Shown here in pieces: positions 1 to 64,000 of a stretch of DNA of 64,000 bases. Below the pieces are notes generated by a model. It searched no databases. It saw nothing but the letters and a program-made list of their open reading frames with translations, and was not told the DNA's origin. Source of the DNA: Methanomassiliicoccales archaeon LGM-DZ1. GTDB lineage: Archaea; Thermoplasmatota; Thermoplasmata; Methanomassiliicoccales; Methanomethylophilaceae. A program made the translations under genes and the position numbers. Where the stretch lies: assembly GCA_030168595.1 (NCBI GenBank), contig CP115556.1, forward strand, positions 992,001-1,056,000, written 5' to 3'. Numbering within the stretch: position 1 is the stretch's first letter; each line of letters opens with the position of its first letter.

Positions 1-378
1 ATCCACAACTGCGCCGACCTGCCCCACCTCGATACCCAGATCAAGAAGTTCAAGCCCTCGCTCTACTCGATGGCCTACTACCCGCTGATCGCCGGATCGC
101 CGACGGCCGCGGAGACCATAGAGAAGGGGTACAGCGACCACTGCCTCGTCGCCGGCAACCTCGACCCGCAGATCTTCATGAGGGACACCCCCGCCCAGTG
201 CGAGGAGGCCACGAAGAACCTGTGCCAGGAGGTCAAGACCGCCCTCTGCAAGAGGGGGCTAAACTCCGGATACTGCATAGCCAGCGGATGCGAGGTGCCT
301 CCGTCGGTGAACTGCAGGCTCGAGGACATCAAGGCCGTCGTCGACGCCGACAGGAAGTACGGCAGGATGGAATACTGA
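1..378 (+). CDS. Methylcobamide:CoM methyltransferase (MtaA/MtbA, UroD family), C-terminal part
   Basis: The reading frame is open from the first base, so only the last 125 residues are present. The end has the pattern seen in MtaA/MtbA enzymes: an A-x-GCEVPP segment, then a short acidic helix (LEDIKAVVDA) and a KYGR tail. The family uses zinc to move a methyl group from a corrinoid protein to coenzyme M in methyl-dependent methanogenesis. An upstream Cys (IHNCAD) lies where UroD-fold methyltransferases carry a His-x-Cys zinc ligand. Uroporphyrinogen decarboxylase itself is less likely. The corrinoid substrate cannot be told from this fragment. Confidence 0.75.
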   Translation: MHNCADLPHLDTQIKKFKPSLYSMAYYPLIAGSPTAAETIEKGYSDHCLVAGNLDPQIFMRDTPAQCEEATKNLCQEVKTALCKRGLNSGYCIASGCEVPPSVNCRLEDIKAVVDADRKYGRMEY

Positions 379-490
379 GCTGGGTGCCGCTCCGAAACCC
401 GTAAACCTATTACGGCGGCGTTGCCGCGCCGCCGGACTCTCCGGAACCGAAACTGCAGAAACAAACCACAGGAAACAAGGATGCGATGAT

Positions 491-808
491 ATGGCGAATG
501 CATATTTCGAGGCTATGAGCGCCAAGGGGTTCTCCTTCAACACAACTGCCTCAGTGAGGAAGTTCCAGTGCCCCAGATGCGGATTCAGTTTCTCGCTCGT
601 CTATGCCCGCGCCATCGCGTGCCAGGGATGCTCCGAGGCCGTGAAGGGCTGCCCGAAGGTCAGGTGCGGGAAGTGCGACTACGAGTTCCTCCTCAGGGAA
701 ACCCCCGATGTGCAGGGGAAGAATCAGGAGCGCACCCTCGCCGATCACATATGCGACATAGTAAGCAAGCGCGACAGCGGCCTCGGCATCGAGGTCTTCA
801 ACAGGTGA
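491..808 (+). CDS. Small multi-cysteine zinc-ribbon protein
   Basis: A 105-residue protein with three CxxC knuckles (CPRC, CQGC, CGKC) and another Cys between the second and third, so one or two zinc sites are likely. No catalytic motif and no membrane segment are seen. Its TGA stop overlaps the ATG of the hydantoinase-like gene by one base, so the two are probably translated together, and both follow the methyltransferase gene. I do not recognise a named family. The pairing suggests an accessory or scaffold role for the downstream ASKHA protein, but that is inference. Confidence 0.6.
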   Translation: MANAYFEAMSAKGFSFNTTASVRKFQCPRCGFSFSLVYARAIACQGCSEAVKGCPKVRCGKCDYEFLLRETPDVQGKNQERTLADHICDIVSKRDSGLGIEVFNR

Positions 809-2916
809 TGGCCATGGCCTTGGGCCTTGGCATCGACACGGGCGGCACCAACACCGATGCCGCCGTCGTCGACCTCGATACCATGCGCATCTGGGACAGG
901 TCCGTCTCCCCCACCACGAGGGACGACCTCACCGTCGGGATATCCCGGGCCCTCGACGGGCTCGACCGGGACCTCCTGGACAGGATATCCCTCGTCTCCC
1001 TGTCATCCACCCTCGCCACCAACACCATCGTCGAGGGCAAGGGCGGGCGCGCAGGGCTGATATGCATCGGGCGCGGCTACAGCGACCGCTCCTTCGGCGG
1101 GCCCTGCTGCGTCATAAAGGGGTCGCACGACCTCGACGGCAACGAGACCGAGCCTTTCGACGAGGCCGCCTGCAGGGAGTTCCTGCAAAGCCTGGCCGGG
1201 AGCGTGGACGCCGTCGCGGTGTCCGGGTACCTGAGCGTCAGGAACCCGGCCCACGAGGACCGGGCGGCCTACCTCGCCCGCGAGATCCTGGGCGTGCCCG
1301 TGGTCTGCGGGCATGAGCTGTCCTCCGGGCTGGGGTTCAACGAGAGGACCACGACGGCCCTGATGAACGCCCGCCTGATACCTATCATCGCCGAGCTGAT
1401 CCGCGCAATGCAGGAGTCCCTCCGCGGGCGCGGCATAAACGCCCCGCTGATGATCGTGAAGGGGGACGGATCGGTCATGAGCTCTGCGGCCGCCGCCCTG
1501 CATCCGGTCGAGACCGTCCTCTCGGGGCCGGCCTCCAGCCTGGTGGGGGCGTACGCCATCACCGGGGAGAAGGACATGCTGATGGTCGATGTCGGCGGCA
1601 CCACCACCGATATCGGCCTGCTGAAGGACGGTTTCCCCCGCCTCGAGAAGGAAGGGGCGTCCATCGGGGGCAGGCGCACCCGCGTCCTCGCCGCCGCCAT
1701 GTCCACCTTCGGCATAGGCGGGGACAGCAGGATCCTGGTCAACGGGACCCGCCCGATGATGACCTCCCTGAAGGTCATCCCGGTCTGCGCCGCGGCGGAG
1801 AGATGGCCGCACGTGAAGGAGGTCCTCGGGCAGCTAAAGGACAGGAGGCCGTCCGCCGCCTTCGAATCGGTGGAGCCTGACCTCATCAGGCAGGAGACCG
1901 AGCTGTTCGCCGCCGCCAGGCCCCCTGCCTCGGAGGAGCTCACGGACTACGAACGGAAGCTCCTGGGACGTTTGAGGGAATCCCCGATGACCGCCGCCGA
2001 GGCGGAGGAGTTCACGGGGACCATGGGAATAGCGTACTCGCTCAGCAAGATGGAGAAGCTCGGCCTCGTCACCAGGATCGGCGTGACGCCGACGGACCTG
2101 CTGCACGCCGAAGGCTCCTTCACAGAGTTCGACAGGACGGCCTCGGAGGCCGCGGTATCCTACCTCGCCAGGAAGTCCCGCATGACCCAGGCCGACTTCG
2201 TCGCCAAGATGAAGGAGGCTGTGGTGCAGAAGATCGCATCCTGCATCATGGAGCACCTGCTGACCGAGGAAGGGGTCACGGACCCGGCAAAGCGCGCCGG
2301 GGAGCTCATCGCCAAGACGGCCTCCCGGGACCCGGACCCAGACTACACGATGTCCCTGCATATCGCCCGCACGATCGTGGGGATCGGGGCGCCGGTGTCC
2401 GCGTGGCTCCCGCCCGTGGCCAAGCTGTTCGGGGCCAAACTGGTGATCTCCAGGAACGCCGACATCGGGAACGCCGTGGGGGCCGTCGCCGGGATGGTGA
2501 CGGTCACCGAGGACGTGCTCATCAGGCCGGCGGCGGGGAGCGTATCGGCCAACCCGGCCTGCATCGTGTTCACGAAGAAGGGCAAGCGCGAGTTCCCTGA
2601 CTTCGACACCGCCGTCGGATATGCCAAGACCGTGGGGGCCGAGGAGGTGCGCCGCCGCGCGGCCGAATCGGGCGCCGGTAACGTCCTCCTGGAGTATCAG
2701 ATCAGGAAGAAGACCTACCGCAACGAGTTCGAGGGAGGCGCCTACTCGCTGCTGGAGGCGAACGTCCTGGTCAGGGCCAGCGGGAAGCCGAGCCTCAGCA
2801 GGGACGGAGACCCGTCCCCCGGCGCCGCGCGAGGCGGCGGACTCCCTGCCCGACGGCCTGTCATCGGCTGCTGGGCTGATCATTTATGTCCATCAGTAGT
2901 ATCTTTTAAATATTGA
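808..2916 (+). CDS. Hydantoinase/oxoprolinase-family (ASKHA fold) protein
   Basis: A 702-residue protein. Two phosphate-binding loops typical of the ASKHA ATPase fold are visible: GIDTGGTNTD near residue 8 and VDVGGTTTDIG near residue 255. The region around residues 380-435 reads like a winged helix (LTDYERKLLGRL, then KMEKLGLVTRIG), as in many archaeal and clostridial members. The ATG at 808 overlaps the preceding stop; a second ATG lies two codons later. Members hydrolyse hydantoins or 5-oxoproline, but many archaeal ones have no known substrate. Next to a methyltransferase, an ATP-driven role in corrinoid or cofactor metabolism is possible; this is inference. Confidence 0.7.
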   Translation: MAMALGLGIDTGGTNTDAAVVDLDTMRIWDRSVSPTTRDDLTVGISRALDGLDRDLLDRISLVSLSSTLATNTIVEGKGGRAGLICIGRGYSDRSFGGPCCVIKGSHDLDGNETEPFDEAACREFLQSLAGSVDAVAVSGYLSVRNPAHEDRAAYLAREILGVPVVCGHELSSGLGFNERTTTALMNARLIPIIAELIRAMQESLRGRGINAPLMIVKGDGSVMSSAAAALHPVETVLSGPASSLVGAYAITGEKDMLMVDVGGTTTDIGLLKDGFPRLEKEGASIGGRRTRVLAAAMSTFGIGGDSRILVNGTRPMMTSLKVIPVCAAAERWPHVKEVLGQLKDRRPSAAFESVEPDLIRQETELFAAARPPASEELTDYERKLLGRLRESPMTAAEAEEFTGTMGIAYSLSKMEKLGLVTRIGVTPTDLLHAEGSFTEFDRTASEAAVSYLARKSRMTQADFVAKMKEAVVQKIASCIMEHLLTEEGVTDPAKRAGELIAKTASRDPDPDYTMSLHIARTIVGIGAPVSAWLPPVAKLFGAKLVISRNADIGNAVGAVAGMVTVTEDVLIRPAAGSVSANPACIVFTKKGKREFPDFDTAVGYAKTVGAEEVRRRAAESGAGNVLLEYQIRKKTYRNEFEGGAYSLLEANVLVRASGKPSLSRDGDPSPGAARGGGLPARRPVIGCWADHLCPSVVSFKY

Positions 2917-2991
2917 TGGATACGAAAAAGGACATGTTCGTATCAATAGTTAATCCTCCGTCCGCGTATCATACGGGCCGGAGCAGTTAAT

Positions 2992-4362
2992 TTGTCAAAC
3001 GGGGACAGAGGCCCTTCGACCACCGCGAAGTACGGCATCGCGACCTTCGCCATATTGGCGGCAGCATATTTCCTGGTCTATTTCCATAGGACGACAGGAG
3101 GAGCGCTATCCGAGACCTTCGCGGACCGCTACGGGGTCAGCCCGTCAGCTGTGGCGCTCCTCGCTTCGACCTATCTGATCGCATACACTGTCATGCAGAT
3201 ACCCAGCGGGATGCTGACGGACCGCTGGGGGCCCCGCAGGACGGCCACCGCGGCCGTGTCCCTGATAGCCGCCGGCTCCGCCATGACCGCCCTCTCCGAT
3301 TGGACCGATGAGTTCATGCTCATGGTCATCGGGAGGTTCATCATCGGTTTCGGGGCGGCGTCCATATTCATACCGATGATGAGGGTCCTCGCCGTTTGGT
3401 TCAGGAAGGACCGCTTCGCGACGATGAACGGCATCATCCTGCTTATCGGGAACGTCGGAGCCATCGCCGCCGCCACGCCGATGTACGAGATGACCGACGC
3501 CCTCGGCATAGGCGAGGCGTACATCCTCCTCGCGGCGGTCACCGTGATGGTGGCAGCGTGCTGCTGGGTCATCGTGCGCGACAGCCCCAGGGACAGGGGC
3601 CTCGGGTCCCTGGACGCAGGGGCGGAGGAGAGGATCCCCGCCCGCCGCGCTATCGCCACCGTCCTGGGGGGCAGGATGAGGTTCTGGCCCCTGGCCGCCA
3701 GCATGTTCTTCTTCTTCGGGACCATGATGATGTGGCAGGCATCGCAGGCCGGGTCTTTCTACACCAACGTCTACGGATACGGCGAGCACGACGCGAGCAT
3801 CATGGTCATGATGATCGGGATCGGGTCCCTTTTCGGATGCCCGGTCGGCGGCGTGCTGTCCGACAGGGTGCTGCGCTCGAGGAAGGCCGTCGCCATGCTC
3901 GGAACCGGCGGGTACGCCGCGGTGTGGGCCGCCATGTGGCTCACCGCCGGCAGGGACGCGTTCTCCCCGGAGGTGTTCCAAGGGTCGATGAACTTCCTCT
4001 TCGGGTTCTTCTCCGGCTTCCTGGTGGCCACCGTGGCCCAGATCAAGGAATGCTTCCCGTCGTCACTCTCCGCAATGTCTGTGGCCTGCATGCATACGTT
4101 CACGTTCATCGGCGGGGCCCTGGCGGTCGCCACCTGCGGGTTCGTGGTCGCGGATTCCACCGTGGCCGAGTTCCAGACCCTCTGCCTGATAGCCGCCGTC
4201 ATGGCCTTCCTCTCGTTCGCCTGCGAGGCGGTGTCCGTAGAGGACGGGCCGGACGACAGCCTGAGCAGCGACCCGGCGGTCGGGTACATCGTGTACCTCA
4301 CCGAGATGGGGGAGGACGGCGGGTTCCTGCGCAGGCGCCGATACCGAACGCAAGGTCAATAA
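2992..4362 (+). CDS. MFS transporter
   Basis: A 456-residue, very hydrophobic protein with about 12 transmembrane segments. The motif-A loop between helices 2 and 3 is clear (GMLTDRWGPRR), and a weaker copy follows in the second half (GGVLSDRVLRSRK). The start is a TTG with a GGAG ribosome-binding site about nine bases upstream; no ATG lies near. A TATA-like TTTTAAATA lies at 2904-2912. The overall pattern resembles anion:cation-symporter or sugar-phosphate-type MFS carriers, but the substrate cannot be predicted. It stands alone and is probably its own transcript. Confidence 0.85.
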   Translation: MSNGDRGPSTTAKYGIATFAILAAAYFLVYFHRTTGGALSETFADRYGVSPSAVALLASTYLIAYTVMQIPSGMLTDRWGPRRTATAAVSLIAAGSAMTALSDWTDEFMLMVIGRFIIGFGAASIFIPMMRVLAVWFRKDRFATMNGIILLIGNVGAIAAATPMYEMTDALGIGEAYILLAAVTVMVAACCWVIVRDSPRDRGLGSLDAGAEERIPARRAIATVLGGRMRFWPLAASMFFFFGTMMMWQASQAGSFYTNVYGYGEHDASIMVMMIGIGSLFGCPVGGVLSDRVLRSRKAVAMLGTGGYAAVWAAMWLTAGRDAFSPEVFQGSMNFLFGFFSGFLVATVAQIKECFPSSLSAMSVACMHTFTFIGGALAVATCGFVVADSTVAEFQTLCLIAAVMAFLSFACEAVSVEDGPDDSLSSDPAVGYIVYLTEMGEDGGFLRRRRYRTQGQ

Positions 4363-4402
4363 GCAGAAACGCGCATGCTGCACGCATCTGGAGGACGACA
4401 CC

Positions 4403-4798
4403 GTGTTATGCCCCGAGTGCGGAAAGGAATACGAGGATGCATACGGCTTCTGCCCTTGGTGCGGGGCCGTCAGCAGGCCTGAGCCGGCCGGCACCGCGGG
4501 CGCGGGGAGCACGGCAGATGCCGCGGGGAGCCCTCAGCAGGCGATGATCCCGGGCCTGCCGGCATCCATGGTGCCCAGGATGAGCCCCGCCAAGAGATCG
4601 ACGGTCTGGCTCCTGTGCTTCATCCTCGCGGCCGGGATCTGCGTCTACGGAAGCGTCTCGCTCTCGTTCCTAGCCGGTTCCGCGGCGCTCCTGCTGGCGA
4701 CCTACATCCCAGGAGGAGCGTTCTTCCCGATGGCGGGAGGAGGGACCATGGGCCTCATGACCGGGATATTGTTCAGGTCGATGCTGGGCCTGAGCTGA
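4403..4798 (+). CDS. Zinc-ribbon membrane protein (paralogue 1)
   Basis: A 131-residue protein with an N-terminal zinc ribbon (CPECG then CPWCG within the first 20 residues), a Pro/Ala/Gly-rich linker and two or three hydrophobic segments from about residue 70. The start is a GTG with GGAGG just upstream. It is the first of three tandem genes with the same layout. Small zinc-ribbon membrane proteins are common in archaea and of unknown function; the ribbon should face the cytoplasm. Confidence 0.7.
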   Translation: MLCPECGKEYEDAYGFCPWCGAVSRPEPAGTAGAGSTADAAGSPQQAMIPGLPASMVPRMSPAKRSTVWLLCFILAAGICVYGSVSLSFLAGSAALLLATYIPGGAFFPMAGGGTMGLMTGILFRSMLGLS

Positions 4799-4856
4799 CG
4801 GCGCAAACCGTATTATCGCAGGTACGCCTAATACCGGCCGAGAGAGGTACGATAAG

Positions 4857-5255
4857 ATGTACTGTCCCAAATGCGGGCGCCCGGTGCCCGAAGGAGCCAG
4901 ATTCTGCCCCGACTGCGGGGCCTCGATGGACATGGTCTACGGCGGAGACCGGGACGGCACCGCCACCTCCGGAACATACTCGGCGGACAGGCCCCGCCGC
5001 GGGAGGGTGAAGGACGATATCCGCTACACCAACAACACAGAGAGCAACATCTCCCTGCTCGTCGGGTTCACGCTCGCGATCCTCGCGACGATATTCCTGA
5101 CGCCCATCGGCGGATTCGTCGCCGGAGTGATCTTCATGCTCCTCGCCGTAGGAGCATCGGTCCTCGGCATGGTCCCGGGGAACAGGGTGTTCCTCCTGGG
5201 CGCCGGAGGCACCGCAGGGTTCCTGATCGGATGCCTGCTGTGGATCATCATATGA
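4857..5255 (+). CDS. Zinc-ribbon membrane protein (paralogue 2)
   Basis: A 132-residue protein. The zinc ribbon lies at residues 3-25 (CPKCG and CPDCG), followed by a charged linker and two long hydrophobic segments (about residues 60-105 and 110-132). A good ribosome-binding site (GAGGT) lies about nine bases before the ATG. The layout and the CPxCG spacing match the genes on both sides, so these are tandem duplicates. Function unknown. Confidence 0.75.
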   Translation: MYCPKCGRPVPEGARFCPDCGASMDMVYGGDRDGTATSGTYSADRPRRGRVKDDIRYTNNTESNISLLVGFTLAILATIFLTPIGGFVAGVIFMLLAVGASVLGMVPGNRVFLLGAGGTAGFLIGCLLWIII

Positions 5256-5280
5256 TATCTGAGGAAAGGAGGAAGATGAG

Positions 5281-5691
5281 ATGTACTGCCCGAATTGCGG
5301 GATGATGCTGCCTGAGGGAGCGGATTTCTGCCCCGACTGCGGGACCAGGACCTCAGGGTACGGGAAGACTTCCGGAACACCCGGCACGGCCTCGGTGCCG
5401 GAGGACGGGAAGCTCAGGCACAACATCCTCCTGATAAGCTTCCTGCTGAACCTGATCGTCACCTTCGCGCTGGGGTTCGCAGTGGACCTCGTCATCTGCA
5501 CGATCATCCTCATGGTGCTCTACGGCAGACGCAACCTCTACAGGAAGAACCCTGCGGGCGAGGCGCTCGTCGGATCGGCCATCGGCCTGATCATGGGGAT
5601 CATGCTCCAGGCAGTCTACCTGTGGCGAGGGGAAAATCAGGCGCCGGCATGCGGCGATGCATGCCCGCCGTCCGTCGAAGGGTTCAGCTGA
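5281..5691 (+). CDS. Zinc-ribbon membrane protein (paralogue 3)
   Basis: A 136-residue protein starting with the same MYCP-CG ribbon as the gene before it (CPNCG, CPDCG), then a linker and two to three hydrophobic segments. A strong GGAGG site lies about nine bases upstream of the ATG, only 25 bases after the previous stop, so it is cotranscribed with paralogue 2. Its stop overlaps the 3' end of the convergent flavodoxin gene by eight bases. Function unknown. Confidence 0.75.
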   Translation: MYCPNCGMMLPEGADFCPDCGTRTSGYGKTSGTPGTASVPEDGKLRHNILLISFLLNLIVTFALGFAVDLVICTIILMVLYGRRNLYRKNPAGEALVGSAIGLIMGIMLQAVYLWRGENQAPACGDACPPSVEGFS

Positions 5692-6097
5692 GGGCCTGAG
5701 CGCGGAACGCCGCTATGGCCTTCGTCCATGCCTCGACATCCTCGAGCGGCGTGTCGTTGACGAACCATTTGACCGGCATGATGGATGCTCCGCGGGCCGA
5801 TTTGCGTATGCCGGGCATGACGTGCCCCTCGTTGCCGATGCTGCCGGAGACGTAGAACGGGCAGACGGTCTTGCCGATGAGGGTGCAGGCCCCGAGGAAC
5901 CTGTCGACGACCTCCGGTTCCTTGAACATGACCATGGGGAAGCCTACGATGACGGTATCGTACCCGTTGGATGGATCCTTCGTCCATTCGGACTCGGGAT
6001 CGAGCGCGATGATGTCTGCCTCCATCACGGCGGATATCATCTCGGCGGTGCGTCTGACCGCGCCTCCGATGGAGAAATATGCAACCAGGGGGACCAT
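5684..6097 (-). CDS. Flavodoxin-family protein (first of two)
   Basis: A 137-residue flavodoxin-fold protein. It opens with LVAYFSIGG, the FMN phosphate-loop position, and has the central VIVGFPMV strand and the CPFYVSGS strand/loop of the family. An ATG 33 bases further upstream exists, but the TATA-like TTTAAATA at about 6135-6143 would place the transcript start near 6113. The internal ATG at 6097, with GGAAGAAAGG just before it, is therefore the better start. Likely a low-potential electron carrier or quinone/flavin reductase. It resembles the gene at 6238-6708. Confidence 0.75.
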   Translation of the reverse strand: MVPLVAYFSIGGAVRRTAEMISAVMEADIIALDPESEWTKDPSNGYDTVIVGFPMVMFKEPEVVDRFLGACTLIGKTVCPFYVSGSIGNEGHVMPGIRKSARGASIMPVKWFVNDTPLEDVEAWTKAIAAFRAQALS

Positions 6098-6237
6098 CCT
6101 TTCTTCCAACCAGTTGACGTCCTTCCCCATGTGTTTATTTAAAGATTATCGCGAACTGATACGTAATCGGAATTAATCCATCGCAGAGGGGCGGCAGTCC
6201 TCCCGGAAGGGCCCCGGAAGGGCCGGAGAAAGGGTTT

Positions 6238-6708
6238 TCAGAGCGATCCTGCCCATTCCTTCAGGTCGGGAACGGAAACGGAGGATGAGAACCTCCTTCC
6301 CTTGAGCACCTTGGCCTTGGGGACGAGCTTCTGCATCCTGGGGCCGATGCCGTCCATCCCGGAGCTCCCGGAGGTGGCGAAGGGGACGACGGTCTTCCCG
6401 GAGAAATCGTAGGATTCCAGGAAAGTGTCGATGATGTTGGGCTCCTTGTACCACCAGATGGGGAAGCCGACGTAGATGACATCGGCGGAAGCGACGGGCG
6501 CGCCGCCGTTCTTGATCTGCGGCCTGCAGGAATCATCCTCCTTCTCCTTAGTGGTCCTGGAGCTCTCGTCCCTCCAGTTGAGGTCCGCGGCGGTGTAGGG
6601 GGTCTCCGGTACGATCTCGAAGATCTCCGAACCGGTGGCCTCGGCGAGCTTCTCCGCGACGGCCTTGGTCACTCCCGAGCAGCTGAAATACGCGACTAAC
6701 GACGCCAT
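6238..6708 (-). CDS. Flavodoxin-family protein (second of two)
   Basis: A 156-residue flavodoxin fold: LVAYFSCSGVTK forms the phosphate loop, VIYVGFPIWWYKEP the second FMN loop, and TVVPFATSGSSG the third. The WW-containing loop is typical of the clostridial/archaeal flavodoxin_4 group. The ATG at 6708 has GGTGAG ahead of it and a TATA element at about 6740-6747. A longer open frame exists upstream but crosses the divergent carbonic anhydrase promoter and gene. Clear paralogue of the preceding flavodoxin. Confidence 0.8.
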   Translation of the reverse strand: MASLVAYFSCSGVTKAVAEKLAEATGSEIFEIVPETPYTAADLNWRDESSRTTKEKEDDSCRPQIKNGGAPVASADVIYVGFPIWWYKEPNIIDTFLESYDFSGKTVVPFATSGSSGMDGIGPRMQKLVPKAKVLKGRRFSSSVSVPDLKEWAGSL

Positions 6709-6780
6709 ATTCTCACCTTGGCCCTGAATGGCCGCAGACATATAAATGACTGTCCGTCCGTTAATTCCGTGTTCCCTGCT

Positions 6781-6789
6781 TTTAATACA
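6781..6789 (+). promoter_or_regulatory. TATA box, leaderless promoter of carbonic anhydrase
   Basis: TTTAATACA is centred about 27 bases before the ATG at 6812, the distance expected when transcription starts at the start codon. No ribosome-binding site is visible. Confidence 0.5.
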
Positions 6790-6811
6790 AAAGCGCCGTT
6801 CTTGGATCACC

Positions 6812-7360
6812 ATGGATGCGGGATCCGCGCTCAGGAAGCTGGCCGAAGGGAACAGGAAGTACGTCGAAGGGCGTTCCGCAGGAGATTTCTCAGAAAGCAG
6901 GAGGAGGGAGCTCGCAGAAGGGCAGGCCCCTTTCGCGGCCGTCATAACCTGCTCTGACTCCAGGGTGGTGCCGGAAGCGGTCTTCTCGGCGGGCCTGGGG
7001 GAGATCTTCGTCATACGCACGGCCGGGAACACCGCCGGACCGGACGCCCTGGCCTCAGCCTGGTACGCCGCGGACCACCTCCGCGTCCCGCTCATCGTCG
7101 TCCTGGGCCACACCGGGTGCGGGGCTGTCTCCGCCGCCCTGGAAGGGCACAGCGGCGGCCCGATGGGGGACATCGTGAAACGGATATCCGCCAACATCGG
7201 AGGGGAGCGCGACCCCCGCACCGCCGCGGAGATCAACGCGAGGAGGACGGCCGAGGCGGTGGAGAAGGCCGTTCCCGGCACGGCGGTCGCGGCGGCAGTG
7301 TACGACACCGCCGGAGGAGGCGTCCGCTTCCTCCTCGGGGAAGGTGCGAAACCGTTATAA
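6812..7360 (+). CDS. Beta-class carbonic anhydrase
   Basis: A 182-residue zinc enzyme that interconverts CO2 and bicarbonate. The ligand motifs are complete: CSDSR (Cys, then the Asp/Arg dyad) near residue 47, and GHTGCG (His, Cys) near residue 103. The length fits the short archaeal/bacterial type. The open frame extends 22 codons further upstream, but the TATA box at 6781-6789 makes the ATG at 6812 the likely leaderless start. It is divergent from the flavodoxins and directly upstream of tyrA, whose promoter overlaps its stop codon. Confidence 0.9.
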   Translation: MDAGSALRKLAEGNRKYVEGRSAGDFSESRRRELAEGQAPFAAVITCSDSRVVPEAVFSAGLGEIFVIRTAGNTAGPDALASAWYAADHLRVPLIVVLGHTGCGAVSAALEGHSGGPMGDIVKRISANIGGERDPRTAAEINARRTAEAVEKAVPGTAVAAAVYDTAGGGVRFLLGEGAKPL

Positions 7361-7382
7361 TCTCCGTGCTAATGTCTAGCAC
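7354..7382 (+). promoter_or_regulatory. tyrA promoter with inverted repeat at the start site
   Basis: A TATA element (GTTATAAT, 7354-7361) lies about 28 bases before the tyrA ATG. Between them is a perfect inverted repeat, GTGCTA at 7366-7371 and TAGCAC at 7377-7382 with a five-base spacer, ending three bases before the ATG. It could be an operator covering the transcription start. Confidence 0.4.
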
Positions 7383-7385
7383 GCT

Positions 7386-8483
7386 ATGGGCTCCCTGACT
7401 GTAGGATTCATCGGACTGGGTCTTATCGGAGGCTCGGTCGCACGCGCGCTGAAGAAGGCCGATCCGGGCACCGTCGTCATGGCCTACGACAGGGATGCCG
7501 AGTCCCTCGCCGAGGCGTACAAGGACGGGACGGTGGACATCCTCCTCTCGGGCATCGACTCCCGCTACTCGGACTGCGACATGATCTTCCTGTGCGCCCC
7601 CGTCAGCACCAACATGGAGCTGGCGGCGCAGGTCGCCCCGTTCATGAAGCCCGGCTGCATCCTCACCGACGTCGGCAGCGTCAAGGCCCGCATGCACCGC
7701 AGGATCGGAGAGCTGGGCCTGTCTGATCGTTTCATCGGCGGGCACCCGATGGCGGGCAGCGAGAGGACCGGCTACAGGAACTCCAAGGCGCTGCTCCTGG
7801 AGAACGCCTACTACATCATCACGCCCACGCCCGAGACCTCCCCGGAGGACCTGGAGCGCTTCCGCTCCCTGGTCGCCTCCATGGGCGCCATCCCGATGGT
7901 GATGGACCCGGAGGAGCATGACACGGTGACGGCGGCGGTCAGCCACCTCCCCCACGTTATCTCCGCGGCGCTGGTGAACCTGGTGAAGGACTCCGACTCG
8001 GACGACGGCCGGATGCGGACGGTCGCCGCCGGCGGCTTCAAGGACATCACGAGGATCTCGTCCTCGTCGCCGGAGATGTGGCAGAGCATATGCGCCGAGA
8101 ACTCGGAGAACATATCGCGCCTGCTGTCCCTCTACATCAGCGACCTGGAGGGAGCGAAACGCCTCATAGACGCCCGCGACAGGGAGGGGCTGAGGGCGAT
8201 GTTCGACAGTGCCAGGCGTTACCGGGAGACCTTCCCGTCCGCCTCGGCGGGCCCCATCAAGACGGACAATGCCATCCATGTGGAGATCCCGGACAGGCCG
8301 GGGGCCCTGGCGGTGGTGCTGACTATGCTGGCCTCTGCATCGATCGACGTCAAGAACGTCGGCATCGTCCACAACCGCGAGTTCGAGACCGGATCGCTGA
8401 GGATAGAGCTCCACAGCGAGAGGGATGTGGAGAAGGCCTCCGGCATCCTGAAGGGCTACGGGTACGCCGTCACCGTAGGATGA
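7386..8483 (+). CDS. tyrA: Prephenate dehydrogenase with C-terminal ACT domain
   Basis: A 365-residue enzyme of tyrosine synthesis that oxidises and decarboxylates prephenate to 4-hydroxyphenylpyruvate. The N-terminus is the NAD-binding Rossmann fold (GFIGLGLIGGS). The conserved prephenate-site segment GGHPMAGSE lies near residue 118, and a second histidine motif, SHLPH, near residue 185. A C-terminal ACT domain begins around residue 292 (IPDRPGALAVV) and probably binds tyrosine for feedback control. The stop overlaps the convergent corrinoid-protein gene by 14 bases. Confidence 0.9.
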   Translation: MGSLTVGFIGLGLIGGSVARALKKADPGTVVMAYDRDAESLAEAYKDGTVDILLSGIDSRYSDCDMIFLCAPVSTNMELAAQVAPFMKPGCILTDVGSVKARMHRRIGELGLSDRFIGGHPMAGSERTGYRNSKALLLENAYYIITPTPETSPEDLERFRSLVASMGAIPMVMDPEEHDTVTAAVSHLPHVISAALVNLVKDSDSDDGRMRTVAAGGFKDITRISSSSPEMWQSICAENSENISRLLSLYISDLEGAKRLIDARDREGLRAMFDSARRYRETFPSASAGPIKTDNAIHVEIPDRPGALAVVLTMLASASIDVKNVGIVHNREFETGSLRIELHSERDVEKASGILKGYGYAVTVG

Positions 8484-9087
8484 GGCCCCGTCGCGCCCTG
8501 CGTGCGAGGACCGCGTCCCTCAGCTTCCTGACCGATTCGGCGCCGTTCTGGTCGAAAACATCCGCGCCGGCCCTTTTAGCCCCTTCCTCCGAGACCGGCT
8601 GGCCTCCACAGCAGAACACGATGCGGTCCCTGATGCCCAGTTTCCTGAGCTCGCTGTCCACCGCCCTCATCTTGGTGTCTATGGAGGCGAACTCCCCGGA
8701 CACCACGCAGGCCGTGACCCCGTCCTGCCTGCAGCGGGCGGCGATGTCGTCCGGCATCATGCCCTCCTCGACGATGTCTGTCTCGAATCCTTCGATGCCC
8801 AGGAGGAGAGCCATCAGGTTCCTGCCCTCGGTGTGGATGTCCAGGGTGGCGACGACCGCCTTGCCCAGGTCCGGCCTGGGTATGCCCAGCGCCTCGCGCA
8901 CCTCGTAGGCGGTCTTCACGGTGCCCATGAGCTTGGGGAAGACCGTCTTCCCGGCGGTGTACCCCTTCTCGGCCCTGAACACGGCCTCGCGCACCTCCGC
9001 CTCCGCTTCATCCCTGCCCATGCCCTCCGCGACCTTCACGGCAGCGGCGGCGTCCATCCTCCCGACGGCATCCGAGACTTCCGACAT
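8470..9087 (-). CDS. Corrinoid (B12-binding) protein, methyltransferase cognate type
   Basis: A 205-residue protein with the MtaC/MtbC/MttC layout. An N-terminal helical cap (about residues 1-85) is followed by a B12-binding Rossmann domain with the ligand motif D-x-H-x-x-G (DIHTEG), where the His replaces the lower axial base of the cobamide. The upstream ATG at 9144 would add 19 residues unlike the family, so I chose 9087. In methylotrophic methanogens such proteins carry the methyl group between a substrate methyltransferase and MtbA/MtaA. No substrate methyltransferase gene is adjacent here, which is unusual. Confidence 0.85.
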   Translation of the reverse strand: MSEVSDAVGRMDAAAAVKVAEGMGRDEAEAEVREAVFRAEKGYTAGKTVFPKLMGTVKTAYEVREALGIPRPDLGKAVVATLDIHTEGRNLMALLLGIEGFETDIVEEGMMPDDIAARCRQDGVTACVVSGEFASIDTKMRAVDSELRKLGIRDRIVFCCGGQPVSEEGAKRAGADVFDQNGAESVRKLRDAVLARRARRGLILR

Positions 9088-9148
9088 TCCGATCACTCGC
9101 AACGAGATATGGACAGGGAGCATATAGGGTTCTCCCTCTCCCATTCCT

Positions 9149-9157
9149 CTTTATACC
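9149..9157 (+). promoter_or_regulatory. TATA box, leaderless promoter of the cyclophilin-marker 8 operon
   Basis: CTTTATACC is centred 26 bases before the ATG at 9179, so the transcript should begin at the start codon. No ribosome-binding site is present. Confidence 0.5.
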
Positions 9158-9178
9158 ATCCACACCGATTCGCCGAGC

Positions 9179-9664
9179 ATGGCAACATATGTCGTTCTGC
9201 ACACGAACATGGGAGACATCAAGATCCAGATGCACGAGGACATGCCGATCACCACCGGCAACTTCGTGAAGCTCGCGAAACAGGGCTTCTACGACGGCAC
9301 CATCTTCCACAGGGTCATAAACGACTTCATGATCCAGGGCGGGGACCCCGAGGGAACCGGCATGGGCGGCCCGGGATACACCATCGAGGATGAGTTCGGC
9401 CACGGGCATTCCAACCAGCCCGGGTACGTCTCCATGGCGAACACCGGCCGCCCCCACACCGGAGGGAGCCAGTTCTTCATCAACACCAACGACAACGGCT
9501 ACCTGGACAAGGAGAACCCCAGCACCCCCTACGCCCACCCCGTCTTCGGGAAGGTCGTAGAGGGGATGGAGGTCGTCCTGAAGATCCAGAAAGTCCCCAC
9601 CGACATGAACGACAGGCCCCTCAGGGACGTCGTCATCGAGAAGGCAGAGGTCATCGAGGACTGA
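9179..9664 (+). CDS. Cyclophilin-type peptidyl-prolyl cis-trans isomerase
   Basis: A 161-residue single-domain cyclophilin that speeds proline isomerisation during folding. Visible motifs: FHRVINDFMIQGGD (containing the catalytic Arg), GSQFFI and NDNGYLD. The usual substrate-site Trp is not in its common position, as in many prokaryotic forms. It has no signal peptide, so it is cytoplasmic. It is leaderless and followed five bases later by the marker 8 gene in the same operon. Confidence 0.92.
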   Translation: MATYVVLHTNMGDIKIQMHEDMPITTGNFVKLAKQGFYDGTIFHRVINDFMIQGGDPEGTGMGGPGYTIEDEFGHGHSNQPGYVSMANTGRPHTGGSQFFINTNDNGYLDKENPSTPYAHPVFGKVVEGMEVVLKIQKVPTDMNDRPLRDVVIEKAEVIED

Positions 9665-9669
9665 TCGCC

Positions 9670-10527
9670 ATGGCCGCCGGCAAGGACCGCCACGTGTTCC
9701 AGGCCCTGGGACTTACCAGGGTCGTGATCGAGGACGGGAAGGTCGTATCGGTCAGCGAACCGAAGCTTGATTACTGCCCCCTCTTCAAGAAGTTCCGCAA
9801 CCTCGACCGCATCACCCCCGAGGCCGTGAAGGAGAACGTGGAATCGAGGATCCGCGAGTTCGGCCTGTGCACCGAGAACAGGAAGGTGCGCGACGGCGAC
9901 TACGTGACGTTCGGGATCTCCGAGATCCTCTCGGCCGCTCTGGCCGCCGGCAGCATCGACGCCGCGGTCATCGCCTGCGACGGGGCGGGTACCGCCGTCG
10001 TCACCGACCCAGAGCTCCTCCAGGGGCTCTGCGGGAGGATCTCCGGCCTGGTCGAGACCTCCCCCCTGAAGGTCGTGCAGGATGCGGTCGGGAGGGAGAA
10101 CATCCTGGACCCGGAAGGCTGCACCATCGACCCGCTCAGAGGGGCCGACATGGCCGCCGCCCGGTACGGGAAGTTCGCCGTCACCGTGGCCAACCCCCAC
10201 GATGCAGCGGCCATCAGGAAGAGATACGGGGACAGGGCGGTTGTGGCGGCCGTCCACAGCAGTGCCATAGGGCCCAAGGGCGCACAGCTGTACTTCGACA
10301 ACTGCGACCTCGTGACCGCATGTGCCAGCGCCCCGATCCGCAAAGAGGCCGGCAGCCGCGACATAGTCGTCGCCGGCAACAAGGTCGAGATCTACGGCGT
10401 CACCGACATCGGGAAGAAGCTGGTTATCGACAAGCTCGCGTCCCTGGGCAGGAAGCCGTATGACGGCGGGCCCCTGGACGAGCCCCGCCCGCTCCTCAAC
10501 GCCGACCTGCTGTCCGGCGACGAGTGA
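9670..10527 (+). CDS. Methanogenesis marker protein 8 (DUF2099-like)
   Basis: A 285-residue protein matching my memory of the methanogenesis marker 8/DUF2099 family. Conserved segments include LDYCPLFKKFR near residue 35, ITPEAVKENVE, VIACDGAGT and GRISGLVETSP. The family is confined to methanogens and relatives, and its biochemical role is unknown. The paired Cys residues (YCP, CTEN, ACDG, CASAP) hint at metal or cluster binding. It follows the cyclophilin by five bases, with a GAGG ribosome-binding site inside the cyclophilin's last codons. A G+C-rich hairpin lies just after the stop. Confidence 0.8.
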   Translation: MAAGKDRHVFQALGLTRVVIEDGKVVSVSEPKLDYCPLFKKFRNLDRITPEAVKENVESRIREFGLCTENRKVRDGDYVTFGISEILSAALAAGSIDAAVIACDGAGTAVVTDPELLQGLCGRISGLVETSPLKVVQDAVGRENILDPEGCTIDPLRGADMAAARYGKFAVTVANPHDAAAIRKRYGDRAVVAAVHSSAIGPKGAQLYFDNCDLVTACASAPIRKEAGSRDIVVAGNKVEIYGVTDIGKKLVIDKLASLGRKPYDGGPLDEPRPLLNADLLSGDE

Positions 10528-10548
10528 CCGGAAAACCCCATCCTTCCG

Positions 10549-10580
10549 CCCGGTGCCCTCAGGCGCCGGGCCTCATTTCT
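10549..10580. terminator. Hairpin terminator between marker 8 and the SdpI-like gene
   Basis: CCCGGTGCC and GGCGCCGGG form a nine-pair stem (one G-T pair) with loop CTCA, followed on the + strand by a T-rich run. It lies between two convergent genes and could serve the marker 8 operon. Confidence 0.4.
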
Positions 10581-10953
10581 TCTTCGGCGGATCGCCGAAC
10601 TTCTCCTTCAGCGCCTTCTCGGTCAGGAAGATAGGCACCATCAGGGCAACGGATTCGGCGATCACGACGGCCAGCATCATCATGGATATCCCGTACTCGT
10701 CGGAGTCCATCACCGGGATCATCGAGACCGTGGCCGGAAGCAGCATGACGAGACCCAGCCACTCCATCTTATTCCCGGAGTACACCTGGGCGAACTTCCA
10801 GGATTCGATCGTCCTCATGGAGCGCCGCGTGCGGTAGCCGAAGAAGTGATTGGGCTCTTTGGGCGGATGGGCCGCCAGGAAATGCCCGAGGGCGGCCATG
10901 ATGCAGGGCGTGAGGACCGCTATGAAAAGCGCGAACCACCAGAAAGGGCTCAT
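10573..10953 (-). CDS. SdpI-family membrane protein
   Basis: A 126-residue protein with three hydrophobic segments. It carries the GYRTRRSMR-x-x-ESWKFAQ motif typical of SdpI-like proteins, the immunity-protein fold of Bacillus that is widespread in archaea without known function. A TATA box (about 10973-10981 on this strand) sits 24-26 bases before the ATG at 10953, so the mRNA is probably leaderless. The longer frame to 11067 is therefore unlikely. Confidence 0.75.
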   Translation of the reverse strand: MSPFWWFALFIAVLTPCIMAALGHFLAAHPPKEPNHFFGYRTRRSMRTIESWKFAQVYSGNKMEWLGLVMLLPATVSMIPVMDSDEYGISMMMLAVVIAESVALMVPIFLTEKALKEKFGDPPKKK

Positions 10954-11078
10954 GCATTCGCATCGGAGTATGATTATAAAACCGCGCCATCTCGGCGGGA
11001 ACAGGATCATGCAGGACGGACGCCCGGAAGGACCGGGCCGCCGAAAGACCCAGATCCCTGCCGGCACGGATTTCCGCC

Positions 11079-11897
11079 TTACAGTTTCGCGCCGATGTAC
11101 CTCTTGGGCAGCACGTATATCTCCCCGTCCTCGTCGAGACCGACGCGGGCATCGACCTCGTAGACATCGCGGATGAGCTGCGGGGTGATGACCTTCTTCG
11201 GGTCCCCGATGGTCATGATCCTGCCCTTCTTCATGATGATGCAGACGTCGCAGTAGCGCGCCATCAGGGAGATGTCGTGCTCCGCCACCATGACGGTCAT
11301 GTCCGTGCGCGCCATGGACTGAAGATATTCCATCACGTCCAGCTTGTACTTCATGTCGAGGTGCGAGGTCGGCTCGTCCACCAGCATGAGCTTCGGCTCC
11401 TGGACGTACGCTTTGGCTATGAGCGCCCTCTGGCGCTCCCCGGACGAGAGCTTGCTCACCTGGTTGCGGCGGAGATCGTCGAGCCCGAAGGTCCTGAGCG
11501 CCTCCCTCACCTTGGCCTCATCCTCCTCGGTCTCCCACCACAGGCGGTCCACGAAGGGATAGCGCCCCAGCATGACCATGTCCATCACCGACATGCCGAA
11601 GGTCTGCCCGGCCTCCGCCGGGACGGACGCCACCAGCTTGGCGATCTCCGACGGGTGCATGGAGCCCACGTCGTTGCCGTCGATGGTTATGGTGCCGGAG
11701 GTCATCTGGTTGATCTTGCAGATGCACTTCATCATGGTCGATTTCCCGCACCCGTTGGGCCCGATGAGGCCCACCAGGCGGCCTTTGCCGAGACTGAAGT
11801 TGATGTTGTCCAGCGCCCTGAAGTCGCCGAAATCCATGCACAGCCCCTCTATCTTGAGCAGGTCGCCCTCCCAGTATCTGCCGCTGTCCTCATCCAT
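11079..11897 (-). CDS. ABC transporter ATP-binding protein, iron-chelate/cobalamin type
   Basis: A 272-residue ATPase of the FecE/BtuD/FhuC family. The Walker A (GPNGCGKST) lies near residue 46, the Q-loop follows, the signature LSSGE is near residue 150, the Walker B (LMLVDEPTSHLD) is near residue 172 and the switch His is in AEHD. It powers import through the permease encoded immediately upstream, whose 3' end it overlaps by eight bases. A methylotrophic methanogen would need cobalamin or iron. The binding protein is not in the window. Confidence 0.9.
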   Translation of the reverse strand: MDEDSGRYWEGDLLKIEGLCMDFGDFRALDNINFSLGKGRLVGLIGPNGCGKSTMMKCICKINQMTSGTITIDGNDVGSMHPSEIAKLVASVPAEAGQTFGMSVMDMVMLGRYPFVDRLWWETEEDEAKVREALRTFGLDDLRRNQVSKLSSGERQRALIAKAYVQEPKLMLVDEPTSHLDMKYKLDVMEYLQSMARTDMTVMVAEHDISLMARYCDVCIIMKKGRIMTIGDPKKVITPQLIRDVYEVDARVGLDEDGEIYVLPKRYIGAKL

Positions 11898-12894
11898 TGT
11901 AACTGCGCCCCTTGGTCATCAGCATGTACGCGAATATCGGCGTCCCGATCATGGCCGTGATGGCCCCGACGGGCAGCTCGATGGGCGAGAGCACCGTCCT
12001 GGCTATCAGGTCCGCGAACAGCATCAGCATCGCGCCCAGGACTATCGACGCCGGCATGATGAGACGATGGTCGCTCCCCAGTGCCATCCTGCAGGCATGG
12101 GGGATGACGAGCCCGACGAACCCGATGATCCCGCAGAAGGCCACGCAGAGGGCGGTGAGAACCGATGCGATCACCATCATGCAGCGCTTGAACCTCTTCA
12201 CGTTGAGGCCCAGCTGCTTGGCCTGGTCCTCCCCCATCATGAAGAGGTTGAACTCGCGGGCCCACAGCATGGATATCAACGACACGCCCATCACCGGGAT
12301 GAACACCAGCCAAGCGTTCTCCCAGGTGATGTTGGCGAACGACCCGAACAGCCACCACATGGCGTTGGTGATGTTGTCCTGCCCCAGGGACAGGAAGATG
12401 GTCTGGAAAGAGGAGAAGGCGAACCCGACTATGGTCCCGGCGAGGATGTAATTGGTGGCGGAGCCTCCCGCCCCCTCGGCCACCAGCATGGTTATGCCGA
12501 AGGCCGCGATCCCTCCGACGATGGCCGCGATGGGTATCAGGTAAAGGTTGCTGTTGGGAAGGAACGAGACCGATATCTCCAATGCCACGATGGCTATCGC
12601 CAGGCATCCGGCTCCCGAGGACACGCCGGTTATGTAGGGGTCCACCAGGGGGTTGCGTATCAGCGCCTGGTACATGCATCCGGCGATGGACAGACCCGAG
12701 CCCACGGCTATGGCCGCGATGGCCCTCGGGAGCCTGGCCTGGTAGATGTAGAGCTCGGTGGTATCGAGGTCCTCCCCGTGCTTCTGGACCGAGGAGATGA
12801 GGGCGGAGACCGCATCGCCGACAGAGATTATCCCTCCGGAGGAGATGGATATGGAGATCAGGAAGGCTATGACCGACATGGCTATGCCGAACAT
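11890..12894 (-). CDS. ABC transporter permease, FecCD/BtuC type
   Basis: A 334-residue permease with about nine or ten transmembrane helices. Family hallmarks: ARLPRAIAAIAVGSGLSIAGCMYQALIRNPLVDP near residue 53 and GFVGLVIPHACR near residue 265. The annotated ATG at 12894 has no ribosome-binding site and starts in the middle of the first hydrophobic segment. A lysine/arginine-rich N-terminus that would complete it lies in another frame just upstream (12882-13016), suggesting a frameshift near 12906-12912. It works with the ATPase that follows. Confidence 0.85.
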   Translation of the reverse strand: MFGIAMSVIAFLISISISSGGIISVGDAVSALISSVQKHGEDLDTTELYIYQARLPRAIAAIAVGSGLSIAGCMYQALIRNPLVDPYITGVSSGAGCLAIAIVALEISVSFLPNSNLYLIPIAAIVGGIAAFGITMLVAEGAGGSATNYILAGTIVGFAFSSFQTIFLSLGQDNITNAMWWLFGSFANITWENAWLVFIPVMGVSLISMLWAREFNLFMMGEDQAKQLGLNVKRFKRCMMVIASVLTALCVAFCGIIGFVGLVIPHACRMALGSDHRLIMPASIVLGAMLMLFADLIARTVLSPIELPVGAITAMIGTPIFAYMLMTKGRSYNG

Positions 12895-13016
12895 GACGAT
12901 GACCGCGACCGCCTCTTCTTGCGCTTTATCTCGCTCTCATCGTCGCGCTTGGTCATCAGGTGCAGGAGCCCTTCGTAACCTTCGCGCAGACGCCTGCCTT
13001 TTTTCTCTCCGCTCAA
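12882..13016 (-). pseudogene. Displaced N-terminus of the FecCD permease (frameshift candidate)
   Basis: A 44-codon frame starting at a TTG with a well-placed GGTGAT site. It encodes a charged segment (MTKRDDESEIKRKKRR) and then runs out of frame into the permease and stops at TAG. The cytoplasmic, basic composition is what normally precedes the first permease helix. One inserted base after the RR codons would join it to VAVIVMFGIAM. It may instead be an independent leader peptide, but the lack of a start signal at 12894 favours a frameshift. Confidence 0.45.
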
Positions 13017-13036
13017 ACGAACATCACCTTTCACCT

Positions 13037-13468
13037 TCAATAGAACTTGATCAGGAATAGGATGCAGACCGCGGCCGCAACCGCCAGCACTCCCCACGTC
13101 CAATCCAGGCCGTTCTCCATCTCGACATGGCCTTCGTCGCCCCAGGCCCGCCCCGCCACTTCGGAGATGCAGTAAATCGCCCCGTAGTCGTTGCCCACGT
13201 AGAGCTTCCCGTCGATGACCGTTACCGAATCCATGGAATACGAGTCATCCGAATACGGGGAAAGCTGCATCTTCCACAGTCTCTCTCCGGTGTCAGCGGA
13301 GTAAGCAGCCACACCTCCGCCTGTAGGCCAGAAGGAACCCGCTGAGTAGTCTGTGGCGTAAACGACGCCATCAGCCAGGGTAAGGGCCCCCTTGACTAGA
13401 GATGAAATAGACGACCATACGACCTTCCCGTCCATGTCGAAGCAGCAGATCTGCCCGGTCAGTTCCAC
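13037..13468 (-). pseudogene. Remnant of a PQQ-repeat (beta-propeller) surface protein
   Basis: About 143 residues are left. They show PQQ-type blade repeats (ICCFDMDGKVVW, GVAAYSADTGERLW, KLYVGNDYGAIYCI) and end in one transmembrane segment (WGVLAVAAAVCILFLI) with a short tail. Complete members have several hundred residues and a signal peptide. Here the 5' part is missing and the sequence runs straight into the 3' end of the DUF4443-like gene in another frame. A GTG at 13468 could allow translation, but a two-blade fragment without a signal would not be functional. Confidence 0.6.
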
Positions 13469-13979
13469 GGACGTCCCCTTCCGCCATGGATACAGAGCCC
13501 CGGATGGCGGCTGCCGACCGCGGGTCGTTCGCATCGACGTCCCATTCGGGGGCCATCAGGAGCCTTCCGCCGCGCATTATCCAAGTGGTGCATCCCGAAC
13601 CTCCCGAACGGATGCCTGCGTCGCGCTGGGCGGTCCCGCTGCCGACCCTCCCGGCGGCCCCCGAGACGATCAGCGAGAAAGAGTATCCCCCGATGACGCA
13701 CCCCGGGGCGGACACATCTGCGAAACGGATCCCCATGGCATCGACCATGTTCCGGCCTGCAGGCCTTATGGATATCCCGAACCTCCCGACATCCACGAGC
13801 CCGTAACTCCTCATCAGCTCGACGAGCCTGCGCATGCTCCCCTCACCTATCTCCAGGGTTGCGCACGCCTCCGAACGGCTGACGGCCCTGCCGTTCCATA
13901 TCATCTTCAGGAGCCCTATGACGTCCGAATCATCGAAACGGGCCGATGCCCCCTTCTTCACCGTTTCAATGATCAGCAT
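13371..13979 (-). CDS. DUF4443-like winged-helix regulator with replaced C-terminus
   Basis: A 202-residue frame. Residues 1-70 read as a winged helix (SRSEACATLEIGEGSMRRLVELMRSYGLV). Residues 75-170 resemble the archaeal DUF4443 domain (VIGGY, AQRDAGIRSGG, GCTTWIMRGG, EWDVDANDP). After AEGDV (about base 13470) the family resemblance ends, and the last 32 residues are just the PQQ remnant read in another frame. The original C-terminus was therefore probably lost in a deletion. It overlaps the upstream zinc-ribbon gene by 14 bases, so the two form an operon. It may still bind DNA. Confidence 0.6.
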   Translation of the reverse strand: MLIIETVKKGASARFDDSDVIGLLKMIWNGRAVSRSEACATLEIGEGSMRRLVELMRSYGLVDVGRFGISIRPAGRNMVDAMGIRFADVSAPGCVIGGYSFSLIVSGAAGRVGSGTAQRDAGIRSGGSGCTTWIMRGGRLLMAPEWDVDANDPRSAAAIRGSVSMAEGDVRGTDRADLLLRHGREGRMVVYFISSQGGPYPG

Positions 13980-14508
13980 CTGCGCCGCTCCTCCCAGAGT
14001 CCGAGCGGAACCTCCATACGTCTTCCCCGAAGCGAGAGCGCACGACGGACATCACTTTGAACAGAGGGCGCCCGGTCTCGCAAGCGATGTCGATGCAGCC
14101 CTCGCCCCTGAGATAGCGCTTCTCGATCCAGCGGTCCACCGTCTCATCGCTCCAGATGCCGGCCTCGGCCGGGACCCCCGGCGGCGGCCCGATATTCCAC
14201 CGCTCCGATTTGCATCTGGGGCATTTCACCGGGCCTCCCTGCCTGCGGGGCTCCCATTCGTATCCGCAGACGCGGCAGACGCATCTCTCCGCAGGGACAT
14301 TCCAAGAATAGGATCCGCATTTGGGGCATTTCTTCGGCTCCGGACCCCGGCTCTCCCATCTGTGCCCGCAGCGAAGGCATGTGCGCCGCGCAGGGGCTTG
14401 AACGGCTGCGAAGCGCCTGCCGCAGTAAGGGCATACGCAGATGCCGTCCGCACCTATCTCGGAACGGGACAGGGACCCCTCGGAAACGGGAGCATCTGAG
14501 TTGGACAT
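13966..14508 (-). CDS. Multi-zinc-ribbon protein
   Basis: A 180-residue protein with four or more CxxC(G) knuckles between residues 24 and 110 (CPYCG, CLRCG, CPKCG, CRVCG, CPRCK), arranged as about three rubredoxin-like or rpoP-like ribbons. The basic C-terminal half lacks cysteines and could bind nucleic acid. Start choice: ATG 14508 (MSNSD); another in-frame ATG lies 12 bases upstream. No known family is recognised. It is first in an operon with the winged-helix gene. Confidence 0.6.
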   Translation of the reverse strand: MSNSDAPVSEGSLSRSEIGADGICVCPYCGRRFAAVQAPARRTCLRCGHRWESRGPEPKKCPKCGSYSWNVPAERCVCRVCGYEWEPRRQGGPVKCPRCKSERWNIGPPPGVPAEAGIWSDETVDRWIEKRYLRGEGCIDIACETGRPLFKVMSVVRSRFGEDVWRFRSDSGRSGADADH

Positions 14509-14676
14509 ATATTCCAACATAACGCAAGCCGATATGTAACTTATCTCTCGGACGGCCGCCAATGCGAATGCCCGACATCTGCCCGATCGCATCATCGTCG
14601 AAGCCGTTTAGATAAAGGCGAGGGATTGAGAGTGATGGGCATTCAAGCTCTCTTTCTTTTGTCAAGGCCCGCATAG

Positions 14677-14889
14677 ATGCTCCCGATGGTTCAATTCTCT
14701 GCACGGAAATCAGAATTAATTGGCTCTATGTGCGCCATCATCAAGCCGTTCGCGCTGAAACAGAACGCTCTGCGCAATCCTGCAGAGATCTGGAATTTAT
14801 TGACTGAACCATGGAGAGAAGAATACGCGAAAAACGATGATGATGGTTTTAACAGGATCGTATCCGACCTCTGCATCAAACTGAAATGA
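14677..14889 (+). CDS. Hypothetical small protein
   Basis: A 70-residue frame in a 417-base gap (14509-14925). The composition is protein-like, with a helical, charged C-terminal half (IWNLLTEPWREEYAK...FNRIVSDLCIKLK), but there is no motif, no clear ribosome-binding site and a competing frame on the other strand. Either a real small gene or a fragment. Nothing else is visible in this gap. Confidence 0.25.
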   Translation: MLPMVQFSARKSELIGSMCAIIKPFALKQNALRNPAEIWNLLTEPWREEYAKNDDDGFNRIVSDLCIKLK

Positions 14890-14925
14890 GGCTCCGACCG
14901 GGGCCCCGCCGATAGCGGAGCGCCG

Positions 14926-16203
14926 TCAGTCGCGGAGGCAGCCTATAGGGACCACCGCAACACCGTCTGAGCGCATATAGGCCTGATTACCGCCGGTCAG
15001 CACCATCTTGAAGCTCGGAAGCTTCAAGCCTTTCTCTCTGACGAGTTCCTCGATCCTGCACAGGTGCATGGCGCCCTCGTCTATCTCCCTGCTGCCAAGC
15101 TTCACTTCTGCAAGAGCATAGCGCCCGTCGTCCAGATGTATCACGGCATCGGCTTCGAGGCCGTACCGGTCATGATAATAGCTGATATCCCCCCTGAGGG
15201 CGGATGAATATACCTTGAGGTCGCGTATGCACATGCTTTCGAAGAGGAATCCGAAAGTGTTGAAATCCTCGATGAAGTTGTCCGGCGTTATACCCAGATA
15301 ATAGGCTGCGATCGACGGATCCGTCAGGTTTCTCTTTTCCGACGCTCTGATGGCCGATTTCGATCTGATTGCCGGATTCCAGGCAGGAACATCGGAGATC
15401 AGGTAAGCGTTCCTCAGGGCCTTGATGTGCGCATGGAATCTGTCATCGGAGAGGGCGATTCCGGCATTCTGAACATCTCTGTATATCGCCTGAAGAGAGG
15501 CCATGGTGCAGATGTTCCTGGAATACGACCGGATTATGCTTTCGGCAAGATGCACATCCTTGTTGTATCTGCCCGTGCTGAAATCCTCTCCTTCGAAGAT
15601 CTCTTTCAGATAACCTGCCATTCTGTCTCTGCATATTTCTTGGCTGAGACCGAGGTTGGCAGGCCATCCTCCGCGGCAGATGCATTCTGCCAGTTTCCTA
15701 ACCGTGAGTTCTGTGGTTGCTCCTCTGAGATCGGCCGTTCCGGAGAACAGGTCCCTGAGGGACACGGTCCCGTTGGATTCTCCTGATTCGAAAAGGCTCA
15801 TAGGATACATATCCAGGAACCCGAATCTGCCGGCACCGCTGTGCTTCATTGAACCTTCCTTGGGAGCACTGGATCCGGTGAGTATGAACTGACCCACGTC
15901 GTTCCGTTCGTCCACTTCATAACGGACAGAATCCCAGATTTGCGGATACTCCTGCCATTCATCGATCAACCTTGGGGTCGGCCCGTCGAGAATCAGGGAG
16001 AGATCGGTATCTGCCGCCTTCAGATATGCCTTGGCATCCTTGCCCTGCATCAGGATCCTGCTCTTCGCATATCTCGATGCGGTGGTGGTCTTGCCGCACC
16101 ATTTCGGCCCTCTGAGGCAGATGGCTCCGAAAGCATTCAGCTGGTTTTCGAAACGTTCATCGATGACCCTGCGGAGATACTTTTCAGGCACGAATTCCCC
16201 CAT
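14926..16203 (-). CDS. AAA ATPase with DUF4143/PD-(D/E)XK C-terminus (copy 1)
   Basis: A 425-residue protein of the large archaeal/bacterial AAA_14-DUF4143 group. Walker A is GPKWCGKTT near residue 33, and the Walker B-like segment LIDEWQEYP is near residue 80 with sensor ILTGSSAP. The C-terminus has a nuclease-like pattern (EADAVIH, then LAEVKLG), the PD-(D/E)XK core usually seen here. The function of these ATPases is unknown; they are common in mobile or defence neighbourhoods. Three imperfect 22-23 bp repeats lie immediately upstream. It is only distantly similar to copy 2 at 18472. Confidence 0.85.
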   Translation of the reverse strand: MGEFVPEKYLRRVIDERFENQLNAFGAICLRGPKWCGKTTTASRYAKSRILMQGKDAKAYLKAADTDLSLILDGPTPRLIDEWQEYPQIWDSVRYEVDERNDVGQFILTGSSAPKEGSMKHSGAGRFGFLDMYPMSLFESGESNGTVSLRDLFSGTADLRGATTELTVRKLAECICRGGWPANLGLSQEICRDRMAGYLKEIFEGEDFSTGRYNKDVHLAESIIRSYSRNICTMASLQAIYRDVQNAGIALSDDRFHAHIKALRNAYLISDVPAWNPAIRSKSAIRASEKRNLTDPSIAAYYLGITPDNFIEDFNTFGFLFESMCIRDLKVYSSALRGDISYYHDRYGLEADAVIHLDDGRYALAEVKLGSREIDEGAMHLCRIEELVREKGLKLPSFKMVLTGGNQAYMRSDGVAVVPIGCLRD

Positions 16204-16222
16204 GCATAGCCAGTATATTGAT

Positions 16223-16290
16223 TGCGGTAATTTGCTGTATTCTCTGCGGTTATTTTGTGGTATTTTCTGCGGTGTTTTTGCGATGAATTC
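16223..16290. repeat. Three imperfect 22-23 bp direct repeats upstream of ATPase copy 1
   Basis: Units begin with TGCGGT at about 16223, 16245 and 16268 and share a T-rich tail. The spacing of 22 and 23 bases is about two DNA turns. They start about 20 bases before the ATPase start codon, as expected for an operator array. The rest of 16291-16401 holds a shorter near-repeat (CAGTAATGCTCGG/CAGCAATGCTCGG) and no gene. Confidence 0.55.
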
Positions 16291-16401
16291 GATGCCTATG
16301 AGATGCCCAGATCAAGGAAAACAGTAATGCTCGGTCATGAAAAACCTCAGCAATGCTCGGAACTGAGCAAAATGATAAGATGCAAAATGTGCCGGGCCCG
16401 T

Positions 16402-16758
16402 TCAGTAGGTCTCGAGGACGAGATGGGTCCCCGACCTCAGGTAGATCAGGGGGATGAGAAGCTTCCTGGCGCGGCGCCGGAGCTCCTTGTCGTTGGTGAG
16501 GATGTAGGCATGCTCCCTCTGGGCGACCTCGAGGACGGAATCGTCCCCGTGCGCCTCCGAGGGCACGATCTCCCTGGACCTCGCCAGCGCCAGGGCCGCC
16601 TTCGCCCACTTGCTGTCGAGGTGCTTGAGCTCGCCCACCAAAGGCCCGGGGACGACGAAACGGACGTCCCCGAGGAGGCCGGACACCTCGGCATCGAGGT
16701 TGATGCCGATCTCGAACGGCATCAGCAGGGCATTGGTGTCCAGCACTACGGTCTGCAT
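16402..16758 (-). CDS. PIN-domain ribonuclease (FCF1/VapC9-like)
   Basis: A 118-residue PIN domain. The acidic metal ligands are visible: D in VVLDTNALL near residue 7, E in LVGELKHL near residue 43, D in HGDDSV, and D in LTNDKELRRRA. It follows aIF2-gamma by four bases and ends the S6e-aIF2-gamma operon, an arrangement seen in many archaea, so a role in RNA processing or translation control is more likely than a toxin. No antitoxin gene is adjacent. Confidence 0.85.
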   Translation of the reverse strand: MQTVVLDTNALLMPFEIGINLDAEVSGLLGDVRFVVPGPLVGELKHLDSKWAKAALALARSREIVPSEAHGDDSVLEVAQREHAYILTNDKELRRRARKLLIPLIYLRSGTHLVLETY

Positions 16759-16762
16759 CGGC

Positions 16763-18004
16763 TCACTGTTCGATCACGCCGTAGCCGATGAGGCGCCACT
16801 TGTTGGAGATCCTCCTTGAGATGGCGACCCTCTGGCCCGGCAGGATGCAGACGGGGAGTTTGAGGACGACGTCGGCCTCGCCCTTGCGGGCGCTCCTGAC
16901 GACGCCGACGGTGGTGGCGATGCCGACGCTCAGCATCAGCGGCTCGCTGCTCTTGATCTCGTCGACGTTGAGCTCGTCGGCGGCGCCGACGACGCGGTCC
17001 ATCAGGGTGATCTTCATCGTGAAGGAGCTGACCACCTTGGGGGTCTTGCCGGGGAACCCGATGACCTTGCCGGTGAGGCCGTCCGATTTGGTGATGGACG
17101 GGTCGAGCTCGGTCCCGAGGGCGATGAGGCCTCCGGGGACGACGGACTTGACCGCCCTCTCGCCGGCCTCGAGGGAGACGATCTTCGCGATGATCTTCTC
17201 GTAGGTGACCTTCTTGTCGGGGGCGACGACGCGCCTGCCGGGGACGATCTCGATCTCATCGCCGATCTTCAGCTTCCCCTGGACGAGGGTGCCGCCGATG
17301 ACGCCGCCCTTGATGTCCTCGGGCACGGTACCGGGGGAGTTGATGTCGAACGACCTCGCGACGTACATGATGGGGTCCGCATCTGGATCCCTCTTCACCT
17401 TCGAGACGATGGTCTTCTCGATGGCCTCGATCAGGAGGTCGATGTTCACGCCGCGGTTGGCGGACACAGGGACGATGGGGGCGTTCTCGGCGACGGTGCC
17501 TTTGACGAACTCCTTGATCTCCCTGTAGTTCTGCATCGCCTGCTCGCGGGTGACGATGTCGATCTTGTTCTGGACGATGACGATCTTGTCGATGCCGATG
17601 ATCGAGAGCGCCATGAGGTGCTCCCTGGTCTGGGGCTGGGGGCAGTGCTCGTTGGCGGCGACCAGGAGCAGGGCCCCGTCCATCAGGGCGGCGCCCGAGA
17701 GCATGGTGGCCATCAGGGTCTCGTGCCCCGGAGCGTCCACGAAGGAGACCGCCCTCAGGAACTCAGTGTCCGCGCCGCACACAGGGCACTTCTTCTTGGT
17801 GCTGTACGCGGCCGCTCCCTGGCAGTTCGGGCACTTGTAGAACGCGACATCGGCATAGCCGAGGCGGATGGAGATGCCCCTCTTGATCTCCTCGGAATGG
17901 CGGTCGGTCCACTCGCCGGAAAGCGCCTTGGTGAGGGTCGTCTTCCCGTGGTCGACGTGGCCGATCATCCCGATGTTGATCTCGGGCTGCTTGGGGACCT
18001 TCAT
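16763..18004 (-). CDS. Translation initiation factor aIF2 subunit gamma
   Basis: A 413-residue GTPase that carries initiator Met-tRNA to the small ribosomal subunit. G1 is GHVDHGKTT near residue 15, G3 is DAPGHE, G4 is NKID, and the family-specific zinc knuckle is complete (CPNC...CPVC, about residues 58-77). Beta-barrel domains 2 and 3 fill the C-terminal half. Its ATG overlaps the S6e stop by four bases, and the PIN gene follows after four bases, so the three are one transcript. Confidence 0.96.
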
Positions 18005-18399
18005 TCTTCCTTCTTCTCGCTGGGCGCGAGAAGCTCCTCGACGGGCTTGGGTCCGTACTCGGCGACGATCATGTTGATCTGCACGATCTCAGAGGAGATG
18101 GCGGAGCCGCGGGCGGCGACGCGCTTCCTCTGCCCGGGGTATTTCTCGTGGAACCCCTTGCCGTCGGCGAGGAGGAGCATGGTCCTCTTCTTGCCGGGCA
18201 GGTCTGCCCTCATGGGGGTCCCGGTCTTGTCGGAACCTCCGGTGATCTTCACTTTGTATCCGGGGAGGCCCACGAAGATACCGTCGACGACTTCCCCGAT
18301 GTTCTTGCCATCAAGGGAGTTCGCGTAGTTTCCCGACACGGCAACGTTGTAGGATTTGCCGGTCTTCACATCGTTGAGAACGACTTTGAATTCAGCCAT
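18001..18399 (-). CDS. Ribosomal protein S6e
   Basis: A 132-residue small-subunit protein with family segments near the start ([17 protein letters not shown]), [21 protein letters not shown] in the middle and GKKRTMLLL after it. The ATG at 18399 has AAAGGTG seven bases upstream; nine extra codons to 18426 are possible but lack such a site. The TATA element TTTATAAT lies at 18437-18444 on this strand. First gene of the S6e-aIF2-gamma-PIN operon. Confidence 0.95.
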
Positions 18400-18436
18400 T
18401 TGAACACCTTTGTGTGAACGACCCATCGGTGCTTGG

Positions 18437-18444
18437 ATTATAAA
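18437..18444 (-). promoter_or_regulatory. TATA box of the S6e-aIF2-gamma-PIN operon
   Basis: TTTATAAT on the minus strand, about 42 bases before the S6e ATG. This leaves a short leader that includes the AAAGGTG ribosome-binding site. Confidence 0.5.
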
Positions 18445-18471
18445 TATTTCTTAAATGAAACAAGCCTCTCT

Positions 18472-19827
18472 TCAAAGGAACATGGACATGTAGATCGGGA
18501 TGTACACGATATCCCCGTCGACGCGGAGATCGCGTGAGTGGACCACGTATGACCGGCGTACCCTTTCCTGGTACTTCGACACGAAGGCATCCAGAGAGGC
18601 ATGCCTCGCCGATATCCTCCCGGACTTGACTTCTATGGGGACGATTCCTCCCGAATCGGCGGGGAGAATGAAATCCACTTCGTAGGGCTTCTTGCTACAG
18701 GGGGAAGGATAGAACTCGTGATAGAACAGGTTGTGCCCGGAGCATCTCAGTTCCTGCGCCACCATGTTCTCGAAGAACATCCCGCTGTTGATCGACAGAT
18801 CGCCGCCGATGAATGATGAATAAATGCCCGAGCTCGATCTTTCCTCGATCTCCAGGGTGACCAGGAGCCCGGTGTCAAGAAGGTAGCATTTGAATTCGTC
18901 CCCGCGGGTAAGGTTAAGCATCGTGTCGGGATCCGCGCACACGTAGCAGATGTTGCATATCTTCGCTTCCTCAAGCCAGGAGACGCTGTCGGCATAGGCA
19001 TTCCTCTTGGAACCTTTCTTAACACGAGAGGGACTAAATGTCTTCCTATGGAACGACAGCATAGAGGGTATGTGATCGAATATCATACGCGCCTTCGTCC
19101 CGTTCCCCACGGGAATCTTCCCCATGTCCTCGCGATAAAGAGCCAGGATTTGTCTCTTCACCTTCTCCACATTGCTAAAATCCTTAGTGTTCCAGTATTC
19201 GGCTACCGCCTGCGGCATCCCTCCGACCAGCATATACGTCCGATAGCGTTCCATCATCTCCCCGTGAAGAGGGGCCAGAGGAACCATTTCTTCAAAATGC
19301 TTCCTGATGAACGGCACGGTCGTCTCGTCACCCCCGGCCCAGCAGAACTCCTCGAAGTCCATCGGATACATCTCGATACGCATCTCCTCGGAGGGTATCG
19401 TGATATTTTCGACATTCTTCCGCAGAGATATCAGGGAGCCGGTCTCGATGTAATCATAACGGCCGTCCTCCACGAGATATTTGATAAGCGCCCTTGCTTT
19501 CGGATAGTTCTGGACCTCGTCGAAGATTATGAGCGTCCGGCGCTCGTGCATCTCCACCTTGTAAAGAGCGCCGAGGTACGACAGAAAGCGGTCGAGATTG
19601 CCTGAATTATGCTCGAACAGCGGGATTATCTGTTCCGGCGGATTATTGAAATCGATGTATATGGAGTTCTCATACTCTCTCGCAGCGAACTCTTTGACGA
19701 TTGTGGTCTTGCCTACACGGCGGGCACCCTCGATGAGAAGCGCGTATCTGCCGGACCACCCTCTCTTCCATTCGAGCATTTCTCTGTAGATTTTCCGCCG
19801 GAATGGTGGAGAGAGATTTTTATCCAT
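18472..19827 (-). CDS. AAA ATPase with DUF4143/PD-(D/E)XK C-terminus (copy 2)
   Basis: A 451-residue ATPase. Walker A is EGARRVGKTTI near residue 34, Walker B is LIIFDEVQNYP near residue 100, followed by a sensor at ETGSLISL. A helical DUF4143 region is in the middle, and a PD-(D/E)XK-like pair lies near the end (YEVDFILP, then VPIEVKSG). The promoter lies inside 33-bp tandem repeats; a TTTAAATT element about 27 bases before the ATG would make the mRNA leaderless. Molecular function unknown. Not a recent duplicate of copy 1. Confidence 0.85.
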   Translation of the reverse strand: MDKNLSPPFRRKIYREMLEWKRGWSGRYALLIEGARRVGKTTIVKEFAAREYENSIYIDFNNPPEQIIPLFEHNSGNLDRFLSYLGALYKVEMHERRTLIIFDEVQNYPKARALIKYLVEDGRYDYIETGSLISLRKNVENITIPSEEMRIEMYPMDFEEFCWAGGDETTVPFIRKHFEEMVPLAPLHGEMMERYRTYMLVGGMPQAVAEYWNTKDFSNVEKVKRQILALYREDMGKIPVGNGTKARMIFDHIPSMLSFHRKTFSPSRVKKGSKRNAYADSVSWLEEAKICNICYVCADPDTMLNLTRGDEFKCYLLDTGLLVTLEIEERSSSGIYSSFIGGDLSINSGMFFENMVAQELRCSGHNLFYHEFYPSPCSKKPYEVDFILPADSGGIVPIEVKSGRISARHASLDAFVSKYQERVRRSYVVHSRDLRVDGDIVYIPIYMSMFL

Positions 19828-19841
19828 GTACTGGCAATATT

Positions 19842-19959
19842 TTCCGCCAATTTAAATTATCGGTTTTATCCCGTTTCCGCCAATTTGGAATCGCGGTTTT
19901 ATCCCGTTTCCGCCAATTTAAATTATCGGTTTTATCCCGTTTCCGCCAATTTGGAATCG
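19842..19959. repeat. Tandem 33-bp repeats (3.6 copies, alternating A/B type) upstream of ATPase copy 2
   Basis: Units start at 19842, 19875, 19908 and 19941 (the last is cut after 19 bases). Each reads TTCCGCCAATTT, then a variable seven bases, then CGGTTTTATCCCGT (A-type middle AAATTAT, B-type GGAATCG), in the order A-B-A-B. Copies of the same type are identical, so this is also a 66-bp unit. A-type units contain TTTAAATT, and the first of these is placed as the ATPase TATA box. The repeats are contiguous, so this is not a CRISPR array. Confidence 0.85.
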
Positions 19960-20004
19960 ACATGATTATAAAACGTAAAGCGAAACAATACGTTTTCCGG
20001 GCCT

Positions 20005-21756
20005 TCACATGCCCCAGAAGGGCTCGGCGCGGCGCTTGATGGCCGCGATGTCGCTGAGGGCGAGCTTCTCGTCGTCGGTGAGGTCGGATTTCTGCACCTC
20101 TTTGAAGCCGGACTCGATCATGTCGGTGTAGAGGACACTGCCCTCGTTCACCTGGCGGCCGACGGTGACGCCGTCGATGGCGACGGACACCTCATCGCCC
20201 TGAACGGCCTCTTTGAGGACGGTCCCGTCGTCGGCGCGGACGCTCTTGATCTCCCCGCAGGCCCTGCCGTCGGTGTCGATGAGCCCCTCCCCCACGCGGA
20301 TGCGGCCGGCGAGCACGCGCACGCCGACGACGGCGGGCTTGCTCACGCGGAACACGTGGTCGGGGAGGATGGCGATCTTCGCCGGGAAGGTGTACGCCAG
20401 CCTCTTGTCGCTGTCGCTCTGCTTGGAGGACTCCTCGAGCCAGAGCTTGTAATCGTCGATGAGGGCGTAGACGATCTCGTTCGTCATTACCTTAATGCTG
20501 TGGGTGGCTATCTCGGCCTCCGCGTCCTTGGACACCGGGACGTTGAACCCCAGGATGACATGGTGCGTGTCGTTGCCGTAAGAGCTCTCCAGGACATCCC
20601 TGCGGGTGATCTCGCCGATGCCGTACTTCCTGATGGGTATGCCGGCGGCCTTCGCCTCATAGGCCAGAGCCTCCAGCGAGCCGATGGCGTCGGCCTTGAT
20701 GGTTATGCCGCGGTCCTCGGTCTCGATCTTGATGGAGGTCTCCTCCTTGATCTCGGAGACGGCCGGGTCCTTGGCGTTCTTCACGACGCGGATGGGGGCG
20801 CCGGCGATGACCCCCTCGGCGTCCTGGACGGCGATCTTCACGCCGGCGGCCGCGTGGAGCTCCTTGACGCTGTCGAAACGGTCGCGGGGGTCGCGGATCT
20901 CGTCGAGGGGCTTGGGCTTGAGGATGGCCTTGACGCGGGTGACCAGGGGGGCGCCCCGGGTCCCGATGGCGACGGTGGCGCCGGTCTTGAGGGTCCCGGA
21001 GTAGAGGATCATGTCGAGGGTCTGTCCCAGGCCCTTGACCTCCTTGACCTCGAGGATGGTCCCCTTGCCGGGGCCCTCCTCGTTGGCTAGCCTGGACTCC
21101 AGGAAGCGCTGTGCCAGGCCGATGAGCATCAGCATGAGGTCGGGTATCCCCTCGCCGGTCTTGGCGGACACCGGGATGAGGGCGACGGCCTTGGTGAAAT
21201 CCTCGATCCTGTCGTACCTGTCGGCGAAGACGCCGTTCTCGGAGAGCTGGGATATGACGTTGTACATGTGCTCCTCGAAGACCTGGCGGGTGTGGTCCGA
21301 CTGCTCCTTCTCGGCGAGGACGAACGGCCGGTCCTCGACGGAGTTCCAGCCCTCGATCGTATCGATCTTGTTCAGGACGATGACGAACGGGGTCTTGTAC
21401 TGCCTGAGGATGCGGATGGACTCGATGGTCTGGGGCATCAGGCCTTCGCGGATGTCGATGACCAGCACCGCGATGTCGGCGAGAGATCCTCCCCTGGCGC
21501 GGAGCGAGGTGAACGCCTGGTGGCCGGGGGTGTCGATGAACAGCAGGCCCGGCACCGTGAACCTCTTGGCGCCGATGATGGGGCCGCACATCTCGTAGAT
21601 GCGCTCGATGGGAACCTCGGTGGCGCCGATATGCTGGGTGATGGCGCCCGCCTCGCGGTCCCCGACCGCGGTCCCGCGGATCTTGTCGAGGAGCTTGGTC
21701 TTACCATGGTCGACATGTCCCAGAACGCTAACAACAGGCTGCCTGATCGTCGTCAT
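20005..21756 (-). CDS. infB: Translation initiation factor aIF5B
   Basis: A 583-residue GTPase that drives subunit joining, the archaeal counterpart of IF2/eIF5B without the long N-terminal extension. G1 is GHVDHGKTK near residue 13, G3 is DTPGHQ, G4 is NKID. Domains II to IV follow and the C-terminal helical domain is complete. The start has GGGAGG about eight bases upstream. It is downstream of the NDK-ribosomal cluster, separated by a G+C-rich hairpin. Confidence 0.96.
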   Translation of the reverse strand: MTTIRQPVVSVLGHVDHGKTKLLDKIRGTAVGDREAGAITQHIGATEVPIERIYEMCGPIIGAKRFTVPGLLFIDTPGHQAFTSLRARGGSLADIAVLVIDIREGLMPQTIESIRILRQYKTPFVIVLNKIDTIEGWNSVEDRPFVLAEKEQSDHTRQVFEEHMYNVISQLSENGVFADRYDRIEDFTKAVALIPVSAKTGEGIPDLMLMLIGLAQRFLESRLANEEGPGKGTILEVKEVKGLGQTLDMILYSGTLKTGATVAIGTRGAPLVTRVKAILKPKPLDEIRDPRDRFDSVKELHAAAGVKIAVQDAEGVIAGAPIRVVKNAKDPAVSEIKEETSIKIETEDRGITIKADAIGSLEALAYEAKAAGIPIRKYGIGEITRRDVLESSYGNDTHHVILGFNVPVSKDAEAEIATHSIKVMTNEIVYALIDDYKLWLEESSKQSDSDKRLAYTFPAKIAILPDHVFRVSKPAVVGVRVLAGRIRVGEGLIDTDGRACGEIKSVRADDGTVLKEAVQGDEVSVAIDGVTVGRQVNEGSVLYTDMIESGFKEVQKSDLTDDEKLALSDIAAIKRRAEPFWGM

Positions 21757-21821
21757 ATGATGCCTCCCGGCCGGACCGTCTCGAGCAGGGCCCGTCTAGG
21801 GATAATAGTGAAAGGAAAGGG

Positions 21822-21845
21822 TTTGGGAAGGGGCCTTGCGGCCCC
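21822..21845 (-). terminator. Hairpin between NDK and aIF5B
   Basis: GGGGCC at 21830-21835 and GGCCCC at 21840-21845 form a perfect six-pair stem with loop TTGC. It sits just after the NDK stop and is followed on the minus strand by a pyrimidine run. Confidence 0.4.
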
Positions 21846-21862
21846 GGGAGCGGGGACGGACC

Positions 21863-22318
21863 TCACTCGTAGATCCACTTGTCGGCGTCCCTCTTGTAGT
21901 CCACGAGTTCCTCGGGCCTGAAGAAGATGCCGATCTCCCTGGCGGCGGACTCGGGGGAGTCGCTGCCGTGGATGATGTTGACGCCGGTGACCATGCAGTA
22001 GTCGCCGCGGATGGTCCCGGGAGCGGACTCCTGGGGGTTGGTCTTGCCCATGAGGCTCCTGCACACCTTGACCGCGTTCTCTCCCTCCCAGACCATTGCG
22101 AAGACGGGCCCGGAGGTGATGTAAGCGATCAGAGAGGGGAAGAAGGGCTTGTCCTTGTGCTCGGCGTAGTGCTTCTCGGCGGTCTCCTTGGGGATCGTCA
22201 TGAGCTTGGCGGCGGCGAGCTTGAGGCCCTTCCTCTCGAAGCGGGACACGATCTCGCCGACGAGGCCGCGCTGGACTCCGTCGGGCTTGATCATGACGTA
22301 GGTCCTCTCGATTGCCAT
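21863..22318 (-). CDS. ndk: Nucleoside diphosphate kinase
   Basis: A 151-residue enzyme that transfers the gamma-phosphate between nucleotides. The phospho-histidine lies in NIIHGSDS near residue 117, and the N-terminus ([19 protein letters not shown]) and [10 protein letters not shown] are diagnostic. The start at 22318 is set by homology; the frame upstream is an out-of-frame reading of L24e. It belongs to the classical archaeal L7Ae-S28e-L24e-NDK-aIF5B gene order. Confidence 0.96.
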
Positions 22319-22323
22319 GGGGC

Positions 22324-22560
22324 TCACTCCTTCTTGTCGGCGGCGGCCTTGGCGGCGGCGTTCTTGAGACGGCTGTCCTTCTCGTCGTGCGCCTTGGCGG
22401 TCCAGCGGGTGGTCCTGGCGACCCTCTTCAGCTGGATCATGTTCCTGTAGCATTTGCTGGAGTCGAAGTAGAGGACGGTTCCGTCCTTCCTGACGAACAT
22501 CTTGCCCGTTCCGGGCTCGATGACTTTCCCGCAGAACGAGCATTTCTTCTCTTCCACCAT
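22324..22560 (-). CDS. Ribosomal protein L24e
   Basis: A 78-residue zinc-ribbon ribosomal protein ([13 protein letters not shown]). In the second knuckle, where many archaeal L24e proteins have Cys-Ser-Ser-Lys-Cys, this copy has Asp-Ser-Ser-Lys-Cys, so zinc binding may be weakened or lost. The ATG at 22560 has GGTGAT just upstream. It lies five bases after S28e and five bases before NDK. Confidence 0.93.
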
Positions 22561-22565
22561 TGAAA

Positions 22566-22781
22566 TCACCTGCCCATTCCGAGCTTCTTGGCCTCTCTCG
22601 AGGTCTCCCTGAGCATGAGGATGTCCCCCATCCTGACGGGGCCCATGATGTTCCTGACGATGACGCGGCCCTTGTCGCGGCCGTCGAGGACGCGGACCTG
22701 GACCTGCGTGGCCTCCCCGGTCATCCCGGTGCGGCCGATGATCTTGACCACCTCGGACGGGATGCTGTCTGTGTCGACCAT
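22566..22781 (-). CDS. Ribosomal protein S28e
   Basis: A 71-residue OB-fold protein with the family core [15 protein letters not shown] and the near-invariant end [10 protein letters not shown]. It is directly downstream of L7Ae (13 bases) and upstream of L24e. Confidence 0.95.
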
Positions 22782-22794
22782 TCGGATCCCCCGC

Positions 22795-23160
22795 TTACTG
22801 CCTGAGGTCCTTCACGGCCGCAGCGATCTCGTCGACCTGGGTCTTCCCATTGCCGGCGTCGACGATGGCGACGGAGGCGGTGGGCTTGGAGAGTCCGATG
22901 GCCTTCCCGAGCTCCTCCTTGGAGGGAACGTACACGTAGGGGACGTTCTTCTCGTCGCAGAGAGCGGGCATGTGGGCGAGGATCTCCGGGGGCTCGACGT
23001 CGGCCGCCATGATGACGACGGCCGCCTCTCCGCGCTCCACGACCTTGGTGACCTCGTTGGTCCCTTTCTTCACCTTTCCGGAGTCGCGGGCGACCTCGGC
23101 GAGGGCGTAGGCTTTGTCGGAAACTTCCTTGGGGGTCTCGAATTTGACGTAAACTGCCAT
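22795..23160 (-). CDS. Ribosomal protein L7Ae
   Basis: A 121-residue kink-turn binding protein, part of the 50S subunit and, in archaea, of box C/D and H/ACA RNPs and RNase P. Motifs seen: [16 protein letters not shown] (RNA-contact loop) and AADVEPPEI. First gene of its operon, with a GAGGTAG ribosome-binding site and a TATA-like element (23244-23252) about 85 bases upstream. Confidence 0.95.
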
Positions 23161-23508
23161 TTCAAACTACCTCTTTCGGGCGCTCAAACAGCGCCTTCAT
23201 TATTCATCGGCTCGATTAGAGCAACGTGACTATAGGGCGGTCGTATAAAAAAGGATGCATAAGCGCCGGGGCCGGCCGAAAACAGGCGCTGGCCCCAGCC
23301 TATATCCGGCACGCATGAGGCCGGCCTTCTCGATCGGAACACTGCAGGAAGGGGCCAGGCACGGTTCACCGTCGGGGACGCGGCCGTGTCCGATGCATGA
23401 ACCGAAGAGAGCCGGATGTGAGATCCGAACGGCGATCGGAGGAGGATGCCGACATCTCGGATACCTGGGACATCTATACGGTCAACGGGTGTTCAATGCC
23501 GTCGGACC
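23161..23508. other. Intergenic region between L7Ae and an insertion sequence
   Basis: It contains the L7Ae leader and promoter (TTTTTTATACG on the minus strand near 23243-23252). Beyond this I see no convincing gene, tRNA or repeat; the short frames are not protein-like. Confidence 0.5.
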
Positions 23509-23543
23509 CTTACATCCTAAATCTGCGGATTGTATAGGTTACA

Positions 23544-25220
23544 TCATCTCAGAACGATCTGGCCCGATTCCATCTGCTCCAGTCCGAAGACGTTGAATAT
23601 CTCTCTGATGTTCTTCGATATGTGCGTGAGCCTCCAGTCGCCCGTGTTGCCGATGGCGAACACCGTATTCAGCGACAGGAGGAGTTCGCTCACCGACATC
23701 CCGTTGACAGAATCCTTCTTCGCCTTGGTCCGCAGCACATCCCGGTCGTGGTCCCTCAAAACATTCTGGATGCGTATCCTCATCATCAGCGCTATGAACT
23801 TTATGAACAGCCGTCCTCTGGCGCGTTCCGGATTGCCGGTGTTGTTCCTGTCACCTTCCAGTTCGTTCTTATACACGTCGAAGGCCTTCTCCACCCAGTC
23901 CCTGACATCGTAGGAGGTCATCATCTGCTCGAACGTTGTCCCCGAAGATGCCAGCATGACGAACATGCCCGCCCTGTTGTCGGCGAATGTGAACGCATTC
24001 TGTTTCCTCTGGATGTGCATATATCCTTCGTCATCAACGGTGTAGTCCAGATACCTCCTGACGAACGGCGGCAGTTTCCTGTACGTCAGTTCGGGATTGC
24101 GGTGTTTCGTGTTCTCCAGCCTCAACTCCGTCTCCGAGACCATCGACATCATCTTCGTGATGTCGTCGGATGCCTTCGAGGGATCGAACACCACGAATGC
24201 CTTCAGTTTCCTGGATTTTGCGAATCTCTCGTTCACGGCGGCGGAATCCTTGTGGTTCCTGAGGACCTCGACGATATACTCATATCCCTCATCTCCATCG
24301 GTTACACCCACTTCGTATTCCGCATACTTGTACGCCTTCCCCTCGTGGAAGGCGAAGGATGACGATGCCTTCAGTTCGTCTATCGCTTTGGACATCAGCT
24401 TCTTGATCGGCTCAGCTTTCACGTTCGAAGGCATGGTGAAATCCATATCCAGATCCATCAGAGCGGATACGTTGGCCGCACTCTCGAATCCCCTGTCCAT
24501 GACCATCCTTCCCTTGCAGCCCATGTCCTTCATATCACGGACGGTGTCCTTCATCACCGCCATGTCAGCAATGCTCCCGGGGAGCATACGGAACATGACA
24601 GGGATCCCATCGCCATCGGTGACCATGGCGATGTTGGTCTGTTTCAGATCCTCTCCGTCGCGGTTGTGTCCCCACTGTGCCCATCCCTCCATCTTGGAAT
24701 AGGTGGAAACTGAGGTCAGATCCAGAGAGAAGAATTCGCTGGAGGTCCTCGCTATGCGTCTCGTGAAGAATCTGTCCATGGTGTTCATCATTCCCCCGAC
24801 ATCCTCGCAGACGGTACCCATAGTGCTCGGAGATAATGTTCCTCTAAGCTTCATGGTCTCCCTGATCACGGTGTTCTCCACCGTATAGTGGATCGAATCC
24901 AGGGAGGTGGGATTGATCGCCAGGGCCATGGCGGCACCCATGATGTTGGGTGCCATGGTGGTGAACACCTCATCCAGGTCCTCGAAGATGCCCATGTCCT
25001 TCTGTATGCCGTCAAGGAACCTGACGGACCCGTAATGCTTCGCATATTCCTCCTTGGGACGGCTCCTCGACTCTTTAGGAATGATCTTACCCGTCTCCGG
25101 GTCCACCCTGCCCAGGTACGTCTTGATAGTTTTCGGATTTTTCCTTCCCGGTACCCTGACAGAGGTACTTTCGTAGGCGTACTTCTGGCCGTTGCGTTCC
25201 ATATAGAATATGCTTCCCAT
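23544..25220 (-). CDS. DDE transposase, IS1634/IS4 type
   Basis: A 558-residue transposase with no frameshift. The first DDE acidic residue is likely in FFSLDLTSVS near residue 168, the second in MVMDRGFES near residue 242, and the third in the WVEKAFDVYKNEL region near residue 458, with the usual long insertion between them. An inverted repeat (GTAACCT...AGGTTAC, 25223-25243) overlaps the promoter region at the start codon and may let the transposase repress itself. TATA-like TATTAAATA lies about 28 bases upstream. Confidence 0.9.
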   Translation of the reverse strand: MGSIFYMERNGQKYAYESTSVRVPGRKNPKTIKTYLGRVDPETGKIIPKESRSRPKEEYAKHYGSVRFLDGIQKDMGIFEDLDEVFTTMAPNIMGAAMALAINPTSLDSIHYTVENTVIRETMKLRGTLSPSTMGTVCEDVGGMMNTMDRFFTRRIARTSSEFFSLDLTSVSTYSKMEGWAQWGHNRDGEDLKQTNIAMVTDGDGIPVMFRMLPGSIADMAVMKDTVRDMKDMGCKGRMVMDRGFESAANVSALMDLDMDFTMPSNVKAEPIKKLMSKAIDELKASSSFAFHEGKAYKYAEYEVGVTDGDEGYEYIVEVLRNHKDSAAVNERFAKSRKLKAFVVFDPSKASDDITKMMSMVSETELRLENTKHRNPELTYRKLPPFVRRYLDYTVDDEGYMHIQRKQNAFTFADNRAGMFVMLASSGTTFEQMMTSYDVRDWVEKAFDVYKNELEGDRNNTGNPERARGRLFIKFIALMMRIRIQNVLRDHDRDVLRTKAKKDSVNGMSVSELLLSLNTVFAIGNTGDWRLTHISKNIREIFNVFGLEQMESGQIVLR

Positions 25221-25222
25221 TA

Positions 25223-25243
25223 GTAACCTATATGTAAGGTTAC
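25223..25243. promoter_or_regulatory. Inverted repeat at the transposase start (operator candidate)
   Basis: GTAACCT (25223-25229) and AGGTTAC (25237-25243) with a seven-base spacer, directly upstream of the transposase ATG. The half-site GGTTAC recurs at both IS ends (23537-23542 and 25310-25315). Confidence 0.45.
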
Positions 25244-25396
25244 ATATTTAATACCTTTCTTTATATATTCTTTAAATACCGTATATAAAAAAGAATCAAC
25301 AATCTGTATGGTTACATCGTCGTAGTACTACAAACCGCAGATTTAGGCTTACATCCTAAAATCAATGCCATAAAAATAGAACTGGGCTGGAGAAAT

Positions 25397-25689
25397 ATGG
25401 GGCGCATCTTCGACAGGAAGACAATGAAATATCTCAAGCTGACTGGGAAAGACGGCCGTGCCCCCTTCTGTGAATGGATCGAGGAGCGGTACGGCATCGT
25501 GCTGGACGACGACCTCCGAAGAACCTGTCGGCATATCTGTATCTTAAAAGGTACAACTTCGAGAAGACCAACACCGCCCTTGACGAGGTATCAGAGGCGA
25601 TAAGGAAGAACGATACCGATGTGATCCGCGGATTCATCGATAAGAGCATACCCGGAGAAATGAAGGAGACTAAAATAGGACGATATTGA
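25397..25689 (+). pseudogene. Frameshifted small gene next to the insertion sequence
   Basis: The frame starts at 25397 with a GGAG site and encodes about 40 residues (KYLKLTGKDGRAPFCEWIEERYGIV). It then runs out of phase near 25515, while the continuation lies in another frame (LSAYLYLKRYNFEKTNTALDEV...) and ends at 25689. Joined, it would make about 96 residues, rich in charged helices. No family is recognised. The IS inserted about 40 bases upstream of the ATG and may have removed its promoter. The AT-rich stretch 25690-25845 after it shows no gene. Confidence 0.5.
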
Positions 25690-25845
25690 AGATGCCGAGA
25701 TTAGGCCGCGCCCTATATCGATCATAAATATTGGATTATTAAAAACTCCATCGTTACAATCTGACACGGGCTACCTTCTACAATAGATTGTGCTACATCA
25801 TTTGGAAAATTCAATACAATTTATTAATATAGTAACCTGTAAACT

Positions 25846-27105
25846 TTAGAACGACAGTTCTTGAAGTGCAAATTCTCTCTTCAATCTTCTGCGATTCTTG
25901 GATATCCGCATAAACCCGATGGCGATCAGAAAAACGCAAAGAACGATAACAGACATCCCCTTCACACTAAAAAGCACAATCTGAAACTCTTCCAAAGAAG
26001 GGAACATAGAAAATGCTATGGCGAGGAGGATGGCGACTGCCACAGTCACTTTTGTCTTCTTCTCGTTTCCGAAGAAATAGACTATACCTGGAATGAGATA
26101 TAGACTCAAATACGGTGTTCCGATGCTGAAAGTAGTACAAAGCAGAGCACCTATGAGCATTACAGCCTCCCATTCCTTCATCTCTCTATCGAACAGAATA
26201 ACAATGAATGCCAGAAGCATTACGGTTATTTTTAAAACAGAGCCCACCGAAGAAGAAATGCCAATTATCTCTACTAAATCAGAAAAATTGAAGATGCCTT
26301 CGCTTCCTGCCCTCCCATTTGCAGTGTCAGTTATTGTATCCAACATCCCCATGAGTGAACCATCTGTAAAGATAAAGGGAACTATCAAAAGAATGCACAC
26401 AATGATGAAGCAGGTCACAAAATCGCGATACTTTCTCTCTCTTAATATTAAAATGGCAAAAATAGCTGGAACTATCTTAATTCCTGCAGCAATACCAAGG
26501 CATACAAAAGAAAATAACCTTATGATCCTGTTTTCAGACTTGTATCCTTCCAAAAAAAGAAGGATGAAAATCAAACATAAAATAAGACAATTTCCGCGAC
26601 TAATGCAGTAAACCATAGGAAAAGAAACCAAAGTTAATAAGAATAAACCCTCAGTTCTTCTTGCCCCCATTGATTCGTTCAGTTTCTCTGTGAAAACAAA
26701 GTGAATGAAATAAATTGCAACAGTCATCAGAAGAATGAATACCATCATCGGTTCATTGGATGACCTCATGTTCATTGCTAAAGAATGCAATCCAAAATCA
26801 ACAGTAAATGGTACTGTGATGTATGCTATGAAAGCATAAAAAAGCGTGATAAGGGGCGGATACATGACATCCCATTTGGAATATGGATCATCATCGCTGT
26901 ACATAACGCTGTTAAAATGATCCATGAAGACGTCTGCCCAATCTTTTAGGAAGATTCCATTAAAACTGCGCCCAACAGTGAGTATTGCAGAAATAAAGGA
27001 TATAATCAATCCGAAGAGCATTAAAAAACAAAATATAGAGAGATGATCTTTGAGTACCTTTTCTTTGAACTTCTGATCGATGAAAGTTTTCTCCTTTGCA
27101 AACAT
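25846..27105 (-). CDS. Multi-pass membrane glycosyltransferase, GT87/DUF2029-like (AT-rich copy)
   Basis: A 419-residue protein with about ten transmembrane helices. The early extracytoplasmic loop holds acidic residues (KDWADVFMDHFN) and is followed by WDVMYPPLITLFYA. CLGIAAGIKIVPAIFAILILRERK is shared with the protein at 41044-42348, its closest paralogue here. Such enzymes use polyprenyl-phosphate-linked sugars on the outer face of the membrane. The gene is strikingly AT-rich compared with its surroundings, a sign of horizontal acquisition. Confidence 0.75.
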   Translation of the reverse strand: MFAKEKTFIDQKFKEKVLKDHLSIFCFLMLFGLIISFISAILTVGRSFNGIFLKDWADVFMDHFNSVMYSDDDPYSKWDVMYPPLITLFYAFIAYITVPFTVDFGLHSLAMNMRSSNEPMMVFILLMTVAIYFIHFVFTEKLNESMGARRTEGLFLLTLVSFPMVYCISRGNCLILCLIFILLFLEGYKSENRIIRLFSFVCLGIAAGIKIVPAIFAILILRERKYRDFVTCFIIVCILLIVPFIFTDGSLMGMLDTITDTANGRAGSEGIFNFSDLVEIIGISSSVGSVLKITVMLLAFIVILFDREMKEWEAVMLIGALLCTTFSIGTPYLSLYLIPGIVYFFGNEKKTKVTVAVAILLAIAFSMFPSLEEFQIVLFSVKGMSVIVLCVFLIAIGFMRISKNRRRLKREFALQELSF

Positions 27106-27200
27106 GTTATTTCACCACGTTCATTTTGTATTAATTCGGTACTATGTTCATAAAGATTCGATAATCTCTCAGCAGAGCCGTCATACAACCAGGAATGAGA

Positions 27201-28400
27201 TTACCTATTGAGGGATATATTGATTCTTTTGATTATTTTTATCGATTCATCGATAAAATGCTTAAAACCACAATGATATACATATGCGATTGCACTCGTA
27301 ATAGCAAAGGTAAGCACAATCATTGATAGGTAATTGAAAAGTGGAGAAACATCCGGCACATACACTTCCATTTTCGAAAGTATTAGGGAATGCCAAAGAT
27401 AGAATTCGAACGAGATTGTCGCGAGAGATTCTATAATTAATTTGGGATGTTTGATTACAGTCTTTGCTGAAGGAAGACTTGCTCTGAATCTTGATTTTTC
27501 AGAATAGGCCACGATATAAATTGAAGTTGCGATTAACCAAATAGTCGGATAAACAATCTGGTATAGTTTGATGTAGTCAGGGTTATCAATTTCGCCCCAT
27601 GTATAAATATAGCAGTTCGTAACAAAAACGATAACAATCAGCATAATGGAAATAATTTGAAGATTCTTTTCCAATGATGACCATTTCTTGAGTCCTCTTA
27701 ATTCCAGAACAATCTTGTTTAGAAGTATCCCCGCTACGAATAGATCCAGGTTAAATAGGGGACTCTTGTACATTCCTTCTGACCAAGAAAAAGGATCGTA
27801 AAAGGCGTTTCTTGCCCAAAATCCTATTATGATGACAGTCGCTAGAAGAACGAACCATCCAGATTTATTTTTCAAAAATCTGCCAATAAAGTCAAATGCG
27901 ATGCAAACAAAAGGTGCAATCAAATAAAGCCAGAATAATGTAAATATAAACCATGTTGCACCCAATCCATCAAAAGCAATAGAACCATCGTATTTTAACA
28001 ACAATATATCCTTAACGACTTCTGGATGATCAACAAGGAATTCAGGTGCTGTCAACAAGCATATCAAGAAAATAAAGAATAATGTTGGGATTAGTATCCT
28101 AACAACCTTAACAAGATAATATCTAACGAGACCCGTAATCGAATACTCATATCTTCTCTCAAAAAAACCCATACCAGCCAAATATCCGCTAACGATGAAG
28201 AATATCCAAACTCCTGCCCATGCGGGAGTTTTGAGAATGAAATCCAATCCTCCATCTATCTCGAAATCAGCATAACTCCTGAATATGTAACTGTGCAATA
28301 AGAAAACTAACATCAGTGCAAATACCCTCAGAGCACTCAGCGGATTGACAATAGACGCATTATAAGATGCATTATTCGACCGAAATTCAGACATATTCAT
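27201..28400 (-). CDS. Acyltransferase family 3 (OafA/OatA-like) membrane protein
   Basis: A 399-residue, ten-helix membrane O-acyltransferase. It has the family opening (NPLSALRVFALMLVFLLHSY, containing the R...H motif), FFIVSGYLAG in helix 2 and a YLWHSLI motif near the end. These enzymes put acetyl or other acyl groups on surface sugars. Like the GT87-like gene beside it, it is markedly AT-rich, so the two probably arrived together. It is preceded by an AT-rich gap (28401-28554). Confidence 0.85.
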   Translation of the reverse strand: MNMSEFRSNNASYNASIVNPLSALRVFALMLVFLLHSYIFRSYADFEIDGGLDFILKTPAWAGVWIFFIVSGYLAGMGFFERRYEYSITGLVRYYLVKVVRILIPTLFFIFLICLLTAPEFLVDHPEVVKDILLLKYDGSIAFDGLGATWFIFTLFWLYLIAPFVCIAFDFIGRFLKNKSGWFVLLATVIIIGFWARNAFYDPFSWSEGMYKSPLFNLDLFVAGILLNKIVLELRGLKKWSSLEKNLQIISIMLIVIVFVTNCYIYTWGEIDNPDYIKLYQIVYPTIWLIATSIYIVAYSEKSRFRASLPSAKTVIKHPKLIIESLATISFEFYLWHSLILSKMEVYVPDVSPLFNYLSMIVLTFAITSAIAYVYHCGFKHFIDESIKIIKRINISLNR

Positions 28401-28554
28401 TCATTTCCTACTGATTTGTGCATATTTTTAACTTTAATATATATCTAAATAGTATTAACAATAAAGGACTATTGATATGAATAAACGTATTCATCTTACT
28501 TCTGAATCTTGATTTATTCCAAATTTAATCGCAAGGCTGAGACGAATACTTATT

Positions 28555-29802
28555 TCACTTGAATTTTCTTATAGATAACGGCACCAAATATATACACAGC
28601 GCCACAGACAGCCCGAACACGAAATATGAGGCAACGAGCGCCCAAGATGCCCCCTCCACTCCCGACCCCGGGATCATGGTCAGGAACAGGGGAATCGATA
28701 TCAGCAGAGCTGCGAATGAAGCAGCAGCCGCATAAGGGCCCTGGCTCTTCGTTATCAGCACCGTAGTCCCGATCGTCCCGACCGTGTAAGCGGTGATGCC
28801 GAGCATCAGCAGCGCGAAATACTGTGAATACGGCTCCATCTCCTCGCCGTAAAACGTCCCGAAGACCCAATCCTGCAACAGCAGGGAAAGAACCACGCAG
28901 ACGAGGCCGAAGCCCGCGATAAGCGCCACGACCTTAGTGAACTGCCTCCTCAGCGATGCCATATCCCCGCTTCTGGCTATATTGGTGAACGGTACGATGA
29001 AGGGCGCGAATACCGATATGGCGAGCGTAGGCACGATGATGGTCGGCGTCGAAAGGGTGCTGAATATCCCGGCGAGATCGTCCCCCTCCTCGAACTGTAT
29101 GATGAGCTTCGGCAGAGCTGTTATTACGGTCGGAGCGAGGATGGACAGCAGGAGGGGGAGCCCGACTCCGAAAAGCTCCTTCGCCTTCGGCCAATCGATA
29201 TCCTTTATCCTCGCACTCCTGCTGACGTCCTTCCTGTAGCCGGCCGCCTGGGAGGCCAGGAAATATCCTCCGCCGATGGCCGCCATCAGGAACACTGCCA
29301 GGAGCAGATCCTCGCTGGCGATGTAGACCGCCATGAACGATACGAAACTGAAGACGCCCTCGACGGCCATGCACTTGCCGACATAATCCAGATGGCCTGC
29401 GATCTGCAGGGGCGCCGAGTACACGTAGGCATAGTGGATGAGGTTCCGGTACAGCATATATGCGAAGATTATGAGGGTCTGTTCGGTGCCGTATCCGAAG
29501 ATCAGCGAGAACGGGACGATCCCGATGAAGCTGATGGCTATGGTGATGATCCTGACGACGCGGTAATCGTCATCTCTGAAACGCGAGTTCTGATCGGATA
29601 TCTGGAATTCGCGCAGTGAGAACGTCGCGAAATGGTTCATGATGGTGCAGACGGAGATCGCCACCGAAAACACCCCTGCCTCCGCGAAGTCCGTGATCTT
29701 CGGGATAAGCATGATGATGAGCCACTGGAAGAACAGCGTCACCACGTTGCCGATGGTGTTGAACGTTATCTCCTTGGAATGCCCCGCCGCTCCATCCCGC
29801 AT
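28555..29802 (-). CDS. Polysaccharide/oligosaccharide flippase (Wzx-like, MOP superfamily)
   Basis: A 415-residue protein with about 12-14 transmembrane helices in the Wzx/MATE arrangement, expected to flip lipid-linked glycans across the membrane. The N-terminal helix is NTIGNVVTLFFQWLIIMLIP. I place the start at ATG 29802, preceded by GGTAG; the frame continues to 30003, but that part is not membrane-like and runs into an insertion sequence. The IS at 29911 lies in its upstream region and has probably separated the gene from its promoter. Confidence 0.8.
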   Translation of the reverse strand: MRDGAAGHSKEITFNTIGNVVTLFFQWLIIMLIPKITDFAEAGVFSVAISVCTIMNHFATFSLREFQISDQNSRFRDDDYRVVRIITIAISFIGIVPFSLIFGYGTEQTLIIFAYMLYRNLIHYAYVYSAPLQIAGHLDYVGKCMAVEGVFSFVSFMAVYIASEDLLLAVFLMAAIGGGYFLASQAAGYRKDVSRSARIKDIDWPKAKELFGVGLPLLLSILAPTVITALPKLIIQFEEGDDLAGIFSTLSTPTIIVPTLAISVFAPFIVPFTNIARSGDMASLRRQFTKVVALIAGFGLVCVVLSLLLQDWVFGTFYGEEMEPYSQYFALLMLGITAYTVGTIGTTVLITKSQGPYAAAASFAALLISIPLFLTMIPGSGVEGASWALVASYFVFGLSVALCIYLVPLSIRKFK

Positions 29803-29905
29803 GCTACCGTTTAGGCTGTATGCTAGAAAAAGATTGGCTTCCGATTCCACACGGCAGCATTCGTACCGCCGTCTCACTGAATGCATATGCCCAGAACTAT
29901 ACACA

Positions 29906-31613
29906 TTGCATCCTGACCTCGCCACCAGGGGTAAACTGAACACGGATTCAGGGGCATGAGGCGAAAACGAAAAGTGTCCCGGTCCGATGTTCAGCTGTGA
30001 CACAAAAACTAATCGCGACTGGGACGGAACTTCCCAGTCCTAACGACAATATATCGGTTCCTATCGGTCTCGTGAAAACCGTGGAGCATTATCTCGGTTC
30101 TGCAGGCGTTCTGGAGTTCGTGGATACGTTCAAAGGACGCGGGGTCCCCATGAGCAGGATACTGGTGGCGATGTGCACGCACATCCTCATGGGCAGCAAT
30201 TCAATGAGCAGGTGTTCCGATTGGCTGAAGAACAAGGATGTGCGGAAGGAGCTCGGATTGGATTCGGGTCTATCGCAGAGGACCATCAACCGTGCGATAT
30301 CGCTGTTGGGGAAACACAGCGACGAGATCATAGTGAAGCTGTGGGAAGGGCTCGATGCAAGATACCATTTCGAGAACACCGATGTGAACATCGACGGTTC
30401 AGCGGTAGTGGTCAACGGTCCGGAAGCCGAATTGGGTGCGGTAGGTTATCCCAGGGATTTCAGGGACCAGAGCAGGAAACAGGTGGAGTTCCTGACAGCG
30501 GAACTCCAGAAGTCTAAGATCCCTTTCTTCATGAGGGCGTACAAGGGGAACACATCCGATCCCGAGCAGTACAGGGATGCGCTCCCGGACATCTTCTCCA
30601 TGATACGGGAGGGTTCGTGGATAATCGTGGACAACGGAGGTGCATCGGGGGACATCCTGGATTCCATCGTCGATGCGGGGCATAAATATCTCACGAGGGT
30701 GAAGATGAACGTATCCGATGACAAACGGATAAACGATCCCGAATGCGAATGGGAGTATGTGGAGGAAGGGGTGTGTTGTAAGAAACACACCTTCGACTCT
30801 TCCGGGAGGACGACGTATCTGTTCTTCTCCTTAGACAATTGGAACCGTTCGTATCATTCCGCATCGAAGAGCTTCGACCGTATGGTGGAGGCGGTGAGGA
30901 CCTACGAGGACGGGCATTTCAGAAAATCGGATTTCGTAACGGTGAAGAGGAACGTTCTCGCGGATGTGGAGGTGAAGGTGAGCCTTCAGACGAAATTCGC
31001 ATTCGACGAGAGTGAGAGGGATGGCATAATCCGGGAGATCATGGGCACCCGTGCAGGGATTTTCAAACTGGAATCCTCGGAGCAATTGACACCATTGGAA
31101 GCTCTTGAGAAGTACCGCGCGAGGGCCACCGTGGAGCACCTGATCCATTCCCTGAAGAGGGTCACGGGGCTCAAACCTCTGAGGGTGTGGAGCGAACCGT
31201 CCATCCGCGGATCCATGATGCTGGCTCTCCTTTCTGAAACAGCGATAGCCATGGCGAGATACGAGATGAAGGGCAGGGAGAGGATAAAGGGCAAACGGGG
31301 AAGGAAGAAGACCGTCATCGAGAAACCGAACACCGAATCCATCGTCTGGTCTTTGGGCCATTTGACACTTACGAGGATGATGGAGAACGGGAACAGGAAA
31401 GAGGCCGTCTACAGCAATTGGAACCCCGTTTCCAAGGAGATCTTCGGCAATATGCGTGCCGATATCGAGAAGGATCTTGCGATTACGGCCTGAAAACGGT
31501 CATCCCGGGCCGAGATCATCGGGTCAACTGGCAGCGTAAGCTATGGAAACCGCCAAGTGGCGAATGGATCGGACTTCGTTCAACAATCACAAAGTGGCGA
31601 GGTCAGGATTGCA
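29906..31613 (+). mobile_element. Second complete DDE insertion sequence with 5-bp target duplication
   Basis: The element spans 29911-31608 (1698 bp), bounded by 15-bp perfect inverted repeats (TCCTGACCTCGCCAC). TTGCA is duplicated at 29906-29910 and 31609-31613. It sits between the divergent flippase and aldolase genes. The ends differ from those of the IS at 23516, so it is a different element of the same broad IS4-like class. Confidence 0.9.
29997..31493 (+). CDS. DDE transposase, IS4/IS1634-like
   Basis: A 498-residue transposase. The frame begins with a GTG 86 bases inside the left end; no ribosome-binding site is seen. The DDE residues are probably the Asp in VNIDGSAVV near residue 131, the Asp in WIIVDNGGASG near residue 209 and the Glu in ATVEHLIHSLKRVTGLKPLR near residue 380, which matches the Y/R-E-x6-K signature. 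No frameshift or internal stop, so it may be active. Confidence 0.88.
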   Translation: MTQKLIATGTELPSPNDNISVPIGLVKTVEHYLGSAGVLEFVDTFKGRGVPMSRILVAMCTHILMGSNSMSRCSDWLKNKDVRKELGLDSGLSQRTINRAISLLGKHSDEIIVKLWEGLDARYHFENTDVNIDGSAVVVNGPEAELGAVGYPRDFRDQSRKQVEFLTAELQKSKIPFFMRAYKGNTSDPEQYRDALPDIFSMIREGSWIIVDNGGASGDILDSIVDAGHKYLTRVKMNVSDDKRINDPECEWEYVEEGVCCKKHTFDSSGRTTYLFFSLDNWNRSYHSASKSFDRMVEAVRTYEDGHFRKSDFVTVKRNVLADVEVKVSLQTKFAFDESERDGIIREIMGTRAGIFKLESSEQLTPLEALEKYRARATVEHLIHSLKRVTGLKPLRVWSEPSIRGSMMLALLSETAIAMARYEMKGRERIKGKRGRKKTVIEKPNTESIVWSLGHLTLTRMMENGNRKEAVYSNWNPVSKEIFGNMRADIEKDLAITA

Positions 31614-31683
31614 TCTTCTCTCCGCAGGATTTTCAGAGTATAACTAAAGTATTATACCGTCCAACCGATAGCATACCGATCTG

Positions 31684-33654
31684 ATGAAAGGGATGAACGA
31701 CAGGATCCTCCTCCTGGACTGCACTCTGAGGGACGGAGGGTATGTCAACGATTGGAACTTCGGCAGCGGCAATCTGACGTATGTCTTCGACAGGCTCAAC
31801 AGCGCCGGAGTGGATGTCATAGAAGTAGGCTTCCTGGACGATCGCCGGCAGGCCGATATGAACCGCACCATACAGCCCAGCACAGAAGCCTTGGAGGCTG
31901 CTTATTCGAAGACCGCCTCAGGAAATTCGGCGATTTTCGCCATGATCGACTACGGCACCTGCTCGATAGAGCATGTCCAGCCCAGGAACGAGACATTCCT
32001 GGACGGGATAAGGGTCATCTTCAAGAAGCCGAACATGCGCAAGGCCGCAGAATTCGGGAAGGAACTGATGGCTAAAGGATACCTCCTGAGCCTGAACATG
32101 GTCTCCATCACATCCTACAGCGACGACGACATCAGGGAGTTCTCCGAGTGCGTGAACCGGATAAAACCGTTCGCGGTAAGCATCGTGGACACTTACGGTC
32201 TGATGCACAAAGAGCAGATGTACCATTACTTCGAGTTGCTCGACAGATACCTCGAGAGAGATATCCGCATCGGCTACCATTCGCATAACAACTTCCAGTT
32301 GGCCTATTCCAACACCATCGAGATGATCAAGATCCATTCGGACCGGAAGATTATCGTCGACGGGACACTGTACGGAATGGGCAAGAGCGCAGGCAACGCC
32401 CCCATCGAGCTCCTGGCCATGCATCTCAACGAGGATTACGGTAAGAACTACGACATCAGCCAGCTCCTCGAAGCCATCGACGTCAGCATCATGCCCATCT
32501 ACCGCGAGCATTACTGGGGCTACAGCATGCAGTTCTACATCGCGGCCAAGGATGACTGCCACCCCAACTTCGTCAAGTATCTTTTGAACAAGAAGACCCT
32601 GGCCATCAGGGACGTCGACAATATCCTTTCCAGGATCGATCCCGAAAGGAAACTGAAGTATGACGAGCAGTACATTGAGTCGCTCTATTCGGAATACATC
32701 TCCGAGAACGAGGACGACCGCGATGACCTGAAGAAGGTAAGGGCCGCCCTGGGGGACCGCGAACTGCTGCTCATAGGCCCCGGGAACTCCGAGCTCACTG
32801 AGAGGGACCGCATCCTCGAGTTCATCAAGGAAAAGAACCCGGTCGTGCTGGCGGTCAATTTCGTCCCGGAGAACCTCGATCCGGATTTCATCTTCCTGAG
32901 CAACTCCAAGAGATACAGCTTCCTCTTCCACAAACTGGAGAACTGCAGTTCGAAGATCATCGCCACCTCCAACATCGCCCCGCTCGACAAGCCGTTCGCC
33001 TACACCATCCGCTACGATTATCTGGTGTCGGAGAACGACGAGATCTGGGACAATGCGCTCGTCATCATCCTCAACCTTCTCAGGAAAGTGGGAATCGCGA
33101 AGGTCAACCTGGCCGGGTTCGATGGGTTCAAGAACGACATCGACAAGAACTACATCGATCCCAGCTTCAAGCTCTCCAGCGACTTCAGCTACCTGTCGGC
33201 AGTCAATGAGCGCCTCACGAAGAAGATCGCCGAATACCGCAAGACCATGACGATCAACTTCGTCACCGAGTCGATATACGATGATAAAGGCCAGCGATAC
33301 CGAGGCCGTCATCTTCGATGTCGACGGCACCATCTTCGATTCCAGCAGCGGGATCATACATGCCCTGAGGGATGCCCTGGAGGAGATCGGCGAGCCTCCT
33401 GTCGACGATCAGACCGTCCGCTCCCTCATAGGCCCCCCGATAGGAGCCAGCATCGCAAGGATACGCGGATACTCCGAGGAGAAGGAGAAGATTCTCACGA
33501 AGACGTTCAGATCCATCTACGGAGAGAAATATCTGAACGAGGCCTCGGTATACCCCGGGATCGAGGGTCTCCTGAAGGACCTGAAGTCCGCGGGCTTCCG
33601 CCTCGGGGTGGCCACCAACAAACGCAGGGACTTCACCGAGAGGATGTTCGATGA
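31684..33654 (+). CDS. DmpG/HMG-CoA-lyase-like aldolase-domain protein, 3' end out of frame
   Basis: The first ~533 residues look genuine. A TIM-barrel aldolase domain (about 1-290) opens with LLDCTLRDGGYVND and has the metal-site GYHSHNN and DGTLYGMGKSAGN. A second Rossmann-like domain (LLLIGPGNSE onward) follows. This two-domain form occurs in capsule loci. The frame has no stop of its own: it continues about 124 codons out of phase through the HAD gene. A TGA-TAA pair at 33282-33287 in the third frame marks the likely original end, so a one-base shift near the 3' end is suspected. The TATA-like TATTATAC near 31650 drives it. Confidence 0.7.
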   Translation: MKGMNDRILLLDCTLRDGGYVNDWNFGSGNLTYVFDRLNSAGVDVIEVGFLDDRRQADMNRTIQPSTEALEAAYSKTASGNSAIFAMIDYGTCSIEHVQPRNETFLDGIRVIFKKPNMRKAAEFGKELMAKGYLLSLNMVSITSYSDDDIREFSECVNRIKPFAVSIVDTYGLMHKEQMYHYFELLDRYLERDIRIGYHSHNNFQLAYSNTIEMIKIHSDRKIIVDGTLYGMGKSAGNAPIELLAMHLNEDYGKNYDISQLLEAIDVSIMPIYREHYWGYSMQFYIAAKDDCHPNFVKYLLNKKTLAIRDVDNILSRIDPERKLKYDEQYIESLYSEYISENEDDRDDLKKVRAALGDRELLLIGPGNSELTERDRILEFIKEKNPVVLAVNFVPENLDPDFIFLSNSKRYSFLFHKLENCSSKIIATSNIAPLDKPFAYTIRYDYLVSENDEIWDNALVIILNLLRKVGIAKVNLAGFDGFKNDIDKNYIDPSFKLSSDFSYLSAVNERLTKKIAEYRKTMTINFVTESIYDDKGQRYRGRHLRCRRHHLRFQQRDHTCPEGCPGGDRRASCRRSDRPLPHRPPDRSQHRKDTRILRGEGEDSHEDVQIHLRREISERGLGIPRDRGSPEGPEVRGLPPRGGHQQTQGLHREDVR

Positions 33655-33952
33655 TTTCGGCCTCTCGGATTATTTCATCGATGTTGAGGGCATGGACCCC
33701 GAGGGGACTCTGGACAAGACCCGGATCGTCGGCATGTGCGCCGAGAAGCTGGGAGCAGAGAAGGGTCGCACGGTCATGGTGGGGGATGCCTCCTCGGATT
33801 TCAAGGCGGCCGAGGCGAACGGCATCGGGTTCATCGCCGTTCTGTACGGTTTCGGGTACCGTTCGGCAGGGGATGTTCCTGCCGGGCACCGTTCCGCGCG
33901 CACCCCCCGCGATATATTCAGTCTCCTCCGATTCGCTCCTTATCGAAGTTGA
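33281..33952 (+). CDS. HAD-family phosphatase (phosphoglycolate phosphatase-like)
   Basis: A 223-residue haloacid-dehalogenase phosphatase. Motif I is FDVDGTIFDS near residue 13, motif II is GVATNK near residue 108, motif III Lys is in the DKTRIV area and motif IV is VMVGDASSDF near residue 165. A helical cap lies between motifs I and II. Its ATG overlaps the supposed end of the aldolase gene, so the two form a pair. The 3' end overlaps the convergent GT2 gene by 35 bases. The substrate is probably a sugar phosphate for glycan synthesis. Confidence 0.82.
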   Translation: MIKASDTEAVIFDVDGTIFDSSSGIIHALRDALEEIGEPPVDDQTVRSLIGPPIGASIARIRGYSEEKEKILTKTFRSIYGEKYLNEASVYPGIEGLLKDLKSAGFRLGVATNKRRDFTERMFDDFGLSDYFIDVEGMDPEGTLDKTRIVGMCAEKLGAEKGRTVMVGDASSDFKAAEANGIGFIAVLYGFGYRSAGDVPAGHRSARTPRDIFSLLRFAPYRS

Positions 33953-34880
33953 TGCGCTCGGCCTCGACGACCAGGGGGCGCTTCCTGACCCTGTCGTTGA
34001 CGTTCATCACATACTCCCCGACCATCCCGATGAAGAACAGGTTGAGCGAGACCGCCGAGAATATCGCGAGCGCCAGGATATCGTCGGTGAGGGCGTAGGA
34101 GTCCCAGTTGAGGATCTTATTGATGATAGCGGCCGCCCATGCGATGGCGCTCAGGACCGTGAGCCCTATCCCCAGGCCGGTGGCCAGTCTGACGGGGTAC
34201 TTCGTGTAGGATGTGATGCTCTGCATCGCGCCGTCATAGTAGCTGAAGAGATTGTTGCTGGACTTGCCGGCCCTGCGTTTCGGCTGCTCGAACGGGATGA
34301 GCTTGATCTTGTAGCCCATCTCGGCCACGACGCCCCTGAGGAACGGCTTGGGGTCGTCGATCTTCCGCATGATCTCCACGAACTCGCGGTCGTATAGCCC
34401 CGAGCCGTTGACCTGCTCCAGCCATTCCACGCTCGAATGCTTCCTCATGAAACGATAGTAGGAGCGGCGCGCCCTGTAGACCAGGCGGCTCTCTTTGCTG
34501 GAGGTCTTCTGGCACATCACGAGCTTGTACCCTTCTTCCCACGCTTTCACATACTGCGGGATGAGTTCCGGAGGATCCTGGAAATCCGCCGCCATGCTGA
34601 TGACGCAGTCGCCGGTGGCCTGGAGGATCCCGTAGTACGGGGAATTGAACTGCCCGTAGTTCTTGGCATTGAATATCGCCTTGATCTTAGGGTTCCGGGC
34701 GCACAGGACGCGAATCTTGTCCCTGGTGGTGTCCTTGGAATCGTTATCGATGAACAGGAGCTCGTAATCATAATCCCCGCACTTCGAAAGCTGCTCGATT
34801 ATGGCTTCCGAGATGGGGACCACATTGTCCTCCTCGTTATAGGTGGGGACCATCACTGAGATTTTCTTCACGTTCAACAC
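33918..34880 (-). CDS. GT2 glycosyltransferase with C-terminal membrane anchors (GtrB/DPM-like)
   Basis: A 320-residue enzyme. The GT-A domain shows VMVPTYNEEDNV near residue 9, the DxD-type site MAADFQDPPE near residue 97 and a QVNGSGLYDRE acceptor segment. Two transmembrane helices follow near residues 235-300, as in bactoprenol- or dolichol-phosphate sugar transferases. It should make a polyprenyl-phosphate sugar at the inner membrane face, the donor used by GT87-like enzymes. Last gene of the CDP-dideoxysugar operon; its ATG overlaps the reductase gene by seven bases. Confidence 0.85.
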   Translation of the reverse strand: MLNVKKISVMVPTYNEEDNVVPISEAIIEQLSKCGDYDYELLFIDNDSKDTTRDKIRVLCARNPKIKAIFNAKNYGQFNSPYYGILQATGDCVISMAADFQDPPELIPQYVKAWEEGYKLVMCQKTSSKESRLVYRARRSYYRFMRKHSSVEWLEQVNGSGLYDREFVEIMRKIDDPKPFLRGVVAEMGYKIKLIPFEQPKRRAGKSSNNLFSYYDGAMQSITSYTKYPVRLATGLGIGLTVLSAIAWAAAIINKILNWDSYALTDDILALAIFSAVSLNLFFIGMVGEYVMNVNDRVRKRPLVVEAERINFDKERIGGD

Positions 34881-35806
34881 CGCATATCCGGGTTATGCGC
34901 CCTCACGTAAGCAAGGACGTTCATTATACCTTCCTCGAACGAGTACTGCGGGACGAACCCCGTGTCCTCCGTGAGCTCGGAGATGTCGCCGGCCAGCATC
35001 ATCGGCTGGTGCGGGTAATAGGGCTTGACCCCGAACCTGAGCTCCGCACCCGGAGCGACGATGTCCCTCACTGCCTCGACGTAGTCCCTGAGCCTCCTGG
35101 GCTTCCCGCTGCCGATGCAGTAGGCCGTTCCGTCCTTCCCTCTCTCGCCGATCGCCTTCAGGGCCGCCGCGCAGTCCTTGGCATAGATGTAGTCCCAGAT
35201 CTGGTCGCAGCCGGTGAGTTCCGGGGTCTTACCGGCCAGCAGGGACTTGATCAGGTACATGATGAGGGTATGGTCGGCGTCGCGGTCCCCGAAGACGCTA
35301 ATCACGCGCGCCCAGCCGAAGCGGATGCCCAGGCTGCCGCAGAGGAGGCGACACATCCTTCCGGCAGCGTACTTGGCGATCCCGTAGCCGCTCTCCGGGT
35401 TCACAGGGGTGCGGCTGCTGAGCTTCATGTCGCACGGCCCGTATTCGGCCTGCGAACCTGTGCCGACGAACGCCTCCGCTCCCCAGTCGGCCGCCAGCCT
35501 CACGGCGTCGGCGGAGTACTTGATATTGTCGATCTGAATCTCGGCATTATCGCGTTCGGCTCCGAAAGTCTCCGCCCACGCCAGATGGATGAATAAATCG
35601 CACTTCCCCCTGCCCTTCAGGGAAGCGTAATCCGAGATGTCGGCCTCGATGATGGACAGCCGGCCCGAGTGCGGCAGGTTCCCGAGGTTCTTGGACCCCG
35701 GCCTGACTATCGCGATGACATCGTTCCCTACCGCCAACTCCAGTTCGACAAGCTCCGACCCGATGGCCCCTGTCGGCCCCGTGATGGCCACTCTCATACC
35801 GGTCAT
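34874..35806 (-). CDS. NAD-dependent epimerase/reductase (extended SDR), YerF-like candidate
   Basis: A 310-residue extended SDR. The NAD loop is ITGPTGAIGSE near residue 8, the catalytic pair is YGIAK near residue 142, and the Ser/Thr is at the VGTGSQAEYG strand. It lies six bases after the TPP enzyme in the CDP-sugar operon. In the yersiniose pathway an SDR (YerF) reduces the branched-sugar ketone made by the TPP enzyme. The same role is likely here, but a simple 4-ketoreductase (abequose- or paratose-type) cannot be excluded. Confidence 0.7.
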   Translation of the reverse strand: MTGMRVAITGPTGAIGSELVELELAVGNDVIAIVRPGSKNLGNLPHSGRLSIIEADISDYASLKGRGKCDLFIHLAWAETFGAERDNAEIQIDNIKYSADAVRLAADWGAEAFVGTGSQAEYGPCDMKLSSRTPVNPESGYGIAKYAAGRMCRLLCGSLGIRFGWARVISVFGDRDADHTLIMYLIKSLLAGKTPELTGCDQIWDYIYAKDCAAALKAIGERGKDGTAYCIGSGKPRRLRDYVEAVRDIVAPGAELRFGVKPYYPHQPMMLAGDISELTEDTGFVPQYSFEEGIMNVLAYVRAHNPDMRC

Positions 35807-35812
35807 GCTCCT

Positions 35813-37609
35813 TCAGTCGATGTACATGTTCTTCTTCAGCTCGTCGCGGCTGAGGAACGGGTACATATCCTCGAGCGGAGCGGAATACATGGTACCGTCC
35901 TCCAGGATCTTAGTGGAGGATTTGGGCTCGAACGCCTGCTTGGTGGTGACGAAGACCTCGCAGATGAAGGGGGCGCTCTCAGAGAGAATCGTATCGAGCT
36001 TGGAGAGCTCGGCATTGGTTTTTACCGAATAATACGGATAACCGAAGGCTGCGGCCAATTTCTCAAAGGACGGGAATCCAAGATCCCCTGACTCCGGGCC
36101 CATGCCGAAGAAATCAGAATTGAACAGGTTGGTCTCTGTGAGACGCATAGACTGGTATCCAGCGTTATTTATGATGAACAGTTTGATCGGCAGGCGGTTG
36201 GTGATGACAGTCTGCAGCTCCTGGAGGTTCATCATGAGGCTCCCGTCCCCAGCGATGCAGACGAGGGGCTTCTTCCCGATTGCGACGCACGCTCCAATGG
36301 ATGCCGGCAAATCGTATCCCATGGACGCGATGGCTGAGTTCACGATGAAGCGGGTGCCCTTCTTGATGACATAGGCATGGCTGCCGACGGCGCAGGCGGT
36401 TCCATTCCCCACGACGGTCACCGTGCCCTCGGGAAGCCTCCTGCTCAACTCCTTCATGAAGCAGTAGGGGTTGGCAGGTCCCTCCTCTCTGTAGTACTCC
36501 GGCCTGACGACAGGATACTCCTTCTGCCACTGCTTGCATCTGGCTATCCAATCATCGTCGTCACAAACCTTGTCCCCGGCGCGGTCCAGGAGTGCCTGCA
36601 AGAATGCCTTGGCATCAGCATGGACAGGCATATCGACGTGCACGTTGGGCTTCTTCAGCTCAGCGGCGTCGATGTCCTCCATGATTACATATGCCTTCCT
36701 GGCCCAAGTCTCATAATTGAATCCGGTCTGGCGGAAGCTCAGGCGGCTCCCGATCGAGAGGATGAGATCGCTGTTCTGCACCGCGAAATTGCCTCCGCGG
36801 TCCCCCAGGTTCCCGCCGCGCCCTCCGTACAGAGGATGGTCGTCCGGGATCAGGTCGACGCTGTCCCAGCAGGTGACCACAGGGATGTTCATCCTATCGA
36901 TGAGCTTGAGGAATGCATCATATCCTCCGGAAAGCCTGATGCCATTCCCCGCGTAGAAGACGGGGCGCTTCGCCTTGGACACCAACTCAATGACCTTGTC
37001 CGCAACGGAAGGATCCACCGTCATGGAGATGCTCTTCATGTATTCAGAGGAATTGAAATCTTCAAGCCCATCCGTCTCGATCTCGGCTTTCTGCACATCC
37101 AGAGGCACATCTAACCAGCACGGGCCTGGCCTTCCGTGGGTAGCTATGAAGAGGGCCTTGTGGACACAATATTTGATCTTCTTCGGGTCTAGGACCAGTT
37201 CGCTGTACTTTGTCATGCAGCTTATAGCCTTGGTGATATCAAACTCCTGGTCTCCCATGGAGCGGAGTGGGAGCCCAGTGCTCCTGGCCATCGTGGCATA
37301 GCGGACCTGCCCCGAGAAGACGATCATCGGGATGGAGTCCAGCCATCCCCCCACGACGCCGGTTATAGCGTTGGTCCCTCCAGGACCGGTCGTCACGCAC
37401 AGGATCGCCAGTTTATTGTTTATCCTGGCATATGCCTCGGCCGCGATGGCCGATGCCTGCTCATGGTGGTTGTAGACGACGTTTATGCCCTTGCAGTGCG
37501 CGAAAGCATTGTTCATCCACATGGAACCGCCACCGACCACCGTGAACGCGTCGGTAATGCCGGCATCACGGCAGAGGCTTGCAATATAATCCGATACCCT
37601 CGTTTTCAT
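35813..37609 (-). CDS. Thiamine-diphosphate enzyme, acetolactate-synthase-like (YerE-like candidate)
   Basis: A 598-residue TPP enzyme. The catalytic Glu is in HHEQASAIAAEAYAR near residue 50, and the TPP/Mg site is GDGSLMMNLQEL...FIINN near residue 445. The start at 37609 has GGTGAT just upstream; the longer frame is not family-like. It sits inside a CDP-6-deoxyhexose operon, not with branched-chain amino acid genes. This matches YerE of Yersinia, which adds a two-carbon unit from pyruvate to C4 of CDP-3,6-dideoxy-4-ketohexose. A biosynthetic acetolactate synthase is the alternative. Confidence 0.78.
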   Translation of the reverse strand: MKTRVSDYIASLCRDAGITDAFTVVGGGSMWMNNAFAHCKGINVVYNHHEQASAIAAEAYARINNKLAILCVTTGPGGTNAITGVVGGWLDSIPMIVFSGQVRYATMARSTGLPLRSMGDQEFDITKAISCMTKYSELVLDPKKIKYCVHKALFIATHGRPGPCWLDVPLDVQKAEIETDGLEDFNSSEYMKSISMTVDPSVADKVIELVSKAKRPVFYAGNGIRLSGGYDAFLKLIDRMNIPVVTCWDSVDLIPDDHPLYGGRGGNLGDRGGNFAVQNSDLILSIGSRLSFRQTGFNYETWARKAYVIMEDIDAAELKKPNVHVDMPVHADAKAFLQALLDRAGDKVCDDDDWIARCKQWQKEYPVVRPEYYREEGPANPYCFMKELSRRLPEGTVTVVGNGTACAVGSHAYVIKKGTRFIVNSAIASMGYDLPASIGACVAIGKKPLVCIAGDGSLMMNLQELQTVITNRLPIKLFIINNAGYQSMRLTETNLFNSDFFGMGPESGDLGFPSFEKLAAAFGYPYYSVKTNAELSKLDTILSESAPFICEVFVTTKQAFEPKSSTKILEDGTMYSAPLEDMYPFLSRDELKKNMYID

Positions 37610-37625
37610 AAAATCACCGATGAAA

Positions 37626-38699
37626 TCAAAGATTGATGCCGCGCCCGGAGAAATACTCCCTGATCTGGGAGTCCATGCATGCAAGGACATCCCCTCCGTC
37701 CGCCCAGACCTTGGTCCACTCGACCGTCCTGGCGACTGCCTCCGGACTGTGCCAGAGGGGGGAGATCCCGAAGACCTTCCGGAGGAGCGAATTGTCCAGT
37801 TTGAGGAAACTCGCCTCGTGGGGGCCGTTATCGTCCTCCGCCCTCCATTTCAGCCCTTTCCCCCACAACCTGCAGAAGCCGTCAGCCAATTCGCCGGTGG
37901 TTATGCAATCCTCCTGATCGGGGCCTATATTGTACGACCCGGCAAGTTCCGGGTCAGCGTACTGCGCCGCCGCCACCGTCAGATATGAGTAAAGCGGTTC
38001 CAGAACATGCTGGTAGGGCCTGACCGAATTGGGGTTCCTCAGGACCACATCCTTCCCAGCGACGGCTGCCCGGACGCAGTCCGGCACCAGGCGGTCCTTG
38101 GCGAAATCTCCTCCGCCGATCACATTGCCGGCCCTGGCGGTGGATACCGCTACCCCTGCCTGCTCCAGGAAGCTCCGGCGGTAGCTGTGGGTCACCAACT
38201 CTGAGCAGCTCTTCGAATTGGAGTACGGATCATATCCGTCGAGGCGGTCGCCTTCAGAATAGAAACGGTCGGAGTCGTTGTTGTCGTAAACCTTGTCCGT
38301 GGTTACATTGAGGAACGATCTGGCACAGGGATGGGTACGGACGCATTCCAGTATGTTCACCGTCCCCATGACGTTGGATTCGTAGGTTTCGCGCGGTATA
38401 CGGTATCCTTCCCTGACGATAGGCTGGGCCGCCAGATGCAGCACGATATCGGGCGATGCATCGGCATAGAAACGGGAGAGTTCAGCGTAGTCCCGGATAT
38501 CGGCGATCCTGGAATGCACCTGCCCGCCGATGCCGGCGATATCGTAAAGGCTGGGGTCCGTGGGCGGGGCCAGGGAGTATCCGTATACCTCGGCGCCCAA
38601 GAGCTTCAGGATCCTGCACAGCCATGAGCCCTTGAAACCGGTATGCCCGGTGACCAGGACTTTCTTGCCGGCGTAGAATCCCGGATTTGCCCTCACCAT
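37626..38699 (-). CDS. rfbG: CDP-glucose 4,6-dehydratase
   Basis: A 357-residue SDR that turns CDP-glucose into CDP-4-keto-6-deoxyglucose. The NAD loop is VTGHTGFKGSW near residue 16, the family-specific LHLAAQPIVREGY lies near residue 87, Thr-Asp-Lys is in NVTTDKVYDNND, and the YDPYSNSKSCSE segment carries the catalytic Tyr and Lys. The start at ATG 38699 (MVRANPGFY) overlaps the cytidylyltransferase stop by seven bases. Second step of the CDP-dideoxyhexose pathway. Confidence 0.93.
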   Translation of the reverse strand: MVRANPGFYAGKKVLVTGHTGFKGSWLCRILKLLGAEVYGYSLAPPTDPSLYDIAGIGGQVHSRIADIRDYAELSRFYADASPDIVLHLAAQPIVREGYRIPRETYESNVMGTVNILECVRTHPCARSFLNVTTDKVYDNNDSDRFYSEGDRLDGYDPYSNSKSCSELVTHSYRRSFLEQAGVAVSTARAGNVIGGGDFAKDRLVPDCVRAAVAGKDVVLRNPNSVRPYQHVLEPLYSYLTVAAAQYADPELAGSYNIGPDQEDCITTGELADGFCRLWGKGLKWRAEDDNGPHEASFLKLDNSLLRKVFGISPLWHSPEAVARTVEWTKVWADGGDVLACMDSQIREYFSGRGINL

Positions 38700-39463
38700 A
38701 CCTTCCACTTCGCTTCGCCCCGGGCCCACAACTCCTCGAGCTTCTCCTTATCGCGCATGGTGTCCATGCACTGCCAGAAGCCGCCGTGCTTGTATGCCAT
38801 CAGCTGACCTTCGGAACTGAGCCTCTCGAGAGGCTCCTTCTCGAAAGTCGTCTCATCACCTTCGATGTAGTCTATCACCTTGGGGTCCAGGACCATATAT
38901 CCGCCGTTGATCCAATCGGTCTTGCTCTCGGTCTTCTCGCCGAACGAGGAGATGCAATCCCCCTTCATGCCCAGGACTCCGAACCTACCGACGGGATGGA
39001 CGGCAGTGAGAGTCGCCAGTTTGCCATGCGCCCTATGGAAAGCCACCAGCTTATCGATGTTGACGTCGGAAACACCGTCTCCATATGTCAGAAGGAATGG
39101 CTCGTCATCCAGGTACTTGCGAATGCGTTTGATCCTACCGCCGGTCAATGTATTGAGGCCAGTATCTACGACGGTTACCTTCCATTTCTCTACGTCGCTG
39201 TTATGGATCTCAGTCTTGAAACCATCGGTAAAATCGAAGGTAACATCGCTGCAGTGAAGGAAATAATCGGCGAAGTACTCTTTGATCATATGCTGCTTGT
39301 ACCCAGCGCATATGATGAAGTCGTTTACGCCATAATGATAATATGTCTTCATTATATGCCAGAGAATCGGGTGGCTGCCGATTTCGATCATCGGTTTGGG
39401 CCTCAGATAACTCTCCTCAGATATCCTGGTCCCCAGCCCGCCTGCCAATATGACGGCCTTCAT
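38693..39463 (-). CDS. rfbF: Glucose-1-phosphate cytidylyltransferase
   Basis: A 256-residue enzyme making CDP-glucose from glucose-1-phosphate and CTP. Signature pieces: AVILAGGLGTRISEE near residue 3, KPMIEIGSHPILWHIMK, LTYGDGVSDV (metal-binding Asp) and INGGYMVLDP. The start at 39463 has GGGAGA ahead of it; 14 extra codons upstream are unlikely. First committed step of the CDP-dideoxysugar operon. Confidence 0.94.
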   Translation of the reverse strand: MKAVILAGGLGTRISEESYLRPKPMIEIGSHPILWHIMKTYYHYGVNDFIICAGYKQHMIKEYFADYFLHCSDVTFDFTDGFKTEIHNSDVEKWKVTVVDTGLNTLTGGRIKRIRKYLDDEPFLLTYGDGVSDVNIDKLVAFHRAHGKLATLTAVHPVGRFGVLGMKGDCISSFGEKTESKTDWINGGYMVLDPKVIDYIEGDETTFEKEPLERLSSEGQLMAYKHGGFWQCMDTMRDKEKLEELWARGEAKWKVW

Positions 39464-39512
39464 GCTATCTCCCACTTGCAGTCCGTATTTTATCCTTTTG
39501 AACACCGATGTA

Positions 39513-40853
39513 TCAGTGTTTTCCGACCGCCTTTATTATCTCGGCGGCCATGCGATCAATCATCTCATCAGTCATTCCAGGATAAACACCGACCCAGAAT
39601 GAATCACGCATAATCCTGTCAGTAACAGTCAGATTTCCGACAACGCGGTACTTGGTGCTGTCGCCGCGTATACTGTCGAAGCATGGATGCCTGATAATGT
39701 TGCCGGCAAAAAGCATCCTGGTCTGGATGTTGTTGGTCTCCAGATGACCAACCACGCTCCCCCTGTCCACGCCCTCACGGCAGGTCATAAGGAACCCGAA
39801 CCAGCTCGGATCGCTGCCCGGCAGCGGTTCCGGCAGGATCAATCTGTCGGACACGTATTCAAGCGCGGCCTTCAGCCTGTTGAAGTTGCTCTGCCTCCGC
39901 TCGATAAACGACGGCAATTTCTCTAGCTGCGCACATCCGATGGCGGCCTGCAGATCGGTAGCCTTGAGGTTATATCCGAAATGGGAATAAACGTATTTGT
40001 GGTCATATCCGAGAGGAAGCTCTCCATACTGACCGTCGAACCTGTGCCCGCAGGTGTTGTCCTTCCCCGAGGGGCAGGAACAGTCCCTCCCCCAATCTCT
40101 AAGCGAGCGGATGATTTTGTGAAGTATCGGGTCCCGAGTATAAACCGCCCCGCCCTCACCCGTTGTCATGTGATGGGGAGGATAGAAACTGGACGTCCCT
40201 ATGTCCCCGACTGTTCCGGTAAACATCTTCTTGCCGTTGTATGTGCATACGGAACCCAGGGAGTCGCAGTTATCCTCTATGAGCCAGAGGTTATGTTCGT
40301 CGCAGAAATCCTTGACCTTCTGTATATCGAAGGGATTGCCGAGGGTATGGGCGATCATTACAGCTTTGGTCTTGGGGGAGAGAGCCTTCTCCAGCATGGA
40401 GACGTCGATATTGTACTGCGGGATCGTCATATCCACAAATACAGGAACCGCTCCGAACTGGATGGCAGGAGCTACGGTCGTGGGGAATCCGCAGGCGACG
40501 GCGATGATCTCATCGCCACGACGGACAGTGCGATCCCCCAAAAGAGGAGATGTCAGGGCCATGAACGCCAAAAGGTTGGCCGAAGAACCAGAATTCACAA
40601 AACTGACATACGGTACACCGAGGAACTTTCCGAGCCCGGATTCGAATTCTTCAGTATATCTCCCGGATGTCAGCCAGAAGTCCAATGCTGCATCCACGAG
40701 GTTGCACATTTCCTCATCGTCATACACTCTGGATGCATACGGGATGCGGTCCCCTTCCCGGTATTCCCTCCTCTTATGGAACTTCTCGCAATATTCGGAG
40801 ACTGATTCCAGAATCTCCTTACGAGCCTTTTTTTCGCTCATATCCTCGAACAT
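39513..40853 (-). CDS. rfbH: CDP-4-keto-6-deoxyglucose-3-dehydrase (E1, RfbH/DdhC)
   Basis: A 446-residue PMP/[2Fe-2S] enzyme of the DegT/AHBA aminotransferase fold that removes the 3-hydroxyl group. Two diagnostic features are visible. A His sits where aminotransferases have the PLP lysine (SFYPPHHMTTGEGG, near residue 220), and the iron-sulfur cysteines lie in RDCSCPSGKDNTCGHRF near residue 255. First gene of the operon; ATG 40853 has AGAGG about 12 bases upstream, and ATG 40841 is an alternative. Its usual partner reductase E3 is not in the window. Confidence 0.93.
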   Translation of the reverse strand: MFEDMSEKKARKEILESVSEYCEKFHKRREYREGDRIPYASRVYDDEEMCNLVDAALDFWLTSGRYTEEFESGLGKFLGVPYVSFVNSGSSANLLAFMALTSPLLGDRTVRRGDEIIAVACGFPTTVAPAIQFGAVPVFVDMTIPQYNIDVSMLEKALSPKTKAVMIAHTLGNPFDIQKVKDFCDEHNLWLIEDNCDSLGSVCTYNGKKMFTGTVGDIGTSSFYPPHHMTTGEGGAVYTRDPILHKIIRSLRDWGRDCSCPSGKDNTCGHRFDGQYGELPLGYDHKYVYSHFGYNLKATDLQAAIGCAQLEKLPSFIERRQSNFNRLKAALEYVSDRLILPEPLPGSDPSWFGFLMTCREGVDRGSVVGHLETNNIQTRMLFAGNIIRHPCFDSIRGDSTKYRVVGNLTVTDRIMRDSFWVGVYPGMTDEMIDRMAAEIIKAVGKH

Positions 40854-41043
40854 CTTTATTCAGCCTCTGCATTCATAACATTCCGTTTAATAATATCTGA
40901 CGGCAACATCGGCATTTATCTCGTGAGACTGCTCGCAGTGAATAGTATTTGCCATTATTTACAGAACCGAGATCATGATGACAAAAGAGTACAGACAGAA
41001 TTGAATCGATGCTCTTCGAAACGCATTCTCCGATTTGATGGCA
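40854..41043. other. Intergenic region with the rfbH promoter
   Basis: A 190-base gap. A TATA-like TATTATTAAAC on the minus strand near 40887-40897 could drive the CDP-sugar operon. The rest shows no gene. Confidence 0.35.
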
Positions 41044-42348
41044 TCAGCAATCTATGTGTCCCTTTCTGCAACTGTCCTTTATAGCCCTGAAAGTCCTGGG
41101 CAGGCTCTCCCATGAGATCATGGCTAGGACAGCGATGAGCGCCAGGGATTTGATGAACGGCTCCGGCGGATAGAGCATGAATATCACGGCGAAGCAGACG
41201 GCCGATACGGCATTGATTATGGACAGTTCCCTTCTTTCGGATGCGAAGCAGACCATCGGGATGATGACATAGCAGAAATTGTAGCGGATGCCGTTCCCGA
41301 AACAGAGGATCATCGCCCCGAACATGAGCATGAGGACCTTCCACTGGTCAAGGCCCCTGTCGAAGAGGATCATCGCCGCAAACAGGATGACGACCGATGC
41401 AGTCACAGCAAGGGATACTGCGGACTGGATGCCTTCGGATGCGAAACGGTGCAGGATCGCGTGGACATAGTCGCCGGCTGTGACGATTGTGCCGTCTTTC
41501 CTGCCATCGCCGTATAGCAGCAGATTGTCGGTCAGATCTGACAGGCTGCCGTCGGTCAGGGCAAACGGGACTATGAAAAGGACCGCGACGACCGCCGCGC
41601 ATCCGGCGAACCCGCGCCAGTCCCTCTCCCTGAGGATGAGGAATGCGAGGACAGCGGGAGCGATCTTTATCCCGGCGGCGATGCCCAGGCAGATGTACGA
41701 AGCCCATCTGATCCATTTGCTCTCGGACCTGTAGCCGAGGACGAACATGGCGCAGAACACCGCACACATGATCATCGAATTCCCGCGTACGACAGCGTAC
41801 ATGACGGGAGACGACAGCAGAACGCACAGGAACATCAGCTCTGACATCCAATGTCCCAGACCCCCTTTCCTCTCCGCCCTCATGCAGAACAGATGGACAG
41901 CATACAGGGACAGGGCGGTGATGATGAGCAGGACCATGACCGGTTCCTGCGCCTCCCTGTACGAGAACGCGTCTGCCGGATCGGCAGCATAACCGGAGAC
42001 CGCATTCCCGACCGCGGCGTAGAATACGGTGATGAGTGCTGGGTATATCGCCCCAGTCACATCCCTCAGATTGCCGTACGGATCGTTCATGGAATCCACG
42101 AGACTGTCGAAGAAATCCATGAAATATGTCCCGGAATCGCTGTGGAGCGAATCGTGGAAAGCATCGAGGCCCGGAACCGCGAAAAGGAACGCATCTAAGA
42201 CCAGCAGAACTGCCATCAGGACGATCATCAGCGATGCAGCAGGATTGCCGCGGCTGATCGTATCCCAACGCTCGAGCGCCCCCTCCCTAAGGCTCATCGG
42301 TGTGAAGAAGCCGAGAAGGTATATTATCATGATGAACAGGCCGTACAC
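41044..42348 (-). CDS. Multi-pass membrane glycosyltransferase, GT87/DUF2029-like
   Basis: A 434-residue protein with about ten transmembrane helices, a GTG start (an ATG lies six codons later) and clear similarity to the AT-rich paralogue at 25846: PYGNLRDVTGAIYPALITVFYA, YAVVRGNSMIMC and CLGIAAGIKIAPAVLAFLILRERD. Acidic residues in the first external loop (FMDFFDSLVD) fit a catalytic role in sugar transfer from a polyprenyl-phosphate donor. Unlike its paralogue it has the GC-rich base composition of the host. Confidence 0.75.
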   Translation of the reverse strand: MYGLFIMIIYLLGFFTPMSLREGALERWDTISRGNPAASLMIVLMAVLLVLDAFLFAVPGLDAFHDSLHSDSGTYFMDFFDSLVDSMNDPYGNLRDVTGAIYPALITVFYAAVGNAVSGYAADPADAFSYREAQEPVMVLLIITALSLYAVHLFCMRAERKGGLGHWMSELMFLCVLLSSPVMYAVVRGNSMIMCAVFCAMFVLGYRSESKWIRWASYICLGIAAGIKIAPAVLAFLILRERDWRGFAGCAAVVAVLFIVPFALTDGSLSDLTDNLLLYGDGRKDGTIVTAGDYVHAILHRFASEGIQSAVSLAVTASVVILFAAMILFDRGLDQWKVLMLMFGAMILCFGNGIRYNFCYVIIPMVCFASERRELSIINAVSAVCFAVIFMLYPPEPFIKSLALIAVLAMISWESLPRTFRAIKDSCRKGHIDC

Positions 42349-42451
42349 GGCGCATCGACTCTGTCGAAACCCCGCCGCGGACAGAGATCATGATACCGGG
42401 CCGTACAGGGGTCTGCCGCGAGGATTCGAACGCGATCCTGCGCGCCCGCTC

Positions 42452-42460
42452 TTATATAAA
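42452..42460 (+). promoter_or_regulatory. TATA box upstream of the exported protein/GT module 1
   Basis: TTATATAAA centred about 42 bases before the ATG at 42499, leaving a leader of some 15 bases that carries GGTG. Confidence 0.5.
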
Positions 42461-42498
42461 CAGCCTCGCCGTATCCGAGAACGCAGTTCGGTGTGATG

Positions 42499-43515
42499 AT
42501 GAACCGCGGAACCATGCTTATCTCGCTCGCTGCCGTCCTCCTCGCGGCCGCCGTTCTGGCAGGGGAGTTCCTGGCATACAATCCGGTCACCGAGCGCGAT
42601 GCTGAGGCTCAGTGGTCCGACGGCTCGGTATCGTACAGCGTCCGCAGCACTGGATCGGATGCCTGGGACTCAGTCCTCCTGGAGGAGAGCGGACCGTACA
42701 CGGCGCCGACGCGGGCCCTCATCTACATCGACCCCGATTACGAGGGCAATTATTCCGAGGCCTGCGCGCTCAGCGATGCGGACCCGTTCCACAACGATCC
42801 GTCGGACACCGCCCGGCAGATAGAGCTGAACCTGAAGATGCGCGGGTTCAGGGATATATCGAGGATCGGCGACGGAGAACTGACCGACGAGATATCGCCG
42901 AAGATACCGCCGGGTTCCGGCGCCGGCACCGCCCTCATAGTCCTCTCGTACGCGCTCCCGTCATCTGTGTACACCGGGTCCGGATCGGATGCCCTCATCA
43001 CCTGGATATCGTCGGGCGGCGCGGTCTACTGGCTCGGGTCCGAGGCCGGCCTCCTGTACAAGACGGCGGACGGCCTGGACAGGGCCTCGGAGAACACCCT
43101 CCTGGGAACGGGCACCGGAGTGTGCCATGAGGATACCCAGAGCGGGGATGCCGTGAGCGGGGGGCTCACCGGCGCCCTGAAGCTGTCCTGCACCTCCGTC
43201 CTGTTCGGCACCGATTCCGGCCTGCAGGCAGGGTACTGCCTCGGTGCATATGCCAGCATGTCATTCATCGGCAAGGGTTCCGGATACATCTGCGCCGTGG
43301 CAGGCGACGCAGGCTACTACTCCATAGGCGACCTGGCCCAGGCGCTGGCCGCGGGCATCACCCCCGGCACGGCAGTGCTGGCGCATGACGGGGGCACGGC
43401 GGTGAGGGAGACCCTGGACAGGTCGTTCGGTTTCTCCGGAACGGCGACTGGAAAATCCCTTTACATCTACTTCGGAGGGACATATGTTTGCAAGGGGGCG
43501 GTGTTCCGCGGCTGA
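42499..43515 (+). CDS. Membrane-anchored exported protein, GATase-like fold (module 1)
   Basis: A 338-residue protein with an N-terminal signal anchor (MLISLAAVLLAAAVLAGEFL) and an extracellular remainder. The centre reads like a Rossmann/glutamine-amidotransferase-like domain: TALIVLSYALPSSVYTGSGSDALITWISSGGAVYWLGSEAG. It is paralogous to the protein at 52293-53330. No catalytic Cys-His pair is evident, so it may be a scaffold or sugar/peptide binder. GTG-ATG-ATG precede; I chose ATG 42499 for its spacing from GGTG. The next gene, a membrane glycosyltransferase, overlaps it by 32 bases. Confidence 0.6.
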   Translation: MNRGTMLISLAAVLLAAAVLAGEFLAYNPVTERDAEAQWSDGSVSYSVRSTGSDAWDSVLLEESGPYTAPTRALIYIDPDYEGNYSEACALSDADPFHNDPSDTARQIELNLKMRGFRDISRIGDGELTDEISPKIPPGSGAGTALIVLSYALPSSVYTGSGSDALITWISSGGAVYWLGSEAGLLYKTADGLDRASENTLLGTGTGVCHEDTQSGDAVSGGLTGALKLSCTSVLFGTDSGLQAGYCLGAYASMSFIGKGSGYICAVAGDAGYYSIGDLAQALAAGITPGTAVLAHDGGTAVRETLDRSFGFSGTATGKSLYIYFGGTYVCKGAVFRG

Positions 43516-44908
43516 AACGATGCGCGCTGCGGTATTCGATATGCGCGGGGCCGTCTGCAGGCACCCTCTGCTCACAGTCGTCCTCGCCGGCCTCATCCTG
43601 CGCCTCCTCATAACCTCCCTGTCGATGGTCTACGACACCGACTACTGGGCCCTGGTCATCAGGAACATCGACAGCGGCAACGGGCTCTACGGGCTCGACG
43701 GGTACTTCTACACGCCGGTCTGGGGCTACCTCCTGGCGCTGGAGGAGTGGTTCAACGACTCCTTCCTGGGCCTGGGCGAATCGGCCGTACGCGTCTCGGA
43801 GATCGTGTACTTCGAGAACGGCGACCACCAGACTGCCGCCACCATCACATCGGTGGCCTTCGGGTACCTGGTGAAGCTCCCTCTGGCACTGTCCGATCTC
43901 ATCCTCGCCTGGCTCTGCATGGGGGCAGTGAAGGACAGAACGGGCGATGGGAAGAAGGCCGCGAAGGCGTTCGCGCTCGTGTTCCTGAGCGCGACTGTCC
44001 TGGGGTCCTCGGCCATCATCGGCATGCCGGACACTGTCGGCGCGGTATTCATGATGCTATGCATCCGCCTGACCCAGAAACGTCTCCCGGTGCTCGCCGG
44101 AGTATGCTTCTCGCTCTCGGTCCTGACCAAGTTCTTCCCGTTCTTCATCATATTCCCTCTGGTGGCATACATACTTGCAAGGGACAGGAGGGACATCAGG
44201 CGCGGCATGGTCCAGGTCGCTCTGTCCGCGGCCGGCGCGCTGATCGCTCTGGCGGTCATCCTGGCCCCGCAGATCTCGGACGGCACCGTGGGGGAGTGCT
44301 TCCGCTTCATAACCGACCGCATGGGGATATCGTTCGGGGATTCGGCGGGAAGCCGCCTTGCCGGAGCGGCGAGGGTGGCGGTGTTCGCCGCCATCATCGC
44401 CGTGGCCTGCCTCGTAGGCAGGAGGGCCTACCGCGAGACCGTGTCCTCGGGCGATGCCGACCGGGCGCTGTACCGGTACTCCCTGGCGATGGTCACCATG
44501 TGCATGCTCTACCCGCCCGCCGCCCAGTACCTGGTAGCGGCCGTCCCGCTGCTGGCCTGCTGCGCGGCGGCCGGGGACCGCCGTTTCATGATCTCATGGA
44601 AGCTGCTGAGCATCGGGGCCGCGGTCATATTCACGGTGTCCCTCTGCACGCACCTGATGCCGATCGCCGTTTGGACGGACCTCCTGGACGTCTCCTCGCT
44701 GGCACATTTCTATGACGTCTGGAATGCCGGGCCCGGCGTGCTCACCGTATGGAACGTCCAGTTCGTGGCGGGGAGCGTCGTCCAGTACATGGGCGTGCTG
44801 ACGGTGCTGATCGTCATATTCGAGGCGGAGGTCCGCAGATACCTCGGAGGTTTCGGATGCTGGATCGCCGATATTCTGGGAGGTGAAAAGGATGCGTCCG
44901 AGGATTAA
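43484..44908 (+). CDS. Multi-pass membrane glycosyltransferase, GT87-like (module 1)
   Basis: A 474-residue protein with about 11 transmembrane helices. After helix 1 comes the catalytic-type loop with acidic residues (SMVYDTDYWALVIRNIDSG), then YFYTPVWGYLLAL. GVCFSLSVLTKFFPFFII is typical of the GT87/PMT-like fold. The start ATG at 43484 has a strong GGAGGG and overlaps the exported-protein gene; ATG 43520 lacks such a site. Its counterpart in module 2 (53327-54711) shares the YYTPVWGY segment. It likely adds a sugar from a lipid carrier outside the cell. Confidence 0.75.
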   Translation: MFARGRCSAAETMRAAVFDMRGAVCRHPLLTVVLAGLILRLLITSLSMVYDTDYWALVIRNIDSGNGLYGLDGYFYTPVWGYLLALEEWFNDSFLGLGESAVRVSEIVYFENGDHQTAATITSVAFGYLVKLPLALSDLILAWLCMGAVKDRTGDGKKAAKAFALVFLSATVLGSSAIIGMPDTVGAVFMMLCIRLTQKRLPVLAGVCFSLSVLTKFFPFFIIFPLVAYILARDRRDIRRGMVQVALSAAGALIALAVILAPQISDGTVGECFRFITDRMGISFGDSAGSRLAGAARVAVFAAIIAVACLVGRRAYRETVSSGDADRALYRYSLAMVTMCMLYPPAAQYLVAAVPLLACCAAAGDRRFMISWKLLSIGAAVIFTVSLCTHLMPIAVWTDLLDVSSLAHFYDVWNAGPGVLTVWNVQFVAGSVVQYMGVLTVLIVIFEAEVRRYLGGFGCWIADILGGEKDASED

Positions 44909-44924
44909 GCACCGGGGGGACAGC

Positions 44925-45365
44925 ATGAGGATAGATCTCCTCTGCAGCTGGGGAGGCCACCTCCAGGAGATGTTGGACCTCCGCGGGGCATGGGGCAGGT
45001 ACGACTACCGCTTCATCACCTACGAGAGCGAGCGCACGGCCGCCATGGACGAGCCGATGGTCCTCATAACCCCTCCCTGGATCAGCATCCCCCGTTTCCT
45101 GAGGGGCCTCTTCCGTGCCCTCCGCTGCGTGCTGTTCGACCGTCCCGACGTGCTCATAAGCACCGGAATGGGTTATGTGGATGTCTTCGTCTTCCCTCTC
45201 TGCAGGCTGCTCGGCACATATACAGTGTACATAGAATCCGGGGCCAACGTCGGCTATGTGAGCGGCACCGCCGGCATCGTCAGACGCTTCGCCGACCGCT
45301 TCATAGTCAGATGGGAGGACCTCGCGGAGGAGATCGGAGCGGAGTTCCACGGGGGGATATTCTGA
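44925..45365 (+). CDS. Alg14-like (PssD/EpsE) glycosyltransferase subunit
   Basis: A 146-residue protein of the Alg14 group. It has the N-terminal LLCSWGGHLQEML (normally G-G-H), VLISTGMGYVDVFVFPL in the middle and YIESGA near residue 105, then FADRFIVRWEDL. Alg14-type subunits anchor the catalytic Alg13-type partner at the membrane; that partner is encoded next. The ATG at 44925 is preceded by GGGGGA; a longer frame from 44883 is possible. Ends in a TGA that overlaps the presumed CTG start of the partner. Confidence 0.85.
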   Translation: MRIDLLCSWGGHLQEMLDLRGAWGRYDYRFITYESERTAAMDEPMVLITPPWISIPRFLRGLFRALRCVLFDRPDVLISTGMGYVDVFVFPLCRLLGTYTVYIESGANVGYVSGTAGIVRRFADRFIVRWEDLAEEIGAEFHGGIF

Positions 45366-47482
45366 TACTGGTAACCATCGGCATGAACGACGCCCCGTAC
45401 GGCGCCCTGTTCGAGGAGATGGACCGCCTCGCACCCTCTCTGGGGGAGGAGGTCGTGATGCAGGTCGGCAGGACCGGCTTCCAAGGGAAGAACAGCAGAT
45501 GCTTCCAATACCTCCCCGACACTGAGATGGGGAAGCTCTTCGATTCCTGCTCCCTTATCGTATCCCATGCGGGCATCGGGACCATAGTGAACGGCCTCGA
45601 CCGCCGCATCCCCCTCGTCCTCGTCCCCAGGGAAGTTGTCATGCCCGATGCCGGCACCGATCAGCAGATGGCCGTGGCCGAGAAGGTGGAGGCCATAGGG
45701 CGCGGGACGGTAGTCAGGGACCTGTCCGAACTCGGGAGCAAGCTGACGGAGGCCAGGGCCATGCGCCTCCCCCCGTACGAGCGCGACCGCTCACTGCTCT
45801 CGTTCCTCTCAGGACTCCTCGCCGGGCTCGCCGAGGAACCTCCTGAAAAGCCTCTTCAGCGAGCCGGGCAGGAAGCTGCTGATCTTCCCCCTCTCGTAGG
45901 AGTCCAGGGCGGCGAACATCGCAGGCACGTAGACCGCGAAGAGCGCGAGGAACAGCCCGATCACCGGGATCCATGCCCCGGGGATATCGACGGCCCCGGA
46001 CAGCAGGTACATCAGCGCCCCCGAGGCGGCGAAGAATGCATAGCCGACCGCGAGCGGGCGCATGATCTCCCATACCCCGGTGCCGGTGATCCTCCCGACG
46101 TAGGCCGTGGTGCAGAGCGTGTAGGCCAGGGTGCAGACCATCCACACGGCTGTGGCCTCCTCCACTCTCTCGAAGCTGTCGGAGGGGGACAGCATGCAGA
46201 CGGCGGCGGAGACCGCCACGTTGGCGATCCCGAAGACCACGGTCATTATGGAGACAGTGTTCACCTTGAGGTACACTGTGGGCACGCTCTGGAGGACAGT
46301 GGCGGCGCAGTAGGCGACATCGCCGGCCAGGGCGATCCTGACCACGTCCGCCAGGTAGACATAGTCCGCCCCTACCCACGCCTCTATGACCTGCGGCGCG
46401 AACACCATGACGAAGGCCACCGGCATGGCGAAGAGCAGGGATACGAACTTTATGCCCGTGACCAGCAGGTGGCGGAGGCCCTCGCCGTCCTTCTCCGCAT
46501 AATAGTGGTAGACCAGGGGCTCGAAGGAGGTGGTCACGGAATAGCATGCTGTGTGTATCATCGAGATGAGAGAGGACACGATGGCGAACCCTCCCTCCGC
46601 CTCCGCGCCGATGTATATGTTGATGATGACCAGAGACGCCTGGATGTACAGCATGTTCCCGATCTTGTAGATTATCGACCATGCGCCGAGGGTGCCCATC
46701 GAACGGAAGAGGGACCTGTCGTAATAGCGGTAGCGGATCCTCATCGGGGGGTAGTCATGTTTGGCGAGGACGTACAGCAGGACCAGGAGGAACGCGGAGG
46801 AGACCAGGTAGGCCAGGCCCACGGCTATGAGGTCCTTCTCGCCGGCCGCGAAGAGGGCGAAGATGAGGCCGACCTGCAGGACCGTGTACGCCAGCCTGGC
46901 CATGTATATCTGGTACAGGGTGTTGTTGGCGTTGAAGACACTGGAGAACGCGGACCCGATAACGACCAGCAGCGAAGCGGCCATGATCAGCAGGAACATG
47001 ATCTGGACCTCGCCGTAGCTGTTGCCGGCAACACCGAATATGTACGGCGACGCCCAGGAGACCAGGATTATCGGCGGGACCAGAACGATGCATGTCCGCA
47101 GTATGCCGAAGAAGCCCGTGCTGAGCTCTTTCGAGGCGTCGCTGCTCCTGCTTATGGCAAGCGTGGAATACCTCGAGCATGCAGATTCGAGCGAATCGGC
47201 GATGATCATGACGTACGACGTCATGGTGGTGGCGAGGGGGATTATACCGTAGGTCGCAAGACCCAGATTGTCGATGTAGAAGGGTACGAGGAAGACCCCG
47301 ATGAGCGCCATGACGACAGTCCTGACGATGTTCATCGCGGCGTTAAGCGGGGTCCTCGCCCAGAAGGACCTATCGACGGTCACCGTTTCAATACACTCTC
47401 CATCTCACAGTTCGGGTGCCTTACGTGCATAACGGGGATAATGCTTTTGGCGCCCTTGCCTCCGGAAATTAACTGCAGATAA
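45362..47482 (+). CDS. Alg13-like (PssE/EpsF) glycosyltransferase, CTG start and no nearby stop
   Basis: The first ~155 residues are a GT28 C-terminal-type domain: ILVTIGMNDAPYGALFEEMD at the start, the sugar-nucleotide site SLIVSHAGIGTIVNGLDRRIPLVLVPR near residue 70, and GTDQQMAVAEKVE. The family normally begins M-I-L-V-T-I-G; here the codon at that place is CTG (45362-45364), overlapping the Alg14 stop as CTGA. The family should end near 45830, but the frame stays open to 47482, antisense to the flippase gene, which is not family-like. Likely the native stop was lost. Confidence 0.65.
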   Translation: MILVTIGMNDAPYGALFEEMDRLAPSLGEEVVMQVGRTGFQGKNSRCFQYLPDTEMGKLFDSCSLIVSHAGIGTIVNGLDRRIPLVLVPREVVMPDAGTDQQMAVAEKVEAIGRGTVVRDLSELGSKLTEARAMRLPPYERDRSLLSFLSGLLAGLAEEPPEKPLQRAGQEAADLPPLVGVQGGEHRRHVDREEREEQPDHRDPCPGDIDGPGQQVHQRPRGGEECIADRERAHDLPYPGAGDPPDVGRGAERVGQGADHPHGCGLLHSLEAVGGGQHADGGGDRHVGDPEDHGHYGDSVHLEVHCGHALEDSGGAVGDIAGQGDPDHVRQVDIVRPYPRLYDLRREHHDEGHRHGEEQGYELYARDQQVAEALAVLLRIIVVDQGLEGGGHGIACCVYHRDERGHDGEPSLRLRADVYVDDDQRRLDVQHVPDLVDYRPCAEGAHRTEEGPVVIAVADPHRGVVMFGEDVQQDQEERGGDQVGQAHGYEVLLAGREEGEDEADLQDRVRQPGHVYLVQGVVGVEDTGERGPDNDQQRSGHDQQEHDLDLAVAVAGNTEYVRRRPGDQDYRRDQNDACPQYAEEARAELFRGVAAPAYGKRGIPRACRFERIGDDHDVRRHGGGEGDYTVGRKTQIVDVEGYEEDPDERHDDSPDDVHRGVKRGPRPEGPIDGHRFNTLSISQFGCLTCITGIMLLAPLPPEINCR
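45809..47383 (-). CDS. Polysaccharide flippase (Wzx-like)
   Basis: A 524-residue protein with about 14 transmembrane helices of the MOP superfamily (NIVRTVVMALIGVFLVPFYIDNLGLATYGII at the N-terminus, typical of Wzx/RfbX). It would flip a lipid-linked glycan for the surface polymers made by this region. It is a distant relative of the flippase at 28555. The C-terminal codons overlap the convergent Alg13-like gene. It shares its upstream region with the divergent LicD gene. Confidence 0.87.
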   Translation of the reverse strand: MTVDRSFWARTPLNAAMNIVRTVVMALIGVFLVPFYIDNLGLATYGIIPLATTMTSYVMIIADSLESACSRYSTLAISRSSDASKELSTGFFGILRTCIVLVPPIILVSWASPYIFGVAGNSYGEVQIMFLLIMAASLLVVIGSAFSSVFNANNTLYQIYMARLAYTVLQVGLIFALFAAGEKDLIAVGLAYLVSSAFLLVLLYVLAKHDYPPMRIRYRYYDRSLFRSMGTLGAWSIIYKIGNMLYIQASLVIINIYIGAEAEGGFAIVSSLISMIHTACYSVTTSFEPLVYHYYAEKDGEGLRHLLVTGIKFVSLLFAMPVAFVMVFAPQVIEAWVGADYVYLADVVRIALAGDVAYCAATVLQSVPTVYLKVNTVSIMTVVFGIANVAVSAAVCMLSPSDSFERVEEATAVWMVCTLAYTLCTTAYVGRITGTGVWEIMRPLAVGYAFFAASGALMYLLSGAVDIPGAWIPVIGLFLALFAVYVPAMFAALDSYERGKISSFLPGSLKRLFRRFLGEPGEES

Positions 47483-47490
47483 CTATAGAG

Positions 47491-47500
47491 ACTATTATAA
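47491..47500 (+). promoter_or_regulatory. TATA box, leaderless promoter of licD
   Basis: ACTATTATAA, centred about 27 bases before the LicD ATG at 47525; no ribosome-binding site is present. Confidence 0.5.
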
Positions 47501-47524
47501 AGAGCATATGCTTGGTATACATTT

Positions 47525-48310
47525 ATGAACACTATCCAGGAAGGACTGCTGGATATGATGGCAGACATCGACCGGGCCGCCCGGGAGAACGGAGCGGAAT
47601 ACTCCCTGGACTGCGGCACGGCGATCGGAGCGGTCCGCCACCGCGGGTTCATCCCATGGGACGACGACATGGACATACTCGTGAAGGAAGAGGACCTCCC
47701 GAAGTTCCTGGATGCCATGGAGAGCCTGCCCGAGGGGAAGTACACTGTCCAGTGCCCCCTGAGCATCGATTTCGCCAACACATTCTACAAGATCCGCAGG
47801 AACGGGACCACCGCCATAGAGGACGATCATTGGAGCAACCGCGGCCACCAGGGGCTCTTCATAGACGTGTTCGTCGCCCGCGGATATCCCGACGGGCGCT
47901 TCCGGAGAGCGCGGTACGAACTCCTGCTGAAGTTCCAGCGGGGGATGAGGCTCATCGCCTTCCGCTGCTACGGGGACCCCTCGAAGGACCGCCGCCAGAG
48001 ATGGTGCGACCGCATGCAGGCGCGGGCGCAGGAGCGCATGCGCAGGCTCTGCAGGGACGACCGCACGATGTACCGCATCGACTATCCTGTGGACTCCCGC
48101 CCGGTCCCCAGGGAATGGTACCGCGAGTATACCGACGTCCCGTTCGAGGGGCACATGTTCCGTATGTACGCCGACTACGACGACATCCTGACGGATGCCT
48201 ACGGGGATTACATGACCCCTCCGCCCGAGGAGGAGAGGATCGGCAAGCACATCGTCGCGTTCAGCATGACCGAGGATTACAGAGACTGGCTCAGGGAGCA
48301 CGGTCACTGA
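47525..48310 (+). CDS. LicD-family phosphotransferase
   Basis: A 261-residue protein with the nucleotidyltransferase-fold LicD signature: LDCGTAIGAVRHRGFIPWDDDMDI near residue 28, where the Asp cluster binds metal. LicD enzymes transfer phosphocholine or related phosphoalcohols from CDP-activated donors onto surface sugars. A TarI/IspD-like cytidylyltransferase nearby (50877) could make such a donor. The 3' end overlaps the convergent GtrA gene by seven bases. Confidence 0.85.
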   Translation: MNTIQEGLLDMMADIDRAARENGAEYSLDCGTAIGAVRHRGFIPWDDDMDILVKEEDLPKFLDAMESLPEGKYTVQCPLSIDFANTFYKIRRNGTTAIEDDHWSNRGHQGLFIDVFVARGYPDGRFRRARYELLLKFQRGMRLIAFRCYGDPSKDRRQRWCDRMQARAQERMRRLCRDDRTMYRIDYPVDSRPVPREWYREYTDVPFEGHMFRMYADYDDILTDAYGDYMTPPPEEERIGKHIVAFSMTEDYRDWLREHGH

Positions 48311-48762
48311 AGATCATCATCGGTCTTCTTCACGAAAACGGCGTACTTGCTGATGAGATAGTTCAGCACGATCTCGATGAACGAGATGATTATCTTAGCG
48401 GGGAACCCGTCGACCCCGAAGAGCTCTAGGTCGAGGCCCATGTCGTAGAGGACGGGGAACCCGCAGATGTTGATAGCCCCCGTGAAGGCCCTTCCTGCGA
48501 CGAAGTAGGTGGCCTCCTTGCTGACGGTCTTCTTCTTCCTCGTCTGACTGCCGAAGACGAAGGTCTTGTTGAGCACGAAAGCGACCATCACTCCTATGAC
48601 CCAGGAGGCCGCATTGCTGTAGACCGGTTTGATCCCGAGGAGGACCAGGGCCGCGTAGACGCCCCAGGTGATGGCAACGTTGAGGGCGCCGATGAAGAGG
48701 TAGCGCATGACCTCTCCGTGCTTCCCGTAGAAAAGACCGTCACAGAAATCCCTGATCCCCAT
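48304..48762 (-). CDS. GtrA-family membrane protein
   Basis: A 152-residue protein with four transmembrane helices and the GtrA pattern (MRYLFIGALNVAITWGVYAAL near residue 19, FVLNKTFVF near residue 62, LNYLISKYAVF near the end). GtrA proteins are thought to help flip polyprenyl-phosphate sugars. The ATG at 48762 is preceded by GAGGGAT. It lies eight bases after the GT2 gene, with which it forms an operon. Confidence 0.85.
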   Translation of the reverse strand: MGIRDFCDGLFYGKHGEVMRYLFIGALNVAITWGVYAALVLLGIKPVYSNAASWVIGVMVAFVLNKTFVFGSQTRKKKTVSKEATYFVAGRAFTGAINICGFPVLYDMGLDLELFGVDGFPAKIIISFIEIVLNYLISKYAVFVKKTDDDLQ

Positions 48763-48770
48763 GCTATCCC

Positions 48771-49658
48771 TCACAGTTTCTTGGTCGAGCCGACCATCTC
48801 CCATACGCTCATGTTGTCGCCTCCCTTCTCCACATGCTCGCGCGCGATGCGGCGGCATCTGCCCTCCAGGCGCGCCACGTAAAGCATCTTGAAGGGATGG
48901 AACCCCAACTCTTTGATGCAGGCCACCGCCGCCTTCACGAGGTACCTTTTGTTCCATGTAGGGATACTGTAGCCATACTTCTTCTGCATGACGCATTCGC
49001 CGACATTGACGCGGACGCGCTGCTTGATGAAATCCTCTTCCGTCTCCGGTCCGCGGTTCAGGACTATACTGTCCGGGACGTAGACGCATATGTACCCGGC
49101 CTCCTCCAGTTTCATGCGTATGATGTCCTCATCGGACTGCATGTCGGTCGGCAGGCGGGTGCCGATATCGCGGAACGCTATCAGCTCTCCGATCTTGGGA
49201 TGCTCGAGCGCGAGCTGGTGGTGGACGCACCACATGAGGTTGACGGCGAAACCGATCTTGGTATCCTTCCCGTTGGTCGGGATAGGGTGACCCCCGGTGA
49301 TCCCGACCTTCGGGTCAGCGAGGGGCTCGACCAGCTTCTGGAGGGAATCCTCGGTGCCGAACGCGTTGTCAGCGTTCAGCATGACCACGAGATCGCATGA
49401 TTTGTGGTCGAGGTAGCAGTTTATGGCGGAGTTCTTGCCCTCCCTCTTCTCCTGCCTGTAAAGGCGGAGGGTGGGGAACTCCGCCTGCAGCCCTTTGACG
49501 ATGTCGTCGGTCCCGTCGGTGCTCCCGCTTGAGACGACCAGCACCTCCTTCACCGAGACCGTGCTGAGCTTCTGGGAGTAGACGGAGCGGATGGACCGCT
49601 CGATGATCTGCGCCTCGTTATAGGCGCATATCCCTACAGTCACCTCCAAATCTGGCAT
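48771..49658 (-). CDS. GT2 glycosyltransferase
   Basis: A 295-residue GT-A enzyme: VTVGICAYNEAQIIERSI near residue 6, DLVVMLNADNAF (D-x-D-type metal site) near residue 92 and the acceptor-site Asp/Glu in PTDMQSDEDII. No transmembrane helix is obvious. Likely builds the repeat unit of a surface glycan. TATA TTTTTATAG at about 49683-49692 on this strand sits 27-29 bases before the ATG, suggesting a leaderless mRNA. Confidence 0.85.
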   Translation of the reverse strand: MPDLEVTVGICAYNEAQIIERSIRSVYSQKLSTVSVKEVLVVSSGSTDGTDDIVKGLQAEFPTLRLYRQEKREGKNSAINCYLDHKSCDLVVMLNADNAFGTEDSLQKLVEPLADPKVGITGGHPIPTNGKDTKIGFAVNLMWCVHHQLALEHPKIGELIAFRDIGTRLPTDMQSDEDIIRMKLEEAGYICVYVPDSIVLNRGPETEEDFIKQRVRVNVGECVMQKKYGYSIPTWNKRYLVKAAVACIKELGFHPFKMLYVARLEGRCRRIAREHVEKGGDNMSVWEMVGSTKKL

Positions 49659-49682
49659 TGTGGTGCACAGATTCGCAATGTC

Positions 49683-49692
49683 CTATAAAAAG
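49683..49692 (-). promoter_or_regulatory. TATA box, leaderless promoter of the GT2-gtrA operon
   Basis: CTTTTTATAG on the minus strand about 27-29 bases before the ATG at 49658. Confidence 0.45.
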
Positions 49693-49809
49693 TGTCCATG
49701 CTGCCTGCCCTTTATCCCATAACTAATAAAACAGCAGTGCGCATATTGAGCATCAGATACACTGCGAGGCAGATGCCGACCGCAGTGCCAGAAAGAGAGA
49801 TCCGATAAA

Positions 49810-50880
49810 ATGGTCTATGTCGATCCTTATGTGAAGAACGCCTTCCGCAAGAAACAGCCCGAGGGGAGGGGAGGATTCATACGCCTCGATCAGAACGAGA
49901 ACCCCGACGGACTCCCGAGATGGCTGTTCGACGGGGTCATGAAGGGCATAACCCCCGAGATCCTCGGGATGTACCCGGAGGAGGGACCGTTCATCGAGAA
50001 GTACTCCAAGATGGCGGGCATATCCCCTTCCCAGATGACCGTCACCGACGGCAGCGTCGTGGCCATGGGGTACATGATGAAGGTCTTCGGAGAGCCCGGG
50101 AAGGACCTGGTGGTCGTACGCCCGACCTTCAACATGTACGGAGCCTACGGAGCGCTCAACGGGATGAAGTTGAAGGAGGTCCCCTACCGCGACGGCTACA
50201 GGATGGACATCGGTGACATCCTCTCGTCCATCGACGACAATACGGGCATCGTCGTCCTTGTGAACCCCAACATGCCGATAGGCAACTCCTATTCGCCCGA
50301 GGAGGTCGAGGCGGTTGTGAAGAAGGCCGCAGAGCACGGGGCCATGGTCGTCATCGACGAAGCATACCACTACTTCAGCGATACCCAGTCGTCCGTACCG
50401 CTGATATCAAAATATGACAACGTCGCGGTCCTGCGCACCTTCTCCAAGATGTTCTCCCTGGCCGGCCTCAGGCTCGGCATTGTGATGTCGAACGAGGAGA
50501 ACATCCGCTGCATCAACAACTGGCGCCCGCATTACACCGTGAACGCGGTCACCCTGGCCTTCGGCGAGGCCGTGGTGGACAACATCGACAGGCTCCTGAA
50601 GGAGGAATCAGAGAAGTTCGCTAGAGGAATGGAGTACATAACCGGATGGCTGGACTCCCGCGGCTATTACTACGTCCCCAGCAGCGGGTGCTTCCTCTGC
50701 ATCCGCCCCAAGCACAGGGATGCGGTATACATCACCGAGGAGCTGAAGAAGCGCAACATCCTCATCCTCTGCGGCGGCAACAACATCGACGGGCTCCTCC
50801 GCCTGACCGTCTGGGACGAGAAGTACATGAGGATGTTCGCCGACGCCATGGCCGCGATAGACCGGGAGCGATCCCCATGA
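49810..50880 (+). CDS. PLP aminotransferase, HisC/CobD-like
   Basis: A 356-residue fold-type I PLP enzyme of the histidinol-phosphate aminotransferase/threonine-phosphate decarboxylase group. LDQNENPDGLP lies near residue 26, VLVNPNMPIGNSYSPEE near residue 153, the Asp-x-x-Tyr in VIDEAYHYF and the PLP Lys in RTFSKMFSLAGLRLG near residue 218. Its ATGA overlap with a cytidylyltransferase gene and a glycan context suggest it makes an amino-alcohol or amino-sugar precursor rather than histidine. No his genes are near. Confidence 0.75.
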   Translation: MVYVDPYVKNAFRKKQPEGRGGFIRLDQNENPDGLPRWLFDGVMKGITPEILGMYPEEGPFIEKYSKMAGISPSQMTVTDGSVVAMGYMMKVFGEPGKDLVVVRPTFNMYGAYGALNGMKLKEVPYRDGYRMDIGDILSSIDDNTGIVVLVNPNMPIGNSYSPEEVEAVVKKAAEHGAMVVIDEAYHYFSDTQSSVPLISKYDNVAVLRTFSKMFSLAGLRLGIVMSNEENIRCINNWRPHYTVNAVTLAFGEAVVDNIDRLLKEESEKFARGMEYITGWLDSRGYYYVPSSGCFLCIRPKHRDAVYITEELKKRNILILCGGNNIDGLLRLTVWDEKYMRMFADAMAAIDRERSP

Positions 50881-51593
50881 GGACGGTCGCTGTCATCCTG
50901 GCCGGAGGGGTCGGGAAGAGGCTGGGCGCATCATGCCCCAAGCAGTTCCTGGAGATCCGCGGGAAGCCGGTCATCGTCCACACGGTCGAGAACTTCCAGA
51001 GGAACCCTTCGGTGGATGCGGTGGTCATCGTATGCGTCCCCGACTGGATAGATCATATGGCCGGGCTCGCCAAAGAATACGGCCTCACCAAGGTGGAGGC
51101 CATCGTTCCCGGGGGCGAGACCTCGCACGATTCCACCCGCAACGGCATATTCCATCTGCGCAGCGAGCTCGGGAAAGGCGACATCGTCATAATCCACGAT
51201 GCGGCGCGCCCCATCCTCCCGCAGGCGGCCATCGACGAGATGCTGAGGGTCGCCAAGGAGAAAGGCAACGCCTCTCTGGCCATCCCCTGCTACGAGACCG
51301 TGATATACACGGACGACCAGGTCTCCGGCGACAAGGAACTGGACAGGAACCGCCTGATGCGCGTGCAGACCCCCCAGGCCTATGAGTATTCCGATCTTCT
51401 GTCACTGTACGACCGCGCCGAGGCTGAGGATAAGCATGACTTCATCTACGCGGACCTGGTGGAGATCTACTACGGCAGGCGCGTGTACTTCTCCAGGGGA
51501 TTCGCCAACAACATCAAGATAACCAAGCAGGAGGACATCCCCCTCTGCGAATCGCTGATGTCCTTCTCCGAGGACCAGCTCTTCAACCTGTGA
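50877..51593 (+). CDS. IspD/TarI-family cytidylyltransferase
   Basis: A 238-residue CTP-transferase: VILAGGVGKRLGASCPKQFLEI at the start, HDAARPILP near residue 105 and VQTPQAYEY near residue 165. Archaea make isoprenoids by the mevalonate route, so IspD function is improbable; TarI-like activation of ribitol/ribulose-5-phosphate or another polyol phosphate fits better. It overlaps the aminotransferase by four bases and is followed four bases later by rpiA, so the three are one operon. Confidence 0.8.
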   Translation: MRTVAVILAGGVGKRLGASCPKQFLEIRGKPVIVHTVENFQRNPSVDAVVIVCVPDWIDHMAGLAKEYGLTKVEAIVPGGETSHDSTRNGIFHLRSELGKGDIVIIHDAARPILPQAAIDEMLRVAKEKGNASLAIPCYETVIYTDDQVSGDKELDRNRLMRVQTPQAYEYSDLLSLYDRAEAEDKHDFIYADLVEIYYGRRVYFSRGFANNIKITKQEDIPLCESLMSFSEDQLFNL

Positions 51594-51597
51594 TACC

Positions 51598-52302
51598 GTG
51601 GACGGCCCTAAGCCCTGGGAGATGAAGCGCCCCGCCTGCGAGAAGGCAGTAGACGAATACGCGCGCGACGGCATGACCGTCGGCCTCGGAACAGGGAACT
51701 CGGCCAATTACGCCGTGATGCGCCTGGCCGAGATGGCCCGCGAAGGGGCGGACTTCGTCTGCGTCGCCTCCTCTGTGAAGACGGCGGAGCTGGCCAAAAG
51801 CCTCGGCCTGAATATAGCGGATATCTCCTCCGTCAGCAGGATCGATGTGACATTCGACGGCGCCGACGAGGTGGACCCTGACCTCAATCTCATGAAGGGG
51901 CTGGGCGGGGCTCTGCTCAGGGAGAAGATAATAGCCGCTTCGACAGCGCGCGAGGTCATCATCGCCGACGACATCAAGCTCGTGGGCAGGCTGGGCGAGA
52001 AGGCCCCCGTTCCGGTGGAGGTCTGCACCTTCGGCAGCGCCCGCACCGCGGAACTGCTCCGGAAGCTCGGGTGCGAGCCCGTGCTCAGGATGCATGACGG
52101 GAGCCCGTTCGTCACCGACGGCGGCAACCTGATCTACGACTGCCGCTTCGGCCCGATCGGCAGCCCCTCCGAGCTGGAGGCCGACATCGACCGCATCCCG
52201 GGCGTCATCGAATGCGGGATCTTCCCGGGCATGGCCGATTCCGTCTTCATCTACCATGGGGACAGCGATACCTTCGAGGAGCTCCGCCGCCCTCAGATCT
52301 GA
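51598..52302 (+). CDS. rpiA: Ribose-5-phosphate isomerase A
   Basis: A 234-residue enzyme interconverting ribose-5-phosphate and ribulose-5-phosphate. Motifs: VGLGTGNSANYAV (phosphate loop) near residue 28, DVTFDGADEVDPDLNLMKGLGGALLREKI near residue 83, where the catalytic Asp and Glu sit. GTG start. In this operon it could feed ribulose-5-phosphate to the TarI-like enzyme, besides serving nucleotide synthesis. The stop overlaps the convergent exported-protein gene by ten bases. Confidence 0.93.
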   Translation: MDGPKPWEMKRPACEKAVDEYARDGMTVGLGTGNSANYAVMRLAEMAREGADFVCVASSVKTAELAKSLGLNIADISSVSRIDVTFDGADEVDPDLNLMKGLGGALLREKIIAASTAREVIIADDIKLVGRLGEKAPVPVEVCTFGSARTAELLRKLGCEPVLRMHDGSPFVTDGGNLIYDCRFGPIGSPSELEADIDRIPGVIECGIFPGMADSVFIYHGDSDTFEELRRPQI

Positions 52303-53330
52303 TGCCGGCAGGCGTATATCTGGTAAGCATCGCCGACGGTCACGTAGACGCACAGAGTTCCCGAGGCCCCGTTCTTGTCCAGCGTCCCGGAACCGCTCCC
52401 GTGCGTAGTGCCCGATTGAGAATCCAGGAGGACGCTGCACCAGCACAGGCCGGCAGAGGCGGCGGATGCAATGTCCTCCGCCTGGAAAAGCGAGACGCCG
52501 CCTGCGGCGATGCATATCTGCCCGGAGCCTTCCTTCACGAAGGTCAGGGTCCCCAGGCTGCCGGACATGTAGCCTGCCGTGAGGGATTCCATCCCTGTCC
52601 CGGACATGTCAGGGGCGTTCTGCAGGAGGTCGCCCTTCAGCTGCAGCTCCTTCCTGAACGGCCCTTCCGTATCCGCCGGAATGTCATCGGCGAGGTACTC
52701 CGCCGTCCCTGTGAAGAAGGCCCTCCCGCCGGCATATTCGTACCCGTCGCGGGTCATCACGTAATCGCCGGGGGCCGGCCCCACCCAATAGACGGTCCCG
52801 CCTGCCTCCATCCATTCCAGGGCCGTCCCGCCGGATGTCCCGTCATAAACGGTCATCGGGAACGCCCCGTAGACCATCACCAGGCCCTTGCCGGCGGCGG
52901 TCCCCTCCGAGATATCGGACGACAGCGCCTCGGCGAGGCCATCCATGTCCACGTATTCCGTATCGTCAATCCCGCAGATGCCCAGGGAGGTCCTGGTCTG
53001 TTCCAGATAGAACCCTGGCTCGTCCATGCGCGAGAGGAAGAAATCATTGCCGTCGCTGTACTGGGACGTGCGCCCTTCCTCCAGGAACAGATACACAGAG
53101 GTCACCGGGACGTAATCTCCGCAGGAGATCAGGGATGCCGCATACTCATGCGAACCGTTCACGGTCACGGAGTACTCAGCATATTCGCCTGCATCCGATG
53201 CCGAGGATCCGTACCCGTAGTCATCGGGAAGGTAGGCGTACGCCTCGCCGATGAAGATCACCGCGCAGACCGCGATGACGATGGCGGCCTCGGCCGCCCT
53301 CTTCCTGCTGAGATGCATGCTGATGTTCAT
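52293..53330 (-). CDS. Membrane-anchored exported protein, GATase-like fold (module 2)
   Basis: A 345-residue paralogue of the protein at 42499-43515. It has a signal anchor after a short basic start (LSRKRAAEAAIVIAVCAVIFIGEAYAY), then an extracellular domain with the shared core KGLVMVYGAFPMTVYDGTSGGTALEWMEAGGTVYWVGPAPG. Sequence identity outside the core is low. Its ATG overlaps the stop of the upstream glycosyltransferase by four bases. In module 1 the exported protein comes first, here second, but the pairing is the same. Confidence 0.6.
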   Translation of the reverse strand: MNISMHLSRKRAAEAAIVIAVCAVIFIGEAYAYLPDDYGYGSSASDAGEYAEYSVTVNGSHEYAASLISCGDYVPVTSVYLFLEEGRTSQYSDGNDFFLSRMDEPGFYLEQTRTSLGICGIDDTEYVDMDGLAEALSSDISEGTAAGKGLVMVYGAFPMTVYDGTSGGTALEWMEAGGTVYWVGPAPGDYVMTRDGYEYAGGRAFFTGTAEYLADDIPADTEGPFRKELQLKGDLLQNAPDMSGTGMESLTAGYMSGSLGTLTFVKEGSGQICIAAGGVSLFQAEDIASAASAGLCWCSVLLDSQSGTTHGSGSGTLDKNGASGTLCVYVTVGDAYQIYACRHQI

Positions 53331-54711
53331 CCCGGTATCCTCCCCAACGGGGCGCGCAGGCGCTCGATCAGCATGCCGGAACGGGTCCCGCGCCGCCCGA
53401 GAATATCGTACGCCGCCAGGACGATGAACAGCCACACGGCAACGGACCACATAAGTGCCAGCACTCCTTCGATCATATGCACAGGCAGGTCCTCGGCGAA
53501 GGACACCGACAGGGACGTGAAGGTATCGTAATCGATCAGCCCGTAATAGGCGCATGACAGGCACAGCAGGGTGAACCCTGCATGGACGAACGCCTCGGCG
53601 AACGAGAACAGACCCAGGCCCCAATAGGATGCGGAATATCCGCGGCAGTCGGGGGCCATCTCCATGCAGAGGATGATGAACCCGATGGCCGACGGGGCGT
53701 ACTGATATCCGCGGTTCAGCATCACAGCGACGGCGATGAGCAGGCCCGCGCAGAGGTACACTGCCCTGCCTGCTTCATCCCTGTCCATATGCCAGATGCG
53801 GCGCGCCGTCAGAACCATGAGTGCCAGCAGGAGCAGCCCGACGAGAATCTGACGGAGAGATGTCGCAGCCCCGTACAGGGAACCGAAGTCCGTGCCCTGC
53901 CTATCGGTCAGGAACACGAACGCGTCGTCGATCTGCCCGTTGGCAATCTGCGGCAGGATAAGAATGGCGGAGACAATCAATGCCCCGACTGCGGCAGACA
54001 CGGCCCCTCCGGCCCATTCCCTGCCGCGGACCGAGCGGAGATAAGCGACCAGGAGGAGGACGCAGACGGCCGGGAAGACCTTCAGCCAGATGGCGAAACC
54101 GAACACGATGCCGGCCAGCAGAGGCCTGTTCCTTCCGGCAAGAACGATGCACCCGAGGATCAGGGCCGTCGAGATGCAGTCGAACTGCCCCTGGATCGAG
54201 GACATGTAGATGGTTATGGGGCAGAAGCACCAGAGCGCAATGGCGCGGAGCGCACGGGACATGTCTCCCGTCCTGCCGAGGACGATGCGGTACAGCATCC
54301 ATCCGACGGCGACGTCGATGACGTCCAGGGGGAACTTGATGGCCATGTTCATCTCGGGGGAAATGACGAACGGCCGGTAGCTCCTGACCCCTTCCAGGGG
54401 CAGAAGGCCTTCGAAGTAATCTCCGAAAAGCGGCACAGCCCCGACCGCCTGGATCATCATGTCAAGGAAGGAAAGGAGGTACCCCCAGACTGGAGTGTAA
54501 TAGTTCCCCATGACCCCTAGATGTCGTTCCCGCTCTCGACGGACGCCATTATCCTCGGCCATGCGGACGAATCGCCCATGTGGGTAAGGGAGACTGTGCA
54601 GACAAAGCGAACAGCGAGCGCAATGATCACGATCGATGCTAGCTTCTGCTTCGCCGAGAACTCAGACCATCTGCCCATGAGGCTTATCAATGGCGGCTGA
54701 TGAATGCTCAT
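53327..54711 (-). pseudogene. Multi-pass membrane glycosyltransferase, GT87-like (module 2), broken by a one-base frameshift
   Basis: The N-terminus (64 residues, ATG 54711) ends at a TAG (54517-54519). The remainder, in another frame, resumes with GVMGNYYTPVWGYLLSF and runs to 53327. The module 1 homologue reads NGLYGLDGYFYTPVWGY at this point, so the broken codon was a Tyr (TA-) that lost its third base, turning TA-GGG into TAG-GG. Otherwise the protein is complete, with about 11 helices, GQFDCISTALILG and the family segment FAIWLKVFPAVCVL. Either a recent inactivation or a sequencing error. Confidence 0.75.
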
Positions 54712-54900
54712 ATGAAATACGTTACGTCTGTTACCGAAACGAATAATATTACAAATTCCGAAATTGTTTTAATTTATTGCGGATTTGATTGCAGGTCCAG
54801 CGACGTATCTGCATCCTAATGGAAAAGCCCATGATCTGTCCGCGGAGGGTGCTCCCGCTAAATACTGTGCACAGCATCAGTGACGCAGGCAGGGGCGGCC

Positions 54901-55512
54901 ATGAACATCGGGCAGAGCATCTACGACCTCTTCGGAGGGAACGGCGAGATCGGAATCTTGATCTGCATATTCCTGATCTTCCTGCTGGATGCTCTTGTCA
55001 TCCCTACGCTCCCGGAGCTCTTCTTCGTTATCGGATTCATGGCCGGTACAGAGTACACTGATGTCCCAATCCTGTTCGGATGCGAGCTCATAGCGGTGGC
55101 GGCGGCAGCCGAGCTGGTCGGCATATTCTCACTCTACTATGTCGTGAAGCACATCCGCATTCCGAAGAAGGTCGAGAAGGCCGTGGGGGCTTACACTGAC
55201 TTCCTGGTCCTCGGCGACGAGCGTCTCCTGCTGCTGAACAGGGTGGCACCCATGATCCCGTTCGCCGGAGCGTTCATCTCCATCATGAAATGGAACCCTG
55301 CGAAATGCGCTTTCTACATCGTCCTCGGATGCGTCCTCAAGTTCGGAGTCATAATGCTGCTGAGCGACTTCTTCTACGGGTTCTTCGACAGCGGAAAGGC
55401 CCAGAGCTTCACGCTGATTATGATATTCACGGTCATAGGAGCAAGCATAGCCCTATCGCTGTACCTCAAAAAGAGGAACGGGATAGGCATCGGCAAAGAC
55501 CCAGACGCCTGA
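54901..55512 (+). CDS. VTT/DedA-like small membrane protein
   Basis: A 203-residue protein with four to five hydrophobic segments. The stretch DERLLLLNRVAPMIPFAGAFISIMKWNPAKCAFYIVLG resembles the conserved N-R-x-x-P-x-x-x-x-F/G-x-x motif of the DedA/VTT family, implicated in lipid or lipid-carrier transport (undecaprenyl-phosphate recycling in bacteria). The ATG at 54901 is preceded by GGGGCGG; a start seven codons earlier is possible. The AT-rich gap before it (54712-54900) holds divergent promoters and nothing else I can see. Confidence 0.6.
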   Translation: MNIGQSIYDLFGGNGEIGILICIFLIFLLDALVIPTLPELFFVIGFMAGTEYTDVPILFGCELIAVAAAAELVGIFSLYYVVKHIRIPKKVEKAVGAYTDFLVLGDERLLLLNRVAPMIPFAGAFISIMKWNPAKCAFYIVLGCVLKFGVIMLLSDFFYGFFDSGKAQSFTLIMIFTVIGASIALSLYLKKRNGIGIGKDPDA

Positions 55513-55538
55513 AGCAAAGGGATCCGGGGCTGAGCGAC

Positions 55539-55549
55539 CCTATAAATAA
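55539..55549 (+). promoter_or_regulatory. TATA box, leaderless promoter of the amber-containing GT2 gene
   Basis: CCTATAAATAA, centred about 25 bases before the ATG at 55569. Confidence 0.5.
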
Positions 55550-55568
55550 ATGCGGAAATTAGGGGTCG

Positions 55569-56369
55569 ATGGGGATATCTTTGGCAGGATCGTGCACAGT
55601 AGTCATCCCGACATACAACGAGAAAGGGAACGTCGTGAAGATGGCAGAGGCCATCAGGAAGGCGTATCCGGAATTCAAGATCCTGTTCATGGATGACAAC
55701 TCCGATGACGGCACCATAGATCTGGTCAGGGGCCTGAACGACCCCCTGACCGAGATCCGGCCCAGGAAATAGCCCAGAGGGCTTGCGGCCTCGGTAATGG
55801 AGGGGTTCTATCTCGCCGACACCGATTACGCCCTCTGCATGGACTGCGATTTCCAGCATCCCGTAGAGGTCCTGAAGGACATCGTCAGCGAGATGGACAA
55901 AGGCGCGGACCTCTGTGTCGGAGTGAGGAACAGCAGGATGTCCATGGGATTCGTCCGTGCGTTCGGTTCCGAGGCCGTGGAGGCCTTCTGCAAGATCTTC
56001 TTCCGCATCCACGGGAAGCAGACGACCAAGGACATGATGTCCGGCCTGTTCGCTGTCCGCTGCAGCGAGTTCCATGATGTCATCGCAGGATGCTGGGACA
56101 AGTTCGAGTACAGGGGCTGGAAGGTTCTCATGGACCTCATGAAGTACGAGACCCACGACGTGAAGGTCGCCTATGTCAGGTATGATTTCGGCAAGCGGGC
56201 CGAGGGAGATTCGCACCTGAACCCCAAGGTCGCGGTCATGACCCTGCATCAGCTGTGGGGCTTCGGGAAATGGTGCTCGCGCATCCTCGCCAGGCTGTAC
56301 CGCATCGATTATTACGAGATGTACCCGGACGAGGCCAAAGAGAAGAAGAAGACCGGCAAGAAAAAGTGA
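55569..56369 (+). CDS. GT2 (DPM1-like) glycosyltransferase with in-frame TAG (pyrrolysine candidate or nonsense mutation)
   Basis: One reading frame of 266 codons is interrupted only by TAG at 55770-55772 (codon 68). Before it: CTVVIPTYNEKGNVVKMAEAI and LFMDDNSDDGTI. After it, in the same frame: RGLAASVMEGF, CMDCDFQHPVEVL (the metal-site Asp) and DMMSGLFAVR. These are the consecutive motifs of dolichol-phosphate-mannose synthase-type enzymes, so TAG lies inside one domain, between RPRK and PRGLA. In Methanomassiliicoccales TAG can be read as pyrrolysine. The C-terminus is Lys-rich, with no membrane anchor. Leaderless. Confidence 0.7.
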
Positions 56370-56429
56370 TTTTCTCTTTCCCAGAAAACTTTCCGCAGTT
56401 CCCTGCAGGGATCCCGCATATCCCAATTA

Positions 56430-56459
56430 TCGAAAAATAACGGAGGGCATGAGCCCTCC
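56430..56459 (-). terminator. Hairpin terminator after ilvE
   Basis: GGAGGGC (56442-56448) and GCCCTCC (56453-56459) pair perfectly around loop ATGA. On the minus strand a run TTATTTTTC follows. It ends the heptose-ACT-IlvE gene string. Confidence 0.55.
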
Positions 56460-56469
56460 TTCTGAAGTT

Positions 56470-57396
56470 TCAGTTCACGTAGTCGAGCCAGGCGTCGTAC
56501 TTGGGGTCCCTGCCGTTCGCGATGTCGCTGAACTTGGCATGGATCTTCTGGGAGACCTCTCCGGGCTTCCCGTCCCCGACGGTGCGTCCGTCGATGCTGG
56601 TGACGGGGGCGACCTCGGCCGCGGTCCCGGTGAGCCAGACCTCGTCGGCGGTGGTCAGCTGGAACCTGGTGACAGGGCACTCGCAGACCTCGTAGCCGAG
56701 GTCCTTGGCAATTTGGATGATGGACGCGCGGGTGACTCCCTGGAGGATGCCCTCGGCCGCGGACGGGGTGTAGACCTTGCCGAACTTGTACATGAAGATG
56801 TTCTCGCCGGTGCACTCGGCAACGTGCCCCTGCCTGTTCAGCATGACGGCCTCGTTGGCGCCCTGGCGGATGGCCTCCCTCTTGGCGAGGCAGCTGGCGA
56901 CGTAGGACCCGTTGACCTTGGCTCCCGCCGGGCCGCAGAGGTAGTCGGGCCTCTGCCACGAAGAGGTGATCAGCTTGATGCCGGCGTCGGCGTTCTTGCC
57001 GAGGTAGGCGCCCATGTTGATGCAGGTGATGGCGAACGAAGCGGGGACGCCGACGGGGTTCAGGCCGACCTCCTCTCCGGAGAGGAAGACGCAGGGCTTG
57101 ACGTAGTCGACGTTCTTGTTGGCGCGGACGGCCTCCTTGATGGCGTCCATGACCATCTGGTAGGTGTACTCCTTCCCCTCGAAGACGAGGTCGATGCCCA
57201 TGAGCTTGCAGCCGTCGACCAGCCTCCTGGCGTGGTCCTTGAGCCTGAAGATGGCGGGGCCCTTGGGGGTGTTGTAGACCCTGATGCCCTCGAAGACGCC
57301 GGTACCGTAGTTGAGGGCATGGGCGAGGACGTGGACCTTGGCATCCGCCCACTTGACAAGCTTTCCGTTCATCCAGATGTATTCGCATTTTTCCAT
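56470..57396 (-). CDS. ilvE: Branched-chain amino acid aminotransferase
   Basis: A 308-residue fold-type IV PLP enzyme. It has HALNYGTGVFEGIRVY near residue 27, KVNGSYVASCLAKREA near residue 150, whose second Lys is the expected PLP ligand, and ECTGENIF near residue 187. It makes valine, leucine and isoleucine from their keto acids. GAGGG sits nine bases upstream of the ATG, 24 bases after the ACT-domain gene. Confidence 0.94.
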   Translation of the reverse strand: MEKCEYIWMNGKLVKWADAKVHVLAHALNYGTGVFEGIRVYNTPKGPAIFRLKDHARRLVDGCKLMGIDLVFEGKEYTYQMVMDAIKEAVRANKNVDYVKPCVFLSGEEVGLNPVGVPASFAITCINMGAYLGKNADAGIKLITSSWQRPDYLCGPAGAKVNGSYVASCLAKREAIRQGANEAVMLNRQGHVAECTGENIFMYKFGKVYTPSAAEGILQGVTRASIIQIAKDLGYEVCECPVTRFQLTTADEVWLTGTAAEVAPVTSIDGRTVGDGKPGEVSQKIHAKFSDIANGRDPKYDAWLDYVN

Positions 57397-57420
57397 AGGA
57401 TTCCCTCAGTGACACACATT

Positions 57421-57783
57421 TCAGAGCGCGTTCAGGGCCTTGACGTACTTGTCAGGCTCGGAGCGCGCGATGATCTCCTCGACCTGGTCCGACCCGCCGA
57501 CGACGCCGACGTTCCCGTTGGAAGTGGAGATCAGCGCGTAGGCCGACTGCCCCTCCTCGGGGACGAGCTCGCAGCCGTAGACGTCCTGGAGCTTCTGGAG
57601 CCTTCCCATGGCCAGCTCGGCCTCGCCCCTGTCGATGACGGACAGGACCATCCTGGACTTGCCGGGGACCTCGCATTTCCCGACCACGATCGTCTCGACG
57701 TTGATCTTGTTGCGGGTGAACTCGCCCATGACTCTCTGCATGACGCCGAACTCGTTCTTGACGATCAGGGATATGACATACAT
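57421..57783 (-). CDS. ACT-domain protein (IlvH-like)
   Basis: A 120-residue protein whose first half is an ACT domain (YVISLIVKNEFGVMQRVMGEFTRNKINVETIVVG), as in the regulatory subunit of acetolactate synthase. It is shorter than IlvH and lacks its C-terminal domain. Its place next to ilvE supports regulation of branched-chain amino acid synthesis. I chose ATG 57783; a TTG three codons earlier is the alternative. Confidence 0.75.
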   Translation of the reverse strand: MYVISLIVKNEFGVMQRVMGEFTRNKINVETIVVGKCEVPGKSRMVLSVIDRGEAELAMGRLQKLQDVYGCELVPEEGQSAYALISTSNGNVGVVGGSDQVEEIIARSEPDKYVKALNAL

Positions 57784-57803
57784 GTGGGTCAACCTGCGGC
57801 GGA

Positions 57804-58904
57804 TTAAGGCATCGTCCTATTTACTATGTGCGCGCGATTAATCGCGTTATCTGTTCGGTGCCGTCCGCCGACGTTCCCCAGGATCTCGTCCGCGGCATCG
57901 GCGAAGGTGAAAGTGCCAGATACGCGGATGCAGCGCATCCCGAGCCTCCTGCCGAACTCCATGTCCCCGTCGCTGTCCCCGACCATCCAGCACTTGGACG
58001 GATCGAGGCCGAGGTCCGAAACGGCCCGCAGGCCCATCCCGGTCGCCGGCTTGCGGCAGGAGCAGTTCTCGTCAGGGCGGTGGGGGCAGAAGTAGACCGC
58101 ATCGATGCGGCCGCCCGACGATTCCGATATCTGCCTCATGAGCTCGGCGTTCACCGCTTCCATGTCCTCGACGGTGAACATGCCGCGCCCGATGCCGGAT
58201 TGGTTGGTCACCATCACTACGGGGAGGCCGGCGTCGTTGAGCCTCCTCACCGCGGCCGGAACCCACGGATAGACGTGCATCTTCGCCGGGTCGCCGTTGT
58301 GGGGGACGTCCGGGCAGAGGGTGTCGTCCCTGTCTACGAGGACCGCCGCTCGCCCGAACATCTTCTTCTCGACGATCCCGCACATGATGTGGCAGGCGGC
58401 CAGGTAGCCTTCCTGGATATGCGCCGTGTCGGTGCTGGGTATGATGACCGCTACGTCGGCGATGTCCTTGAGCTTCCCGCCGGGGCCGGTGAAGGAGAGG
58501 GTCCTGCTGCCGAGCTCCTTGGCCCTCTCGAGGGCGAGGATGACGTTCTTCGAGTTGCCGGACGTCGACATGCCGACGACGGCGTCGCCGGGCCTGGCGA
58601 ACGCCTCGACCTGCCTCTTGAAGACGATGTCGTAGCTGTAGTCGTTGCCGATCGCGGTGACCGGTGCGATGTTGGACAGGCATACCCCCGCCATGGCAGG
58701 GCGCTCCATCTTGTACCTGCCGGACAGCTCAGCGGCGATGTGCTGGGCATCGGCGGAGGACCCGCCGTTGCCCATGAAGATCGCCTGGCCCTTGCCTTTC
58801 AGCGCTTCGTAGACCAGCTCCGCCGCGGCCTCGATCTGCCTTGGGTCTATGCCCAGGATGGCCTCGGAGCTCTTCCTCAGCTCTTCGACGATACCGTCAG
58901 TCAT
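57804..58904 (-). CDS. Fused sedoheptulose-7-phosphate isomerase (GmhA) and heptose-1,7-bisphosphate phosphatase (GmhB)
   Basis: A 366-residue two-domain protein. Residues 1-185 are a GmhA-type SIS domain (FMGNGGSSADAQHIAAELSGRY; SGNSKNVILAL). Residues 186-366 are a GmhB-type HAD phosphatase with D-x-D-x-T (VLVDRDDTL), the GmhB zinc loop (CPHRPDENCSCRKP) and motif IV VGDSDGDMEFG. The two catalyse the first and third steps of nucleotide-heptose synthesis and are usually separate. The ATG overlaps the heptose kinase gene by eight bases. Confidence 0.92.
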   Translation of the reverse strand: MTDGIVEELRKSSEAILGIDPRQIEAAAELVYEALKGKGQAIFMGNGGSSADAQHIAAELSGRYKMERPAMAGVCLSNIAPVTAIGNDYSYDIVFKRQVEAFARPGDAVVGMSTSGNSKNVILALERAKELGSRTLSFTGPGGKLKDIADVAVIIPSTDTAHIQEGYLAACHIMCGIVEKKMFGRAAVLVDRDDTLCPDVPHNGDPAKMHVYPWVPAAVRRLNDAGLPVVMVTNQSGIGRGMFTVEDMEAVNAELMRQISESSGGRIDAVYFCPHRPDENCSCRKPATGMGLRAVSDLGLDPSKCWMVGDSDGDMEFGRRLGMRCIRVSGTFTFADAADEILGNVGGRHRTDNAINRAHIVNRTMP

Positions 58905-59910
58905 ATCTGCTTCTCCATGAGATCACGCCCTCGGGCTCGAACTGGAAGTCGGTGACATCGGCGCCCGCCTTGGCAAGGGCCTTCGATACCTGGGGCTTCT
59001 TATCGTACTTCGTGACGAAGTACATGAACCCTCCTCCTCCGGCTCCCGAGACCTTCCCGCCGATGGCCCCCGCTTTGATGGCAGTGTCATAGAGGCTGTC
59101 GATCTCCGGGTTGGAGACCTTGTCGGAGAACATCTTCTTGTACTGCCAGGACTCGCCGAGGAGATTGCCCACCTCGTCGATGTCGCCGTGCCTGAGCGCG
59201 GAGCGCATCCTTATGGCGATGTCCTTGGCCTTGTCTAAGGCCGCGTCGTTCTTGCCCTCTTTGTACGATTTGATCTGGGTATCGATGACTGCGGCGGAAT
59301 CGTGGGTCATGCCGGTGAAGCACATGACCGAACGGCACTGGAGCTCGTAGATTATGTCCTGCGGGATCTTGGCGGGGAGGACCGCCACCCCTCCGCTGTC
59401 GAACCTCAGGGAGTTGAAGCCGCCGAAGACTGCCGCGTACTGGTCCTGCTTGCCCCCTTTGAGGCCTATGACCTCTCTCTCCAGGTGGTATGCCAGGGCC
59501 GCCATCTCGAGCTTGGACATGTCGACGTCCCGCCAGTTGGCGATGGCCCCGATCATCGAGACAATCATGGTCGACGACCCTCCTAGACCGGACCCGGCGG
59601 GGACGTCGGAACGGATGCTCATGTCGAACCCTTCGGTCACGCCGAAATGGTTGGTCACGGCCTTGATAAGGTCCATGTTCCCGTCCAGAGGGAGCGGTCC
59701 GTCGCCGAGGGGGGCCTTGTAGCGGCCGTAGTACTCGGAGTTGACCGTCATGGTGTTGTCCTTCCTCGGCTTCAGCGTGCTGTACGCATACTTGTTGATG
59801 GTGGTGTTGAAGACGTAGCCTCCCTTCTCCGAGGCATAGGGCTCAACATCGGTCCCGCCTCCAGCCAGGCCTATCCTGAGGGGCGCCCTGGACCTGATGA
59901 TCTCTACCAT
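58897..59910 (-). CDS. GHMP kinase, D-glycero-D-manno-heptose 7-phosphate kinase (HddA-like)
   Basis: A 337-residue GHMP-family sugar kinase: APLRIGLAGGGTDVEPYASEKGG at the start, the ATP loop DVPAGSGLGGSSTM near residue 105 and GKVSGAGGGGFMYF near the end. This N-terminus is typical of HddA, which makes heptose-1,7-bisphosphate. The immediate linkage to GmhA/GmhB and to a nucleotidyltransferase makes the assignment strong. It starts one base before the end of the next upstream gene. Confidence 0.9.
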   Translation of the reverse strand: MVEIIRSRAPLRIGLAGGGTDVEPYASEKGGYVFNTTINKYAYSTLKPRKDNTMTVNSEYYGRYKAPLGDGPLPLDGNMDLIKAVTNHFGVTEGFDMSIRSDVPAGSGLGGSSTMIVSMIGAIANWRDVDMSKLEMAALAYHLEREVIGLKGGKQDQYAAVFGGFNSLRFDSGGVAVLPAKIPQDIIYELQCRSVMCFTGMTHDSAAVIDTQIKSYKEGKNDAALDKAKDIAIRMRSALRHGDIDEVGNLLGESWQYKKMFSDKVSNPEIDSLYDTAIKAGAIGGKVSGAGGGGFMYFVTKYDKKPQVSKALAKAGADVTDFQFEPEGVISWRSRYD

Positions 59911-60942
59911 TCACTCCGACCGTCCTGTGACTTTCTCGTTCTCTCCGACCACAGTGCCGTCGCCGAGGACGGCGTCGGTGACGACGCAGCCCCGGCCGAG
60001 GGTGCAGCCCTCGCCGATGACGGAACGCTCGATATGCGCCCCGTCAGCGCGGCAACCTTTCATCAGCAATGTGCCAGATATGTACGAATCGTTGATAGTG
60101 CATCCCTTGCTTATAACAGATTCGCAGACTTCCGAACGTCTTAGGAAGGCATCATCGCCTATATAGAACCTGCCGGAGATCTTCGATCCGCTCACCCTGC
60201 TCTCCCACCCCGGCGCCGGATGCACCCTGCCGGCCATCTCGAGGTTCATCCTTATGAGGTCGGCCGGGACGCCGATGTCGGTCCACGGGCCCGGGGAGAC
60301 GTAACCTGTCAGGCGCTCGCCGTGCGAGAGCAGGAGGGGGAACAGGTCCTTGGAAAAATCGAAGAACGTGCGCGGCGGGACGTACCCCAGCACCCGGCGC
60401 TGGGCGATGTACACCCCGGTGTTCACCAGGTCGGAGATCTCCTCCCCCGGGCGGGGCTTGTCCTGGAACTCCGCGATCCTCCCGTCGGCGTCCGTGCGGA
60501 CGACCCCGTACCTGCTCGGATCGCTGACCTTGGAGAGGGACACCGTCGCCGCCGCGCCTGATGAGAAATGCGCATCCTCCATAGCGAGGATGTCGACCGA
60601 GGTCAGCGTATCCCCGTTGGCAGCGGCGAAGACCGGGTCCAGGCGGTCCTCCAGCAGTTTCAGCGCCCCTCCGGTGCCCATGGGCGACTCTTCATCGGAA
60701 TAGGTCAGCTCCACGCCCATGTCGGACCCGTCCCCGACGGCCGCCGCCAGCAGGTCGGACTTGTAGCCGCAGGCCATTATGACCTCGCGCACGCCGGCAG
60801 AGGCCAGGGAACCGATGAGGTACTTTATGAAGGGCCTGTCGAGGATCGGCATGGCAGGCTTGGGGCGTGTGAGCGTCAGCGGCAGGAGGCGCGTCCCCTT
60901 CCCTCCGACGAGGACGACGGCCTGCTTCACTCTCGGGGCCAT
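59911..60942 (-). CDS. Sugar-phosphate nucleotidyltransferase with left-handed beta-helix (HddC-like)
   Basis: A 343-residue enzyme: an N-terminal NTP-transferase domain (VVLVGGKGTRLLPLTLTRPKPAMPILD) and a C-terminal hexapeptide-repeat beta-helix (about residues 250-335), a longer layout than classical HddC. By position it should add GMP to heptose-1-phosphate, giving GDP-D-glycero-alpha-D-manno-heptose; a mannose-1-phosphate guanylyltransferase role is the alternative. First of three tightly packed heptose genes. Confidence 0.82.
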   Translation of the reverse strand: MAPRVKQAVVLVGGKGTRLLPLTLTRPKPAMPILDRPFIKYLIGSLASAGVREVIMACGYKSDLLAAAVGDGSDMGVELTYSDEESPMGTGGALKLLEDRLDPVFAAANGDTLTSVDILAMEDAHFSSGAAATVSLSKVSDPSRYGVVRTDADGRIAEFQDKPRPGEEISDLVNTGVYIAQRRVLGYVPPRTFFDFSKDLFPLLLSHGERLTGYVSPGPWTDIGVPADLIRMNLEMAGRVHPAPGWESRVSGSKISGRFYIGDDAFLRRSEVCESVISKGCTINDSYISGTLLMKGCRADGAHIERSVIGEGCTLGRGCVVTDAVLGDGTVVGENEKVTGRSE

Positions 60943-60972
60943 GGTTTGCGATGCTCCAGCCCGTATTAATAT

Positions 60973-61845
60973 TCACAGGTGGGCCATGCGGACCACATTG
61001 GTGCCGACTGGCACATCCAGTGACGAGGCCACCGGGATGCATTTGGCGCGGAGCAGATGGGCCACCGGGAGCGGCAGCTCCATCTCCGACAGAGACTCGT
61101 AGTTGGCCATCCCCTTGGCGATCATCACGCCGGCGGAGGACATCTCCTCCCTGAGCTCCGGCGGCATCAGCCTGTCGGAGAACCCGATGCAGAACCCTCC
61201 TGTGTCGAGGATCCCGTCCATGTCGCGGTCCAGGCCTATGCGCAGGGCGTCCTCCCTGGTCACGTCGTTGAGGATGGGCGCTCCGCGCACGATCCCGATG
61301 ACCCTCTTCCCGTCCGACCTCATCTCGCGCATGAGGAGGCGGTCGAACTCGTCCTCCCCGCAGTTGTCGAACGCATAGAGGACGGTCTCCGATGACCCCA
61401 CGATCTTCTCCAGCTCAGGCGTCTGGTCGGAGCCCACCCCCTGGTCCAGGAGGGACTGGAACATCTCCCCGAAGCGGTCGGGGCTGTCGATGGCTATGCC
61501 GGACCCGAAATCCATGATGTTCCCGATTATCGAGACCCTCACGGCGGCGGCGAAGCGGTCGTCTGACGAATCGATGAAATCGGCGGCGGCCGGGACATAG
61601 CGGGCGGCCACCCTGTCCGCCTCCTCCTTCATGGCGCGGTAGGGATCGGCGGTGCCCATCGCCCTGTACGCGGCGGAATGGGCCTCGGTCGCCAGCTCCG
61701 CGGAGCATGCGTCCGGCGAGAAGCCCGCGGCGTACGCCTTCACTGCGGCGTCCATGGCCGCGAACTCGGTGCCGTTGCCGGCGAGGCGGGCCTGGAAGAG
61801 GACCCTCTTCAGAAGGCAGGGGACGCAGTCGGCACGGACCTTCAT
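60973..61845 (-). CDS. DUF89 (ARMT1-like) metal-dependent phosphatase
   Basis: A 290-residue protein. The archaeal DUF89 opening MKVRADCVPCLLKR with its CxxC, the metal-site segments NIMDFGS near residue 109 and YAFDNCGEDEFDRLL near residue 157, and the later GILDTG are visible. The family removes phosphate from damaged or excess sugar phosphates (damage control). Between a CDP-alcohol transferase (4-base overlap) and the heptose genes, it might clear dead-end heptose or hexose phosphates; this is inference. Confidence 0.85.
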   Translation of the reverse strand: MKVRADCVPCLLKRVLFQARLAGNGTEFAAMDAAVKAYAAGFSPDACSAELATEAHSAAYRAMGTADPYRAMKEEADRVAARYVPAAADFIDSSDDRFAAAVRVSIIGNIMDFGSGIAIDSPDRFGEMFQSLLDQGVGSDQTPELEKIVGSSETVLYAFDNCGEDEFDRLLMREMRSDGKRVIGIVRGAPILNDVTREDALRIGLDRDMDGILDTGGFCIGFSDRLMPPELREEMSSAGVMIAKGMANYESLSEMELPLPVAHLLRAKCIPVASSLDVPVGTNVVRMAHL

Positions 61846-62621
61846 CTGAACCTCCCGCTCATGTCCGGGCCGGGGATCTTCTTGTAGAGGAGATGCGCAC
61901 GGTAGAACAGGCCGCCGGCGTAGACGAACGCGTAGAACACGATGAACACGTCGAGGTACCCGAAGAGCGCGAAGAACGGGATCAGGAACAGCATGTTGGT
62001 GAACGGGAAGGGGCTGAAGGGGATGACCTTCTTGTAGAACGACTTGTGCCTGACGTACTCCCCTTCCATGCCGGTGGTCCCGGCATTGGTGACCAGCTGG
62101 TTCTCCGGCATGATGCGGTTGTAGATGTTCCCCACGTCGATTATGAGCACCATGCTGGTCCCGGCGATGCAGCCGAGGAACAGGTAGACGGCCGGGTCGA
62201 AGCTGAACCCGAAGATGCTGTCCATCCCCCACCTGTAGGCCCAGTAGCCGAGGCTGAACATGAGCAGCGGATAGGTCAGGCGGTGGTTGAAACCATCGAT
62301 GTAGTCTCCGCGCCCCGACTTGAGGTTGGTGTAGCGGGCCAGCGATCCGTCGGCGCAGTCCAGGGCATATGAGATGACCCAGCCGATCCCGCCGAGCACA
62401 TTGATCCAGCGGTCGTCCGTCCAGAAGCAGAAGCAGCTGAAGAACATCAGGCATCCCCAGAAGATGGTCAGCTGGTTCGGTGTGACGCGGGTGTGCACCA
62501 GGAGCCTGACGAAGAGGCTCCCGAGCGGGATGTAGAAATAGTTCTCCGATGCGTTGTTGGACTCATCGTGGTTGAGCGCTTCCTCGAGCCTCTTCTTATC
62601 GACTGCCACGCTTATGAGCAT
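61842..62621 (-). CDS. CDP-alcohol phosphatidyltransferase-family membrane protein (catalytic motif variant)
   Basis: A 259-residue protein with about six transmembrane helices. The family motif D-x2-D-G-x2-A-R-x8-G-x3-D-x3-D is present as DCADGSLAR...GDYIDGFNH near residues 88-112, but the last Asp, the proposed catalytic base, is a His here. The family joins a CDP-activated alcohol to a polyol or lipid, for example archaetidyl-inositol phosphate synthase. First gene of the DUF89-heptose string, so it may make a lipid or carrier for the glycan. Confidence 0.8.
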   Translation of the reverse strand: MLISVAVDKKRLEEALNHDESNNASENYFYIPLGSLFVRLLVHTRVTPNQLTIFWGCLMFFSCFCFWTDDRWINVLGGIGWVISYALDCADGSLARYTNLKSGRGDYIDGFNHRLTYPLLMFSLGYWAYRWGMDSIFGFSFDPAVYLFLGCIAGTSMVLIIDVGNIYNRIMPENQLVTNAGTTGMEGEYVRHKSFYKKVIPFSPFPFTNMLFLIPFFALFGYLDVFIVFYAFVYAGGLFYRAHLLYKKIPGPDMSGRFR

Positions 62622-62827
62622 CGGCGATGCCGATTTAAGTATTGCCTTATCCCCGGGGCAATCTGCGGGATCGCGGACGGGATGTCTGCGGCATTCGGCA
62701 TGTCCAATGTGCCAGATACGGGAACGTCCCCTTCCGGAGACATGCCGCCGGGCCTCACGAGAGGATGCCTTCTGGACGGTGTCCCAACCCCGTCGTATTT
62801 TAATACAGGAACCATTATCGTACGCAC
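62622..62827 (+). promoter_or_regulatory. Intergenic region with a leaderless promoter for the zinc-ribbon/aEF1-beta operon
   Basis: ATTTTAATA (62797-62805) is centred about 27 bases before the ATG at 62828. Nothing else recognisable lies in this 206-base gap, which also holds the start of the divergent CDP-alcohol transferase transcript. Confidence 0.5.
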
Positions 62828-62995
62828 ATGGCTAACGAAAAGATTTGCTCTTCCTGCGGGAAGAGGCTTATCGGGCACGGCAACACCTTCTTCAAATGCC
62901 CCAACTGCGGACAGGTCGAGATCGGCAGGTGCGCCGAGTGCCGCGACCAGAAAGTCCCCTACAAATGCCCCAACTGCGGATTCTGCGGACCTTGA
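62828..62995 (+). CDS. Small zinc-finger protein (archaeal Zn-ribbon upstream of aEF1-beta)
   Basis: A 55-residue protein with eight cysteines in four CxxC-like pairs (CSSCG, CPNCG, CAEC, CPNCGFCGP). It is the conserved small archaeal zinc-finger protein usually located directly before the EF-1 beta gene; its function is not established. It is leaderless, and its stop is ten bases before the aEF1-beta ATG, with GAGGTGA between. Confidence 0.85.
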   Translation: MANEKICSSCGKRLIGHGNTFFKCPNCGQVEIGRCAECRDQKVPYKCPNCGFCGP

Positions 62996-63004
62996 GGTGA
63001 ATCC

Positions 63005-63280
63005 ATGGGACAGATCGTCAGCACCTACGACATCCTGCCGGAGAGCACCGACATCGACCTGAAGAAGATCATGGCGGACCTTCCGAACATCATCCCCAAG
63101 GGCGTCAAGCTCATCGAGGAGGACACCAAGATCGCCCCCGTTGCCTTCGGTCTCATGAAGATCGTGGCTGCCTTCGTCATCGATGACAGCATCGAGACCA
63201 TCGGCGGCGACCTCGAGAACGCGCTCACCTCGATCCCCGGGATCCAGAACGTCGAGTGCGTCTCTTCCACCAACTACTGA
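63005..63280 (+). CDS. Translation elongation factor aEF1-beta
   Basis: A 91-residue guanine-nucleotide exchange factor for EF1-alpha, with the archaeal length and typical elements (VSTYDILPESTDIDLKKI, IEEDTKIAPVAFGLMKI, ENALTSIPGIQNVEC). It follows the zinc-finger gene and is followed by a terminator-like hairpin. Confidence 0.94.
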   Translation: MGQIVSTYDILPESTDIDLKKIMADLPNIIPKGVKLIEEDTKIAPVAFGLMKIVAAFVIDDSIETIGGDLENALTSIPGIQNVECVSSTNY

Positions 63281-63288
63281 AACCTTCA

Positions 63289-63316
63289 GGGGCCGGAAGG
63301 CCCCTTCCCATCTTTT
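63289..63316 (+). terminator. Hairpin terminator after aEF1-beta
   Basis: GGGGCC (63289-63294) and GGCCCC (63299-63304) form a six-pair stem with loop GGAA, followed by a pyrimidine-rich run ending in TTTT. Confidence 0.5.
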
Positions 63317-63373
63317 CGCTGTTCGGAACGTTCCGGAACGGCCGTTCTTTCTGTTGAAAATATCAGTTGGCGT

Positions 63374-64000
63374 TCAGTGCTTGGGGCCCAGGGCCTTCCT
63401 GAACACCCTGCCGTCGGTCCGCATGTACGTCTTCCCGTCATGCTTGTAGAAATGGCGGATGTAGAACCTGATCCCCCAGTGGTACACCGACGGGAAATGG
63501 AAGCAGCCCCAGCCCTCGAAGCCCCTGAGATACTTCTTCCGCATCTCGGCGAACTCCGGGCTCCTGACATACTTCACGAAGCTCGCCCTGTCCATGTGGC
63601 CGGCCGAGCGCATCTTCATGTAAGCATTGCTGCGGAGGACCTCCACCCTCGCCGACGGGTCCTCGATGCCCTCAGCGGTCACGTCCGCGGCGCAGTAGGC
63701 CCTGACCTCGTCCCTTCCGCGCCTGTCGGCCTTGGACGGGTCGGAGGTGAGGGACCCGGTGTTCCTGCGGTAGGCGTACATCGGGCGGAGGGACACCGTG
63801 ACCGTCCCGCAGACAGCCAGTAGGCGGTAGGTGAACTCCACATCCTCCGCCAGGGAGTCGCTGAAGCGCAGGCCGGCGCCCTCGATGACCGATCTCTTCG
63901 CGAACTTCGACCAGGCCGTGACCGGCACCGCCGCCTTCCTCATCAGCCTCATGCAGGCGGACGCCGGCATCGTGTAGACGCCGTAGGAAACGGCCATCAT
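63374..64000 (-). CDS. GT2 glycosyltransferase, C-terminal part (runs off the window)
   Basis: The last 208 or more residues of a GT2-family enzyme; the frame is open to the right edge. Visible are the acceptor-site E-D (SLAEDVEFTYRLL) and the CPS-type tail segment YAYRRNTGSLT, followed by a helical domain and a basic end. The N-terminal nucleotide-binding half lies outside. Likely adds a sugar to the surface glycan. Confidence 0.8.
   Translation of the reverse strand: MMAVSYGVYTMPASACMRLMRKAAVPVTAWSKFAKRSVIEGAGLRFSDSLAEDVEFTYRLLAVCGTVTVSLRPMYAYRRNTGSLTSDPSKADRRGRDEVRAYCAADVTAEGIEDPSARVEVLRSNAYMKMRSAGHMDRASFVKYVRSPEFAEMRKKYLRGFEGWGCFHFPSVYHWGIRFYIRHFYKHDGKTYMRTDGRVFRKALGPKH

What the first reader, a model, noticed from the sequence alone, without database searches (positions are those of the whole stretch)
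55569..56369. In-frame amber codon inside a glycosyltransferase: possible pyrrolysine protein outside methylamine metabolism
Codons 1-67 and 69-266 of one frame together give the uninterrupted motif series of a DPM1-type GT2. The only break is TAG at 55770, between RPRK and PRGLA, with no frameshift. In pyrrolysine-using Methanomassiliicoccales this could be read as Pyl, giving a Pyl-containing surface-glycan enzyme. Otherwise it is a fresh nonsense mutation.
Basis: partly seen in the sequence, partly recalled or inferred. Interest (0 to 1): 0.75.

Follow-up and report, generated by a model that had tools for sequence, protein, structure and literature searches.

The report
Pyrrolysine in a methanogen glycosyltransferase gene
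A methanogen gene for a sugar-lipid enzyme is interrupted by a TAG codon that is almost certainly read as the rare amino acid pyrrolysine: the same TAG is kept in four species and falls in the enzyme's nucleotide-binding loop, although pyrrolysine in this enzyme type was already predicted for a relative in 2014.

Summary
In detail: one in-frame TAG (55770-55772, codon 68) interrupts a 266-codon GT2 gene. The pyrrolysine (Pyl) reading is well supported. The genome carries tRNA-Pyl, pylS, pylC, pylD and pylB. In a 404-kb sample (23% of the genome) TAG ends only 9 of 329 predicted genes, and five of those nine continue in frame as one recognisable protein. The same codon is TAG in four species (69-88% protein identity to the window copy). 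Both halves are under purifying selection, and the codons right after TAG vary only synonymously. This excludes a fresh nonsense mutation and argues against a split gene. The TAG copies form one clade; two other positions in the same family gained TAG separately. Only the site-A clade has a loop one codon shorter. By alignment with Pyrococcus furiosus DPM synthase, Pyl68 falls on Lys65 in the guanine-binding loop.

Novelty is limited. Borrel et al. 2014 listed a DPM-synthase-like GT2 among predicted Pyl proteins of Ca. M. alvus, and ISO4-H5 was reported with 46 amber-containing genes. New here: conservation and selection across species, three TAG sites, the loop position. Pyl incorporation is inferred, not shown. 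A dedicated role for Pyl here is possible but unlikely, since the sites differ between lineages.

The parts
55569..56369 (+). GT2 gene of DPM-synthase type, 266 codons with one internal TAG, ending in TGA
55569..55769 (+). Codons 1-67 before the TAG (contains VIPTYNE and MDDNSDDGT)
   Evidence: purifying selection
55770..55772 (+). In-frame TAG, codon 68, read as pyrrolysine (site A)
   Evidence: TAG in four species
55773..56369 (+). Codons 69-266 after the TAG plus TGA stop (contains DCDFQH and KDMMSGLF)
   Evidence: purifying selection
55764..55784 (+). Beta3-alpha3 loop R66-K-Pyl-P-R-G-L72, equivalent to the guanine-binding loop of P. furiosus DPMS with its anchoring Arg63; one codon shorter than in TAG-free relatives
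55842..55859 (+). DCDFQH motif (metal and donor binding; DADLQH in PfDPMS)
55581..55583 (+). TTG, possible true start codon by alignment with relatives
55797..55799 (+). ATG, codon 77, the only plausible restart in the split-gene rival

Best explanation
The TAG is a sense codon for pyrrolysine. A CUA-anticodon tRNA-Pyl, charged by the genome's PylS with Pyl made by PylBCD, decodes it and yields one full-length GT-A fold glycosyltransferase of the polyprenyl-phosphate sugar synthase (DPM1-like) type. TAG is almost unused as a terminator in this genome, so no special read-through signal need be assumed. The TAG arose once in the ancestor of four species, on the same branch as the loss of one codon in the nucleotide-binding beta3-alpha3 loop. 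Shown: the DNA, the machinery genes, TAG depletion at gene ends, conservation, selection and the modelled fold. Inferred: actual Pyl incorporation, the substrates, and that Pyl here is mainly a tolerated lysine-like residue rather than a catalytic one.
For: PylS over cut-off, PylB, PylC, PylD, tRNA-Pyl with CUA anticodon before pylS and conserved in relatives. TAG ends 9 of 329 sampled genes against 20% of stop trinucleotides; five of the nine continue as one protein, including MttB and an MtbB-type gene, the known Pyl proteins. Same-codon TAG in four species, one clade. pN/pS 0.15-0.37 after the TAG in all six pairs, neutrality rejected at 1e-7 to 1e-14. The R-G-L-A-A-S codons right after TAG differ only synonymously. 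Confident full-length GT-A model, best match PfDPMS.
Against: No protein-level evidence. Most homologues have no TAG. The gene in G012 has a one-base frameshift near its 3' end, which could be a sequencing error or decay in that strain. Other CUA tRNAs were not sought in the whole genome.
Confidence: 0.9

Rival explanations
1. Nonsense mutation or sequencing error: the gene is a recent pseudogene or the TAG is not real.
For: A single stop in an otherwise intact frame; G012 also has a 3' frameshift.
Against: TAG at the same codon in four species assembled separately, with purifying selection on both halves in every pair.
Confidence: 0.02
2. Split gene: TAG is a true stop and two polypeptides are made, codons 1-67 and a restart at ATG 55797 (190 residues), which may associate.
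For: A 190-codon ORF begins at ATG 55797; all four TAG copies have Met there.
Against: Codons between TAG and the ATG keep R-G-L-A-A-S with only synonymous differences, so they are translated. Several TAG-free relatives also have Met there. No Shine-Dalgarno-like run stands just before that ATG in the sequence. TAG is otherwise almost absent as a stop.
Confidence: 0.04
3. TAG is read as a standard amino acid by another suppressor tRNA or by near-cognate misreading.
For: The sense code would look the same in DNA; relatives have Pro, Glu, Asp or Ala around this place.
Against: A dedicated tRNA-Pyl and PylS are present and TAG is depleted as a stop.
Confidence: 0.04
4. Special-role version of the Pyl reading: Pyl68 is positively selected to tune nucleotide binding in the shortened loop.
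For: Loop position opposite Lys65 of PfDPMS; the shorter loop occurs only in the TAG clade; this TAG is older than the one in TiaS, which only the closest pair shares.
Against: Other lineages carry TAG at two other places of the same protein and most have none. Branch lengths in the clade sum to about 0.8 changes per site, so by my estimate an average site would stay unchanged about 40% of the time. The deletion and the TAG are one coincidence.
Confidence: 0.15

Closest known systems
Predicted Pyl proteins of Ca. Methanomethylophilus alvus, including AGI84833.1, 'DPM synthase like/GT2', 253 aa (Borrel et al. 2014, PMC4153887 Table 7)
   Same: Same enzyme type, same order of methanogens, in-frame TAG read through in silico, very low TAG stop use (1.6%). 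The length fits: the UBA78 copy counted from its Met is also 253 residues (my count, 28 coordinates).
   Different: Different genome. Whether the TAG is at the same codon could not be checked because the M. alvus gene was not found in the collections. That paper tested neither conservation across species nor selection.
ISO4-H5 amber-containing genes (PMC5011839)
   Same: 46 genes with in-frame amber, many outside methylamine metabolism.
   Different: The genome whose size fits ISO4-H5 (G013, 1,937,883 bases) has no TAG in its GT2 copy.
MttB/MtbB/MtmB methylamine methyltransferases
   Same: In-frame TAG read as Pyl by the same machinery; two such genes lie near the pyl cluster here.
   Different: There Pyl is part of the catalytic mechanism and always at the same place; here the position varies between lineages and most homologues lack it.
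Pyrococcus furiosus dolichylphosphate mannose synthase (5mlz, 5mm0, 5mm1; PMC5526996)
   Same: GT-A fold, matching donor, metal and acceptor-phosphate residues.
   Different: No Pyl; has four transmembrane helices that the window protein lacks; Lys208 of the acceptor loop is His216 here.

Membership tests
Pyrrolysine-containing protein | Genome encodes tRNA-Pyl, PylS and PylBCD | tested here: met
Pyrrolysine-containing protein | In-frame TAG within one conserved domain | tested here: met
   PF00535 spans codon 68
Pyrrolysine-containing protein | TAG position conserved in relatives with the downstream part under selection | tested here: met
   four species
Pyrrolysine-containing protein | Pyl detected in the protein | not testable with these tools
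   needs mass spectrometry
DPM synthase (GT2) | GT-A fold and closest match to DPMS | tested here: met
   Foldseek 5mlz E 1.8e-16, TM 0.76; hmmsearch 2.8e-35
DPM synthase (GT2) | DxD-x-Q-H motif and Dol-P phosphate residues (Arg117, Arg131, Ser135, Lys178) | tested here: met
   D92, D94, Q96, H97, R120, R130, S134, K185 by alignment
DPM synthase (GT2) | Acceptor loop Arg202 and Lys208 | tested here: inconclusive
   Arg matched by R210, Lys replaced by His216
DPM synthase (GT2) | Curated equivalog model reached | tested here: not met
   no NCBIfam equivalog over its cut-off
DPM synthase (GT2) | Uses GDP-mannose and dolichyl phosphate | not testable with these tools
   needs an enzyme assay

The most novel reading that the evidence does not exclude
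Pyrrolysine in the nucleotide-binding loop of a DPM1-like glycosyltransferase is functionally selected: it takes the place of the loop lysine, came together with a codon deletion, and tunes donor binding, so that surface-glycan synthesis depends on Pyl supply.
Probability: 0.15. Interest if true: 0.75.

Novelty: new member of a known kind. Interest (0 to 1): 0.42.

Why it matters
Few Pyl proteins outside methylamine metabolism have evidence beyond an interrupted gene. Here one TAG has been kept through speciation under purifying selection and maps to a known functional loop, which makes it a good test of whether methanogens with a nearly reassigned TAG merely tolerate pyrrolysine or use it. 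It also means that automatic annotation will truncate or split this enzyme in several species.

Tried and rejected
Rfam found no RNA family at the pylS locus and ARAGORN missed tRNA-Pyl, so it was identified by sequence and conservation; my pattern found it in 7 of 9 relatives' stretches. A longest-ORF survey of stop use was misled by antisense ORFs in this 61% GC DNA and was replaced by a hexamer model (one search timed out). One of its six 'continuing' TAG genes (L062) was rejected because the downstream part looks like a separate ribosomal-protein gene. A control on TGA and TAA ends is confounded by neighbouring same-frame genes and is not used as proof. 'Only TAG occurs inside this family' is weak alone, since 57 of 94 single-base routes to a stop in this gene give TAG. 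RNA folding after the TAG gave no consistent signal across copies (z -2.3, -0.8, -1.2), so no PYLIS-like element is claimed. The M. alvus copy was not found. A paper I recall on archaea reading all TAG codons as Pyl is not held.

Full report
WHAT IS THERE. The frame 55569-56369 (+) is a GT2 gene with a single TAG at codon 68 and a TGA end. Read through, the Pfam GT2 domain spans the TAG (residues 10-163). The window's genome is one contig of 1,768,094 bases, with the window at 992001-1056000. The family search gives its nearest held relative as G012, whose contig is that of Candidatus Methanomethylophilus sp. 1R26.

MACHINERY. PylS lies at contig 1703933-1704619 (268 bits, cut-off 178). PylC follows it (331 bits, cut-off 248), then PylD (188 bits, cut-off 150). 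PylB is elsewhere, at 663176-664183 (421 bits, cut-off 348). Just before pylS lies a 71-base tRNA-Pyl with CUA anticodon (L001:1265-1335). It was found before pylS in seven of nine relatives examined, and a D-stem pair changes together between species (A-T, G-C, C-G; read). PylS was present in all 20 relatives tested, whether or not their GT2 has a TAG.

TAG IN THIS GENOME. In a 404-kb sample (the window plus 17 stretches) a hexamer gene model predicts 329 genes, ending in TGA 295, TAA 25 and TAG 9 times. TAG is 20% of all stop trinucleotides in that DNA but 3% of apparent ends. Five of the nine TAG 'ends' continue as one recognisable protein: this GT2, MttB (687 bits), an MtbB-type gene beside the pyl cluster (assigned from context, as NCBIfam gave no match), a TetR-type regulator and TiaS. 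A sixth (L062) looks like a separate downstream gene; the other three score weakly. So TAG is close to a plain sense codon here, as described for Ca. M. alvus, where 1.6% of genes end in TAG (PMC4153887).

CONSERVATION. Of 102 genomes of the family, 85 have a match to the protein. Codon 68 is TAG in four: the window genome, G012 (88%), G015 (72%, UBA78) and G011 (69%). All six pairs of these show purifying selection on both sides: pN/pS 0.12-0.40 upstream and 0.15-0.37 downstream, with neutrality rejected downstream at 1e-7 to 1e-14. The codons R-G-L-A-A-S right after the TAG differ between species only synonymously, so this stretch is translated; that argues against a restart at ATG 55797. 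The four TAG copies form one clade (99/92), sister to a TAG-free copy (L075, G016).

OTHER TAG SITES IN THE SAME PROTEIN. In four other species of two genera (UBA328 and three Methanoplasma) a TAG stands at the place of window codon 32 (IRx-TAG-YP), again one clade (94/93). In one more genome (G062) it stands at the place of codon 37. So the family gained TAG at least three times at three positions. For comparison, the TAG in TiaS is shared only by the window genome and G012 and is absent in the other six species with a match.

WHERE THE RESIDUE SITS. The AlphaFold model, with K standing in for Pyl, is confident (mean pLDDT 89, pTM 0.87). The best fold matches are the P. furiosus DPM synthase entries (5mlz, E 1.8e-16, TM 0.76). 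The direct alignment places window R66 on Arg63 and codon 68 on Lys65 (numbering converted with Glu12 of the paper as anchor). In that enzyme Arg63 secures the guanine-binding loop, residues 64-69, and Gly68 and Leu69 contact the base (PMC5526996). The distance from this Arg to the Gly is 5 in the TAG copies and 6 in all TAG-free copies of the order that were aligned, so a codon was lost on the branch that gained the TAG. The other two TAG sites lie at the end of the first helix and the start of the second strand of the model.

FUNCTION. The donor, metal and acceptor-phosphate residues of PfDPMS are matched by D92, D94, Q96, H97, R120, R130, S134, K185 and R210; Lys208 is replaced by His216. 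The protein is most likely a polyprenyl-phosphate sugar synthase using a GDP sugar; this is inferred. Nearby genes include a GT87-like glycosyltransferase, a GmhA-GmhB-like fusion, an HddA-like kinase and a guanylyltransferase-like protein, which fits a surface-glycan setting but does not fix the substrate.

VERDICT. Pyl decoding of this codon is the best explanation (0.9). It is a new member of a known kind: Borrel 2014 Table 7 already lists a DPM-synthase-like GT2 as a predicted Pyl protein in Ca. M. alvus, and ISO4-H5 was reported with 46 amber-containing genes (PMC5011839). From memory only, unchecked because the paper is not held, there is also a recent report of archaea that read all TAG codons as Pyl. 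What is added here is conservation and selection across species, repeated gain at different sites, and the position in a nucleotide-binding loop. Different positions in different lineages suggest that Pyl is tolerated rather than required; a special role at site A is not excluded (0.15).

Noticed in passing
L065:15726-17063 (contig 1115726-1117063): TiaS, the tRNA(Ile2) agmatidine synthetase, has an in-frame TAG at codon 69 in the window genome and in G012 only; six other species of the genus have none.
   Followed up: partly
L063:12751-13266: A TetR-type regulator gene with an in-frame TAG at codon 79.
   Followed up: no
L028, L034, L035, L036, L037: Independent in-frame TAGs at two other positions of the same GT2 family (sites B and C) in other genera.
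   Followed up: partly
window 57804-60942 (-): GmhA-GmhB-like fusion, HddA-like heptose kinase and a guanylyltransferase-like protein side by side, suggesting GDP-heptose-type sugar synthesis in an archaeon.
   Followed up: partly
L073:780-960 (1R26): The 1R26 copy of the GT2 lacks one base near its 3' end relative to the window, giving a frameshift.
   Followed up: partly
G049, G053, G054: Three near-complete genomes of another genus in the family have no GT2 (PF00535) match at all.
   Followed up: no
L055:16292-17329 (-): A gene with a TAG 12 codons before a TGA: either one of the few real TAG stops or a Pyl near the C-terminus.
   Followed up: no
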